Shown here: positions 1-64,000 of the stretch, in pieces
Layout of the letters: the number at the start of each line of letters is the position of its first letter
Position numbering within the stretch: position 1 is the stretch's first letter
Assembly (NCBI RefSeq): GCF_950295315.1
Contig: NC_080171.1
Coordinates: forward strand, 35,715,698 to 35,779,697
Length of the DNA: 64,000 nucleotides
Origin: Erinaceus europaeus
Taxonomy: Eukaryota > Chordata > Mammalia > Eulipotyphla > Erinaceidae
Direction: 5' to 3'
The notes under the pieces: model-generated
The model's database searches: none
Told to the model about the DNA's origin: nothing
Seen by the model: the letters and a program-made list of their open reading frames with translations, nothing else
Position numbers and translations under genes: made by a program

Positions 1-1036
1 CCATAGCAATTAAGCAAGAGCAAGGAATTAAAAGTATACATATTGGAAGAGAAGTCAAACTGTCACTATTTGCAGATGATATGATAGTATACATAGAAAA
101 ACCAAAACAGTCCAGTAGGAAGTTCTTGTAAATTATCAGGCAATATAATGTCAGGCTACAAAATAAACATACAACAGTCTACAGCATTCCTTTAAACAAA
201 TATTAAATTAGAAGAAGAGATCCAGAAATCTGTTCCATTCACTATAGTAACCAAGCAATAAAATATCTAGGAATAAACATAACAAAAGAAATGAAAGACT
301 TGTATAACTGAAAACTATGAGCACTATTTAAGGAAATATAAAAAGACACATAGTAGTGGAAAGGTATTTCATTTTCATGGATTGAAAGAATTATTATCAT
401 CAAAATGAATATTTTACCCAGAGCCATATACAAATATAATGGAATCCCCATCAAGTTCCCACCAAATTATTAAATAGAATAGAACAAAACCTCAAAAAAT
501 AAGTTTATCTGAAGCCAGAAAACACCTAGAATTGCCAAAAGCAGTCTTGAGAAGAAAAGAACAGAAATGAAGGCATTACACTCCCAGGTCTTAAACTATA
601 TTATAGGGCTATTGTAATCAAAACTGCCTGGTACTGGAATAAAAATAGACACACTGACCAGTGTAATGAAATTAAATAATAAGCCCCTCTACCTACGGAC
701 ATCTAATTTTTGACAAGGGTACCCAAACTATTAAACAAGAAAATGAGAGTCTCTTCAACAAATGGTGTTGGGAAAATAAGGTGGAAGCATGCAGAAAAAT
801 GAAACTAAACCACTACATTTCACCACACACAGAAAAACAAACTCCAAATGGATGAAGTATCTTCATTTTAGACCAGAAACTAATACATACTTAGAGGAAA
901 ATATTGGCAAAACTCTTTCCTACCTACATTTTATAGGCATCTTCAATGATAAAGTTTGATTACAAGAAAGACAAAATCAAAAACAAACTCATAGAACTAC
1001 ATTAAATTGAAAAGCTTCTGGACAGCAAAAGAAACA
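1..1036 (+). pseudogene. L1 ORF2 remnant (RT motif C to C-terminal half)
   Basis: The first ~100 bases translate to the end of an L1 reverse transcriptase, including the catalytic block [12 protein letters not shown]. The rest follows the ORF2 thumb and C-terminal segments (for example [18 protein letters not shown] and FDKGTQTIK-like), with many stops and frameshifts. The window starts inside the element, so the 5' limit is unknown. Near 1036 the ORF2 match stops in the segment coding for the KSFW-AKET region and jumps directly to the distal L1 3'UTR. The end of ORF2 and the proximal 3'UTR are therefore missing. It is an old copy, clearly more diverged than those at 8376 and 23826. Confidence 0.9.
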
Positions 1037-1682
1037 ATCATCCTTTAGCTTCGTCACTCGGGTGAGACCTTTCCTTTCATACTAGTCTCTAATTCCATTC
1101 CAGGTGTTCCACTTCCCAATAAAGTCCCCAAACCTAGATATAGACCAGGTCCTCTGAGATAGAGCATATGTTCACACGTGTCCATAAACCAGGGAAAAAT
1201 ATATAGGTGAAAGCAGAAGTATACAAAAGTCTGCAGAGAGTAACCCCCCAACACTTCATCTTCACTATTCCAGCCTTTAGGTCTATAATTGTTCAACAAT
1301 TTGCTTGGCTTTGTATGTTAACTCTCTTTTCAGCCACCAGGTTCCAGATGCCGGCATGATGCCGACCAGACTTCCCTGGACTGAGGACCCCACCAATATG
1401 TCCTGGAGCTCTGCTTCCCCAGAGTGCCACCCTACTAGGGAGAGAGAGAGAGGCAGACTGGTAGAATGGATCAACCAGTCAATACCCATGTTCAGTGGGG
1501 GAGCAATTACAGAAGCCAGACCTTCCACCTTCTGCAACCCACAAGGACCCTGGGTCCATACTCCCAGAGGGATAGAGAATGGGAAAGCTATCAGGGGAGT
1601 GGATGGGATATGGAGACTGGGTGGTGGGAATTGTGTAGAGTTGTACCCCTCCCATCCTATGGTTTTGTTAATGTCTCCTTTC

Positions 1683-1718
<36 letters not shown>

Positions 1719-1740
1719 ACAAATAAATAAATAATGGGGG
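1037..1740 (+). mobile_element. L1 3'UTR, distal ~690 bp, with AAAT-rich tail
   Basis: This matches the distal part of the long L1 3'UTR seen complete at 10182-11550. It runs from the segment with 'ctcgggtgagacc' through 'ggttccagatgc' to the G-rich stretch at ~1587-1630 and the terminal 'cctttcttaaataaa'. An (AAAT)n tail follows at 1683-1735. Together with 1-1036 it is either one internally deleted L1 or two abutting fragments. Confidence 0.88.
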
Positions 1741-1744
1741 TGGA

Positions 1745-1880
1745 GGTTGGGCCGGGGGAGGTAGCATAATAGGTATGCAAAGAGACTCTCATGTCTGAGG
1801 CTCCAAAGTTCAATCTCCTGCCCTACTGTAAGCCAGAACTAAGTAGTGCTCTGGAGAAAAATATAAAAAGAAAAAGGACT
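1745..1880 (+). mobile_element. tRNA-derived SINE, second family (lacks the CT-rich tail body)
   Basis: The core is a 'gtagcataataggtatgcaaagagactctcatg' head, 'aggctccaaag', a degenerate box B (gttcaatctcc), and 'agccagaactaagtagtgctctgg', followed by an A-rich tail. The same core recurs at 37320 on the plus strand and 36530 and 31715 on the minus strand. I treat it as a second SINE family of this genome. Confidence 0.75.
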
Positions 1881-1987
1881 TTGGCAATGTCTGCACTGCC
1901 ACTGTTCTTACTAAGAGATTTAAAAAAAGAAAAAGAAAAAGAAAAAGAAACCATCACCCAAACAAAATGACCTTAGAGAACGGAGAA

Positions 1988-2206
1988 GTTTTTTTTTTCC
2001 TCCAGGGTTATGGCTGGGGCTGGTTACCTACTCTATGAATCCACTGCTCCTAGAGGCCATTTTCACTATCTTGTTGCCCTTATTGTTATCTTATTGTTGT
2101 TGTTGTTGTTGTTGTTGTCATTGGATAGGACAGAGAGAAGTCAAGAGAGGAGGGGAAGACAGAAAGTAGGGAGAGAAAGATAAATACCTGCAGACCTGCT
2201 TCACCA
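1988..2206 (-). mobile_element. tRNA-derived SINE, main family, long 3' form, truncated
   Basis: Reading right to left, it has the 'gaagcaggtctgcaggt' segment, the pyrimidine-rich body, a (CAA)n stretch (seen as (TTG)n at 2094-2118) and the extra 3' module (complement of 'ctccagggttatggctgggg') ending in an oligo-T run. The tRNA-like head is missing where L1 sequence begins at ~2207. Confidence 0.85.
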
Positions 2207-2768
2207 AAGAAGAGATACAAAAGACTAGCAAACATGAAAAAATTCTCCAAATCATTGATTGCCAGATGCAAATAAAGGCAATAATGAGATATCACTTCAC
2301 TCCTTTGAGAAAGTCATACATGAGAAACAATAGGGACAACAAATGCTGAAGAGCTTATGGGAGTAAAGGAACGCTCCTGAACTGCTGGTGGAATGAGAAT
2401 TGGTTCAACTCCTGTGGAGAGCAGTCTGGAGAATTCTCAGAAGGCTAGAAATGAACCTACCCTACAACCCAGAAATTCCTTTCCTGGGGATATATCCTAA
2501 GGAACCAAACACATCCACCCCAAAAGATATGTATACACCTATGTTCATGGCAGCATAATTTATAATAGCCAAAACTTGGAGGCAACTCAGGTGTCCAACA
2601 ACAGGTGAATGACTTAGAAAGTGTGACATGTATATACAATGTAATACTACTCAAGTATTAAAAATGATGAATTTACCTTCCTCATCTCATCTTAGATGGA
2701 GCTTGAAGGAATCATATTAAATGAGATAAGCCAGAAGGAGAGGTATGAATATGGGGTGATCTTATTCA

Positions 2769-2780
2769 CATAAAGAAACT
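2769..2780. repeat. Target-site duplication, left copy (short Vingi)
   Basis: The 12-bp sequence 'cataaagaaact' is repeated exactly at 3349-3360, immediately outside both ends of the Vingi-derived element. This fixes the element as 2781-3348. Confidence 0.92.
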
Positions 2781-2787
2781 TCTACTT

Positions 2788-3258
2788 CTAGCATTTGCCC
2801 TTCTTCCGTAGCCAGTCAACAGCGTCAGGTTGAGCCTGATGTAAAGTTTTGAGACCTCCTTTGAATCTGGAGAGGTGGCAGTCGTTGACTATGTGGGTCA
2901 TAGTCTGTCTGTAGCCGCAGGGGCAGTTCGGGTCGTCTCTGGCTCCCCAGCGGTGGAACATAGCGGCGCACCGGCCATGGCCTGTTCGATAGCGATTGAG
3001 GAGGGCCCAATCATAACGTGCTAGGTCAAAGCCGGGTTGACGCTTGCAGGGGTCTGTGATGAGGTGTTTGTTCTTTACCTCAGCTGACTGCCAACTCTGT
3101 TTCCAAGAGTCTGGAACAGAGAAGTTCAGTGTAGGCGTAGGAGACCAGATTGCATGACGAGACATCAAACATTGGACAGGGAGGACTCGAAGAGCATGAC
3201 AAACAGCTTGAAAGCTGTCAGGAGCTTGTTGCTGGCTTTGAAAGTGACTGGGATCCAT
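2788..3258 (-). CDS. Intact in-frame fusion ORF: Vingi N-terminus joined to C-terminal zinc-knuckle-like domain (156 aa)
   Basis: A true ATG at 3258-3256 opens MDPSHFQSQQQ, the same N-terminus as the full Vingi ORF. After ~30 residues the frame passes through the deletion junction and continues in the native C-terminal frame (IWSPTPTLNF, then the basic HLITDPCKRQPGFDLARYDW segment) to a C-x-C-x7-H-x4-C motif (CPCG...H...C). It ends with DWLRKKGKC and a TAG stop. Endonuclease and reverse transcriptase are entirely absent. C-terminal Cys/His motifs of this kind occur in many non-LTR retrotransposon proteins and are generally thought to bind nucleic acid. Whether this protein is made is unknown. 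The frame is uninterrupted although the larger copy at 50137 has several lesions. Confidence 0.72.
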   Translation of the reverse strand: MDPSHFQSQQQAPDSFQAVCHALRVLPVQCLMSRHAIWSPTPTLNFSVPDSWKQSWQSAEVKNKHLITDPCKRQPGFDLARYDWALLNRYRTGHGRCAAMFHRWGARDDPNCPCGYRQTMTHIVNDCHLSRFKGGLKTLHQAQPDAVDWLRKKGKC

Positions 3259-3278
3259 GTGGATTCAGTCGGCTAGGA

Positions 3279-3348
3279 AGGATCATCAGTTTCCCCAATG
3301 AATGGGTACTCACGGGATGCACCACGGGAAGGTTGATCCAATGCATCC
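3279..3348 (-). ncRNA. Candidate HDV-like self-cleaving ribozyme at 5' end of the short Vingi
   Basis: This is the same 70-nt 5' segment as at 50137-50206. Reading the minus strand from 3348: P1 GGGATGC with GCATCCC, P2 GGATC with GATCC (5 bp, one more than in the larger copy), P3 ACC with GGT around a 7-nt loop, P4 CCCA with TGGG, and a joining strand containing ACTGAT before the 3' strand of P2. The order and nesting are those of HDV-like ribozymes. The fold was made by hand and activity is untested. Confidence 0.5.
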
Positions 3349-3360
3349 CATAAAGAAACT
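3349..3360. repeat. Target-site duplication, right copy (short Vingi)
   Basis: Exact second copy of the 12-bp 'cataaagaaact' at 2769-2780. Confidence 0.92.
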
Positions 3361-3602
3361 GAGAAATAAGAACAGAAGGGGAAACAAAAAGCAGACTTTG
3401 AACTGTGTTTGGTGTATTGCATCAAAGTAAAGAACTCTGGGGGATGGGAAAAGGAGCATTTCAGGGCCCAGTGCTCGATGGTGGAGGAGGACCTAGACAG
3501 GGGATCATAGTGTTTTTGAAGAAAACTGAGAAATTTACACATGTACCTACATCTGTATTTACTGTTTACTATAAAACCATTAATCCCAATAAAAATTTTT
3601 TA

Positions 3603-4329
3603 AAAATCTGTGGACAAGTGCATTATCTTCTCTGTATGAATTTCTTCTTCTATTGAATGTCAAAACATAAATTATTCCAAAGATAGTGTACAATTTAAAT
3701 ATGGTGCTGTATATAAGATGAATAAGAAAGTACTTGGTGTATATTAAGCATTAAATAAATACCATTAGTAATTAAATGTATTTTGTTATAATAGCAATGA
3801 CAGTTTTCTTAGCATGTTATGTTGTAAAAATCCTCTCTTCAACTGTGGAAAACTTTCTATTGGAAGATGAGTTGTTGTTATTTTAGGAACAGGCCATATG
3901 CATACTTATACAGTATATGTGACTAAACTTATATGCTTGCATTAAAAAGTGACTGCTTTTTAATGATTTAAAACCATCTTCATAGTCACAAGAATTCATT
4001 TCATGAAAGGGAAGGAACAAGTGGCTGATATACACATGATAAATTAATGAGAGAAAGCTAATTAAGGAATGCAAATTAAAACTCAAAGATATTGCTACAA
4101 TTACAAGATTTAACGTCTAGTTAAAAATGTTTAAATGCCATTCAAGTTCAAATACTGGCTTTGACAATGAGTGTAGTAAAGCTTATACACATGTAGAGGA
4201 TTGAAGCTATACTCTCAATATTTCTACAATATTTTAAACCAATGATAAACTGATAAAATTTAAAATGAAATTAGAACGTCTTCATAAAACATGGTGAAAC
4301 AAACTGTAGCAGGGATGCATGCCCTTAAA
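3603..4329. other. AT-rich sequence, nothing recognised
   Basis: There is no coding frame of note and no repeat I recognise. It may include old diverged repeat material. Confidence 0.6.
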
Positions 4330-4545
4330 ACACAGTCAGAAGGGACGAGACAGTGATGCACCTAGTTGAGTACACATGTTACTATGCACAAAGACTTGGG
4401 TTCAAGTCCCTGGCCCTACCAACAGGGGGAGAAGCTCTACCAGTGGTAAAGCAGTCAATCAGGTTTCTTTCTTTCTCTGTCCCTCTCCATCTCTCTCTTC
4501 CTTCTTAGTTTATCTCTGTCTCTAATAAATAAGTAGATGATAGCT
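4330..4545 (+). mobile_element. tRNA-derived SINE, main family
   Basis: It has the diverged head 'gtgatgcacctagttgagtacacatg', box-B-like 'gggttcaagtccc', the 'aagctctaccagtggtaaagc' hairpin region, a pyrimidine-rich body and an AATAAATAAG tail. A purine tract follows. Confidence 0.88.
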
Positions 4546-4555
4546 AGCTAGATAG

Positions 4556-4567
4556 AAAAAAAGAAAA

Positions 4568-4598
<31 letters not shown>

Positions 4599-4635
4599 GA
4601 AGGAAGGAAGGAAGAAAGGAAGAAAGAAAAAAAGC
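4556..4635 (+). repeat. (GAAA)n/(GGAA)n simple repeat
   Basis: Tandem GAAA and GGAA units directly follow the SINE tail and probably grew from it. Confidence 0.95.
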
Positions 4636-4639
4636 CAAT

Positions 4640-5639
4640 TATGTGAGACATACAGATTAACATCAGTGAATCACCAGAGAACCATCTGGTCATTTCAAGC
4701 ACCTGTATTTTTTATAGTGGGTGACTAAAAACCCTTGGTGTTGGCAGGGAGAGGGAGGTTGGAGTAGAAGCCACAACATCAGCAAAGTGTAGAGTCACAG
4801 TGGTATAAATTGCAGACCTAGCAGGTAGAAGTAAAAAGCTGGGGGAGGGGGGAGGCAGTCAAGTCTCCAGGACTCCAGTAAGCTCCACTACTGAACAGAA
4901 AATTTCCCATGTGGCAATCTGAAACTGCTGCTGAGACTGGACTCTCCGTTCTAGAAATTGTAGCAGGCATATGGTAGCAGACCAAATTCTCTCCCCTTGC
5001 CTCTAGCTAATCCTGAGAAATTCTGATTTCAGTAATAGCAACAATCACAGATTATAGCAACCTTCCCTCTGGATAGAGTCTGGCAAAGTCCTGTAGTTGC
5101 AAGATTTGATGTGGGAGTAGGGGAAGATCCAAGACTCTGAGGACAAGCAAGTATCCAGAGCTCAAGTGAGATGCTTCAGATAGGAAAGAGAGATCCATAT
5201 GTGACCACTTAAGGCTGAGTGCTGTGACGAGGTAGACAATCCATGCAGTTCTAGCAGGCATGATGTGACAGTCAGAGACTCCCTCTATCTGTGGGTCCAG
5301 AGCTATGCCACTACCATAAATCTAGAGACACACTAGTCTTCCAGATTCCAGGGTAGAAATGGGCCACTACTTGTAGATGGATGTTGCACCCAGGAACCCC
5401 AGCCACCACTGCAGGCACAGCATGACAGGCTAAACTCTCTTACTGTTCGAAATCCAGGAAAGTCAGACTCCAAAGCAAAACACCAGTGGCAAGAGATTCC
5501 CAGAACTAAGAAGAAGAATCTGGGACTTCAGTTGTTGAGTTCAGAGGATGTGTCTGGTCACAAGAGAAGAGTAGACTATGCAGAAATGTTTACCCAGGCT
5601 GTCTTCCCTATCCAGAGCAGTGAAAGAAGGAAACACTCA
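4640..5639. other. No recognised feature
   Basis: This ~1 kb of intermediate GC contains no frame that resembles a known protein and no repeat I can name. The longest open stretch (minus strand 5052-5261) shows no recognisable domain. Confidence 0.5.
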
Positions 5640-5654
5640 AGAAATTGACCCTCT

Positions 5655-5952
5655 GGGAGTCGGGCAGTAGCACAGCGGGTTAAGCGCACGTGGCACAAAG
5701 CACAAGGATCAGTGTAAGGATCCCGGTTTGAGCCCCTGGCTCCCCACCTGCAGGGGAGTCACTTCTCAGGCGGTGAAGCAGGTCTGCAGGTGTCTCTCTT
5801 TCTCTCCCCCTCTCTGTCTTCCCCTCCTCGGTCCATTTCTCTCTGTCCTATAAAACAACGATGACATCAATAACAACAACAATAACTATAACAATAAAAC
5901 AACAAGGGCAACAAAAGGGAATAAATAAATAATAGAAAAAATATATAAAAAA
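5655..5952 (+). mobile_element. tRNA-derived SINE, main family, full length, with target-site duplication
   Basis: It begins 'gggagtcgggcagtagcacagcggg' (box A region), then has box B 'ggtttgagccc', 'ccccacctgcagggg', the hairpin region and CT-rich body, then 'caacaagggcaacaaaagggaataaataaat'. The 15-bp duplication 'agaaattgaccctct' flanks it at 5640-5654 and 5953-5967. Confidence 0.95.
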
Positions 5953-6129
5953 AGAAATTGACCCTCTTCCCTCACCTACCCAAGCTCCAATAAATAAATA
6001 AATACAGAAGTGAAAAATTGAGCTGCCTTCTGGGAAAAAAAAAGGGCAGATGCTTAACTTCTGTAACAGACTGAATAAGAAAGAAAATTCCCTAGAAATC
6101 AAGACCACAAACAACCAAAGCAATCTGAG

Positions 6130-7690
6130 AGAAAAGAAGAAAAATCATACTTCCTGACTTCAAATTATACTACAAAATAATAGTAATCAGGACAGTATTA
6201 TCACAGAATCATACACCAAAAAATATAATAGGACAGAAAACTCAGGAATAACTCCTCACACATATGGTCAAATAATTTTGGCAAAAGAGTCAGAATGATA
6301 AAATGAGGGGGAAAAAACCTTCTTGAACAAATGGTGCTAGAAAGCCACATGCAAATAAATAAATAAAATAAACTACATTACTGTTTAATACTATTCACCA
6401 AAAAAGTAACTAAAATATAGTTAAAAATATGGATTTACGTTCTAAAACCATAAAATATATAGGATGAAATATAAGTTATATATCTTTGGCCTTTAACCTC
6501 ACAAATATTTTTGAAAACTCAACTTCAGTGGAATGGGAAACAAAAGCAAAAATAAACAGAAGGGACTGCTGAATTCAAAAAGCTCTCACAAAGCAAAATA
6601 ATTGAGGAGAAAACAGAAAGGTAACCTATGAACTAGGAGAAGATATTTTTATGCGACATATCTGACAAGCATTGAAATCAAAACTATATGAAGAATTCTC
6701 ACAATTCAACAACAAAGATCAACCACCTGTCAAAAACAAAATACACCAAAAGCCTAGTAGATATTACTCTGAAGAGGACAGATAGATGGCCTAGTGGCAC
6801 ATGAAAAGAAATGACAAACATAATTTGTCATTATGAAAATACAAATAGAATTAAGTATGAGATAGCATCTCATACCTGTGAGGATGACCTGTAAAGCATA
6901 AGAAACAGTAGGTATTGGTAAGGATGTGGAGAAGAAACTGTTATACAACATTGGTGGGAATGTACATCCTCTATAGAAATAGTACAGAGATTTCTTTTAT
7001 TAAATGTTTAATTATTTACTTACTGCATACAGAGATAAAGCAAGAGGAAAGGGGAGGATAGAGAGGGAGAAAGAGAGAGACCCACAGCACTGCTTCACCA
7101 CTTGCAAAGCTTTACCCCTACTGGTAGGGACCAGGCTTGAAGCATGGGTCCTTATGCATTGTAGCATGTACACTCTACTAGGTGCACCATCAGCCAGCCC
7201 CCTAAATATTTCTTAAATAACTAAAACTGAAAATAATATATTTCGTGATTCCTAAACATTTATTCAAATGAATGATTACTTGCACCCCAACTTTCATAAA
7301 AGCTTATTTGTAATAATCATTACATGGAATCAACCTAAATGCCCATCAGCTTATAGCTGGACAAAATGGATAGATAAATATGGCACTCAAATTCAGTGGA
7401 ATACTACTCAGACAGTTAAAAAGTGTGTCCTTTTGTGACAACAGGGATATAACTTGAAATGTTTATAGTAAGTGTACTAAGTCAGAAAATTATAAGACAA
7501 ATATAAGATGGCTCCACTCATGTGAATTATAAATAGTCAAAGCAAATAAACTGACAAAATCCGACAAAAACAATATATTCAGATTCAGTGAAAATGATGT
7601 AACTAGAGGGAAGAGGTGTGGGTAAGAGGAATGGGTAGAGTGGAAAATTCTTTGGTGGTGGGAAGTCCTATTAAATTTTGTCTTTTTAAA
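6130..7690 (+). mobile_element. Ancient L1 fragment (ORF2 C-terminus), interrupted by a SINE
   Basis: The segments resemble the shared mammalian L1 ORF2 3' half: 'gaacaaatggtgctag', 'aggatgtggagaagaaac...ttggtgggaatgtac', and 'tgcccatcagcttatagctggacaaaatggatagataaatatggc'. All are heavily decayed. A minus-strand SINE sits inside at ~6995-7202. It is probably a pre-insectivore L1. Confidence 0.75.
6995..7202 (-). mobile_element. tRNA-derived SINE, main family
   Basis: Complementary-strand SINE: purine-rich block 'aggatagagagggagaaagagagaga', then 'actgcttcaccacttgcaaagc', the box B complement 'caggcttgaagcatggg', and the head complement ending 'ggtgcaccatcagccagcccc'. Confidence 0.88.
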
Positions 7691-7956
7691 AAATTTTTCT
7701 ATTAGTGATATATTAATGGTTTATGAGATTATAAAATAAGAAGAGTATAATTCCACACACCTAGCCAACCACTAAAATTTTAAAACCCCTCTCCCCCTGA
7801 AAATCACCATTGTTCTAAAAGTTGTAGAAAGGGAGAGAACCAAACTGACTCTGACTAAAACTCTGGTGGCTATCAGAGGTGATGGCAGCTGGGATAGTTG
7901 GATGGTTCCATTTGGTGTGACAATACACTAACTTTTATGATAGGTGAAGTGAAATA

Positions 7957-7958
7957 CG

Positions 7959-8000
<42 letters not shown>
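7957..8000 (+). repeat. (CA)n microsatellite
   Basis: An almost pure CA dinucleotide run of ~40 bp. Confidence 0.97.
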
Positions 8001-8001
<1 letters not shown>

Positions 8002-8323
8002 CTATATTCCTAAGATCCTGAAATATTGTAAATCAGTGTTAAATTGGTCATATTTAAAATAATTTATTTCTATCTCTTAAAAATCTGACATTAGATGCTT
8101 AGTTCTGGGTTTTCTTTATGAGTTGGCTTTATTTTACCTCTGGCACTATACACAGTGGTTGCTATTTGTTGGTGCTATGAAGTTCATACACTCAACTGTG
8201 AAGCTGTACTCCCAAATATCTTATAGCTTTGTAAATTAGTAATACATCAATAAGATTTTCTGAAAATAAACTAAAAAAACTTTGGTGATCTAATGGAATT
8301 GAATATAGTCAACTCCATTATTT

Positions 8324-8375
8324 AAAGAAATGCCACATCAAAAAGTACATGAAACAAAAATGCATATACTGAGAA
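8324..8375. repeat. 52-bp target-site duplication, left copy
   Basis: Identical to 11558-11609 over 52 bases, of which 48-52 are unambiguous given the A-rich edge. It flanks the L1 at 8376-11557. This is much longer than the ~7-20 bp usual for L1. Confidence 0.93.
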
Positions 8376-10181
8376 GTTCTTGCCATAGCAATAAGGCAAG
8401 AGAAAGAAATCAAAGGAATACAGATTGGAAGGGAAGAAGTCAAGCTCTCACTATTTGCAGATGATATGATAGTATACATAGAAAAACCTAAAGAATCCAG
8501 CAGAAAACTACTGGAAGTTATTAGGCAATATAGCAAAGTATCAGGCTACAAAAATAATGTACAAAACTCAGTGGCGTTTCTTTATGCAAACACTAAATCT
8601 GAAGAAGAAGACATCCAGAAATCACTCCCATTTACTGTTTCAGCAAAATCAATCAAATACCTAGGAATAAAGTTGACCAAAGAAGTGAAAGACTTGTATA
8701 CTGAAAACTATGAGTCGCTACTCAAGGAAATAGAAACTAATACCAAGAAAATGGAAAGATATCCCATGCTCATGGATTGGAAGAATAAATATCATCAAAA
8801 TGAATATTCTCCCCAGAACCATATACAAATTTAATGCAATACCCATCAAAGTTCCACCAAGATTCTTTAAGAGAATAGAACAAACACTACAATCATTTAT
8901 CTGGAACCTGAAAACACCTAGAATTGCCAAAACCATCTTGAGGAAAAGAAACAGAAATGGAGGCATCACACTCCCAGACCTTGAACTATATTATAAATCC
9001 ATCATCATCAAAACAGCATGGTACTGGAACAAAAATAGGAACACAGACCAGTGGAACAGAATTGAAAGCCCAGAAATAAATCCCCACACCTATGGACATC
9101 TAATCTTTGATAAGGGGGCCCAAAGGATTAAATGGAAAAAGGAGGCTCTCTTCAATAAATGGTGCTGGGAAAACTGGGTTGTAACATGCAGAAGAATGAA
9201 ATTGAACCACTTTACCTCACCAGAAACAAACATCAACTCCAAATGGATCAAAGACCTAGATGTCAGACCAGAAACAATCAAATACTTAGAGGAAAACATT
9301 GGTAAAACACTTTCCCACCTACACCTCAAGGACATCTTTGATGAATCAAACCCAATTGCAAGGAAGACTAAAGCAGAAACAAACCAATGGGACTACCTCA
9401 AATTGAAAAGCTTCTGCACATCCAAAGAAACTATTGAACAAAGAGACCCCTCACAGAATGGGAGAAGATCTTCACATGCCAGACATCAGACAAGAAACTA
9501 ATCACCAAAATATATAAAGAGCTCAGCAAAATTAGCACCAAAAAAGCAAATGACCCCATTCAAAAGTGGGCAGAGGATATGAACAAAACATTCACCTCAG
9601 AGGAGATCCAAAAGGCTAACAAACATATCAAAAACTGCTCTAGGTCACTGATTGTCAGAGAAATGCAAATTAAGACAACACTAAGATACCACCTCATTCC
9701 TGTAAGAATGGCATACATCAAAAAGGACAGCAGCAACAAATGCTGGAGAGGCTGTGGGGACAGAGGAACCCTCTTGCATTGATGGTAGGAATGTAAATTG
9801 GTACAGCCTCTGTGGAGAGCAGTCTGGAAAACTCTCAGAAGGCTAGACATGGACCTTCCATATGATCCAGTAATTCCTCTCCTGGGATTATACCCCAAGG
9901 ACTCCATAACACCCAACCAAAAAGAGGTGTGTACTCCTTTGTTCGTAGCAGCACAATTCATAATAGCTAAAACCTGGAAGCAACCCAGGTGCTCAATACC
10001 AGATGAGTGGCTGAGAAAGCTGTGGTATATATACACAATGGAATACTATGCAGCTATCAAGAACAATGAACCCACCTTCTCTGACCCATCTTGGACAGAG
10101 CTAGAAGGAATTATGTTAAGTGAGCTAAGTCAGAAAGATAAAGATGAATATGGTATGATCCCACTCATCAACAGAAGTTGA
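8376..10181 (+). pseudogene. L1 ORF2, C-terminal half, frameshifted
   Basis: It encodes the end of the RT ([16 protein letters not shown]), the thumb and the C-terminal domain, including the Cys-rich block [13 protein letters not shown], and ends MIPLINRS then TGA. The frame breaks near 8750-8790 and at ~9432. At ~9432 a 4-nt unit (ACAA) is missing compared with the intact minus-strand copy at 34566-36384, so the reading changes from [14 protein letters not shown] to [12 protein letters not shown] later stop falls at ~9780. Endonuclease and the first RT blocks are absent through 5' truncation. Confidence 0.93.
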
Positions 10182-11550
10182 CTAAGAAGATCTGAAAGGG
10201 AAACTAAAAGCAGGACCTGACCAAATTGTAAGTAGGGCACCAAAGTAAAAACCAAGTGGTGAGGGGTAGACTTGCAGCTTCCTCGGCCAGTGGGGGGTGG
10301 GAGTGGGTGGGAGGGATGGGTCACAGTCTTTTGGTGGTGGGAATGGTGTTTATGTACACTCCTAGTAAAATGTAGTCATATAAATCACTAGCTAATTAAT
10401 ATGAGAGGGGGGAAAATTAATTGTATGTCTCAAAGTTTTTTAAAACACAGACTGAATCTTTTTAATATATAGGCTGTGTATTTGATATGCGGACTCTCTC
10501 AAAAGCCTAGACCAAGTAGATCAGAAGCAACCAATAGCACAGCTATATACAAGATACCAGATACTGTACAGCAAACCCTAACAAAAGGACTTTTCAAAGT
10601 TAACCCAATTACCAAATAATGTGATGATAATATTAACTATCGATTGTCTTTTTGAACCCTAAGACAGCAGGAACCTCACATCTCCACTATAGAGCCTCTA
10701 CTTCCCCCAGTCCTGGAACCCTTGGATAGGGCCCACTTTCCCGTGTGCCTCTCTCAATCCATATCAAATACTATTGCATCTGCTGATCACAACCTAATTA
10801 ATCAACGCAATGATTGCCACCTCAACATGCTTCACTTCAGACTGTATCCAGAGACTTCACGTGTGGAATGACAACCCTTCAGCTTCATTACTCGGGTGAG
10901 ACCTGTCCTTTCATAGTATACTCTAATTCCATCCCAGGTGGTTCACTTTCTAACAAAGTCCCAAAACCTAGATATACACCAGTTTCTGTGAGAGAGAGCA
11001 TATGTTCACACGTATGCATAAACTACTGCAAAATATATACCTGAAAGCAGAAGTACACTAGAGTTTGCAGTGAGTACCCCCCCAACACTTCCTTTCCAGT
11101 ATTCCAACCTTTGGAATAGTGATTTGGAATAGTGATTGCTCAACAATTTGTTTGGCTTCGTATGTTAACTCTCTTTTCAGTCACCAGGTTCCAGATGTCA
11201 TCAGGATGCCGGCCAGGCTTCCCTGGACTGAAGACCCCACCAATGTGTTCTGGAGCTCTGCTTCCCCAGAAACCCACCCTACTAGGGAAAGAGAGAGGCA
11301 GACTGGGAGTATGGACCAACCAGTCAACGCCCATGTTCAGCGGGGAAGCAATTACAGAAGTCAGACCTTCTACCTTCTGCAACCCACAATAACCCTGGGT
11401 CCATGCTCCCAGAGGGATAGAGAATGGGAAAGCTATCAGGGGAGGGGATGGGATGTGGAGATTGGGTGGTGGGAATTGTGTGGAGTTGTGCCCCTCCTAC
11501 CCTATGGTTTTGTTAATTTATCCTTTCTTAAATAAAAAAAAATTTTTTAA
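10182..11550 (+). mobile_element. Long L1 3'UTR (reference copy in this window)
   Basis: This ~1.37-kb non-coding tail is shared in whole or part by copies at 1037, 18008, 27647, 39177 and 57377. A G-rich block lies just after the stop (10291-10320) and a second near the end (11438-11473). Each has several runs of three or more G. It finishes 'cctttcttaaataaa'. A ~76-codon TTG-initiated frame recurs in several copies, but I do not regard it as a gene. Confidence 0.9.
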
Positions 11551-11557
11551 GAAAAAA

Positions 11558-11609
11558 AAAGAAATGCCACATCAAAAAGTACATGAAACAAAAATGCATA
11601 TACTGAGAA
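11558..11609. repeat. 52-bp target-site duplication, right copy
   Basis: Second copy of 8324-8375, starting at the end of the A-rich tail. Confidence 0.93.
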
Positions 11610-11794
11610 TTCAACCAGACAAGATAAAAATGAAAACTGTCATGCAAAGTAAATTTTCCAGGATAATAAAAATTCAAGTCACATATTAAAAACTTGGTCA
11701 AGAGAGAATAAAGAAAGCTAAAGAATCTCTTATTGTAGCTTAAGGCATTTAACAAAAGTTTCTAGATGCAAAATCCTTGACTGTAATTTTTTAA

Positions 11795-11952
11795 AGACTT
11801 ATTTATTTACTTTTTGAGCAAAAAAATAGAAAGAGAGAAAGAGAAAGAAACATCAGAGTACTTGTCTGTCATGTGTGGTGCTTGGATTGAAACGAGAACT
11901 TCACGAATTCCAAGAATGAATTATACTCACTGACTCACCTTCCTAGCCCCTG
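11795..11952 (-). mobile_element. tRNA-derived SINE, second family or degraded
   Basis: It has an A/T-rich tail complement at ~11795, a purine-rich 'agaaagagagaaagagaaag' block, then a tRNA-like head complement with a weak box B and 'actcaccttcctagcccc'. It is diverged. Confidence 0.65.
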
Positions 11953-12289
11953 GTTTATAATTTTATCTTAAAAATTAATTATAAGACATGTAATTGGAAT
12001 AAACAGAGAAATTTGAGTGTAGACAGTAATTTACTAGATAAAATCATTTGTCAATGTCTCAATCTTGTGTGTTGGTATAGAAAATTCTTATTTTCAGAAG
12101 ACAGTCTTAATGAAAAATAAAGACAGCAAAAATTATAGAAACTCTAACAATTGACAAATCTAGATGAATAAAACATAGCCATTCATTATACTACTTTCTA
12201 ATTTTCCTGACTTAGTTTTTCCTAAATTAAGAATTGGGAAGGGGGCTATGAAGAACCTTATATACATGCCTGCATACCCAAAAACCTGC

Positions 12290-12680
12290 AGAATATTCAC
12301 AGGAATATTATTTTATTAACTTAGAACTTGAAAATTCCTAATGTCCATTGGCAGTGGAGTGAATAAATAATTAATAACTGTTTGAAGTATAAAAGTATTT
12401 TTATAACAATAAGAATGAATATGTTGTCACTAGACAATGCTATGTGAATATTTTATGAATAAACTAGAGAAGATGCAAGCCAGAAAGATAAAATCCAGTG
12501 TATGATTACATCAAGTTCAAAATAGAAAACAGGAATGCTGATAGACTTTAGAATGTGGTTACTTTGCACATATACTTTGTAGAGAGCCCAGGATGGTGTA
12601 GAAGTAAGCTCTTAGGGTACATTTTAGCAATCCATATTTATAAAGCTTATTCACTGTGAAAATTCATCAAGCTATAAACT
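12290..12680 (+). mobile_element. Ancient L1 3' fragment
   Basis: It matches the decayed common L1 3' region: 'tgtccattggcagtggagtgaataaataa', 'aataagaatgaatatgttgtcactag', and 'aagccagaaagataaaatcc...gtatgattacat'. Confidence 0.65.
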
Positions 12681-14159
12681 TGAGTTATATGCTTTTCTAC
12701 ATTTGTGTTCCTCAACCAAAAATTTTATATGAAGTATCAATAAAATATTTTACTGAAGTATCATTGCGTTATGACATTATATAGGTTTAAGTTGTACATC
12801 GTTGTAATCAATAACATGCCTCCTCCCCTTTTTCTAAAAATATTTCTCTAGAATTTAGAGAGAAAGAATTCAGACTCTTTACTTTTCTTCCATAATATCT
12901 TCACATACTGGGAAATACTATAGTTGATGTCTCTTCCAGAGACTTGAAATTTGGATCTTTTCTCCAATTTACCCATCTCAAATTAGTTGATAAAATCAAA
13001 TCATCAACAATATTGTTGACACCATTGGCTTACTCATCTAATAAAATATTCAGCCCTTCGCTTAACATGGTCATCTTTATCTAGTAGGCCTGTGTGTCAG
13101 ACCTGTTCTAGTTACACTCACCAGCATTTGATTTAATCTTCCTCATATCTCTGTGAGTAAATCAGCATTGGTCTGGACATTTTGTCAAAGAAAGATAGAG
13201 GTGTATAAAGAAACAGGATAAAGATTAATCCTCAGGTCTTGGAGCTTTTAGCTCCAGTGACTTTCTGTTCTATTTCACAAACCTTATTTATTATTAGTTA
13301 CAGTTAACTTTGTGAAAGTTACTGTAATAATAGAATATAATACAATTTATTCTCACTTTTGTTACTGAAAATCACACTGTATGCAACTAGTTCTTCTGTT
13401 ATGCCAAAGCCAACAAGCCATCAATACCTAAATCACTTTGATTGTTTGTGTCATTATTTAGACTGTGCTTTCAGTAACAACAACTAAATACCTCACCAGT
13501 TTAGGAAAGCAAGTTAAAGAAATTAAAGAGACTATTGACTAGTCAGAGACAAAATGAAAATTAGTTGGTGCCAATAGAATATTATGTCTTCGGTTCCTAA
13601 GGTAAAATGTTTCCTAAATAAGTTTTGGCTGCAGCACTGCAAAGTTAATCAGAATCATTTTGAACTTTGCAATCAATAGCTCTTCCTAGTTAGACTAGAT
13701 ATTTTTTTTAAAGGATGAAAGGTGGTTAGAAAGATTCTAACATTTGTCCAGGTGAAATAAAACAAGCTTCGAAATATCAAGAGGCATTTTTTATTAGAGT
13801 AGAATATCACCACATTAAAAAGGTTCCTTTTCTCACATGACATTCTTCTTATTGATATTTAAAATAAATATTAAATAGAATTTTTTAAGTAGGCAAGGCA
13901 AACTTCTCCTACATAACTACTTTACTACTTCTCTTGCAGTCAAACCAAATATTTAATCTGCTGCCTTCCTCAATTTATGTTTCTGTTTATGTTCTTTCAA
14001 AATGATCCAAAATTAGACACTTACATCTCAGAAAGGCTACATTTATGTTATAGATGTCAGGTAATACGTCATATATTTTATTTCTTCCCCTTAGTGAAAA
14101 TAGTTGTAAGTAGTTCTTTGTGTAGATGGAAATAAATTTTCACATAGGCTCCTAAGCTG
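12681..14159. other. AT-rich single-copy-like sequence, nothing recognised
   Basis: There is no supported gene, RNA or recent repeat. Very old repeats may be present. Confidence 0.5.
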
Positions 14160-14885
14160 AAATTGGGCCCCAGACAAAATCAAATTGATGGGGTTTACAG
14201 TCAACAATATTTATACCCCTTTCCCATATTAGGGAGCTACTCTCTTCCCTGATCCAGCTTCTGTTTCTTTTCCACCCATGATATCATCTCCCCTGACAAT
14301 AACTTGGATCCACCTGAATATCAAATTTCAGGATCAGGGGATTAAAAAAAAAAACTAGCATAGCCACAGGCCCTTTGGAATATAACTAAAATATGCCTAC
14401 TAGCTATCTGCAAAATGGAGGGAACCCCCCCCCCAACTCTTCACCTACACTATTCCAGCCTTTAGGTTTATGATTGGTCAACAATTTGTTTGGCTTTGCA
14501 TGTTAAATCTCTTTTAAGCCAACAGGTGCTAGCATGATGCCAACCAGACTTGCCAGGACACACAAACCCACCAGTGTGTCCTGGAGCTCCAGTTCCCCAG
14601 AACCACACCCTACTAGGGAAAAAGAGAGGCAGGCTGGGAGTATGGATTGACCTGTCAACACCCATGTTCAGTGGGGAAGCAATTACAGAAGCCAGACCTT
14701 CCACCTTCTTCATCCCACAATGACCGTAGAACCATACTCCCAGAGGGTTAAAAAATAGGAAAGCTATCAGGGGAGGGGATGGAATACGGAGATCTGGTGG
14801 TGGGAATTGTGTGGAGTTTTACCCCCCTTATCCTATGGTTTTGTCTATGTTTCCTTTTTATAAATAAAATAAACAAACAAACAAA
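14160..14885 (+). mobile_element. L1 3'UTR copy with a different proximal module
   Basis: The distal ~480 bp, from the C-run at ~14427 to 'ccttttta(t)aaataaa', is the standard distal 3'UTR. The upstream ~270 bp ('cagtcaacaatatttatacccc', 'gatatcatctcccctgac') is unlike the standard proximal 3'UTR. The distal part is firm. The upstream extension is inferred from continuity only. Confidence 0.72.
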
Positions 14886-16157
14886 AATTTTCCTTGGAAT
14901 ATATCACAAGGAATACCACTTGACACACTGCACAAGCCTTAGTCTGAGGAAACACAAAATTAACTTGGTTTAAAAAATAAATATATTTATTGTGGAATGA
15001 AAACCTCTGGGCAAGTGAAGAAAAATTTATTAATGGAAGTCAGGAAAGAAGACAATTTCTAATAAATAATTAAGCTATATTCAACAAACTTCTTTTCCCT
15101 AAGATTCAGAATAATGGAGATATGAAAAGACTAGCTCAATTCAACTAGTACTCAGTAGAAAGAAGTGAAGATTTCAAAATAAGATCACTGTGCAAATTAT
15201 GTGCATTAAGAAGCATGGAGTCACTGGCCTTCTCTATGATTGTTGCTACAACCAGAATTTGTTCTACACTTGGTAGAAGTAATTTTTCTCAGATTTCTCC
15301 TTCATACTATGGTTTCCTCACCTCTCAGGTTCCTGAGGTTCTCCTCTGGGTTTTATGCATTGTGCTACGCAAATCTGTTGAAGTCGCAGCTGTAGGCTTT
15401 ACTTGGTCTCCAGAGCAAGCTGGCAGGGCTGCATGCTAGGCTGCTTTCTTGTCAGAAGTTAGTCAGCCAAGGTCCTGCTGTGGATATGGCTCCTTCTGTC
15501 TTCTCCTCCTTCTGGTGATGATCTCAACTTTTTGCTTTCAGGGGTTCTCCTTGGGACAACAAGTGGTCTTCTATGACAGCTAGTTTAAAAAAATCAGCCT
15601 TAAACTCAACTTCGTTTCTGGAGCATCTAGCACAGCTGCATGCTAGCTGCCATGTTAACAGAAGTCCCTCCACTCTTGTGACATGAAGAGTCAACAGTAG
15701 ATATGGCACACAGAGTTGATCTCCAGAAGGTGAGCAGTTCTAATTCATCCAGCCTTTGCTTTAAGATTCAGAAAGTACAGTTTCCCCTTCTGGTTCATGC
15801 ACAGCTTTATTCTGCCAGCAGAGGACTTATCATATGCAGAATATGATACAGGTATCTCAGTGACTTATATAGCTATTTTTCCCAAAGCAGGAACATGCTT
15901 AGTATGTTTTCTGAATATCAAGGAGGTCAAGAAGTGAAGAAAGGCAAGAGGAAGTAAAGTAAGAGAAGCAAATAAGATTATTACGCAGTCATGGTTTTAC
16001 ATAGATTTTAGCTTTTACTTTGAATGATATAGGAAACCATGGCAGTTTTATACATAGAAATAACATCATCTCACTTATATTTTAAAAGGATTTTCCTAGA
16101 AGTTGTGCTCAGAATAAATGATAGGGAAGAGTAGTAGAAGCTGAAAAAATCAATTTA
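14886..16157. other. No recognised feature
   Basis: The stretch 15190-15850 is moderately GC-richer than its surroundings, but no domain is recognisable in its short open frames (15215-15439 plus, 15524-15709 minus). Confidence 0.5.
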
Positions 16158-16171
16158 AAAGATAATGCACA

Positions 16172-16392
16172 GGGAAATAGAGCAGTAGTGCAGCAGGTTA
16201 AGCTCACATGGTGCCAAGCACAAGGACCAGCCTAAGGATCCTGGTTCTAGCCCCTGACTCCCCATCTGCAAGAGTCGCTTCACAGATGGTGAAGTAGGTC
16301 TGCAGGTGTCTCCCCGTCTCCCCTCCTCTCTTCATTTCTCTCTGTCCTAACAACAACGGCATCAATAACAACAATCCTACAACAACAACAGC
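16172..16392 (+). mobile_element. tRNA-derived SINE, main family, with target-site duplication
   Basis: Head 'gcagtagtgcagcaggttaagc', box B 'ggttctagccc', then body and a (CAA)n tail. The 14-bp duplication 'aaagataatgcaca' lies at 16158-16171 and 16393-16406. Confidence 0.94.
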
Positions 16393-17105
16393 AAAGATAA
16401 TGCACAAATGTGAGTAAAATATGAAGGTAATTTAGGATAAGGAGTTTGGGACTAATGGTGAAGATACTCCAAACCAATATTCATATTGTTTAATGGCCAC
16501 TGCTTTGCAATATTATTATACCTGTTCACTATTCTTACTCGCAATTATTTCTAGAGCTTTGTTGAAGTATTTATCTTCCAGATGAACTTTTGAGGCAGAC
16601 TGGCAATTTCAAGCAAAGTTATTAGTGCATTTACCTAGAGCTACTTAGAACTGAATAACTTTTGGAGAACATGCATCTTTACATTACTGAAGCATCTTAC
16701 GTTAGCACTTTGTATCAAATGAACTTAGTATTCATTTAATTTGTGAATTAATTTAATTTGTGAAAATTTCTGTACAAGGCATATTGATTATTGTATGCTA
16801 TATATATCCAACACACTAGATTTTTAAAAAGTGTTTAACAGATATAGATTCAATGTTCAAGGCAAATGTAAATCATTTGAAACTAATGATAGTTACAATG
16901 AAGTTTTTTTAAATATCATGATAATCTTTACCTAAATACTAGAAAAAGAATTTAAAGAAGTTGTGATAAATGCTTAAGGACTTAGAAACTTTCTCAATTA
17001 ATAAACTAATGAAGCATCTTAGAAACTTTCTCAATGAATAAACTAATGAAGCATATTAGTAAATAATTAGAATTATCAATGAAAACCAAATTAAATTGAG
17101 AACCA

Positions 17106-17400
17106 GTGAGTCGGGTGGTAGTGCAGGGGGATAAGCGCACATGGCACAAAGCAAAAGGACTGGTGTAAGGATCCCGTTCAAACCCCACTCCCCACCTTCA
17201 GGGGAGTCGCTTCACAGGTGGTGAAGCAGGTCTGCAGGTGTCTATCTTTCTCTTCCCCTCTCTGTCTTCCCCTCCTCTCTCCATTTCTCTCTGTCCTATC
17301 CAACAACAACAATGACATCAATAACTACAAAAATAAAACAACAAGGGCAACAAAAGGGAATAAATATTTTTAAAAGATGAAAAAAATACAAAAAAGAAAG
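17106..17400 (+). mobile_element. tRNA-derived SINE, main family, with target-site duplication
   Basis: Full-length head 'gtgagtcgggtggtagtgcag', box B 'cgttcaaacccc', CT-rich body, and 'acaagggcaacaaaaggg' tail. The 13-bp duplication 'aaattgagaacca' lies at 17093-17105 and 17401-17413. Confidence 0.95.
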
Positions 17401-17674
17401 AAATTGAGAACCAAAATGTGCCACACTGACATTTATAAAAACGCTGCATAACAGCATCAGAATAATGAAATATGGATGAATTAATTTAGTTTTAGAGTAA
17501 TAAACAATATTCAATCTAAAGGAAAGAAGAAGAACAAAGAATTAAAAGGAGTAGTTTTTCAAGTATCTCTTAGCTAGTATCAAAAAAAAATATGATGCAT
17601 GTACAGTTGAAGTCCTAGGAAGAGGAAAGGGAAATATGGAGAAAAAAATGTCAAAAGAAGTGATGTCTATATCA

Positions 17675-17990
17675 TTATTATTATTTCCTTGTTTATTGCT
17701 ACTGCGGTTAACTACTGGGCTCAGTACTAGCACTTCAAATCCACAGCTACCAGCGGCCAGTTTTTCCTTCTTATTTTTTTTCTATTGTATTTGATAGAAT
17801 AGAGAAAAATCTCGAGGGGAGGGAGAGAGAGAGGGAGAAATATAGACATTTGCAAACCTGCTTTACCACTTGGGAAGCATCCCCCCTATAAGTGGGGAAT
17901 GGGTGCTTGAACCCAAGTCCTCATACATGGTGATACGTGCACTTGATCAAATGCACCATTACCTGACCCTAGAAATACACTTTTTTTTTC
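17675..17990 (-). mobile_element. tRNA-derived SINE, main family, long 3' form
   Basis: The minus-strand tail module (complement of 'ctagcactgagcccag...') precedes the purine-rich body, 'acctgctttaccacttgggaagc', the box B complement 'gcttgaacccaag' and the head complement 'caccattacctgacc'. Confidence 0.88.
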
Positions 17991-18007
17991 CTCCTCCAGG
18001 GATATTG

Positions 18008-19175
18008 CAAATGTAGACATATAAATCAGTAGTTAATTAATATGAGAGGGGGAAAATCAGTTGTATGTCTCAAAGTTTCTCAAAACACAAACTGAATCTT
18101 TTTAATATATAGGCTGTGTATTTGATATGCGGACTCTCTCAACAGCCTAGACCAAGTAGATTAGAAGCATCCAATAGCACAGCTATATACACGATACTGG
18201 ATACTGTACAGCAAACCATAACAAAAGGACTTTTCAAAGTTAACCCAATTACCAAATAATGTGATGATAACTTTAACTATCCATTGTCTTTTTGAACCCT
18301 AAGACAGCAGGAACCTCACATCTCCACTATAGAGCCCCTACTTCCCCCAGTCCTGGAACCCTTGGACAGGGCCCACTTTCCCATATGCATCTCCCAATCC
18401 AAACCAAATAATATTGCATCCGCCGATCACAACCTAACCAAAGCAACGATTGCCACCTCAACATGCTTCACCTCAGACTGCGTCCAGAGACTTCACATGT
18501 GGAATGACAACCCTTCGACTTCATTACTCGGGTGAGACCTTTCCTTTTATAGTACACTCTAATTTCATCTCAGGTAGTTCACTTTCTAACAAAGTCCCAA
18601 AACCTAGATATACACCAGTTTCTGTGAGAGAGAGCTTATGTTCACACGTATCCATAAACTACTGCAAAATATATACCTGAAAGCAGGACTACACTAGAGT
18701 TTGCAGTGAGTACCTCCCTAACACTTCCTCTCCACTATTCCAAGCTTGGGATTCATGATTGCTCAACTAATTGTTTGGCTTCGTATGTTAACTCTCTTTT
18801 CAATCAATCACCAGGTTCCAGATGCCACCAGGATGCTGGCCAGGCTTCCCTGGACTGAAGACCCCACCAATGTGTCCTGGAGCTCTGCTTCCCCAGAGAC
18901 ACACCTTACTAGGGAAAGAGAGAGGCAGACTGGGAGTATGGACTGACCAGTCAACGCCCATGTTCAGCGGGGAAGCAATTACAGAAGCCAGACCTTCTAC
19001 CTTCTGCAACCCTCAATGACCCTGGGTCCATGCTCCCAGAGGGCTAGAGAATGGGAAAGCTATCATGGGAGGGGGTGGGTTATGGAGATTGGGTGGTGGG
19101 AATTGTGTGGAGTTGTACCCCTCCTACCTTATGTTTTTGTCCATTAATCCTTTCTTAAATAAAAAATTTAAAAAA
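18008..19175 (+). mobile_element. L1 3'UTR fragment (long type), ~1.17 kb
   Basis: It is almost the complete long 3'UTR, starting at 'gtagacatataaatcag' without any ORF2 and ending 'cctttcttaaataaaaaattt'. It is very similar to 27840-28985. No convincing target-site duplication was found. Confidence 0.93.
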
Positions 19176-19341
19176 AAAGAATCCCTAAAGTTGGAAGTAA
19201 TCAAGATGTGTTCAACAGCTAAATGAATAAATAAACCATGACACAGCCAGACAAATATTATTCAGTGTTTCATTTTTTAAGCCCTTGGAAGTGAACTCAG
19301 GGTCTCACACATGTGCAGTTCCACTGAACACCCTCTCAGGC

Positions 19342-19596
19342 CCATTTTTTTTTTTTTATAAAAAGGAAACACTGACAACAAACCATAGGATAAGAGAAGT
19401 ACAACTCCACACAATTCCCACTACCAGAACTCTTTATCCCATCCCCTCCCCTGATAGCCTTCCTATTCTTTATCTTTCTGGGAATATGGACCCAGGGAAA
19501 TTATGGGGTGCAGGAGGTAGAAAGTCTGGCTTCTGTAATTGCTTCCTCGCTAAACATGGGCATTGGCTGGTCCATCCATACTCCAAGCCAGGTCCT
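19342..19596 (-). mobile_element. L1 3'UTR distal fragment (minus strand)
   Basis: The complement matches the last ~250 bp of the long 3'UTR: 'acaactccacacaattcccactaccag', 'atcccctcccctgatag', and 'tgtaattgcttcctcgctaaacatggg'. An oligo-T run at 19345-19357 is its poly(A) complement. Confidence 0.9.
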
Positions 19597-19599
19597 TTT

Positions 19600-19735
19600 T
19601 TTTTTTTTTTTTTTTTTTTAGTTTTCATTTGGAGCAGAATAGAGAGATCTTAACACCACTCAAGCATCCATGAGGTTACTTTTCATCCATGGTGCTCCCT
19701 TGTGGTACCAGCACCGAAACCCAGGGCCAAACAAT
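19600..19735 (-). mobile_element. SINE-like element with long oligo-T (A-tail complement)
   Basis: A ~26-base T run is followed by sequence ending 'ggtaccagcaccgaaacccaggg', which resembles the reversed head of the second SINE family. It is diverged. Confidence 0.55.
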
Positions 19736-19826
19736 AAAATGTTATTCACCCTAAGTTGAAATGATCTGTTAAGCAATGGGAAGTCATGGAGGACACCTAA
19801 ATGGATACTATCAAGAGATCATTAAC

Positions 19827-20085
19827 CAGGCAGAGGACACCCAATTTGTATTGTACAAGGACCTGGGTTTGAGTACCCAGGCACCACATAGGAGCATCAT
19901 ATACAAGGGGAAGTTTCATGAGTAGCAGATAGGTACTATGGATTTTCTCTTTCATTTTTTTTTCTCTCTGTCTCTGTGTTACTTCTTTCCCTCTCTGTTT
20001 CTATCTATGAATGAAAGGGGGAAAAATCAAGAGCTTCCGGGAACTGTGGTATTGTACAGGCATCAAGCTCTGGAAAAACTAAAGG
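19827..20085 (+). mobile_element. tRNA-derived SINE, long 3' form, degraded
   Basis: Box B 'gggtttgagtacccagg', 'aaggggaagtttcatgagtagc', a CT-rich body, then the 3' module 'gagcttccgggaactgtggtattgtacaggcatcaagctc'. Confidence 0.75.
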
Positions 20086-20099
20086 AAAAGTAATAAATT

Positions 20100-20655
20100 A
20101 ATTTAAAATGGATTGGTTTGATGGAAAAATCATGACACATTTTTTTGCATAGAAAAATATTGGAAGATACATCACGACTTTTCCAGAAACCCAAAGTATT
20201 ATTATTAAGTGAAAGAAGCCAGTCTGAGAAACTGGTGTACTACATAATACCAACTACATGGCATTCTGGAAAAATTAAAACTAGGGAGACAGTGAAAGAA
20301 TTAATGGCTGTGAGTATTAGGAGGAGATGTGAACAAGCAAAGCTTAGAGGACTTCTAGAGCAGTGAGAGTGTTGTGCCTCACACTACAAAGGCGGAGAAA
20401 CTTTATTATACAAGTGTCAAAGCCCAGACAGTATACAACACCAGCAGTGCACCCTGATGTAAAGGATGGACTGTGACTTGTAATTGTGTGTCAGTGGAGG
20501 TGCTTTGCCCTTAACAAATGCAGCACTCTGGTGCACTTGAAGGTAGTATGAGGAAGTTTTGGGGGTAGGGGATGTAGGCAGGTACATACTAAGATTTTGT
20601 CACTCTTTGCTCATCTTGCTGTGACCCTATAACTGCTCTAAAAATTAAAATGGCA
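20100..20655 (+). mobile_element. Ancient eutherian L1 3' end
   Basis: It follows the old L1 3' end: 'aagtgaaagaagccagtctgagaaac', 'ggcattctggaaaaattaaaac', 'gtaaaggatggactgtgact', and 'gctgtgaccctataactgctctaaaaattaaa'. The same old element may continue upstream at 19175-19275. Confidence 0.8.
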
Positions 20656-20966
20656 ATGCATAAGTCTTTATCCAGTAAAAATGACATCAAAATCATAAAA
20701 GCAAAATAAATATATTTTTCAGGTAAACTAGAGAATTCATTATCAACAAATTTGCCCTTCAGGAATGTTTTGAAACTGATTCCCATGAAAGAAAAACAAT
20801 ACTAGATAGAAACTAGGCTTGACAACAAGAAATCAAAAGTTCTGGAAATAGTAAATGCATAGGTAGTTATAAAAAAACATATTTTTCCTTCTATCAAAAT
20901 TTTAAAGTCACATAATAGTGGCAATAGCACAAGGGAAGAGCAATAATACTGTACTATTGAAAGTTT

Positions 20967-21188
20967 TTTTTTCAATATTTTATTTTTTACCTTTAGTTTT
21001 TTTTTGATAGGACAGAGACATTTAGAGGAAAGAGAGAAATAAAAGGGAGGCAGAGAGACACCTGCAGACCTGCTTCACCACTTGTGAAGCTTCCCCCAAT
21101 CCCTGCAAGTGGGGATTGGAGGCTTGAACCCAGATCCTTGTACACTGTAATGGATGCACTTAATCATGTGTGCCACCACTTGGTCCCC
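20967..21188 (-). mobile_element. tRNA-derived SINE, main family
   Basis: T-rich tail complement, 'gataggacagagacatttagagg', 'cctgcagacctgcttcaccacttgtgaagcttcccc', box B complement 'ggcttgaacccaga', and head complement 'gtgccaccacttggtccc'. Confidence 0.93.
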
Positions 21189-21277
21189 TCTTGAAAGGTT
21201 CTCCTATTTAAATTATCCTTTTGGTCTCCCACCTCTCTCTCAACATATATATGAAGCAAGAAGTATTTAAAAGTTGG

Positions 21278-21415
21278 CCCAGGAACAGTGACTTATACAC
21301 ATGCTCAGGATTTGTGTAGGTGAGGTCCTGAGTTTGAACTCTAGCACCACATGTCAAAGTAATATTCTGGACTCACTCTCTCTTAAAATGAATAAATAAG
21401 AATAAAAGTTCAGTA
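21278..21415 (+). mobile_element. SINE, second family-like
   Basis: A tRNA-like head with box-B-like 'gagtttgaactctagcacc', then 'aatattctggactcactctctct' and a short AATAAATAA tail. Confidence 0.6.
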
Positions 21416-21675
21416 TAGAATGATGTGACTTGTTACTTGATTTCACTGAGAAATACTAGTAGAAGTTCTTAACCTGTAGGATATTTTGCCTACTTTATCT
21501 TATTTATCTATGATAGAATCAGAACTTTACACTATAATCTTAATTATGTTCAATACTCCACCATATACTGGTCAGTCCTCTAATTCTGTGGGGAAGGGGA
21601 GAATTCAGTTAAATATACTTAGGTTTTACTTGTTAGAGGAAATTGACATTTTCCATTTTTATTGAAAATTTCCAT

Positions 21676-21880
21676 ATCTTGCTGGAACTGAAAGTGATTA
21701 TGCTAAGTGAAATAAAAGGTAGAAGACAACTAACCATGAGGTTTCAGTCATATGTATATAGTTAAATATATATAGCTAAAGCAAATTAACTTGCAAACAA
21801 AAATGGTAAACAAACTGAAAAAAATGAGTAAACAAATCTTTAAAGAAAAAGAAATTCAAGCATCAAATCAGAAAGGAAAA
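21676..21880 (+). mobile_element. Ancient L1 ORF2-end fragment
   Basis: 'ctggaactgaaagtgattatgctaagtgaaata' corresponds to the decayed LE-IMLSEI block at the end of L1 ORF2, followed by 'catgaggtttcagtcatatg'. Confidence 0.65.
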
Positions 21881-21919
21881 AGTAGAGTTGTCTTCTAAAA
21901 AAGAACTCTGTAGCTTAAG

Positions 21920-22058
21920 GCCAAGAAGGTGATCCAATAGGTTGAATGCAAACCTTCCCATGCATGAAGACCTGGGTTTGATCCCTGATACTTTCTATGG
22001 ATAGCAGAATGGTTCTATGGTGTCTCCCTCACTTGCTCCCTCTAAATATATATATATT
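21920..22058 (+). mobile_element. SINE, second family-like
   Basis: 'aggtgatccaataggttgaatgcaaacc', box-B-like 'gggtttgatccctg' and a CT-rich stretch with a TA-rich end. It directly precedes another SINE. Confidence 0.6.
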
Positions 22059-22063
22059 AAAGA

Positions 22064-22330
22064 GTCCAGGTAGTGGCACATCTGGTTAAGTGCACATGTT
22101 AACATATGTAAAGACCTGGGTTCAAACCTTCAGTCCTCATCTGCAGGAAGTAAGCTTCACAAGGCATGAAGCAGTGCTACAGGTGTCTTTCTCCCTTTCT
22201 ATTTCCCCCTCTTCTGCAATTTACTTCTATCCTATCAAATAAAGAAGAGAAAAGAAAAAAATGGCCACCAAGAGCATTGGATTTGTTGTGCAGGCACCAA
22301 ACCCCATCAATGACCCTAGTGGGGGAAAAA
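22064..22330 (+). mobile_element. tRNA-derived SINE, main family, long 3' form
   Basis: 'gagtccaggtagtggcacatctggttaag', box B 'gggttcaaacc', 'aagcttcacaaggcatgaagcag', CT-rich body, 'tatcaaataaag', then the extra 3' module 'ggccaccaagagcattgg...gcaggcaccaaacccc' and an A-rich tail. Confidence 0.9.
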
Positions 22331-22418
22331 AAGAATATAAATTAGGCCATTGAGGCAACTTAATGGATCATATATGGAAAGAACCATGAGTTTATTCCAT
22401 AGTGCCATATTTTAAAAG

Positions 22419-22419
<1 letters not shown>

Positions 22420-22457
<38 letters not shown>

Positions 22458-22483
22458 ATGTATAGATATATATACATATACAT

Positions 22484-22529
<46 letters not shown>

Positions 22530-22565
22530 ATATATGTCTATACTATAAGCATATACATACACACA
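22420..22565 (+). repeat. Compound (TA)n(TG)n(TA)n(CA)n microsatellite
   Basis: Alternating purine-pyrimidine tract of ~145 bp: TA at ~22420-22434, TG to ~22460, interrupted TA to ~22520, then CA/TA-rich to ~22565. Confidence 0.95.
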
Positions 22566-22849
22566 TTCATGAACTGGCCTTTGAGTCACAATGTTTGGGC
22601 ATCTCTTCATGTTTGGCCAATTGGGAATAAATATTTTTCTTTTTTTTCCTGTGACCCTGTATATGTAAAGTTAATTCAGAATCAATTGTGATAAGCTAAG
22701 TATAATTATTACATTTACTAGAGAGAAAGTACTGAAAGAAAAGAAGGCAACATAAACAGAAAACCGAAAATAAAGTGAGACAACTAAAAGATAAATAACA
22801 AATTGTATAATATATCAAACCATATAAATAAAATGATGTTAAATATAAA

Positions 22850-23300
22850 TTATTTAAACATTCAAGTTAAAAAGCAGTGGTTGCTTGAATCAATAAAATA
22901 GACACGATCCAGCTACATTCTATCTGTAACACAGGATTTTTATATGGAAAGCAGAAATTGAAAATAAATAGATAGACAAGGTATACAATGGCAAGTAATA
23001 AACATGAAGACTGGAGTGGACTTTAAGACAAAGACTGATATCAAAACTACAAAAGTCAGTTTCATAATAAAGTAGTTAATTTATGAGAAGAATACAATAA
23101 TGTATCAATAAGTATTTACTAGAACTTAATGTGTTAAGCAAAAGTGACAAATTACAGAGGAGAAAACATGAGTGGGAAATGTTAAAAATCTCTCTTAGTA
23201 CTTTTAAAACTAGACAAAACAATCAGAAAATACACAAGAAATCTAAGTGAGACTATCAACCACCTGTCCTAGTTTCATATTAATAAAATGAAGCTATCAG
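22850..23300 (+). mobile_element. Ancient L1 ORF2 N-terminal region fragment
   Basis: The order of decayed blocks fits an old L1 ORF2 endonuclease region: 'gatccagctacattctatctgtaac', 'tggagtggactttaagacaaagac', and 'aacaatcagaaaatacacaag...gactatcaaccacctg'. It is recognised from the general L1 pattern only. Confidence 0.55.
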
Positions 23301-23511
23301 TGACTGAAGGAGAATAATTTGTCTCAGACACATATAAAATATATGATTGGTTATAAACAAGATTCTATAAATGGTTACCATCTGTTGAAAACTAACAGTG
23401 TAGTTTCTTAGAAAATAACGTAACAAATTTTGAAGAAAATAAATGAGGTATCTATAAAGGTCTTCGCATTTGGAGGTTAAAAGAACAACTAGGGCATAAA
23501 TATCTTTTTTA

Positions 23512-23720
23512 TTTTTAAAAAGTACTTATTTATTATTGGATAGAGACAGATATTAAGAGAGGGGGAGAGGTAGAGAGGGAGTCAGAGAGACACCTGCAGC
23601 CCTGCTTTGCCATGCCTGAAGATTTCCCTCTGCAGGTGAGGACCAAGGACTTGAACCTGGGTCTCTGTGCACTATAATCTGAGCACTTAACCAGATGTGC
23701 CACTGCCTGGCCTCCTGGTG
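23512..23720 (-). mobile_element. tRNA-derived SINE, main family, with target-site duplication
   Basis: Purine-rich body, 'acctgcagccctgctttgccatgcctgaag', box B complement 'gacttgaacctggg' and head complement 'gtgccactgcctggcc'. The 15-bp duplication 'taaatatctttttta' lies at 23497-23511 and 23721-23735. Confidence 0.95.
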
Positions 23721-23817
23721 TAAATATCTTTTTTAATTAGTAAATACTTCCAATTTAATGATATACATACTAAAATTATACATAAAAAGAGAAAAGAACA
23801 TAATAACATAATAAAAC

Positions 23818-23825
23818 ATGAACAA
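23818..23825. repeat. Target-site duplication, left copy (L1 at 23826)
   Basis: The 8-bp 'atgaacaa' recurs at 28995-29002 after the A-rich tail. It is short, but it lies exactly at the start of the 5'UTR and the end of the tail. Confidence 0.75.
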
Positions 23826-25113
23826 GGTTCCAGGAAGATGGCGGACTGAGAAGCTGCTAGCAGCATGTGCTCTGATCACATCTTCTGGAAACGGTAGGAT
23901 TTTCTGCCTTTAGCAGGCCAGTCAATAAGGGGTCCTAGTGGTGACACCAAAGAGGTGACTATAATTTAATTTGGGTTAAGAATTAGAGTAAAGGTGGCAT
24001 GGACTAGCGGGCGGGCTGCTCCAGACCTCCCAGGCGGCGGCGGGCAAGGCGGGTGCGCCGGGCATTGTCCTCCGCCCAGGAAGGCGGCTCCTCCACCGGT
24101 TGCAGAGCACTGTTGGGCGGCCGGAAGAGGACCCAGAGGGAGCACTATAGCTGAGGGGCTTTCTGTTGGGAGTCTCCAGGGACCACCGCGACCCTGAGGG
24201 CAGATTCAAAGACTTCTTGAGTATAGCTCTCATTGGATCAAAGGACTTGGAGCTAGTTTTCATTTTCGAGAAATCCTTTAAAAAAGTCTGGAGGGGGGGG
24301 GGTTTCCCGGAAGATGGCGGACTGAGAAGCTGCTAGCCTCTGAGCTCCGACCACATCTCCTAGACACAGTAGGATTTTCTGTCTTTAGCAGGCCAGCCAA
24401 TAAGGGGTCCTAGCAGTAACACCAAGGAGGTGACTATAACTTAATTTGGGTTAAGAATAAGAGTAAGGGAAAAAATTCTTTTTTCTTCCTTTTAATTTTC
24501 AAGCATACCTCCTTCCCCCTCCCCCCCCATAATCAGTCCCTAGGGACCAGTTCCTAGCAGGATACCTCACACCACCAAACAGGGTGCTTTTTTGAATTCA
24601 CTGATACACATTTGGGAATTTCCTTGGACGGCTCTTTAGTTACAACTCTTTTTCTTATCTTCTCCCTTTTCTCTCTCTCTCTTTTTTTTGTTTTTAATCT
24701 TGTCATACACTTCTTCTTTTTTCCCTTTCTGAATTTGTGAATTATTGTGGGGAAGAAATCTGACTCAGAGTGGAATCTCTATGTGTGTATCTCTGCTCTA
24801 GTTCCCTTTCCCCTCTTGTTACCCCTAGAATATACAGTGGATAGTAGATTTGCATAACTGTCTATTCTTGCTATCATCTCTTTCTTTTCTTTTTCTTCAC
24901 TGGGATTTGGTTACTATTTTTTCACGGACTGGAGAAATTGTTTAGCTAACTGGTAACGATTAAACTACTTCAATACTTACTTCAGTTGCTACTGTAATTC
25001 AGGAGGTTGGTGAGTGCAATTGTCATAAAGGTATTTAGTACAGTGCTACTTGTACTCAAGACACAACAACGGAGGAACAACAGAGCATAAAATAAAATTT
25101 AAAAATTTAAAAA
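23826..25113 (+). promoter_or_regulatory. L1 5'UTR / internal promoter with two related units
   Basis: Two units share their first ~168 bp: 23827-23993 and 24302-24473. Each begins with 'ggaagatggcggactgagaa'. The AAGATGGCGG core (23835-23844 and 24311-24320) fits a YY1 site, and L1 5'UTRs of other mammals carry such a site at the same extreme 5' position. After the shared part, unit 1 continues into a CpG-rich block (23998-24200) ending in a G-run (24291-24302). Unit 2 continues as a T-rich leader to the ORF1 ATG at 25114. Promoter activity is inferred from family knowledge. Confidence 0.8.
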
Positions 25114-25302
25114 ATGGGTAGATCAAAAACAAATAAAACTGCTACTCCAACGAATGAAGACAAGAACCCAGAAGAAACTACAAATCAGCCAGAAGTAACC
25201 ATAGATAAGAAAAGTATGCAAGCAATAATAAACTTATTAATCACAGAAATGAAAACATTGGCTTCACAAATGAATTCTACAAAACTTTCAGGAAACAGTT
25301 AA
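25114..25302 (+). pseudogene. L1 ORF1, N-terminal ~60 codons only
   Basis: A true ATG opens MGRSKTNKTATPTNEDK, a basic and polar N-terminus typical of L1 ORF1p. It continues with a helix-prone segment ([20 protein letters not shown]) that would start the coiled coil. After ~60 codons the sequence switches to ORF2 and stops at once. The trimerisation, RRM and C-terminal RNA-binding domains are missing, so no functional ORF1p can be made from this copy. Confidence 0.85.
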
Positions 25303-27646
25303 TACCCATACTTCTTAAGCTATTCCATAAGACTGAAGAAACAGGAATACTCCCTTCTACCTTCTAAGAAGCCAACATCACCCTGATACCAAAAGCTGAT
25401 AGGGACAGAACAAAAAAGGAAAACTACAGACCAATATCGCTGATGAACATAGATGCCAAAATATTAAACAAGATCTTGGCCAACCGGATACAGCAACATA
25501 TCAAAAAGATTGTTCATCATGACCAAGTGGGATTCATCCCAGGAATGCAAGGCTGGTTCAACATACATAAGTCAATCAATGTCATTCACCACATCAATAA
25601 AAGCAAAGACAAAAACCACATGATTATCTCAATAGATGCAGAGAAAGCCATTGACAAAATCCAACACCCATTCATGCTCAAAACTCTACAAAAAATGGAT
25701 ATAGATGGGAAATTCCTCAAGATAGTGGAGTCTATATATAGCAAACTTACAGCCAACATCATACTCAATGGACAGAAGCTGAAAGCATTCCCCCTCAGAT
25801 CGGGGACTAGACAGGGCTGTCCAGTGTCACCATTACTCTTCAACATAGTATTGGAAGTTCTTGCCATAGCAATCAGGCAAGAGAAAGGAATCAAAGGAAT
25901 ACAGATTGGAAGGGAAGAAGTCAAGCTCTCACTATTTGCAGATGATATGACAGTATACATAGAAAGACCTAAAGAATCCAGTAGAAAATTAGGCAATATA
26001 GCAAGGTATCAGGCTACAAAATCAATGTACAAAAATCAGTGGCATTTCTTTATGCAGACACTAAATCTGAAGAAGAAGACATCCAGAAATCACTCCCATT
26101 TACTGTTTCAGCAAAATCAATCAAATACCTAGGAATAAAGTTGATCAAAGAAGTGAAAGACTTGTATGCTGAAAACTATGAGTCGCTGCTCAAGGAAATA
26201 GAAACTGATACCACGAAATGGAAAGATATCCCATGCTCATGGATTGCAAGAATAAATATCATCAAAATGAATGTTCTCCCCAGAGCCATATACAAATTCA
26301 ATGCAATACCCATCAAAGTTCCACCAAGCTTCTTTAAGAGAATAGAACAAACACTACAATCATTTATCTGGAACCTGAAAACACCTAGAATTGCCAAAAC
26401 CATCTTGAGGAAAAGAAACAGAAATGGAGGCATCACATTCCCAACCTTAAACTATATTATAAAGCCATCATCATCAAAACAGCATGGTACTGGAACAAAA
26501 ATAGGCACACAGACCAGTGGAACAGAATTGAAAGCCCAGAAGTAAATCCCAACACCTATGGGCATCTAATCTTTGATAAGGGGGCCCAAAGGATTAAATG
26601 GAAAAAGGAGGCTCTCTTCAATAAATGGTGCTGGGAAAACTGGGTTGAAACATGCAGAAGAATGAAATTGAACCACTTTATCTCACCAGAAACAAAAATC
26701 AACTCCAAATGGATCAAAGACGTAGATGTCAGACCAGAAACAATCAAATACTTAGAGGAAAACATTGGTAAAACAGTTTCCCACCTATACCTAAAGGACA
26801 TCTTTGATGAATCAAACCCAATTGCAAGGAAGACTAAAGCAGAAACAAACCAATGGGACTACCTCAAATTGAAAAGCTTCTGCACATCCAAAGAAACTAT
26901 TGAACAAAGAGACCCCTCACAGAATGGGAGAAGATCTTCACATGCCAGACATCAGACAAGAAACTAATCACCAAAATATATAAAGAGCTCAGCAAACTTA
27001 GCACCAAAAAAGCAAATGACCCCATCCAAAAATGGGCAGAGGATATGAACAAAACATTCACCTCAGAGGAGATCCAAAAGGCTAACAAACATATCAAAAA
27101 TGCTCTAGGTCACTGATTGTCAGAGAAATGCAAATTAAGACAACACTAAGATACCACCTCACTCCTGTAAGAATGGCATACATCAAAAAGGACAGCAGCA
27201 ACAAATACTGGAGAGGATGTGGGGACAGAGGAACCCTTTTACATTGCTGGTGGGAATGTAAATTGGTCCAGCCTCTGTGGAGAGCAGTCTGGAAAACTCT
27301 CAGAAGGCTAGACGTGGACCTTCCATATGATCCAGTAATTCCTCTCCTGGAGTTATACCCCAAGGACTCCATAACACCCAACCAAAAAGAGGTGTGTGCT
27401 CCTATGTTCATAGCAGCACAATTCATAATAGCTAAAACCTGGAAGCAACCCAGGTGCCCAACAACAGATGAGTGGCTGAGAAAGCTGTGGTATATATACA
27501 CAATGGAATACTATGCAGCTATCAAGGACAATGAACCCACCTTCTCTGACCCATCTTGGACAGAGCTAGAAGGAATTATGTTAAGTGAGCTAAGTCAGAA
27601 AGATACAGATGAGTATGGGATGATCCCACTCATCAACAGAAGTTGA
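25303..27646 (+). pseudogene. L1 ORF2 from mid-RT to C-terminus, several lesions
   Basis: It begins in the [15 protein letters not shown] segment and contains [37 protein letters not shown], motif A ([13 protein letters not shown], where most L1s have AEKAFDKIQ), [18 protein letters not shown] and [12 protein letters not shown]. The thumb and C-terminal Cys-rich block ([13 protein letters not shown]) follow, ending MIPLINRS. Lesions include a stop at ~25365, frame changes near 25990 and 26440, and the same 4-nt loss seen in the copy at 8376 (here ~26902). The endonuclease is absent. Confidence 0.93.
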
Positions 27647-28985
27647 GTAAGAAGATCTGAAAGGGAAACTAAAAGCAGGACCTGATCAAATTGTAAGTAG
27701 GGCACCAAAGTAAAAACCCAGTGGTGAGGGGTAGACATGCAGCTTCCTGGGCCAGTGGGGTGTGGGAGTGGGTGGGAGGGATGGGTCACAGTCCTTTGGT
27801 GGTGGGAATGTTGTTTATGTACACTCCAAGCAAAATGTAGACATATAAATCAGTAGTTAATTAATATGAGAGGGGAAAAATCAATTGTATGTCTCAAAGA
27901 TTCTCAAAACACAAACAATCTTTTTAATATATAGGCTATGTATTCGATATGCGGACTCTCTCAAAAGCCTAGACCAAGTAGATTAGAAGCATCCAATAGC
28001 ACAGCTATATACAAGATACTGGATACTGTACAGCAAACCATAACAAAGGGACTTTTCAAAGTTAACCCAATTAACAAATAATGTGATGATAACATTAACT
28101 ATCGATTGTCTTTTTGAACCCTAAGACAGCAGGAACCTCACATCTCCACTATAGAGCCCCTACTTCCCCCAGTCCTGGAACCCTTGGATAGGGGCCACTT
28201 TCCCGTATGCCTCTCCCAATCCAAACCAAATAATATTGCATCCGCCAATCACAACCTAACCAACGCAACGATTGCCACCTCAACATGCTTCACCTCAGAC
28301 TGCGTCCAGAGACTTCACGTGTGGAATGACAACCCTTCAGCTTCATTACTCAGGTGAGACCTTTCCTTTTATAGTACACTCTAATTTCATCTCAGGTAGT
28401 TCACTTTCTAACAAAGTCCCAAAACCTAGATATACACCAGTTTCTGTGAGAGAGAGCTTATGTGCACACATATCCATAAACTACTGCAAAATATATGCCT
28501 GAAAGCAGAAGTACACTAGAGTTTGCAGTGAGTACCTCCCTAACACTTCCTCTCCACTACTCCAAGCTTGGGATCCATGATTGCTCAACTAATTGTTTGG
28601 CTTCGTATGTTAACTCTCTTTTCAATCAATCACCAGGTTCCAGATGCCACCAGGATGCTGGCCAGGCTTCCCTGGACTGAAGACCCCACCAATGTGTCCT
28701 GGAGCTCTGCTTCCCCAGAGACACACCTTACTAGGTAAAAAGAGAGGCAGACTGGGAGTATGGACCGACCAGTCAACGCCCATGTCCAGCAGGGAAGCAA
28801 TTACAGAAGCCAGACCTTCTACCTTCTGCAACCCTCAACGACCCTGGGTCTATGCTCCCAGAGGGCTAGAGAATGGGAAAGCTATCATGGGAGGGGGTGG
28901 GTTATGGAGATTGGGTGGTGGGAATTGTGTGGAGTTGTACCCCTCCTATGTTTTTGTTCATTAATCCTTTCTTAAATAAAAAAAT
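27647..28985 (+). mobile_element. Long L1 3'UTR
   Basis: Full-length copy of the long 3'UTR, with a G-rich block after the stop (~27755-27785), a distal G-rich block (~28882-28922) and the end 'cctttcttaaataaa'. It differs from 10182-11550 by scattered substitutions and small indels. Confidence 0.93.
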
Positions 28986-28994
28986 TTTTAAAAA

Positions 28995-29002
28995 ATGAAC
29001 AA
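28995..29002. repeat. Target-site duplication, right copy (L1 at 23826)
   Basis: 'atgaacaa', matching 23818-23825. Confidence 0.75.
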
Positions 29003-29154
29003 ATTGCTTATCCCTAGATTCTACTCTGGATCTTTAAAAAAAAACTGCTATAAAAGGCATTTTCAGACAGTTAACAATGTATCTCCTGTTTTAAGAACTA
29101 AAGTTATATAAATATTAAATTTTCAAATTTTGATAAAAAGTAATCTTTAGGTAT

Positions 29155-29240
29155 TACAAGTGGTGTTGCTAGCACTTGAACCTAGGACTTCAAACACTTG
29201 CAGGCAGCACTCTCTACCAGGTGAGCTATCTCTCAGTTAC
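29155..29240 (-). mobile_element. tRNA-like SINE head fragment
   Basis: The complement reads 'gatagctcacctggtagag' (box-A-like) and 'aggttcaagtgct' (box-B-like) with tRNA-like spacing. It is probably an old second-family SINE. A true tRNA gene is unlikely because no cloverleaf closes. Confidence 0.55.
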
Positions 29241-29384
29241 CTTCAGTGCTCATTATATGTGTGAAACGCATGCCTGTCACAACTCCTAGAGATTTTGGGT
29301 TGAATGAGAGCGCAGATGATCATACTTAGTCTTCGTATTTGATCTATTTCCTGTGTATAATGTTGTAGTAATCCATTTATTCCA

Positions 29385-29510
29385 GTATGCGAGATTTGCA
29401 TTTATTAAGCATCTATAATGCATAGGGAGCCTTTTACTGGTTGCTGGAAGATAAAAAATATACAGAGTGCAGAGTTTAGGGAGATAGAAAAATGTGTAAA
29501 CAGACATTTA
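29385..29510 (+). mobile_element. Possible L2 fragment
   Basis: 'catttattaagcatctataatgcatagggagcc...ggttgctggaagata' resembles the L2 3' end pattern (tatttattgagcacctactatgtgcc...). It is heavily diverged. Confidence 0.4.
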
Positions 29511-30046
29511 TAATCCAAAGTGGCATGCATAAAGCTAATAAAGTATATATACAGAGTATATGTGAGCCTACAGTATGCCAAGGAAATTGATGGGGCCAGT
29601 CACAGCAAGCAGCATTCTATTATTAACTCAGCTTTAGCATCATGAGCAAAGTGGACCTGCAGTTTCATTGTTATTTTCAATTCCCTGTGAATAAAACAAC
29701 AAAGACTTCTTAACTGCATGTGAGGCAGACCACTCCCATCACTCCCCTTCCTGTGGCATGTGGGAGCCCAATGGAGGAAGGTGGTGCATTTGCTTGGCTG
29801 TGTCTTCACGGGTGAATAACGTGTCTTTTTAGGAAGAAAGCTGGAGTGCTTTGGCATGCACACAATTGATATTGGATCCCAGGCCCCACCACAATGGGGA
29901 AACAAGTATCATGGTCTTTCTCTCTGTCTCTCTGACTCTGTCTCTCTTTTTCTATTGGACTGTTATATAAAAACAGAAAATTACAACATGACTTTTCCAA
30001 CAACTCAATACACGAAAAAGTCAGCACCAAGTAGTGAAGCCCTAGC

Positions 30047-30263
30047 AGAGACAGAAGGAAAGAAGAAGAGAGGGAAGGAAGGAGAAGAGGAGGGAGAGAA
30101 AATGGGAAGAAAGGAAAGAAGGGAGGGAAGCAGGAAGGAAGGAAGGAAGGGAGGAAGAGAGGAAGGGCGGGAGGGAGAGAGGGAGGGAGGCAGGGAGGAA
30201 GGGGAGAGAAAGAAAGAGAAAAAGAGAAAGGAGAAGAGAGAAAGGACAAAAGAAAATAAAATG
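30047..30263 (+). repeat. Purine-only tract (GGAA/GGGA-rich)
   Basis: A long run of A and G with almost no pyrimidines on the plus strand. The long open frames on both strands here are translated simple repeat. Confidence 0.96.
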
Positions 30264-30279
30264 AAGAAATCAAGAGAGG

Positions 30280-30560
30280 GGGAGTTGGGCTGTAGCGCAG
30301 CGGGTTAAGCGCAGGTGGCGCAAAGCACAAGGACCGGCATAAGGATTCCGGTTCGAACCCCGGCTCCCCATCTGCAGGGGAATTGCTTCATAAGCGGTGA
30401 AGCAGGTCTGCAGGTGTCTATCTTTCTCTCCCCCTCTCTGTCTTCCCCTCCTCTCTCCATTTCTCTCTGTCCTATCCAACAATGACAACAACAATAACTA
30501 CCACAATAAAATAACAAGTGCAACAAAAGGGAATAAATAAATAAAATAAATATTAAAAAA
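30280..30560 (+). mobile_element. tRNA-derived SINE, main family, best preserved copy
   Basis: It has box A 'tgtagcgcagcgg' (fits TRGYNNANNGG), box B 'ggttcgaacccc' (fits the Pol III B box), 'gaattgcttcataagcggtgaagcagg', a CT-rich body, and 'gcaacaaaagggaataaataaataaaat'. CpGs at 'tagcgcagcgg', 'gcgcaggtggcgc' and 'ttcgaa' are retained, which suggests a recent insertion. The 16-bp duplication 'aagaaatcaagagagg' lies at 30264-30279 and 30561-30576. Confidence 0.97.
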
Positions 30561-30576
30561 AAGAAATCAAGAGAGG

Positions 30577-31105
30577 AAGGAAGAATGAAAAAGGGGCAAA
30601 AGAGAGAGAGAGAGAAATAAGGGAGGAAGGAATTAAGGAAGGGAGGAAGGAAGAAAGGAGAGAAAGAAAGAAAGAAAAAGAGAAATGACAAAAGAAAATA
30701 AAAGAAAGGAAGAAAAGAGAGGAGGGAAGAATGAATAAAGGGAGGAAAGAGAGAGAAAGAAGGAAGTGAGGGAGGGAGGGAGGGATGTAAGGAAGGAAGG
30801 AAGGATGGTGACAAAAAAAGAAAGAAAGGAAGGAAGAAAGAAGAGAGATGACAAAAGAAAATAAAAGGAAGGAAGAAAAGAGGAGGGAAGAATGAAGAAA
30901 GGGGGAAAGAGAGAGAGAAAGAAGAAAAGAAAGAAAGAAAGAGAGAAAGAAAGAAAGAAAGAGACAAAGAAAGGATAAGAGAAATGACTAAAGAAAATAA
31001 GGAAGAGAGAAGGAGGAAAGAATGAAGGGGAAAAGAAAGAGAAGAGAGGAGGGAAGGAAGAAAGGAAGGAAGGAAGGAAAGAAGGAGGCAAAAAAAAGAA
31101 TGTAA
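30577..31105 (+). repeat. Purine-rich tract, continuation
   Basis: Over 500 bp of GAAA/GGAA/GAGG-type sequence with rare pyrimidines. Before the SINE insertion it was one tract with 30047-30263. Confidence 0.96.
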
Positions 31106-31106
31106 G

Positions 31107-31300
31107 CCAGGCAGTGGCACACCCAGTTGAGTACACATATCACTATGCACAAGGATCCAGGTTCAAGTCCCCACTTTACACATGGAAGGGGGACACTTCA
31201 TGTGCAGTGAAGCAAGTCTGCAGATATCTTTCTTCTCTCTCCCTTTTCACTCTCAATTTGTCTCATTCCTATAAAATAAAATAGAGGGGAAAATGACTGC
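31107..31300 (+). mobile_element. tRNA-derived SINE, main family
   Basis: 'ccaggcagtggcacacccagttgag', box B 'ggttcaagtcccc', 'ttcatgtgcagtgaagcaagtctgcag', CT-rich body and an AATAAAATAG tail. Confidence 0.92.
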
Positions 31301-31470
31301 TGGGATCAACGGTGTCTCTTTCTCTCCACCTCACTCTATCAAAAAAGGTTAGTCCAGAACATCGAAGCACAGGCAAAAAAAGACAACTTCCTTTGGTCAG
31401 ATATGAAGATCATACTATATACTTGGTCTGAAAGTTCATTAGTAATATCACCATAGTAAAAACCCTAAGA

Positions 31471-31680
31471 AGAGGGGCCAGATGGTGACACACTTGGTTG
31501 AACATACATGCTACCATGTTCGAGAGCCTGGGTTCAAGCCCCAGTTCCCCACCTGTAGGGAGGAAGCTTCACGAGAGGTGAAGCAGATCTGCAGGTGTCT
31601 CTATCTCCCCCTCCCCTCTCAATTTCTGTCTGTCGTATCAAATACAAAAAATAATAAAATAAAAATAAAGCAAAAATTTA
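31471..31680 (+). mobile_element. tRNA-derived SINE, main family
   Basis: 'ggggccagatggtgacacacttgg', box B 'gggttcaagcccc', 'aagcttcacgagaggtgaagcag', body and an A-rich tail. The flanks 'aaaaaccctaaga' (31458-31470) and 'aaaaacccctaaga' (~31680) look like a target-site duplication with one indel. Confidence 0.93.
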
Positions 31681-31714
31681 AAAACCCCTAAGATGTACAT
31701 TAAAGAAAGTAATT

Positions 31715-31870
31715 TTTTTTAAAGATTTGTTTGTTTGAGAGACACACAAAAGCCAGAGCACTTCTCAGTTCCAGTTTGTTGTGGTCCTGGGGACTGAAGC
31801 TGAGATTCGTGGGGTCTCAATCATGCAAATCCTGTCTTCTAAAACATTGAAGTATCAACCCAGTCCCAAA
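31715..31870 (-). mobile_element. SINE, second family, long form
   Basis: The complement contains the 'agccagagc...' and 'ctgggg' blocks, a box-B-like segment and a T/A-rich tail complement at its left end. It resembles 36530-36695. Confidence 0.6.
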
Positions 31871-32199
31871 ATTGATGAGGTAATTTCAGCATGTATTGTG
31901 TTTCAGTTTATAGTACCTTTATTGCTTTCCAAATCATTTTATTCTCCTTTGAATTCCTATCAAAGCTCATAAATTAAGTGTCCTGCAGCAATGCAGCTTA
32001 ATTGATAAAATATTACCAAATTTCTAATGACTCTCTTTCAAACCCCAAATCGCATTTTCTGAAACAATAGAAAAAGAAGATAATGGTACAAGAAAACAGA
32101 AATATTTTATATGAAAATCATAAAGATAATGATTCAGAATTAAACATAGCAATACTAGTTTAGCATTTCCCTATAGTTAACATGACTGATGACTTACTG

Positions 32200-32435
32200 T
32201 ATGTTTGAGCCCCTGGTCATTATATGCAGGGGGAAGTTTCACGAGCGGTGGAGCCATGCTGAATGTGTCTCTTCTTTCCGTCTCTCTTTCCTTCTCTCTC
32301 ATCCTCTCTTTCTCTCACTCTGTGTTTCTTAATTTCTATCAAAAACAGAAAATAAAAAGTGAAAATGGCCAGCAGAAGTGATGGAACTTCACAGGCACCC
32401 AGCCCCAGTGATAACCCTGGTGGAAAAAATATATG
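32200..32435 (+). mobile_element. tRNA-derived SINE, long 3' form, head truncated
   Basis: It starts at box B 'gtttgagcccctgg', then 'gaagtttcacgagcggtgg', CT-rich body, AAAATAAAAAG, and the extra 3' module 'ggccagcagaagtgatgg...cccagccccagtgataaccctgg'. Confidence 0.85.
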
Positions 32436-33289
32436 ATTATATGAAAAAATGCATAAAGGTAAAAGAAAGTGTCAAGTCGGATAATATGTAACTGTTTTTC
32501 CTGACTGTAAGATGTACATAACTTTTTACATACTTTTTTAATACTTTAGAATATATATTTGTTGTGATATTGCTTTGGAAAGAAGAGAAGAATGCACACC
32601 TGAAATCAAATGATGTCTTGTGATCTGTTCTTTATTCCTGTTATGGTAGAGATTTATTTGAACTGACAAGACCTGATGGGCTCAATTATTTGTGATGTCA
32701 CAGTGTTTATTTTCCTGGTTGAGTTCCCTCCAAAGAGAGATTAACGAGCAATCTCTGTTTCAGGTCGTAGGTCAAGCAGTAAAGATTCAAATATGACTAA
32801 GACATGGTCCTTGCACCCAATGATAAGTATTGTGATGGATAAATGCTCAGGGTGTTAAAAGTGCCCAAACCAAATATAGGCATACATGGACAAGGGAAAG
32901 AAAACAGAATCAAAGTAAATGAAAGAAGAACTGGAAATAGAAGCTGGGATGAAATTTGGCAAAGAACTGAATAAATATGGGACATGGTTATTACTGAAGA
33001 GCCATGGATGCATAGTTCACTAGTTAATAGGTCCAATTTCCAAGCACTGTATCATAATGTTCTATACTTGAAAGACAAAGGAAGCTTGCAGCTTATTAAA
33101 TAGTCATTGTACATTCAACGTTCAAAACCTATACTCGGCTTGAGAGAAGATTAGACAAGAGTCTGGGCCTTCTGACTTTCAACTTGTCTTTGCACTGTGA
33201 AATTATTTGGGAATTCTGATTTAAAGTATATAAACACTTTTTCTGATTGCTGTTATAAGATAAAATGATCCAACAAAATAAATCAGATC
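32436..33289. other. No recognised feature
   Basis: AT-rich, single-copy-like sequence. The minus-strand frame 32797-33036 shows no recognisable domain. Confidence 0.5.
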
Positions 33290-33430
33290 ACCTGGGCAGT
33301 GTGCTGCTTTGCCACGTGCACCACCCACGTTACAATCCAGCCTCCCCAACACACTGACAGTAGCTTCAGTGCTATGGTATTTCAATCTTTACCTCTGATT
33401 CTCTGAATCTGACTCTAATTAAAAATAAAT
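33290..33430 (+). mobile_element. SINE-like, degraded
   Basis: 'cacctgggcagtgtgctgctttgcc' and a degraded box B ('cacgttacaatccagcc'), then a CT-rich stretch and 'aaaaataaatag'. Confidence 0.5.
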
Positions 33431-34021
33431 AGATAAAACAGACTTCTATAATTATATATTTTCATGAAATCTGAGTTGTAGCTTATTAAAATGGCAGTAC
33501 ACAAAGAAAGAAGCAGGAGCTTGATTTGCTGACAGAGAAAATGGCAAGTAATGTGAAGCACGTGAGGAGGGAGAAATCGTCCCATTTGCTAATGACACAA
33601 GTAGGTGGAAGGTGGAGAGGACATCAGCATGAATCCAGATTTCATTTGCAAATGACTGAAAGACTGTTGATGCCATTGCCAGCTGCAGGTGCCTTGTTGG
33701 GGGAAGCAACCCAGGTGTCTAGGAATGACGGGAAGGGGGCATATCTAGAACTGGCTGAGAGGGATTCTCTGACCAGAGGTTGATACAGCTGGTTTAGACT
33801 AGTTAACAAATGAGGCAGAAAGATTTAAAGATTAGTGCCATGATGAGGGAAAAGCATTTGGTATGGGCAGGGATGGAGCTTAGACCTATGGATCAAGCAT
33901 TAAACTCTGTCACATATATAAAACATAGTATGTTAGGAGGTAAATAGCAACTATTGGATGGCTTTGCTCACATGTGAAATAGAGAGTCAAATCACATGAA
34001 CTTGTACCAACACAAGGAAAA

Positions 34022-34565
34022 GGGGGCCGGACTGTGGCACACCCCATTAAGTGCACATGGTACCACACATTAGGACATGGGTTCAAGTCCTAGCTCCCCA
34101 CCTGCAGGGGGGGAGAAGCTTCATGTAGGCAAAGCAGAACTTCAGAAGTCTCTCTCTCTCTCTCTTCCCCTCCCTTCCCAATTTCTTTTTCTTTCTTTTC
34201 TTTTTTTTTTTTTTTTTTGCCTCCAGGGTTATGCTGGGGCTTATTGTATGAACTACAAATCCACTGCTCCTGTGGCCATTTAATTTATTATTTTTCTTTT
34301 TATAGGACAGAGAGAAATTGAGAAGGGAGAGAAACAGAGAGAGATAGAAAGATACCTGAAGACCTGCTTCACCTCTTGTAAAGTGAGCCCTCCACCTCTG
34401 CAGGTGGGGAGCCAGGGCTTGAACTGGGATCCTTGCACAGGTCCTTGCGCTTTGTAGTATGTATGCTTAACCCAGTGTGCCACCACCCACCACCCCCCTC
34501 CCAATCTCTTTCTGTCCTATCAAATAAAATAGAAAGGAGACAAACTAACAAAAAACAAAAAAAAC
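34022..34565 (+). mobile_element. tRNA-derived SINE, main family, split by a second SINE
   Basis: The outer SINE has head 'ggggccggactgtggcacacc', box B 'gggttcaagtcc', and a body interrupted at ~34196. It resumes at ~34499 with 'tctgtcctatcaaataaaatag' and an A-rich tail. The inner minus-strand SINE is flanked by 'tcccaatttctttt' and 'tcccaatctcttt', an imperfect duplication of the insertion site. Confidence 0.9.
34196..34498 (-). mobile_element. tRNA-derived SINE, long 3' form, nested in another SINE
   Basis: Poly-T, then the complement of the 3' module ('gcctccagggttatgctggggc'), purine-rich body, 'gacctgcttcacctcttgtaaag', 'ctctgcaggtggggagccagg', box B complement 'gcttgaactggg', and head complement 'cccagtgtgccaccacc'. 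Confidence 0.93.
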
Positions 34566-36384
34566 TTCGAGACATACAATTAATTTTTCCCTTCTCATAT
34601 TAATTAGCTAGTGATTTATATGACTACATTTTACTAGGAGTGTACATAAACACCATTACCACCACCAAAAGACTGTGACCCATCCCTACCACCCACTCCT
34701 ACCCCCCACTGGCCCAGGAAGCTGCATGTCTACCCCTCACCACAGGGTTTTTACTTTGGTGCCCTACTTACAATTTGGTCAGGTCCTGCTTTTAGTTTCC
34801 CTTTCAGATCTTCTTACTCAACTTCTGTTGATGAGTGGGATCATCCCATACTCATCTTTATCTTTCTGACTTAGCTCACTTAACATAATTCCTTCTAGCT
34901 CTGTCCAAGATGGGTCAGAGAAGGTGGGTTCATTGTTTTTGATAGCTGCATAGTATTCCATTGTGTATATATACCACAGCTTTCTCAGCCACTCATCTGG
35001 TGTTGGGCACCTGGGTTGCTTCCGGGTTTTAGCTATTATGAATTGTGCTGCTATGAACAAAGGAGTACACACCTCTTTTTGGTTGGGTGTATGGAGTCCT
35101 TGGGGTATAACCCCAGGAGAGGAATTACTGGATCATATGGAAGGTCCATGTCTAGCCTTCTGAGAGTTTTCCAGACTGCTCTCCACAGAGGCTGGACCAA
35201 TTTACATTCCCACCAGCAATGCAAAAGGGTTCCTCTGTCCCCACAGCCTCTCCAGCATTTGTTGCTGCTGTCCTTTTTGATGTATGCCATTCTTACAGGA
35301 ATGAGGTGGTATCTTAGTGTTGTCTTAATTTGCATTTCTCTGACAATCAGTGACCTAGAGCAGTTTTTGATATGTTTGTTAGCCTTTTGGATCTCCTCTG
35401 AGGTGAATGTTTTGTTCATATCCTCTGCCCATTTTTGGATGGGGTCATTTGCTTTTTTGGTGCTAAGTTTACGGAGCTCTTTATATATTTCGGTGATTAG
35501 TTTCTTGTCTGATGTCTGGCATGTGAAGATCTTCTCCCATTCTGTGAGGGGTCTCTTTGTTTGTTCAATAGTTTCTTTGGATATGCAGAAGCTTTTCAAT
35601 TTGATGTAGTCCCATTGGTTTGTTTCTGCTTTAGTCTTCCTTGCAATTGGGTTTGATTCATCAAAGATGTCCTTTAGGTATAGGTGGGAAACTGTTTTAC
35701 CAATGTTTTCCTCTAAGTATTTGATTGTTTCTGGTCTGACATCTACGTCTTTGATCCATTTGGAGTTGATTTTTGTTTCTGGTGAGGTAAAGTGGTTCAA
35801 TTTCATTCTTCTGCATGTTACAACCCAGTTTTCCCAGCAACATTTATTGAAGAGAGCCTCCTTTTTCCATTTAATCCTTTGGGCCCCCTTATCAAAGATT
35901 AGATGTCCATAGGTGTGGGGATTTATTTCTGGGCTTTCAATTCTGTTCCACCTGTCTGTGTGCCTATTTTTGTTCCAGTACCATGCTGTTTTGATAATGA
36001 TGGCTTTATAATATAGTTTAAGGTCTCGGAGTGTGATGCCTCCATTTCTGTTTCTTTTCCTTAAGATGGTTTTGGCAATTCTAGGTGTTTTCAGGTTCCA
36101 GATAAATGATTGTAGTGTTTGTTCTATTCTCTTAAAGAAGCTTGGTGGAACTTTGATGGGTATTGCATTAAATTTGTATATGGCTCTGGGGAGAATATTC
36201 ATTTTGATGATATTTATTCTTCCAATCCATGAGCATGGGATATCTCTCCATTTCTTGGTATCAGTTTCTATTTCCTTGAGTAGTGACTCATAGTTTTCAG
36301 TATACACGTCTTTCACTTCTTTGGTCAACTTTATTCGTAGGTATTTGATTGATTTTGCTGAAACAGTAAATGGGAGTGATTCTG
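34566..36384 (-). mobile_element. L1 (minus strand), 5'-truncated and with shortened 3'UTR
   Basis: On the minus strand it runs from ORF2 just after RT motif C ('aatcactcccatttactg') to ~250 bp past the ORF2 stop. It ends in the T-run of 'tctcgaagtttttt', where the long-3'UTR copies continue for another ~1.1 kb. There is no poly(A) of its own. The L1 T-run is fused to the A-rich tail of the SINE at 34022-34565. Confidence 0.93.
34818..36384 (-). pseudogene. L1 ORF2, C-terminal part, best preserved in window
   Basis: A continuous frame from the [14 protein letters not shown] block through thumb and C-terminal domain (~440 L1 codons) includes [18 protein letters not shown] and the Cys-rich [16 protein letters not shown] block. 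It breaks near 35085 (GLYPKDS then a shift), and the last ~80 codons lie in another frame to MIPLINRS. This copy keeps the 4-nt unit lost in the copies at 8376, 23826 and 37978, so it shows the ancestral frame there. RT catalytic motifs and the endonuclease lie in the missing 5' part. Confidence 0.94.
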
Positions 36385-36394
36385 GCTTGGTACT

Positions 36395-36480
36395 AAAGAA
36401 ACTTCCTTCAATGCCATGGGGTAGGGGTAGGGCTTGAACCTGAATCACAGGCATGTCAAAGCAATACTATCCAGGTGAGA
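36395..36480 (-). mobile_element. SINE head fragment
   Basis: The complement contains box-B-like 'gattcaggttcaagccctacc' and a tRNA-like head. No body remains. Confidence 0.5.
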
Positions 36481-36494
36481 GATTTTTGCCAGCT

Positions 36495-36695
36495 CAATAG
36501 TTGAGTTTTATTTATTTATTTATTTAATTTTTTTTACATTTTTTATTTTTAATAAGAGGGAAAGCAAGAAAGATGCACCAACAAATACAAAGCTCTGGCT
36601 TTTGGTGGTACTAGAGATTGAACCCAGGACCTCAGAGCCTCAGGCAAGAAAATTCATTTGCAAAACCATTATGCTGTCTCCCCAACTCCTAATGG
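36495..36695 (-). mobile_element. SINE, second family, with (TTTA)n tail complement
   Basis: (TTTA)n/T-rich at 36495-36530, purine-rich 'agagggaaagcaagaaag', 'aaagctctggcttttggtgg', box B complement 'gagattgaacccagg', and head complement 'tgcaaaaccattatgctgtctcc'. Confidence 0.8.
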
Positions 36696-36699
36696 TTGG

Positions 36700-37319
36700 G
36701 TTTTATATTGATAAAATATTTCAATCAAAACTGCTAATTAAAGAAGCAAATAGGAACTGTGTATTTCCCATTCTCACATATTTAGGTTTATTTAATTATA
36801 TTTCATTGTGTTGTCCATAACAAGCCAATTTTTTTTAATAATCTGAAAAGGCAAATGAACTATTATGTCAAAATTCAGGTTCAACTATGACATGGTTTGA
36901 GGTGACATGCTAGTTAAAACTTGCTTTAGCAGAAATTTATCAAATATGAATATGTGCAAAATGGAATCATAATTACTAATTATCAGAAATTTAAAAATAA
37001 TAAACTGTACTTAATTTCTGTTTTGGGATAACAAAATTCTTGGAAGCTAATAATAAATAGAACAAGCTTTTCGCAGAGATCAAGGAAAATGGCAAAAAAT
37101 TTAGCCATACACTAACTCTTGACTTTATGACTGAAAAAATCTTGTAGGTGAATTTAATAAGGTACACCTTTAGCCTTTCTCTACACTGAGTATAGAAGAA
37201 TTTGTAACACCTCTACATCTAAGTAAAGGAGACAAAATATATGGAAAGGAAAGTCAGAATTCTAGGCCTGCAATAGAAAAGTTAAAATGAAAATTTGTTG
37301 TTTCTAAAATAGTATTCTT
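36700..37319. other. AT-rich sequence, nothing recognised
   Basis: No supported gene or repeat. Confidence 0.5.
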
Positions 37320-37450
37320 GACAGCAAGGAGTAGCATAATGGTTATGCAAAAGGGCTTTCATGTTGAAGGCTCCAAAAATCCAGGTTCAATCCCCCACAA
37401 CAATATAGGCCAGAGCTAATTAGTACTCTGATTGAATAAATAAATAAATA
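37320..37450 (+). mobile_element. SINE, second family
   Basis: 'ggagtagcataatggttatgcaaaagggctttcatg', 'aggctccaaaaatccaggttcaatcccccac', 'ggccagagctaattagtactctg' and an (AATA)n tail. This is a good model for the family. Confidence 0.85.
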
Positions 37451-37719
37451 GTATTTATTCCCCAACAATTTAAAAATACCAAGGTCTAGAGAAATATGTT
37501 CAGGCAATGATTTGATTGAACTATAATAAAATAACTCATCTACCCCTGCTCTGGAATTTTCAAGACAATAATGTAAATATTGGCCCAAGTCTTAAAATCC
37601 CAAGTCATAGATATTCATCTAAATAGATGAATGAGGTTGGTACATGGATATGAAGAATTTTTTCCAAGAAAATCATCAACATATGTCATGCCTCACTAAT
37701 ACATATTCATCTTATCTCA

Positions 37720-37830
37720 CAAACACATATTAAGTATCTCCTAGATTTTTGGTGGCACACTATGTACCAACACTAATCTAGATATTGAATATTCAGTGGA
37801 GAAGCAAATAGACTTCTCTATGAAAGAGAA
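37720..37830 (+). mobile_element. Possible L2 fragment
   Basis: 'cacatattaagtatctcctagatt...cactatgtaccaacactaatctagatattg' follows the L2 3' pattern with heavy decay. Confidence 0.4.
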
Positions 37831-37963
37831 CACAGACACATCTCAGACCATGGGAGGCTCACTGAAAAGAATGAGAGTCATTTTGTGCTTGGAAAAAAAA
37901 AAATCAAAACATCCCTATGACAACAACCTAAAGAACAACCAAGAATAAGAAGAATCTGTTCAT

Positions 37964-37977
37964 AAAAAACTAAGGCA
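37964..37977. repeat. Target-site duplication, left copy (L1 at 37978)
   Basis: 'aaaaaactaaggca', repeated at 40580-40593 after the L1 tail. Confidence 0.88.
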
Positions 37978-39176
37978 AGCACTCCCAGATCTCAAACTAT
38001 ATTATAAGGACATCATCATCAGAACAGCCTGGTACTGGAATAAAAATAGGCACACAGACCAGTGGAAAATAATTGAAATCCCAGAGCTAAACCCCCACAC
38101 ATATGGACATCTAATCTTTGATAAGGGGGCCCTAAGTATCAAATGGAGGAAGGAAGCTATATTCAGTAAATGGTGCTAGGAAAACTGGGTTGAAACATGC
38201 AGAAGAATGAAACTGAACGACCTTACCTCACCAGAAACAAAAATCAACTCCAAATGGATCAAGGACATGGGTGTTAGACCAGAAACTATCAAATATTTAG
38301 CGAAAAACTTTGGTGGAACACTTTCCCACCTATATTTCAGGGACATCTTTGATGATACAAACCCAATTGCAAGGAAGACTAAAGCAGAAACAAATCAATG
38401 GGATTACATCAAATTGAAAAGCTTTTGCACAACCAAAGAAGCTATCACACAAAGAGACCCATCACAGAATGGGAGAAGATCTTCACATGCCATACATCAG
38501 ACAAGACACTAATAACCACAATATAAAAAGAGCTCAGCAAACTTGCTAACAAAAAGCAAATGACCCTATTCAAAAAATGGCAGAGGATATGAACAGAACA
38601 TTCACTACAGAAGAGACCCAAAAGGCTAGCAAACACATGAAAAATTGGTCCAGGTCACTGATTGTCAGAGAAATGCAAATAAAGACAACATTGAGATACC
38701 ACCTCACTCCTGTGAAAATGGCATACATCAAAAAGGACAGCAGCAACAAATGCTGGAGAGGCTGTGGGGACAGAGGAACCCTTCTGCACTGTTGTTGGGA
38801 ATGTAAACTGGTCCAGCCTCTGTGGAGAGCAGTCTGGAGAACTCTCACAAGTATAGACATGGACCTACCATCATCTTTTGGGGATATACCCCAAGGACTC
38901 CATAACCCCAACCAAAAAGATATTTATACACCTATGTATATAGCATCACAATACATAATAGCTAAATCTGGAAGTAACCCAGGTGTCCAACAACAGATGA
39001 GTGGCTGAGAAAGCTGTGGTGTATATATACACAATGGAATACTATGCAGCTATTAAGAACAATAAACTCATCTTCTCTAACCCATCTTGGACAGAGCTAG
39101 AAGGAATTATGTTAAGTAAGCTAAGTCAGAAGGATAAAGATGAGTATGGGATGATCCCACTCATCAACAGAAGTTG
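37978..39176 (+). pseudogene. L1 ORF2 C-terminal remnant
   Basis: The reading frames give [22 protein letters not shown], the C-terminal domain and the block [14 protein letters not shown]. Frame changes occur near 38180, at ~38445 (the same [10 protein letters not shown] misreading as in other copies) and near 38870. It ends in the degraded MIPLINRS region. Confidence 0.92.
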
Positions 39177-40560
39177 AGAAAGAAAAACAGAAAGGGAAAC
39201 TAAAATCAGGATTTGACTCAATCTGGAGTAGGGCACCAAAGTAAAAATTCTGGGGTGTAGTTGAGGGTGGATATTTGGCTCCCCAGGGCAGCGGGGAGGG
39301 AGGTGGGAGTGGGTGGGATGGGACACAGGCTTTTGGTGGTGGAAATGGTGTTTATGAACACTCCTATTGATTTGTAGTCTTATAAATCACTATTTAAGTA
39401 ATATGAGGGGGGAAATTGATTGTATGTCTCAAACTTTTTAAAGCACAGACTGAGTCTTTTTAATATATAGGCTGAGTCTTTGATATGCTGACTCTCTCAA
39501 AAGCCTAGACCAGGGAGAACAGAAGCAACCAGTGGCACAGCTGTATACAAATAATGTCAAAGGACATACATTATGGTGATGGTGTGTATGATACAGCAAA
39601 TCCCAACAAAGGGATTTTTCAAAGTTAACCCAATCACTAAATAATGTGATTATAACAATAACTATCTATTGTCTTCTTGAACTCTAAGACAGCAGGAACC
39701 TCACATTTCCACTATAGAGCCTATATTTCCCCCAGTCCTGTAACCTTAGGGTGGGGCACACTTTCCTGCATGCTTCACTCGATATATATCAAATGTTATT
39801 GCATCTGCTGATCCCAACCTAATCAACACAACGAGTACCACCTCAGCATGCTTCACTTTAGACTGTGTGCAGAGACTTCAGGTACGCAATGACAACCCTT
39901 CAGCTTCATTACTCAGGTGAGACCTTTCCTTTCATAGTATTCTCTAATTCCATTCCAGGCGGTTCACTTCCTAACAAAGTCCCAAAACCTAGACATAAAC
40001 TAGGTCTCCTAAGATAGAGCCATATTTCACATGTATTCATAAACCAGATCAAAATATATAACTGAAAGCAAAAGTACACAATAGTCTGCAGTGACTACCC
40101 CCCAACATTTCATCTGTACTATTCCAGCCTTTAGGTCCATGATTGTTCAACAATTTGTTTGGCTTTGTATGTTAACTCTCTTTTCAGCCACCAGGTTCCA
40201 GATGCTAGAATGATGCCAACCAGACTTCCCTGGACAGATGACCTTACCAATGTGTCCTGGAGCTCCGCTTCCCCAGAGACCTACCCTACCAGGGAAAGAG
40301 AGAGGCAGGCTGGGAGTATGGATCGACCAGTCAACGGCCATGTTCAGCAGGGAAGCAATTACAGAAACCAGACCTTCCACCTTCTGCAACCCACAATGAC
40401 CCTGGGTCCATACACCCAGAAGGATAAAGAATAGGAAAGCTAACAGAGGAGGGGATGGGATACGGAGGTCTGGTGGTGGGAATTGTGTGGAGTTGTACCC
40501 TTCTTATCCTATGGTTTTGTTAATGTCTCCTTTTTTAAATAAATTAAAAAATTAAATTAA
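39177..40560 (+). mobile_element. Long L1 3'UTR
   Basis: Complete but diverged copy of the long 3'UTR with G-rich blocks at ~39290-39325 and ~40450-40480. It has a small extra segment near 39548-39590 ('aataatgtcaaaggacatac'). The TTG-initiated frame found in other copies is disrupted here. Confidence 0.9.
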
Positions 40561-40593
40561 AAATCCAATATACTACAAAAAAAAACTAAGGCA

Positions 40594-40780
40594 GGGGGGC
40601 CAGGTGATGGCTCACCTGCTTGAGTGCACATATTAAATGCACCAGAACCTGGGGGGAAGCTTCACGAGTGGTGAAGCAGGGCTGCAGGTATCTCTCTGTC
40701 TCTCTCCTTGTCTGTCTTCCCCTCTCTTCTCAATTTCTCTGTCTCTATCTAACAAATAAAGTAAAATAAAAGAATAATTA
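40594..40780 (+). mobile_element. tRNA-derived SINE at the L1 3' junction
   Basis: 'ggggccaggtgatggctcacctgcttgag', shortened around box B, 'aagcttcacgagtggtgaagcagg', CT-rich body and an AATAAAGTAAAATAAAAG tail. Its flanks 'ctaaggcag' (L1 duplication side) and 'ttaaggcag' (~40781-40789) indicate insertion into the right-hand target-site duplication of the L1, so the SINE is younger. Confidence 0.9.
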
Positions 40781-40889
40781 AGGCAGGTACAGACTTGATG
40801 TGTTTGAGGTATGGGGAAAAAATGAGCAGGGTAGAAATAAAAAGGTGCAGATCAGGGTGGTGTGACAGGTAAGGCTACTGACTATCTAC

Positions 40890-41102
40890 AATTAATTTTT
40901 TTTTGAGAGAGACAGAAGTTGAGAGAGGAAAGAAAAGAAGAGAGAGAAGGTTTGGTGGGGGGACTGTGGCACTACTTCACCACTTGTGTAGCTTCCCACC
41001 TTGCAAGTGGAGGCCAGATCTTGGTAGGTAGAGTGAAACTTGAATCCTGATCCTTGAACACTGTAACAAGTTCATTCTAACAAGTATGCCACAACCTGGG
41101 CT
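40890..41102 (-). mobile_element. tRNA-derived SINE, main family
   Basis: T-run, purine-rich body, 'ctacttcaccacttgtgtagcttcccacc', a box B complement region 'aaacttgaatcctg' and head complement 'gtatgccacaacctggg'. Confidence 0.85.
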
Positions 41103-41254
41103 TTACAATTACACTTTATTCTCTAAATAACAAAACGATATCTGGTGATATTGTGCAAAGGAATGACATAATGAAATTTGTCTTCTAAACGATGCCTGTA
41201 TGTTGGACTAAGGCAAAGAGCAAGAGAACTAAAACGGTTAAGAAGCTAGTAGTA

Positions 41255-41535
41255 AAGGGAGTCAGGTGGTAGCACAGCGGGTTAAGTGCAGGTGACACAA
41301 AGCACAAGGACCAGCGTAAGGATCCCAGTTCAAGCCCCTGGTTCCCTACCTGCAGGGGAGTCACTTCACAGGCGGTGAAGCAGGTCTGCAGGTGTCTGTC
41401 TTTCTCTCCCCCTCTCTGTCTTCCCCTCCTCTCTCCATTTCTCTCTGTCCTGTCCAACAATGACATCAATAACAACAATAAATACAACAATAAAAAAGGG
41501 CAACAAAAGGGAATAAATAAATAAATATTTTTTAA
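41255..41535 (+). mobile_element. tRNA-derived SINE, main family, full length, with target-site duplication
   Basis: 'gggagtcaggtggtagcacagcgggttaag', box B 'agttcaagcccc', hairpin region, body and 'gggcaacaaaagggaataaataaataa' tail. The duplication 'aagaagctagtagta' lies at 41240-41254 and 41536-41550. Confidence 0.96.
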
Positions 41536-41550
41536 AAGAAGCTAGTAGTA

Positions 41551-42449
41551 TAATTTATTTTAAATAGTACTTTAGAGACTTAGGCATTAATTGCAGAAGC
41601 ATGGACAAGATTCATTCTGGATATATTTTAGAGAATGAATTACCAAGGCATGTAAAGGAATCAGCCTAATAATAGGTAAAAGAAAAATATAAGAAGTAGC
41701 TCTTAATTGGTGTCATGGGTGAGAGGCTTGAAAGTATCCCAGTATTTGGCTTCAATGGCTAAATAGATGGGATGGACAGGAATATTTGATAATACAGAAT
41801 AGCCTGGGAGAGTAAAGAGTGTGAAGGGGGAAGGGCTGGGGAGGTGTTTGTTAAGTGATTTTGTTTAGCATGTTAAGTTTAAGATGCCTATCAACATTTA
41901 AAAGAAGATGTCAAGTGGCACTTAGATATAGTATCTTGGAGTTACAAAGGAAGTCTGGTTTAAAGATATAAATTTGAAAGTTTTCCACATAGTGATAGGT
42001 TTTTAAAGTCACAGACTAAAGAAGCATTTATTTAGTAAATGGCGAAAGCAAGAGGTCTCAATCCAAATCCTAGAACACCAAGACAATGGAGCAATCACAA
42101 AGATGAGTGAAGCTGATATAGAAAGCTAAATATAAAACAGCTTGTACCCAGTTCCGATCATGCATGCTAGGTGCAACAAATCTACCAAAAAGGTGTTTTT
42201 CTTCAGCAATATTGATAGTTGATGATGAAGTTCTCCAGGTCCTCTGTGCATGAGATAATCTGGAATTTATGTTTATTGCATATCAAATGAATTCATCAAA
42301 TGAATTTACTAAGGTAGGAGAAGATGGAGAAGGTGTAGAGCAGGAGGAGAAGGAGAGGGAGAAGGAGGGGGAGAACAACACAACAACAACAGTCTCAAAG
42401 AGTGTGAGACCTATGATGGTTATCCTTGGGTGGGGAAAGGCACAGAACT
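41551..42449. other. No recognised feature apart from a small GGA-rich tract
   Basis: A purine-rich stretch at 42318-42376 is the only structure noted. Confidence 0.5.
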
Positions 42450-43047
42450 TTTTTTTAACTTCTTTATTGAGGGGTTAATGGCTTACAGTTGACAGCAAAA
42501 TACAATAGTCTATACATGCGTAATATTTCCCAGTTAGCCACATAACAATTCAACCCCCACTAGATCCTCCTCTGCCATCATGTTCCAGGACCTGAACCCT
42601 CCCCCAGACCCCCAGTGTCTTTTACTTTGGTGGAATGTATCAATTCCAGTCCAAGTTCTGCTTAGTGTCTTCCCTTCTGATCTTGTTTTGCAGCTTCTGT
42701 CTATGAGTGGGATTATCTCATATTCATCCTTTTCTTTCAGACTTATCTCACTTAACATCATTCCTTCAATCTCCATCCAAGATGGGATGAAGAAAGTGAA
42801 TTCACCGTGTTTAATAGGTGAGTAGTATTTCACTGTGTATAGATATCACAACTTACTCAGTCACTCATTTGGGTCACTTCCAGGTTTGGTTATTACAAAT
42901 TGTTCTGCTATGAACATAGGAATACACAAATCTTTTAGGATGGGCATAGTTGGTTCTTTGGGATATACCCCCCAGGAGAGGAATTACAGGATTATCGGGT
43001 AGGTCCACTTCTAGCCTTCTGAGATTTCTCCAGACTGCTCTCCACAG
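42450..43047 (-). mobile_element. L1 3' end (short-3'UTR lineage), minus strand
   Basis: The complement carries the ORF2 C-terminus (MKYYSPIKHGEFTFFIPSWMEIEGMMLSEISLKEKDEYEIIPLIDRS) and the short 3'UTR, ending 'cctcaataaagaag' at the left. It resembles 55627-57317. The right edge, near the 'ccacagggg' segment, abuts a plus-strand L1-like tail. Confidence 0.9.
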
Positions 43048-43150
43048 GGGGCATAGACCTTTGGTGGGTGGGTGGGTGGGTGCAGTGTGGAACTATATCC
43101 TTCAGTCTTACACTCTTGTAAACCCTTACTAATTAAAAATTGAAAATGGC
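43048..43150 (+). mobile_element. L1-like 3' terminal fragment in opposite orientation
   Basis: (GGGT)n at 43065-43082, then 'tgtggaactatatccttcagtcttacactcttgtaaacc' and an A-rich end, which resembles a plus-strand L1 3' terminus. The assignment is tentative. Confidence 0.5.
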
Positions 43151-44373
43151 AAAAAGAAGAGAGTTTTATAAATGGCGATCCATGAGCCAGTTTAAACCAG
43201 AACAGACAACTTAGACACATGCTTATTTCTTGTCCAAGAAAAATAGCAAACTTTTTTCAAAGGGAGTTGAAAAAGATGAAGGGAGGGAAGGAGAAAAGAT
43301 TAGAAATGTTAACTCTTAGTCAGAATACTTTACTGTACTGTGGCTTCTGATGCCATTGGGCTTCTGCTCCACTATGTCTTATTCTATGGATACCCTTAAA
43401 CTGGTTCATTTCAGACACAGCAAAACCCATGAAAGATATTTATGTCCCAAAGACAGATTGAAGACAAATAGTCTCATGTGCTTGGTTGTTGTGGATATAT
43501 TTTCTTTTTTTAACTTAGCCTCTTCTTGGATCAATTTTCTGATAATTAGTAGCACTTGCAAAGTTCAGAAGCCTTGGGAAGAGTATTGGTGATGCTAGGC
43601 TACAAGTGAATTTCCTGATTTCTCTTCTTTACTTTTCAATACACACATCAACTGCTCTTCAATCTATTAAGTCTTATGCGGTCCCACTAAGATGTGATTT
43701 AACTAATGAGTGTTCAAGCAAGAAAGTAGAGTTTATTTCTATCCTCAATGATGACATTTGAAGAAGTTTGTGTAATTACAGTCTTATGATCATACTGATG
43801 CCAATTAATTTTCTACACCTGTTTATTGAGGTAAAGGTTTATGAAAATAATCCATTAGCTTTGATTGCCTCCCTTTTCCTTAAGGTTTTTAGAGGGCTGT
43901 CATGAATATTAATGTGTGTCCTTACAGCTAATTCTACATATACCATTTCTTTCTCTGCAGCATCCTTTGAAATTCACAGAGCTGCTCCTTCTTATCTGCC
44001 TCATCTAGACAAATTGTAATTTTTAAGGCAATACAGATGCCCCATTTAATTGAATATTCCTATTAACAAGAGTTAACTCAAAACAAAGCAAACAAAATGG
44101 TGAGATGCCCACTCTTACTTAAAACCAGATGGTGATATTGGGCTGCCTCAGGACAACTTTTGTGGTCCCACACTAACAACAAAAGAGGCTGGAGGAGGAC
44201 TGCTCAGTTCCCATATAATCTGGCCTTTAGTGCTTTAGCCAAAAAGGATTATTCAGCACAGGACAGAACAGTCTACCAAACTGTTTAAATAGTCAGAAAG
44301 TTTATTTTTATCATAATGAAAAATCTTAGAAAGTCATTAATGGCTGCTGTTGCTTCTGCACCTGGGCTTTAAG
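43151..44373. other. No recognised feature
   Basis: AT-rich, single-copy-like sequence. The short open frames carry no recognisable domain. Confidence 0.5.
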
Positions 44374-44388
44374 AAAACTTGATATTGG

Positions 44389-44527
44389 GGGCTGGGTGGT
44401 GGTACAACAGGTTGAGCATAAACCACACGTTACAGTATACAAGGACTCAGGTTTGAGCCCCCATTCCCCACCTGTAGGGGGAATGCTTCATGAGTGGTGA
44501 AGCAGTGCTGCAGGTATCTTTTTTCTT

Positions 44528-44559
<32 letters not shown>

Positions 44560-44630
44560 CATCTCCCTCTTCTCTCTCCATTTCTGGCTGTCTAACCAAT
44601 AAATAAATAAAGATAATAAAAATATTTTTT
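44389..44630 (+). mobile_element. tRNA-derived SINE, main family, with target-site duplication
   Basis: 'ggctgggtggtggtacaacaggttgag', box B 'ggtttgagcccc', 'ccccacctgtaggggg', CT-rich body and an AATAAATAAATAAAG tail. The duplication 'aaaacttgatattgg' / 'aaaacttgctattgg' lies at 44374-44388 and 44631-44645. Confidence 0.94.
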
Positions 44631-44645
44631 AAAACTTGCTATTGG

Positions 44646-44882
44646 AAGGCAGTTGATGGCATACTCACTAGAGAGCACACATTATCATTCGGGAAGACCA
44701 GGTTTCAAGTTCTTCATCCTCAGCCTTCAGGAGGGAAGCTTCACAAGCAGTGGATAGAACTGCAGTTTTCTCTCTCTTTTTCTCTCTCCCCTCTAACAAA
44801 GAAAAAGAAATAAAATGGCCATTGGTCATACAGGGAGTGAACTCCCAGCAAAAACCCTGGTGTCAATAAATAAATAAATAAG
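44646..44882 (+). mobile_element. tRNA-derived SINE, long 3' form, directly following
   Basis: 'ggcagttgatggcatactcactagag', box B region 'ggtttcaagttc', 'aagcttcacaagcagtgg', CT-rich body, 'aaataaaatggcc', then the extra 3' module ending 'aaaaccctggtgtc' and (AATA)n. Confidence 0.88.
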
Positions 44883-44884
44883 AG

Positions 44885-44901
44885 AGAAAGGAAGGAAGGA
44901 A

Positions 44902-44950
<49 letters not shown>

Positions 44951-44952
44951 GA
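44885..44952 (+). repeat. (GGAA)n(GAAA)n(GA)n simple repeat
   Basis: Purine tract immediately after the SINE tail. Confidence 0.95.
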
Positions 44953-45345
44953 AGAAGTCTTGCTGCTTCCACTTTGCCCTGTTACAAGCTAATCATCATG
45001 CAAAGATGTGCTGTCTTCGCCAGTAAAGAAATTGCATAAAAAGCAGAGTCCCTGGAGGATAAGAAACCTTGCAGTAAATCTCAGATGTTTGCAGCCACTT
45101 TGGATCCTCCAGTTAAATTGAGCTTTCCAAGTTGACACCATGCAAAACAGAAATGATCCACTCCTTCACTGAACCCTGCCATGGTTCCTCACTCACAGAA
45201 TCATGTGTAATAAAATGGTCATTGTTTTAGGTGATTCACTTTTAGGCTGGTTTGTCATGCAATAATAAAAACCAGACATGTGTTTGAGTATTTTCTTATA
45301 GTGATAGATTTCCTCTGGTAGAGCTTAGTCTTTCATGGAATTCTT

Positions 45346-45655
45346 CTTTCCTTCCCCTTTCCCCTTCCCCTTTCCCCTTCCCTTCCCTTTTCTTGCCCCT
45401 TCCCCTTTCCCCTTCCCCTTTCCCCTTCCCCTTTCCCCTTCCCTTCCCTTTCCTTTCCCCTTTCCTTTTCCCTTCCCTTCCATTTCTTTCCCTTGCCTTC
45501 CATTCCCTTCCCTTCCCTTCCATTTCTTCCCTTCCATTCCATTCCCTTCCCTTCCATTCCTTTCCCTTCCCTTCCCTTCCCTTCCCTTCCCTCCCCTCCC
45601 CTCCCCTCCCCTCCCCTCCCCTTCCTTTCCCTCTCTCTCTATCTCTCTCTTTCTT
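45346..45655 (+). repeat. Polypyrimidine tract (CCCTT/CCTTT/CCCCT units)
   Basis: ~300 bp containing almost only C and T, with changing 5-6-bp units (CCCCTTT, then CCCTT and CCATT, then CCCCT). Open frames on both strands here are artefacts of the repeat. Confidence 0.97.
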
Positions 45656-45854
45656 GCTCAGGTCTTGTTAATGGTAGTACCCAGAATGTGTGGAATATCT
45701 TATGCTTCAGGCTGAAAGTCTGTTCCATAAACAGCTTTGCTATTTCCACAGCCTCTCTCTGTTTTCTAATGGTTTATATCCAAGATGTGTATTTAGGCTG
45801 TGTTCAGTATAATGTCAACTTTACCTGTTAGAAATGTTGTTAGAAATCCAATGT

Positions 45855-45890
45855 GTGTGTGCGTGTGCATGTGCGTGTGTGTGTACTTGT
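45855..45890 (+). repeat. Imperfect (TG)n
   Basis: Short run of TG with CG and CA interruptions. Confidence 0.85.
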
Positions 45891-45925
45891 GGGGAGGCAT
45901 ATATGTTTTGAAGAAAGATCAAATA

Positions 45926-46383
45926 TGTAGGCTGTGATGCAGAGGAGAGAGAGAGGAGATCCAGAGCAGAGAGGGAACACAATTCTTTATTCGCATGGGC
46001 ACCTCAGAGTTGGGTGAGAGCGTAGCAGTTTGGGCCACATGGAGCTAGCCAAAATGGCTGCCTCCTGCTACGCACTGCACCTTTCCGTTAACCAAGTTGA
46101 AAAGCGGGCAAGAGAGCAAGGGGCAGAAGAAGAAGGGCTTTTATGGGAGGCTAGGAAACAAGGCACTCAGGGATAGGATAATGGAAAGGGGGAGGAGTAA
46201 ACAAAGCACTCCAGGATAGGATAATAGCTCTCACAGGGATGGGAAGGGGGAGGAGTAAACAAAGCGCTCCAACTATTATGGGGAATTGACAATGCCCTGA
46301 GGGCACAACATGGCAGAACAGGCGCTCCGAGAATATCTCAACTCTCTCGGGAACTAGCAATAGCCTGAGGGGACAACATGGCA
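45926..46383 (-). mobile_element. Solo LTR of an endogenous retrovirus (minus strand)
   Basis: Read on the minus strand it has LTR order: a U3 with internal duplications, a TATA-like CATAAAA (complement of 46138-46145), a polyadenylation signal AATAAA ~150 bp downstream (complement of 45986-45991), and a CT-rich U5. A 20-bp U3 segment ('gggggaggagtaaacaaagc' on the plus strand) occurs at 46188-46207 and 46246-46265. 'acaacatggcaga' occurs at 46305-46317 and 46373-46385. A tRNA head is absent, so it is not a SINE. No gag, pol or env remains nearby. The exact ends and the target-site duplication were not resolved, and class assignment would need a library search. Confidence 0.75.
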
Positions 46384-46399
46384 GATGTGACTGCATCTG

Positions 46400-48877
46400 C
46401 ACAATTTCCCAGCAAAATACCTATCTATCTACTAGTGAATGTCAATAACAAGGAAAGGGTGATGATTACATTCATGTGCTTATTTTCACTTTACTCTATC
46501 AACCTTCTAGTCTTAGAAATGGTTTATTTCAAGATTACAATCTCCTGTATACTAGCAGTAACACGTAGCAAGTTTATTTGAAACTCCTATGCTCTGTAAT
46601 ATATGCAGTGGACACGAAAAATAACACTAATGTTGACAATTGGACCTTCATTCTTTACCTGAAGTTTTTCAACATTAACTGTCATTTATTTGATTAAAAA
46701 ATCTTATCAGGTAGAAAATACAAATGTTACAACTCTCATCTCATATACAACACAAATGCAATACTGGACTTTTTGGGGAACAAGAAATGAAAGGACCCTA
46801 GAAATTATTATGTACAGAGAATGAACATACTGAACATTGTGCATAATATTTGAACTCTGCTCTAGTTCTAGTGACCTCTAGGAAAGTGAGTGCATGTTGT
46901 CTGTCACATAAAGGAGGATCTGTAGCAAAAGCTCCCCAAAGGCAAAAGTCTGACCTACCTTTTGATGATAACCAGGCGTCACTAAGCAAAAAGTCATGAT
47001 AACTTTATGGATAACTATGTAGGAATGGTGATATAATGTCTGTACAGTTGGATCCCAATACTAGATAGGAGTCAGAATATATCCCAAAGGAGTCATATAT
47101 ACATTCTCCTTGAATCTTTTTTTTTTTTTTTTGGCTAACTTTTACTTTTTGTCATGTATCTGTATCAAACAGCAATACGCTTGGAACAAGACTATAGTTC
47201 AGGATTTCCCTGTCTGTGGGGAAAATTTCCTGGATGCAGTCTCTTTGGCCAAGGCTTGGTCAGGAGTGAGTCCTTCTTTCACTTGACATTATGTCAGGGC
47301 CAAAAGCTTGACATTGGACTCTGATAAATCAAAGTACGGTATATTTAGCTGCCTGAAAATAGACCTTGCCAGAGGAAAATTGGTAAAGATAACATTGGTC
47401 TCCCCTGTTCAGAGCAGTATCTTTTCACACTGTAGTTAAGAATTAGAATATCTAAGAAGGGCACTAGTATCTCATGGCCTGAGAGACTTGTATTGTTTCA
47501 AGAACAAATGCTGAAAAGCAAGATAGGAAAAATACAACAATTTTACCAGAATGGAAAAATACCTGTAAAACAGGATTTGAGTATTGAAGCATGCAACACT
47601 GTCTAGTAGGGAATGAAATCAGCTCAACCTTAGAAAAAGCTTTCCAAAACTATTAGGTCTGCCAAGATGTTGACCAATCTTCTGTCAGCAATTCCTATTT
47701 TACCTATTTATATTCGCTCAACTTTCTATCCTCTCACCTGGTCCCATTTCATATCCCTAAACTGACAGAGAAAACTCTGACCCCAAGACAAATACAATTC
47801 TGACATGGCTTCCCAAAAGGAAAGAAAGAGAAAGAGGTCTTTATTAAATTTCCTTGTTGGCCTACTGCCTGATGCTCATTAAACCTGCCATGGCCAGATA
47901 ATATAGACTGCAGAATCTATAAAAGTTCAGTTTTCATTTTACAGTTATGGCGAAAAAATGAGCATTACATTTTGTAACCCACAAGTAATTGTAATAGGAA
48001 GATTACTGCTTAAATGTAAAACTGAAGCTTGGTTTTTCATATCTTTATTAGTCATAGGAAGAAAAATGATGAAGCCTGCCTTCTATTAGGTTTGCTTTGA
48101 TTTCTTGATGGCCCTGGGAATGTGAACTTATGTTTGTTTTCATGGCTGCCAATATTTAAACTTTCCAAGCAATTTTGGATTCAACAACTGAACACATTAA
48201 ATAGCTAATGTATAACACACATGGTTCTCGGTCAAAAACAAAGAAAAGGAAAAAAAATCACAGCAACTTCTAAAATGTTTTATGTCATAGCTTTTGTCAT
48301 TAAATTATTGTAAATCTGTGTTCAGAATCTTGCTTAAACTGTGTTTAAACCTTTCTGTAGGAAGATAACCTTTTAGAAAACAGTTTCTGTAAGTGTTTAT
48401 ATCAGAAGCACTTACTAAAGTCTGAACCATAGCCATCACTAGGAGGTTAGTAAGACTAATTGCTCTATTTCAGTTTTGGAGTCAATATTCCTCTATGTGC
48501 TAACTAGAGTGCTAAGTGGAAAACAGATCTTCAGATTAACAGGAGTGGGTGTAGGATGTGAATATGAAGAATTCTCAAGGTTTTTGCAAGAATGATACTT
48601 TTCCCTTACTCATTGCCTCCTTCTTTTCTTCCTTGGTCTCTTAGAATGTCTTCCATGAGGTTCTAGTGAAAGTGCCAAGGAAGAAAGCTACTTAGGAGAA
48701 ATGATGGTCATAAGACTGTATCCAGTGCACTGTGGTAAAAAAGGATGTGGCTTGGCAGTGGGAGTGGTGTGAAGATACCTGTCACACAAAGCTAAGGACT
48801 TTACCCACACATTAACAAGTGTCTTGTAAACCACTATTTCCTCAATAAAGTAATTTTTTAAAAGATTGATTCTTTGG
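46400..48877. other. ~2.5 kb without recognisable repeat or gene
   Basis: It is AT-rich, with a T-run at 47117-47131. No frame looks coding. This is one of the longest stretches free of recent retrotransposons in the window. Confidence 0.5.
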
Positions 48878-48995
48878 AAGTCAGGGAGTGATGTACTTAG
48901 TTGAGTGTACTCAGAACCATGTTCAAGAACCAAGGTTTAAGCCCCCAGCCTCCATTTGCATGGGAGAAGATTTACAAGCAGTGAGGGAGTACTGC

Positions 48996-49057
<62 letters not shown>

Positions 49058-49110
49058 TATCCCCTTCCCTTTCAATTTATTTCTGTCATATCAAATAAAA
49101 TAAATTGAAA
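48878..49110 (+). mobile_element. tRNA-derived SINE with an internal (TG)n expansion
   Basis: Head 'ggaagtcagggagtgatgtac', box-B-like 'ggtttaagccccc', then at the 'ctgcaggtgt' position a (TG)n run (48998-49056) in place of most of the CT-rich body, then 'tttctgtcatatcaaataaaata'. Confidence 0.88.
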
Positions 49111-49477
49111 AAACTTATTCTTCAGGAAAAATTAACATAATGTTGATATTGCAGAAAATAACTGAAGGATACTGAAGAGAAAGAATATATTCAACTATTG
49201 TATCTTTAATTCTATGATAAAAAGTGAAAAAAAAATGTTTCTACTGGCCAAAGACTGTAACCTATTTACCAAACCAGTTAAACCTATGAACTACAATTAA
49301 AGGACAGAATTAATGTTATTTTTCTACTTAAAAAAAAACAAAGACAGTTAATTTTGATGACCCTTGATTTGTACTGTCAAAAAGTCATGGGAGATTGAAA
49401 TGACTTGAAGATTTTGTAATCATAGGCTATTTGGAGGATAATTTTACTTTGAAAGTCTGGCTAAAAACTTTTTTGAA

Positions 49478-49670
49478 GGTCTGGGTGGTGGCACAACCAG
49501 TTGAGTGCACATGTTATAATGCACAAGAACCAGAGTTTAAGTCCTGGTCTCCACTTGCAAGGGGAAAGCTTCATATGTAGTGAACTAATGCTCCAAGTAT
49601 TTCTTTCTCTATTATCTACCACTTGATTTCTCTCTGATTCTATCCAATAAATTACTAAATAAATCTATTT
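49478..49670 (+). mobile_element. tRNA-derived SINE, main family
   Basis: 'aggtctgggtggtggcacaaccagttgag', box-B-like 'agtttaagtcctgg', 'aaagcttcatatgtagtgaac', CT-rich body and 'ctatccaataaattactaaataaa'. Confidence 0.9.
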
Positions 49671-49809
49671 TAGTAGATAACAGAAAACATTTCTTGCTTT
49701 TTTACGATTTTAATTTTGTTGATAAACAAAATGGGGATATCTGGTGTGTTCTATTGGTGCCTCTTAACAAGCTACCTCCAAATGTAATAACTTAAAATAA
49801 CAATTTTAG

Positions 49810-49939
49810 AGTCAGCAAGATAATTCATTTGGATAGTATGCCTGATTTGTCATATGTAAGACCCAGGTTCAAGCACAGCCCCCATATACTGAAAGAAGCA
49901 TTATTGCTGTTTTCTCTCTCTCTCTGTGTGTGTGTGTGT

Positions 49940-49975
<36 letters not shown>
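49810..49975 (+). mobile_element. SINE, second family-like, with (TG)n tail
   Basis: 'gtcagcaagataattcatttggatagtatgcc', box B 'ggttcaagcacagcccc', CT-rich stretch, then (TG)n at 49926-49972. Confidence 0.65.
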
Positions 49976-49979
<4 letters not shown>

Positions 49980-50125
49980 TAGAAAGAGACAGAGACACAC
50001 AGAGAGAATAACAATAATAAGTCTGTGTTTCTGTGTACTTGTGAATTAGGAATTTGAACACTGATACTATTATTGCTTCATGATATCAAGGGCCTTAGCT
50101 ATAATGACAGAAATGACTCAGAATG

Positions 50126-50134
50126 AGCTGGGCA
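50126..50134. repeat. Target-site duplication, left copy (Vingi)
   Basis: 'agctgggca', repeated at 53205-53213. Two extra bases (AC) separate it from the first G of the element, as is common at non-LTR 5' junctions. Confidence 0.8.
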
Positions 50135-50136
50135 AC

Positions 50137-50206
50137 GGGATGCATTGGATAGACCTTCCCGTGGTGCATCCCGTGAGTACCCATTCATTGGGGAAACTGA
50201 CGATCC
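50137..50206 (+). ncRNA. Candidate HDV-like self-cleaving ribozyme at Vingi 5' end
   Basis: Hand fold: P1 GGGATGC (50137-50143) with GCATCCC (50166-50172). P2 GGAT (50147-50150) with ATCC (50203-50206). P3 ACC (50153-50155) with GGT (50163-50165) around the 7-nt loop TTCCCGT. P4 CCCA (50180-50183) with TGGG (50189-50192). The joining strand 50193-50202 has a candidate catalytic C at 50197 (ACTGA). P1 starts at the first base of the element, where HDV-like ribozymes cleave. Such ribozymes occupy the 5' ends of R2, RTE and trypanosome L1Tc/ingi elements, and Vingi is related to Ingi. The ~70-nt size is typical. No energy calculation or assay supports it yet. Confidence 0.55.
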
Positions 50207-50227
50207 TTCCTAGCCGACTGAATCCAC

Positions 50228-53194
50228 ATGGATCCCAGTCACTTTCAAAGCCAGCAACAAGCAGCTCCTGACAGCTTTCAAGCTGTTGGTCCTGCTCTTT
50301 GAGTCCTCCAACTTAATGTTGAGGGGCTGTCCTTTGCCAAACGCGTTCTTATTGGTCAATTGGCGATACAGCATCAGGCAGATGTTATTTGCCTACAAGA
50401 AACACATATAGCAGTCGATGAAGCTGCTCGATTCACCATCAGTGGATTTGATTTAATATGCTATAACCTCCATCCTAAACACAGCCGAGCCATCTACGCT
50501 AAATCGTATCTTGCGGACATTTACCATGTAGCCTCTTCGACCTTCTATGACTCCATTACTATTGGAACTATTCAGCTTGTCAACGTATATAAGCCTCCCA
50601 GTGCCTCATGGGATAATGAGGTCCTGCCTAGCCCGAATCACCCAGCTGTTTACGTTGGAGACTTTAATAGTCATCACCAAGACTGGGGATATTCCTCCAC
50701 TCGTGCTGACGGCTCTGTCTTAGCCAACTGGGCTTCAGCGAATGACCTCTCCCTATTATACGATCCCAAACAGCCAGGCTCTTTTCACAGTGCTAGATGG
50801 AATAAAGACTCGTCACACGACCTGTGCTGGATTAGCACAGTCAACGGCCAAGCCTTTCCCACTACGAGACAAGTTCTCAAGATCTTCCCGCATAGTCATC
50901 ACTGCCCAGCTATCATCCACATTGGTCTCCAGCTCCCACTGATTCTGTGCTCGGAGAAACTAAGATGGAACTTTCGGAAAGCAAACTGGTGTCTGTTCAG
51001 TGATCTTACCAACAAATCTATTCCTGCAATTCCAATTAACTCTATCCCCTCTGAAGATTTCTACAGGCTCTTCCACCAAGCCATCTTCAAAGCAGCTTCC
51101 CAAGCTATTCCTCGTGGAGACATGCTAACTATACGCCTGGTCTTGATGCTGAATGCGAGCAACTACTAAAGCAGTATGATCAGTTGGGCAACCCAGATGT
51201 GGCTGATCATCTCATTGCCTCCCTGGATGCAGCACGCCAAGCCCACTGGCAACAACTCACGGAAAGTCTGAACGTCACCCACTCAAGTAGGAAGGCCTGG
51301 AAGCTTCTTCATAGTCTGGGTGCCGGTAGCCAACCCTCTCCCATCTCCCATCCTCCCGTATCTCCAAACTCAGTGGCCAGTCACCTAACTCAAGTTGGAC
51401 GTGCTGAGATCGACCCAGTCTGGAAAAGAGAAATTTCCCATGAGTGGTCATCCCACTTCCGGTTATCTTGTCCATCTCCAAAACTCTCTCCCTTTACACT
51501 GTCTGAACTGGAAGACACTTTGAAGAGGGTTAAACCAGGAACGGCTGCTGGCTATGATAACATCACCCCAGAACTCATTCTTAACCTGGGTCCCGCGGCA
51601 AAGAAGTGGCTCGCTTCATTCCTGTCCCACATCTTGGAATCTGAGTCTATGCCCAAAGTTTGGCGTCGTGCGAAGATTATAGCGGTTTTGAAACTAAAGA
51701 AAGACCCAACACTGGCCGCCAGCTATAGACCAATTTCTCTCCTCTCCGTGTGTTACAAGCTCCTTGAGAGGCTGCTTCTGTCACGTATTTCTCCTCTTAC
51801 AGAGAAATTCCTATCACCCGCCCAAGCTGGTTTCTACCTGCGAACAAGCCCTGGCCCTCTCAACTTACATTGAAAATGGATTCCAGAAGAATTTAAAGAT
51901 GGGTGCTGTCTTTGTTGATCTCACAGCAGCCTATGACATGGTCTGGCACCGTGGTCTCCTAGTCAAGATCTCAAGATGCCTGCCTCCATGGGTGGCCAAC
52001 ACTATATCGTTTCTTCTCCAAAACAGAAGATTCCGGGTGCATCTGGGTGACAAGTCTAGCAGATGGAGACTTGTCTCAAGTGGCCTCCCCCAGGGCTCTG
52101 TTCTGGCTCCTATGCTATTTAATATTTACATCAATGACCTTCCAGAAACTTCTTCAAGGAAGTTCATCTACGCCGATGACATCTGCTGTGCAACTCAGGC
52201 ATCCAAGTTTGACATCTTCGAGGAAACACTCACAAAAGACATGTCTCTGATATCTGATTACTGTAAAAAATGGCGACTAATCCCTAGCACTGCAAAAACG
52301 GTATCATCTGTTTTCCATCTACACCATGCCTCGGCCTCGCGTGAGCTTAATGTGCAGCTTGATGATACGAGAATCTGGCATGAAGCCCCGCCAGTCTATC
52401 TTGGCATTACTCTCGATTGCACGCTGTCATTTCACGAACATCTCATAAAAACTGCAGCAAAGGTGGGTACGAGGAATAACATCATTGCAAGACTGGCCAG
52501 CTCCTCATGGGGCGCGAGCGCTTCCACACTACGATCATCATCTCTGGCATTATGCTATTCCACTGCAGAATACTGTGCCCCAGTATGGTTCCGTAGCCCC
52601 CATGTCCACTTGGTCGATTCCAAATTATATTCCTCCATGAGGATAATTTCTGGAACCGTCCGTTCCACCCCGGTTCCATGGCTGCCAGTTCTTAGCAACA
52701 TCGCCCCGCCAGATATTCATCAGGATGCGGCATCATCTAAGTTCATTTCCTACGTCTACGCTCGACCTGACCTGCCAATATACGTGGAAATCTTCGCCCA
52801 CCCTGTCCAACGCTTGACGTCTCGTCATCCAATCTGGTCCCCTACACCTACACTGAACTTCTCTGTTCCAGACTCTTGGAAACAGAGTTGGCAGTCAGCT
52901 GAGGTAAAGAACAAACACCTCATCACAGACCCCTGCAAGCGTCAACCCGGCTTTGACCTAGCACGTTATGATTGGGCCCTCCTCAATCGCTATCGAACAG
53001 GCCATGGCCAGTGCGCTGCTATGTTCCATCGCTGGGGAGCCAGAGACGACCCGAACTGCCCCTGCGGCTCCAGACAGACTATGACCCACATAGTCAACGA
53101 CTGCCACCTCTCCAGATTCAAAGGAGGTCTCGAAACTTTACATCAGGCTCAACCTGATGCTGTTGACTGGCTACGGAAGAAAGGCAAACACTAG
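50228..53194 (+). pseudogene. Vingi ORF: endonuclease-reverse transcriptase polyprotein, recently disabled
   Basis: The start is taken as ATG 50228 (MDPSHFQSQQQ) because the short copy uses the same start. Endonuclease (~50306-50960): LQLNVEGL, ICLQETHI (catalytic Glu), YVGDFNSHHQDWG, DLCWIS, and the final catalytic block reads HSHHCPAI where SDH is expected. RT: KPGTAAGYDNITPELI, SYRPISLLSVCYKLLERL, SPAQAGF, VDLTAAYDMVWHRG (motif A), LPQGSVLAPMLFN (B), FIYADDICC (C), VYLGITLD. C-terminus: CPCGSRQTMTHIVNDC, then DWLRKKGKH and TAG. Lesions: TGA at 50300-50302 where the short copy has CGA (a CpG change), a 1-nt loss in 51119-51129, and a small frameshifting deletion right after SPAQAGF (~51830). 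Three open blocks remain, with few lesions, which indicates a young copy. Confidence 0.92.
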
Positions 53195-53204
53195 AAGAAG
53201 AAGA

Positions 53205-53213
53205 AGCTGGGCA
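53205..53213. repeat. Target-site duplication, right copy (Vingi)
   Basis: 'agctgggca' directly after the (AAG)n tail, matching 50126-50134. Confidence 0.8.
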
Positions 53214-54534
53214 TCTAGACTGAGATTAGTGGTTTATGACACTTACTGTGTCCAAAATTTCCCAGTGCTCTTTCCTATGACTTGCCACAAGCCTAAGTGG
53301 ACATAATTCACCACATTAGGCCATAAAGTCACAGGGGGTATTTTCATATAATATATGGCAGCAGTTTTCATAAAGTGATGGCCCAGAATGGAACATCATG
53401 ATTTTTTTTTTCTATATCCTGCCAATCGAAAATCAGAGGAGTTAGGCCTAATTTAATGAGAAGGGAAATGTGTGCCCTCTTAAAGAATAGACTTCTTGTT
53501 CACAGAAGCAGGAAAAAGGTCTGCTGGTTGTCTTGTCATCTATCCTTCTCAGATAACATCCACTAACTACTGTTTGCTTCAGTTGACCTTAAAAGACCCT
53601 CATATTTAGGATGCCTCCAGAATTTTGAATTATGAGTAGATTAGAAAACACTATCTTCTAGTGGCAGCATATTCTCATTTCTAGAGAGTTCTTATAAGGA
53701 AAAACTAAGTTTTGGGGTAGGAATATGTAATCATCTTTGATAATTATTATCATTCTTGTTTGTAATAACTAGAAGTTTGCCAAACACTCAGGCCAAAATT
53801 TACTTTTTTAGCAAGAAGAAATTTACTTTTTTCTCTACAGAAATAGGCAGAGAGAAATATACCACAGCAGTAAAGATTCTTTAGTACAATTGGACCATGC
53901 ACAAGACCATGAAACTGCACATGACAAAGTGAAATTTAATTCATATAATAGCACAGATACAGGGGAAATTATTGATTCAGTCTCTAGCTTGTTTCCCCAA
54001 TATATACCCACTAATGAGTAGGAGGAGTGCTGTATTAAATGTACAATCTGGCTTAAAGCAATGTTCTGTGACTTAAATAGTCCATTACCATACAGATACA
54101 AGAATGAACTTTTCATTTTGGGTTCATACTATAGTTTGTTTGCAACAAACTAGATGCAAACAAACTAATGTGATATGAATAATACTTCAAATGATTATCA
54201 TGTCTTATCCCTTTACCTTTGCAAATGCAAGTTCTTAATCCTGTCCCACCCAATAGATTGATCTGCACCAGAAGAATAGAGAGGATGTGATGGATATAAC
54301 TTCCTATATGTTTGAAAGTTTTCTTCATAATTTTTTTCTTTTGTTTTTTAGGAATTTTAAACATTATTCAAGAAAATTGAGAACATTCATGTTAGGTCAA
54401 GAGAGAAAGATAAAAAGTGAGAAAGAAAGGAGACCCTCAGAAGTGACCCTCAAATGATGACCAACAAGCTCACCTATGCAGAGAAAGAGCCAAGACCATA
54501 GGTCTAGCTTATAATAGCCAAGTGCCGCCTTCAC
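53214..54534. other. No recognised feature
   Basis: AT-rich, single-copy-like sequence. The minus-strand frames at 53835-54364 show no recognisable domain. Confidence 0.5.
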
Positions 54535-54880
54535 CTTTCCAATATACACCTGTCACCACTCCCATTTCCTCTGCTGCCATCAACATTTTCCCCCTCTAGG
54601 AGTATGGACCGAAAATTTTTTGTGGGGTGTTGAAAGATGACAGAGTTTCATGCTTCTATATCTGCTTCCTGATAAGCCATAGGTTGTAACCTGGTCGATC
54701 CACACTCTCAGATAGACTTATTCTGTCCCTAATCTTTCCTGAGTTGAGTAGAGTTTCAGAAACATGAGGTTTCTGGACACTTCACCATGTTGTCATCTGT
54801 GCAGAGAGGCCAGGATAGGGTTTTGGTGGCATCTGGAACTTAGTGGCTAAAAGGTGGCAAGGTATACAAATGTTTGATAA
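54535..54880 (-). mobile_element. Old L1 3'UTR (distal, long-type relative), minus strand
   Basis: The complement follows the order of the distal long 3'UTR: 'caccactcccatttcctctgctgcc', 'ctaggagtatggacc', 'atctgcttcctgataagcc', 'ggccagga...tggtggcatctggaacttagtgg'. It is clearly more diverged than other copies. Confidence 0.65.
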
Positions 54881-55276
54881 ATGGAGGGCCAAAGTATAGG
54901 ATTAGAGTCAATGAGAGTTAAGAAACTCAGGATTAGAGGAACATAGGATGCCAATTTAGGTATATACATTCTTAGTAGATTAGGACTCTTAATAATTTCT
55001 TTTTAAGACTCTAACAATTTTTGATTGAACTATTATCATGAAGGCAGGTCTGAGACATATCTGGGAGGATGGCATTAGAATAGACTGTGGGACTTGAGAA
55101 TTGGACTAAGGCAGAGAGGAGCTCCCATACTGAAATAAAAGGAAATTATATAAATATATATATTTATTAACTGTATCATAGAAATATGACCTGGAGCCCA
55201 TGTCTATTAATATATAGCATGATGCCGGTGTGACCTCTGGGTCCCTGTCAGGTTAAGTTCACATTTTATTTTTTTA

Positions 55277-55497
55277 ATTTTATTTATTTATTTATTTAAT
55301 TTTTAGATAAGACAGAGAGAAATGGAGAGAGGAGGGGAAGACAGAGAGGGGGAAAGATAGAAACCAGCAGACCTGCTTCGCCACCTGTGAAGCGACTCCC
55401 CTGCAGGTAGGGAGGCAGAGGCTCGAACTGGGATCCTTCCACGGTCCTTGCGCTTCACGCCATGTGCACTTAACCCACTGCACTACTGCCTGACTCC
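55277..55497 (-). mobile_element. tRNA-derived SINE, main family
   Basis: (TTTA)n tail complement, 'gacagagagaaatggagagaggaggggaagac', 'cctgcttcgccacctgtgaagcgactcccctgcagg', box B complement 'ggctcgaactggg', and head complement 'cccactgcactactgcctgactcccc'. T-rich flanks suggest a duplication of 'attttattttttta' type. Confidence 0.95.
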
Positions 55498-55608
55498 CCC
55501 TATTTTTTATTTTTTAATATGGACAAAAGAGATAAATTAACCTAGCTGAAAGAAAACCCACTGGTACTTTTTCTTTTATAAAGTAGATATAATTAAAATA
55601 TTTGATTT

Positions 55609-55626
55609 AAAATACCATTAAGAGGG
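55609..55626. repeat. Target-site duplication, left copy (L1 at 55627)
   Basis: The 18-bp 'aaaataccattaagaggg' is repeated exactly at 57318-57335. Confidence 0.96.
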
Positions 55627-57035
55627 TTGGAAGAATTAACATCATCAAAATGAATATATTACCCAGAGCCATCTACAAATTTAATGCTATCCCCATCAAG
55701 ATCCCAAGCACATTTTTTAGGAGAATAGAACAAATGCTACAAATGTTTATCTGGAACCAGAAAAGACCTAGAATTGCCAAAACAATCTTGAGAAAAAAGA
55801 ACAGAACTGGAGGCATCACACTCTCAGATCTCAAACTGTATTATAGGGCCACTGTCATCAAAACTGCTTGGTACTGGAACATGAATAGACACACTGACCA
55901 GTGGAATAGAATTGAGAGCCCAGAAATGAGGCCCCACACCTATGGACATCTAATCTTTGACAAAGGGGCCCAAACTATTACATAGGGAAAGCAGAGTCTC
56001 TTCAACAAATGGTGTTGGAAACAATGCGTTGAAACATGCAGAAGAATAAAACTGAATCACTCTATTTCACCAAATACAAAAGTAAATTCCAAGTGGATCA
56101 AGGACTTGGATGTTAGACCACAAAGTATCAAATACTTAGAGGAAAATACTGGCAGAACTCTTTTCTGCATAAATTTTAAAGACATTTTCAATGAAACGAA
56201 TCTAATTACAAAGAAGACTAAGGCAAGTATAAACCTATGGGACTACATCAAATTAAAAAGCTTCTCACAGCAAAAGAAACCACTACATAAACCAAGAGAC
56301 CCCTCACAGAATGGGAGAAGATCTTTACATGTCATACATCAGATAAGAGTTTAATAACCAACATATATAAAGAGCTTGCCAGACTCAACAACAAGACAAC
56401 AAATAACCCCATCCAAAAATGGGGGGAGGACTTGGACAGAATATTCACCACAGAAGAGATCCAAAAGGCTGAGAAACACATGAAAAAAATGCTCCAAGTC
56501 TCTGATTGTCAGAGAACTGCAAATAAAGACAACAATGAGATATCACTTCACTCCTGTGAGAATGTCATACATCAGAAAAGGTAACAGCAGCAAATGCTGG
56601 AGAGGGTGTGGGGTCAAAGGAACCCTCCTCCACTGCTGGTGGGAATGTCAATTGGTACAACCTCTGTGGAGAACAGTCTGGAGAACTCTCAGAAGGCTAG
56701 AAATGGACCTACCCTATGACCCTGCAATTCCTCTCCTGGGGATATAGCCTAAGGAACTCAACACATCCATCCAAAAAGATCTGTGTACACATATGTTCTT
56801 GGCAGCACAATTTGTAATAGCCAAAACTTGGAAGCAACCCAGGTGTCCAACAACAGATGAGTGGCTGAGCAAGTTGTGGTATATATACACAATGGAACAC
56901 TACTCAGCTGTAAAAAATGGTGACTTCACCGTTTTCAGCCGATCTTAGATGGACCTTGAAAAAATCATATTGAGTGAAATAAGTCAGAAACAGAAGGATG
57001 AATATGGGATGATCTCACTCTCAGGCAGAAGTTGA
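55627..57035 (+). pseudogene. L1 ORF2 C-terminal remnant
   Basis: [28 protein letters not shown], then FDKGAQTIT followed by a stop, LDVRPQSIKYLEENTGRTL and [25 protein letters not shown]. Stops and frame changes occur near 55984, 56275 and 56746. It ends in a degraded MISLSGRS-like C-terminus. Confidence 0.92.
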
Positions 57036-57317
57036 AAAACAAGATCAGAAAAGAAAACACAAGTAGAACCTGAAATGGAATTGGCATATTGCCCCCACGT
57101 AAAAGTCTCTGGGGTGGGTGCCCCAAGTAAAAGACTCTGGGGTGGGTGGGTGGGGAGAATACAGGCCCATTAAGGATGATAAATGACATAGTGGGGGTTG
57201 TATTGTTAAATGGGGAACTGGGGAATGTTATGCATGTACAAACTATTGTATTTACTGTTGAATGTAAAACATTAATTCCCCAATAAAGAAATAAATTTAA
57301 AAATAAATAAATAAAAT
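55627..57317 (+). mobile_element. 5'-truncated L1 of the short-3'UTR lineage (1.7 kb)
   Basis: It starts in ORF2 at 'ttggaagaattaacatcatc' and ends with a ~290-bp 3'UTR: 'aaaagtctctggggtggg', 'ggcccattaaggatgataaatgac', 'gtaaaacattaattccccaataaagaaa', then an (AAAT)n tail. This 3'UTR shares no obvious sequence with the long type, although the ORF2 parts are similar. The 18-bp duplication is perfect. Confidence 0.96.
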
Positions 57318-57335
57318 AAAATACCATTAAGAGGG
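57318..57335. repeat. Target-site duplication, right copy (L1 at 55627)
   Basis: Exact match of 55609-55626. Confidence 0.96.
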
Positions 57336-57376
57336 AATATTTAATGCTGAACATGATTCAATAGAAGTTTTTTGTA

Positions 57377-58445
57377 GCCTAGACCAAGTAGACCAGAAGC
57401 AACCAATAGCACAGCTATATACAAGATACTGGATACTGTACAGCAAACCCTAACAAAAGGACTTTTCAAAGTTAACCCAATTACCAAATAATGTGATGAT
57501 AACATTAACTATTGATTGTCTTTTGGAACCCTAAGACAGCAGGAACCTCACATCTCCACTATAGAGCCTCTACTTCCCTCAGTCCTGGAACCCTTGGATA
57601 GGGCCCACTTTCCCATATGCCTCTCCTGGAACCCTTCGATAGGGCCCACTTTCCCGTATGCCTCTCCCAATCCATATCAAATAATGTTGCATCTGCTGAT
57701 CACAACCTAATCAACGCAATGATTGCCACCTCAACATGCTTCACTTCAGACTGTGTCCAGAGACTTCATGTGTGGAATGACAACCCTTCAGCTTCATTAC
57801 TCGGGTGAGACCTTTCCTTTCATAGTATACTCTAATTCCATCTTAGGTGGTTCACTTTCTAACAAAGTCCCAAAACCTAGATATACACCAGTTTCTATGA
57901 GAGAGCGCATATGTTCATAAGTATCCATAAACTACTGCAAAATATATACCTGAAAGCAGAAGTACACTAGAGTTTGCAGTGAGTAACCCCCTAATACTTC
58001 CTCTCCACTATTCCAACCTTTGGGTCCATGATTGCTCAACAATTTGTTTGGCTTTGTATGTTAACTCTCTTTTCAGTCACCAGGTTCCAGATGTCATCAG
58101 GATGCCGGCCAGGCTTCCCTGGACTGAAGACCCCACCAGTGTGTCCTGGAGCTCAGCTTCCCCAGAGACCCACCGTACTAGGGAAAGAGAGAGGCAGACT
58201 GGGAGTATGGACTGACCAGTCAACGTCCATGTTTAGCAGGGAAGCAATTACAGAAACCAGACCTTCCACCTTCTGCAACCCACAGAGACACTGGGTCCAT
58301 GTTCCCAGAGGGATAGAGAATGGGAAAGCTATCAGGGGAGGGGATGGGATATGGAGATTGGGTGGTGGGAATTGTGTGCAGTTGTATCCCTCCTACCCTA
58401 TGGTTTTTTTAATTTATCCTTTCTTAAATAAAAAAAATTAAAAAA
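57377..58445 (+). mobile_element. L1 3'UTR fragment (long type) with internal tandem duplication
   Basis: It begins at 'gcctagaccaagtagaccag' and continues to 'cctttcttaaataaaaaaa'. It contains a duplicated ~42-bp segment (57585-57667: 'ggaacccttggatagggccc...' then 'ggaacccttcgatagggccc...'). 'agaagttttttg' upstream and 'agaagtgttttttt' downstream may be an imperfect target-site duplication. Confidence 0.92.
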
Positions 58446-58619
58446 TGTAAAAAAAGAAGTGTTTTTTTCTCACTTAATTGAGGTAAATAATGCTTTACAA
58501 GATAGTTATTGTCATATAAGTAGATTTTTTAAGTATATTATTTTTATTGTAATGACAGTTAACTTCTGTAATAAATAAATGCAAATATTTACATTTATCT
58601 AAATGTATATAAATATACT

Positions 58620-58822
58620 GGGTTGTTAGGATAGAGAGAAATGGAGAGAGGAGGGGAAGACAGAGAGGGCGAGAGAAAGACAGACACCTGCAGACCTGCT
58701 TCACCACCTGTGACGCGATTCCCTGCAGGTGGGGAGCTGGGGACTCAAACCGGGATCCTTATACTGGTCCTTGCACTTTGCACCATGTGTGCTTAACCCA
58801 CTGCACTACCGCCCTGATTCCC
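58620..58822 (-). mobile_element. tRNA-derived SINE, main family
   Basis: 'aggatagagagaaatggagagaggaggggaagac', 'cctgcttcaccacctgtgacgcgattcc', box B complement 'gactcaaaccggg', head complement 'cccactgcactaccgccctgattccc'. Confidence 0.94.
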
Positions 58823-58959
58823 TATAATACAACTTTCTTAACCACTTATCTCTCATTGAATGTTTGGGATGTTTTTTAAACTGGGCAATTACAAATACAG
58901 TCTGGATGTGTCTCAAAACATTGGAAACAGACATATCAAACAATCAGACAACTCTTTTC

Positions 58960-59075
58960 TTATGGATTTGCACCCCACAACACCTGTATGAAGAGATCTA
59001 TGTACACCCATGCTCATAGCAGCTCTATTTACAATGGCTCAATTTTGGAAACAATCCAAATGTCCAATGACAGAA
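58960..59075 (+). mobile_element. Ancient L1 ORF2 fragment
   Basis: 'gatctatgtacacccatgctcatagcagctctatttacaatgg...ttttggaaacaatccaaatgtccaatgac' is the conserved L1 ORF2 3' block in decayed form. Confidence 0.75.
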
Positions 59076-59349
59076 GTGTTTCGAGTGCATTTTACCTAAA
59101 GCACGTTTTATAAATGATACTAACATTAACAACCAGATTGAATCATCAATGTCACCTGACCTGGGGGTCTGAATGATGAAAGTAGTATGAACAGTAAGAA
59201 AAGGGCATGAAGCTAACCCAACTAATGACAAACACATGAATGTTATGGTTTGTGACCTCACTCCTAGGAGAGTACACAGTCCTGTAACAGCCCCTCCGTC
59301 TCTTTCCCTGGCTTTATTGGCATATAATTGACACTGTGTGTTTAGTACA

Positions 59350-59580
59350 CTTTATTTTTATTGCCACCAGGGTTATTGCTGGGCCTTAATGCTTGCACTA
59401 CCAATCTATTACTCCCAGCAGTCATCCCCCACTTTGTAAAAAAATTAGATAGAACAGAGAAAATTGAGATAGGGGAGGGAAAACAGAGAGATAAAGAGAG
59501 ATACAGCAGACCAGCTTCTCTTAGGAAGCTTCCCCTCACCCACCCCTGCAGGTAAGAAGTGGGTATTTGATCTGTTCTCA
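59350..59580 (-). mobile_element. tRNA-derived SINE, long 3' form
   Basis: 3' module complement ('gccaccagggttattgctgggcc', 'cactaccaatctattactcccagc'), then body complement and 'agcttctcttaggaagcttcccctcacc', with the head largely lost. Confidence 0.85.
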
Positions 59581-59581
59581 T

Positions 59582-59690
59582 GTGCCACAGTGGCTAAAGT
59601 GATGGATACATAAACATGAAGGCCTAGTTTCAATCCCCAGCATTATATATTCCAGAGTGACACTCTGGTTCTATCTCATAAAAGAAAAAA
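59582..59690 (+). mobile_element. SINE, second family-like
   Basis: 'gccacagtggctaaagtgatgg', box-B-like 'tagtttcaatccccagc', 'agagtgacactctggttc' and an A-rich tail. Confidence 0.65.
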
Positions 59691-59696
59691 AAATCA

Positions 59697-60030
59697 GGGG
59701 CCAGGCGGTAGCACAGCAGGTAAAGTACACATGGCATAAAGGCATTGACTGGCATAAGGATCCCAGTTCAAGCCCCCAGCTCCCCACCTGTAGGACACAA
59801 GAGGTGAAGCAGATCTACAAGTGTCTTTCTCTCCCTGTCTCTGCCTTCCCCTTCTCTCTCGATTTCTCTCTGTTCTATCCAACAACAATGACAACAACAA
59901 TAATAACAACAACAACAATGATAAACAACAAAGGCAACAAAAGGGGGGGAGTGGCCTCTGGGAGCAGTAGATTCGTAGTGCAGGCACTAAGCCTCAGTGA
60001 TAACCCTGGAAGCAAAAAAAAAATCTTTTA
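59697..60030 (+). mobile_element. tRNA-derived SINE, long 3' form, full length
   Basis: 'ggggccaggcggtagcacagcagg', box B 'agttcaagccccc', body, (CAA)n, then the extra 3' module 'tggcctctgggagcagtagattcgtagtgcaggcactaagcc...gataaccctgg' and a poly(A) run. It is the clearest example of the long form. Confidence 0.93.
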
Positions 60031-61580
60031 AAAAAGATTTATATTCTCAACAACATAATCCTTTCTTCTAATTTGCTTCTTCCTTGCCTCCTTTCATTTC
60101 CAAACATGTATCTCCCCAAAATAAATAGGTAAACAGTACTCAAACATTGTCTGATCTCATAGAAATCAGACACCCCTGGCTGTAAGGACATCTGAGGCAA
60201 GGGTAGCTATTCCATGTGGTGTAGTCTGATGTTATCATCAGGATACATTTGTTTGGAATTCAGAGGAATCCAAAAATAAATGAACTAGCTCAGAAACATT
60301 TGATGAAGACACCGTTGAAAGGCTCTGTCTACCCCTGGCCACTGTGTGGCAGAACTCAGCCTGGTCTCTCCACCCTTCCTCCTCAGTTTCCTCTGAAGCA
60401 GCTCTCGTTGTCTGCCAGGGCATATTTAGCAAAGAAATTCTTCAAGTACCACTGTGAAGCATCCAGCAAACACACCAGCTCTAAACTTAGTCTTACATAT
60501 GTAGCCAGAGACATAGATAAATATAGAGGCCTAGAAATACATACAGAACTCCAGAAGAACGTGCTCTGGGCCAGAAACATATTGTGAAAAATGCAAATAT
60601 CTCAGTGTCTGCTGCTGCTGCTGAAACTGTGCCCTTTAGCACTTTCCTAGCTCCATCTTCCTCTCTTGTTCTCTCACCACCATGCCCACCCCCATTCCCA
60701 GTAGCTTCCCATCTGTTTATTTTTTTTTCCAACCTTCCATTTTAGAAAATATGGTAACACCTCTTAAAAATAAGAAAAAAAAATATGCTGCCACAAATAC
60801 CACTGCCAGGTGTAACATATGATGCTACTTCTGGGAGTCGGGGGGAACAAATTGCATGAGAGAGGCTGCATTCAAACGTTCTTACAAAGGTTACCGGAAA
60901 TGGATTTTATCCATTTGGTCTGAACTCTGCTCATTCCTGGTTAGATTTCAGGTCTGCTTTGTACTTTAAAGAAATTGTATAATCCAGGCCTTGTCATCAG
61001 CTTTCTTAATTTATTTCCTTGAAATGACAATCCTGGCAGAGGCAGGCCTGCCTCTCAAATGTCTGGATTACAGTATAGCTATAGAAACAGGTGTTAAAGT
61101 GCCTTGAATGTCAAGTTACACTGGTACTCTGCACATGGCGTTCTATAAGGACGGCATGTTATTTTACATGCTGACCAGAGCAACCGCATCCTTTTCCCTG
61201 ATTCACTATAGACTGTCAAGAAGGAGTAGATTTACTCATATGAACTTTGACATTTTGTCTAGCATAGAGAAATGAAGATGGCAAATTTTTTGTGTTTGCT
61301 AAAGCTCTGATTCAAGTTCCCTGTCCTGCAATACTAATAATAACAATAATAAAGACAAAACAAAGTGAAAAGAAGAGAGAACTCAGAAATAATTTCTTTT
61401 CCATGGGCTCAGAATTCCTCATCTTAGTCTAGGAAAGGAGAAAAGCAAGAATATTATAAGATAGCATCCTTTTATGAATATGCTCTTTCCATAACTTTCA
61501 TGAGGAAGTCTACTCCAGATGTCAGAGATCTAGAGATCTCAGCATCATTACAGAGAAAAAGCCATTTTCAATAATATTCT
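60031..61580. other. ~1.5 kb free of recent repeats
   Basis: It has intermediate GC and complex sequence. A plus-strand frame at 60249-60587 has no recognisable domain and no splice context I can support. Part of 60840-61300 could be conserved non-coding sequence, but I cannot test that here. Confidence 0.4.
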
Positions 61581-61584
61581 ATAA

Positions 61585-61728
61585 GGAACAAAAAGAAGAG
61601 AAGAGAAAAGAAAAGGAAAGAAGAGAAAAGAGAAGAGAAGACAATAAAAGAAAAAAGAAAAAGGAAAGGAAAGAAAAGAAAAGAAAAGAAAAGAAAAGAA
61701 AAGAAAAGAAAAGAAAAGAAAAAAAACA
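61585..61728 (+). repeat. (GAAAA)n/(GGAAA)n purine tract
   Basis: A/G-only sequence ending in ~11 tandem AAAAG units. Confidence 0.96.
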
Positions 61729-61869
61729 TTGCCTGCTATTAATTTGACATACTCAGAAAGAAAAGGCAGCGAAGAGATGGATAGTTCTAGAGAAGCCGCC
61801 ATGTAGTAGCCAGGCAATCAGAAGTGAGTTATTGTATTTCATTTCATCTTTACAAACAGCACTGCAGGG

Positions 61870-62010
61870 GAGATATAATCCCTGTTTTATGGGAAAGGAA
61901 ACTGAGACTCAGAGAGGTTAAGTAATATGCTCAAGGCCTCAAGGTTATAAGTGCAACAGCCAGAATTCAATCTGAGCTTTGTCTACAAAGCCTATGTTCT
62001 TTCCACTGAA
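61870..62010 (-). mobile_element. MIR (ancient mammalian SINE)
   Basis: The complement follows the MIR core: 'ggaaactgagactcagagaggttaagtaatatgctcaagg' on the plus strand mirrors the conserved 'cctcagtttcc...' core, followed by the degraded tRNA-proximal part near 'gcctatgttctttccactg'. Confidence 0.88.
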
Positions 62011-62292
62011 TCAACCTAGACAGCAAGTTTAGGGCATGTAAGGCCAAACTGGCAGCCCCTCTTCCTGGCAAGTTTTCTCTTCAGTTTAACTGGTTGGAAA
62101 AAAAAAAAGGCATCATATCTCTGGTTGGGACACAATAATTAGGTGCAGTACCAGGACACTCAAATCAAGTTGGCATGGCTACAACTTCTATATTAACATT
62201 ACTCAATTGAAATTTCATCCAACCTTGATGAGTTATTCAGTCAAAGCCTAATTTAAATAGATGTTGAGAAACTCTACCCTTTCAAAACACAG

Positions 62293-62293
62293 G

Positions 62294-62332
<39 letters not shown>
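62293..62332 (+). repeat. (CA)n microsatellite
   Basis: Pure CA dinucleotide run. Confidence 0.97.
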
Positions 62333-62334
<2 letters not shown>

Positions 62335-62424
62335 CTGGATCCTATTTGTTTCCTATATAATACTCACTATGGTTTTTGGTGTGACAAGGGCCTATGACAG
62401 TCAAAATCAGAAACAGATAACAGT

Positions 62425-62624
62425 NNNNNNNNNNNNNNNNNNNNNNNNNNNNNNNNNNNNNNNNNNNNNNNNNNNNNNNNNNNNNNNNNNNNNNNNNNNN
62501 NNNNNNNNNNNNNNNNNNNNNNNNNNNNNNNNNNNNNNNNNNNNNNNNNNNNNNNNNNNNNNNNNNNNNNNNNNNNNNNNNNNNNNNNNNNNNNNNNNNN
62601 NNNNNNNNNNNNNNNNNNNNNNNN
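62425..62624. other. Assembly gap (200 N)
   Basis: Exactly 200 unresolved bases, likely a scaffold placeholder. Reading frames across it are meaningless. Confidence 1.
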
Positions 62625-62811
62625 AGAAGGAAGAAAGAGAAAGAAGAAGAAAGAAGAAAGAAGAGAAAGAGAAAGAAAACAGAAACAGAGACATATGCAG
62701 CACTGCTTCATCACTTGTGAAGCTTCCCCTGCAGGTAGGGTCTGGGGCTTGAAACTGGCATTGAAGCATGGTAATGAACACACTATACCAGGTGCATCAC
62801 CACCTGGCCCC
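62625..62811 (-). mobile_element. SINE (minus strand), 3' part lost in the gap
   Basis: (GAA)-rich tract 62625-62675, 'gcagcactgcttcatcacttgtgaagcttcccctgcagg', box B complement 'gcttgaaactgg', head complement 'caggtgcatcaccacctggcccc'. Confidence 0.88.
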
Positions 62812-62819
62812 TGTAGTTT

Positions 62820-63724
62820 CTTTTTCAATCTTCATTAATTGATGAGACATAAGTAATGCTACCATGAATGCATTTGGCTTTGAGTTATAATAGTTAGACT
62901 ATATCTTTCAATCATGTGGAATTATTGCTATAATCCATGCAGAGAAAAGAATCTATAAAAGCATAACTGTGCATTTCCTATAATATCCATCTTCTTCACA
63001 CCTGGAAAAAGCCTGGAAAGAGTAATCAGCAAGACTTATAACAATAAGGATGCAGGTCAAAGGAAGAAAAAATTGTTTCCTGAAACCCTTCATGGGGAAC
63101 TTCCTTCAGTGTACTATTCTAGCATCAGGTGAGAAGGTAGGGGAGAGGACTAACGGAGTTCATATCTTATATATTGAAGAGAGAATGGAATTCATTAATT
63201 ATACTGGCATAATTGATAAGGAAGTATTGCCAAATCTCCCTACAAGTTCATGCGGAGTCTGCTCTGTAGACTAGGAACTTGTGAGACAGAGAGAACACCC
63301 ACACAGTCCAAACAAACTTAAACATTAGACACTAAGGAGGTAAATAATAATCTACATTTTTGAAGAATGAATTTATTGTCACAATTCAAGGTCACAGAGA
63401 TAGTAAATGATGTCGGGATCTGAGCTCTGAGATGCCTGCTACCTAATCGTTCCTGCATTGTTCTAAGATTATGGGAACAGTTGGGTGTGCCTTCTTTAAT
63501 TTGTGGGATAACCAAGTCCCTTCTATATTGTTGAATTGAACCCAAATTCCAGGCCCTTAATGTGCACAGATGTTAGAATTCTATAGTCAGTTACTCTTCT
63601 TATTTATCACTACTTTCTATGACTCACCATCTAGATCTAAGTCTCATTTCAGTAAATTTGATTTCTTTTCCCATTTTGTTTCTGCTTTTGAAAATAACCC
63701 TTTTACAACTATTTGGGAAATAGC
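62820..63724. other. Mostly unrecognised, with a possible MIR fragment
   Basis: 'caaggtcacagagatagtaaatgatgtcgggatctgagctc' at ~63386-63430 resembles the MIR core in minus orientation. The rest is anonymous. Confidence 0.45.
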
Positions 63725-63870
63725 AGTGTTGTGGTCCAGGAGGTGGCACAGTAGATAAAGCATTGGAGTTCTGAGTTTGATCACCAGCAACACATGTACC
63801 AGAGTAATGTCTGGTTTTCTCTCTCTCCTCCTACTTTTCTAATAAATAAATGAAAAAGAATTTAAAAAAG
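63725..63870 (+). mobile_element. SINE, second family-like
   Basis: 'gtccaggaggtggcacagtagataaagcattgg', box-B-like 'gagtttgatcaccagc', 'aatgtctggttttctctctc' and an AATAAATAAATG tail. Confidence 0.75.
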
Positions 63871-63949
63871 GAAATGGAAGTGTTGAAAGAAAGGAGTAAG
63901 AAACAATAAAATTTTCATTTTAAGCACCAAAAGGATTTATTTGTGATGT

Positions 63950-64000
63950 ATCCATTTATTCAACATTAATTGAATACCCATGATGTGTTTGATACGTCTG
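63950..64000 (+). mobile_element. Possible L2 fragment, cut by window end
   Basis: 'ccatttattcaacattaattgaatacccatgatgtgttt' resembles the start of the L2 3' conserved segment. Confidence 0.4.

Follow-up and report, generated by a model that had tools for sequence, protein, structure and literature searches.

Within the window (the whole 64-kb stretch of hedgehog DNA analysed here), a full-length LINE with a broken reading frame, hereafter copy A, occupies positions 50137–53204 of the forward strand and is presumably a Vingi element. It is flanked by an 11-bp target-site duplication (TSD) with one mismatch (AGCTGGGCAAC at 50126–50136 and AGCTGGGCATC at 53205–53215; 10 of 11 bases identical), of which the 3′ copy follows a (GAA)n tail. 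These flanks place the element start at 50137, or 2 nt earlier if the TSD comprises its 9 identical bases only. Copy A encodes an AP-type endonuclease region (50303–51166, +; Pfam PF14529, 8.6e-12, and PF03372, 1.6e-10) and a reverse transcriptase plus C-terminal region (51698–53191, +; PF00078, 1.5e-18), with the ORF split over several frames. PF03372, PF14529 and PF00078 were the only domains found in copy A and no Pfam match to RNase H was detected, although a decayed RNase H domain could be missed because the reading frame is broken. The Vingi clade, as Kojima is said to have described it in 2011, combines an endonuclease with a reverse transcriptase and lacks RNase H, and the name fits copy A in its domain content. 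In the protein collection, 1168 sequences are related to the reverse transcriptase piece; among the best 120 of these, the closest is 91% identical, the next are 60–61% identical, and 'Vingi' is absent from all of their names. Vingi elements have been reported in hedgehogs and reptiles (PMC5753468).

The endonuclease frame has its first ATG at 50228–50230 (+92), and the predicted ribozyme described below therefore makes up nearly the whole 5′ untranslated region (UTR), taking up 70 of the 91 nt upstream of the copy A start codon. Positions 50137–50230 contain only two ATGs. The other, at +4 and within helix P1, opens a 43-codon frame (50140–50271, +) that overlaps the main start at 50228 in a different frame; if the RNA starts at +1, this ATG is probably too close to the RNA end to be used by scanning. 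An in-frame stop is present in the leader of the copy A reading frame (50300–50302, +), and because of this stop and the splitting of the rest of the ORF over several frames, copy A can very probably no longer encode its protein. Immediately 5′ of the LINE, a SINE-looking stretch (49807–49990, +) closes in a CT/GT microsatellite; it includes GGTTCAAGC, which we take to resemble a tRNA B box, and its microsatellite part alone repeats elsewhere in the window.

A second, short and internally deleted Vingi, copy B, lies at 2781–3349 on the reverse strand and is about 569 nt long. In a blastn comparison of the element with the window, 3349–3180 of copy B corresponds to the element's first 173 nt (94.8% identity) and 3184–2782 to its last 403 nt (95.8%); both the 5′ ribozyme stretch and the 3′ end are thus retained. 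The same comparison gave two more matches, of 18–20 nt (E = 0.57), which were dropped. Copy B has its own exact 11-bp TSD, AGTTTCTTTAT, and is therefore an independent insertion, and an extra G common to both of its flanks leaves its start at 3349 or 3348.

Positions 50137–50206 contain every part of an HDV-type nested double pseudoknot in the order P1, P2, P3 and P4. With P1.1 left out, 19 of 20 helix pairs form in copy A and all 20 in copy B (3280–3349, −), in agreement with the original prediction that all helices of this fold occur here in the right order. P1 joins 50137–50143 to 50166–50172 by seven Watson-Crick pairs out of seven in both copies, and it does begin at the element's first base, as had been proposed, with the TSD placing that start within 0–2 nt. 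P3 joins 50153–50155 to 50163–50165 (3/3 pairs in both copies) and closes a loop, L3, of 7 nt (50156–50162, UUCCCGU), the length claimed for it at the outset. J1.1/4 (50173–50179, GUGAGUA) leads into the P4 hairpin (50180–50192), which has 4 bp (50180–50183 with 50189–50192) and a 5-nt loop. P2 joins 50147–50152 to 50201–50206 through 6 of 6 pairs in copy B and 5 of 6 in copy A. The copy A helix has 4 bp (50147–50150 with 50203–50206), then an A·G mismatch, then a G-C pair (50151–50152 with 50201–50202), so the contiguous P2 of at least 5 bp that was looked for is present in copy B, at 6 bp, and is broken in copy A into 4 bp, a mismatch and 1 bp. About one third of R2 ribozymes are reported to have a mismatch within the first 5 P2 pairs (PMC3774820).

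The strand before the 3′ strand of P2 contains a C, again as first described: J4/2 (50193–50200, GAAACUGA) includes the candidate catalytic base C50197 together with A50200. C50197 is separated from the extended P2 3′ strand by three bases (UGA), with A50200 ending J4/2. The sequence from C50197 through UGA to position 50200 is present in both copies, and the C-to-A spacing is our own reading of it. In silkmoth R2 ribozymes the catalytic C plus an A are described as the conserved bases of the J4/2 region (PMC3774820). C50201 was also considered as the catalytic base and was ruled out, being U in copy B and paired in P2. U50156 and G50161 of L3 are likewise present in both copies. A tertiary, reverse-wobble pair between an L3 U and G is reported in HDV-like ribozymes (PMC3774820), namely U23/G28 in the antigenomic HDV ribozyme (PMC3386971), and the spacing of U50156 and G50161 matches that of U23/G28, by which analogy we would assign them to this pair. 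P1.1 has one or two pairs in HDV-like ribozymes (PMC4908430); here there is one possible G-C pair, C50158–G50173, which as a single pair is indistinguishable from chance, and a second would be U·U.

HDV-like ribozymes cut directly 5′ of the first P1 base. Judged by their TSDs, copies A and B, at unrelated sites, both begin at the first base of P1 within 0–2 nt, and the predicted cleavage site, which in copy A falls between 50136 and 50137, coincides with the insertion start in both copies within the same 0–2 nt. The shared junction is the one that a ribozyme would produce.

Conservation of P1–P4 across copies, which the original prediction had made a test of the structure, is borne out by the 20/20 and 19/20 pairs and one compensatory pair, as far as can be judged from a single family represented by two copies of about 95% identity. 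Of 74 positions, three differ between the copies (50151, 50152 and 50201), all at the inner end of P2, and all positions of P1, P3, L3, J1.1/4 and P4 are identical. The pair 50152/50201 is compensatory, G-C in copy A and A-U in copy B, and 50151/50202 is A·G in copy A and C-G in copy B. Compensatory pairs between the two copies number 1 in 21, a value that two-row shuffles reach in 250 of 500 cases; with three random substitutions, about 1% of trials produce a compensatory pair. Position 50201 (C/T) sits at a CpG in copy A, a site type where change is common. When the 3′ partners are shifted by 1 to 3 columns, 38–48% of positions pair, compared with 97.6% in register, a contrast that is partly built in because the structure was drawn from these same two sequences.

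A model fixed beforehand also matches the stretch. RF00094 (HDV_ribozyme) is the best of 4227 Rfam families for both copies, scoring 19.1 bits in copy A (E = 0.89 for 200 nt and 0.42 for 94 nt) and 27.9 bits in copy B (E = 0.0098 for 110 nt; about 2e-6 for RF00094 alone by our own arithmetic). Both copies align to model positions 1 to 89 with P1 in the same register, and the matched letters fall mostly in P1, P3 and L3. In copy B the predicted catalytic C lies under the C of the model's J4/2 'GGCuAAu'; in copy A the 3′ half is placed some eleven bases early and C50197 is not under the model C. These matches were obtained with permissive thresholds on short stretches, and no Rfam family reaches its cut-off anywhere in the 64-kb window. 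The expected match to an HDV-like model is therefore upheld in rank and falls short in score: because 19.1 and 27.9 bits lie below the RF00094 gathering score of 50 bits, we do not file the stretch as an RF00094 member and place it in the wider HDV-like class. Other Rfam matches were to microRNA and snoRNA families, had worse E-values and scored far below their cut-offs, and were rejected.

The arrangement is rare in sequence of the same composition. A descriptor of the fold (P1 of 7 bp starting with G and with at most one G-U pair; P2 of 4–7 bp; P3 of 3 bp; L3 of 6–8 nt with a C; a G within the two positions that follow P1; P4 of at least 3 bp; and a C 4–6 nt before the P2 3′ strand), which is generous to the candidate because it was composed after seeing it, matches only 50137 (+) and 3349 (−) on both strands of the 64-kb window. 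It matches twice in total in 40 dinucleotide shuffles of the window, and shuffling the 80-nt stretch 20,000 times never produced a match at position 1.

Similar motifs and related elements were also sought in other collections. Of 16 stretches in viral contigs with the motif CGTGGNGNNNNNCGTGAGTACC, none can form a P1 of 7 bp with the 60 nt upstream, and both Vingi copies can; the viral stretches, seven of which represent only two sequences, reach at best 4–6 of 7 P1 pairs and were taken as chance. An exact 17-mer occurs in one viral-contig stretch, where the P1 partner is absent within 60 nt. Reverse transcriptase protein searches of viral contigs gave 3, then 5, pattern stretches with no relative among them, and the corresponding search of genome contigs gave 60 stretches with one relative (33% identity). 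This LINE-related reverse transcriptase occupies 3012–3725 (+) of a 4.9-kb contig, L002, filed under a Flavobacteriales metagenome-assembled genome (MAG), and is possibly eukaryotic contamination; an Rfam search of the contig gave 4 matches with E-values of up to 5, all to families that are not HDV-like.

A competing nested fold has to be weighed against the pseudoknot. In both copies the pseudoknot-free minimum-free-energy fold keeps P1 and lengthens it to a 10-bp hairpin, GGGAUGCAUU/GGUGCAUCCC, that excludes P2 and P3. This hairpin is worth −28.4 kcal/mol in copy A and −26.4 kcal/mol in copy B, versus −19.4 kcal/mol for P1+P3+P4, and P2 as a lone duplex contributes −3.3 (A) or −6.7 (B) kcal/mol, energies that exclude coaxial and pseudoknot stacking. 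By these figures the two folds are nearly balanced in copy B, and in copy A the pseudoknot is calculated to be the less favourable one. HDV-like ribozymes fold during transcription. The stretch could instead be a plain, non-catalytic 10-bp hairpin of the 5′ UTR, serving for example in reverse transcriptase binding or translation and resembling HDV by coincidence. Such a hairpin is the minimum-free-energy nested fold of both copies, and in copy A its stability has a z of −2.41, equalled by 6 of 200 shuffles. It does not account, however, for an HDV model matching at full length and ranking first among 4227 families, for the L3 core and P4, for the presence and spacing of the C, for the compensatory pair in P2 or for the start at the insertion junction, and we consider it highly improbable.

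The energies bear also on whether a genuine ribozyme still works. Even in an active family, copy A may cleave weakly or not at all. More broadly, the Vingi lineage could once have been active and these copies, perhaps with the whole family, no longer cleave, an internal promoter being used instead. The P2 mismatch of copy A and its more stable competing hairpin are what such a relic would look like, and activity is reported to have been lost in some trypanosomatid Pr77 copies, for example Leishmania braziliensis SIDER2A (PMC4035085). Decay of this kind is harder to reconcile with copy B, in which every one of the 20 pairs and the candidate catalytic C are present, or with P1, P3, L3, J1.1/4 and P4 being identical at every position in the two copies; we regard it as unlikely.

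Taken together, the helices, the model match, the coincidence of insertion junctions in two insertions and the one compensatory pair make it highly likely, in our estimation, that the first 70 nt of Vingi form an HDV-like self-cleaving ribozyme that frees the element RNA from a longer transcript, which is the interpretation originally put forward for the Vingi 5′ end. In the scheme we propose, Vingi would be transcribed from an upstream promoter within a longer RNA, and its 5′ stretch would fold into the nested double pseudoknot (P1, P1.1, P2, P3 and P4). With C50197 as the general acid, by analogy with HDV, the RNA would be cut just 5′ of G50137, and the released RNA would start exactly at the element with a 5′-OH and no cap. 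As the released RNA would keep the ribozyme, each full-length copy would pass it on. This RNA would serve as the template for target-primed reverse transcription and would probably be translated without a cap, and short internally deleted derivatives would keep the ribozyme 5′ end. Release from a cotranscript has been reported for R2 and L1Tc (PMC3774820, PMC4035085, PMC8190864).

The last alternative concerns the motif CGTG at +24 to +27 of copy A. In L1Tc, where the motif is at +25 to +28, the Pr77 sequence is described as both promoter and ribozyme, and mutation of CGTG affects the ribozyme P3 loop (PMC4748587). The Pr77 resemblance noted in the original prediction thus holds for CGTG, the part covered by the comparison, with an offset of one position. 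Here CGTG could accordingly be read as the downstream promoter element of a DNA-level promoter of the Pr77 kind, with the RNA fold secondary. CGTG cannot tell the two apart because it also lies within the ribozyme core, but a promoter needs neither seven perfect P1 pairs, nor P2 pairing across 50 nt, nor a compensatory change, and we consider this promoter reading very unlikely.

If the ribozyme reading is correct, no mobile element of a mammal would previously have been credited with an HDV-like ribozyme, within the limits of the literature search. Among the titles listed from the open-access literature (5.39 million papers, a scope outside which the 2011 Vingi and L1Tc ribozyme papers fall), none concerned a ribozyme of Vingi, in line with the earlier remark that none was known for a mammalian Vingi, and to our knowledge a mammalian LINE with recent activity has not been described as carrying an HDV-like ribozyme. 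That an animal relative of Ingi should have a ribozyme is no surprise in itself. One account of the class names CPEB3 as the mammalian HDV-like ribozyme (PMC4908430). Copy B shows that a short derivative can keep the ribozyme stretch. The hedgehog family Vingi-1N3_EE is listed with 311 copies less than 1% diverged, of 475 in its table row, the largest such family in that list (PMC3183009), and it might possibly keep the stretch likewise. We regard as evenly balanced the broader proposition that a mammalian LINE with recent activity, together with its short derivatives, has seeded one genome with hundreds of working HDV-like ribozymes, with sense copies in introns and UTRs cutting host transcripts and the element itself promoterless, riding on host transcription. 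A working ribozyme would account for how a 3-kb LINE with a 91-nt 5′ UTR retains its exact 5′ end. It would also provide a natural mammalian system of many near-identical ribozymes, possibly in host genes, whose consequences for host RNA could be followed in RNA-seq data. Finally, it would link an animal Ingi relative to the trypanosome ribozymes and make it possible to ask whether the ribozyme predates their split or has arisen again.

HDV-like ribozymes occur in RTE-type elements. They are established at the 5′ ends of the LINEs R2, R4, Dong, Baggins and L1Tc (PMC3774820). The closest parallel is with the trypanosomatid L1Tc/ingi clade, in which ribozymes have been demonstrated at the 5′ end (PMC4035085). 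The Pr77 ribozymes of this clade (L1TcRz, NARTco and SIDER2A) share the 5′ terminal position and +1 cleavage site with the Vingi prediction, are of similar size (77 nt in L1Tc and mostly 78–96 nt in the tested constructs, compared with 70 nt in Vingi), and also occur in short relatives with both ends kept (PMC4035085). Copy B likewise resembles the trypanosome RIME and NARTc elements as a short derivative that keeps its 5′ end. The sequences themselves differ, Vingi starting with GGGATGC and the 5′Pr77 primer with CCCTGGC (PMC4748587); in passages of five papers, no Pr77 sequence beyond that 15-base primer was found (PMC4748587, PMC8190864, PMC12278014, PMC2424063, PMC5509151). Unlike L1Tc/ingi, Vingi has a host that is not a trypanosomatid, and an RNase H match is absent in copy A.

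R2 elements, in Drosophila, birds and others, have an HDV fold at the LINE 5′ end, as predicted for Vingi, and their endonuclease is of another type. The Vingi core CCUUCCCGUGG matches 9 of 11 positions of CCUCCUCGUGG, described as the most conserved stretch of the R2 ribozyme (PMC5035012), a level of match found 14 times in the window when both strands are counted and the Vingi copies included. R2 SIDEs consist of the ribozyme and the 3′ end and are internally deleted (PMC3414825), as is copy B. R2 inserts into 28S genes (PMC3414825, PMC3774820), whereas the two Vingi copies lie at unrelated sites, and J1/4 is 0–2 nt in R2 (PMC3774820) and longer in Vingi. R2 is reported not to have been found in mammals (PMC5753468). 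Among mammalian ribozymes, that of CPEB3 is not known to be part of a mobile element; it is HDV-like and present in mammalian genomes (PMC4908430), within an intron of the host gene (PMC10919898). The self-cleaving ribozyme reported in human LINE-1 (PMC11620745) also belongs to a mammalian LINE, but is twister-sister-like, and not HDV-like as predicted for Vingi.
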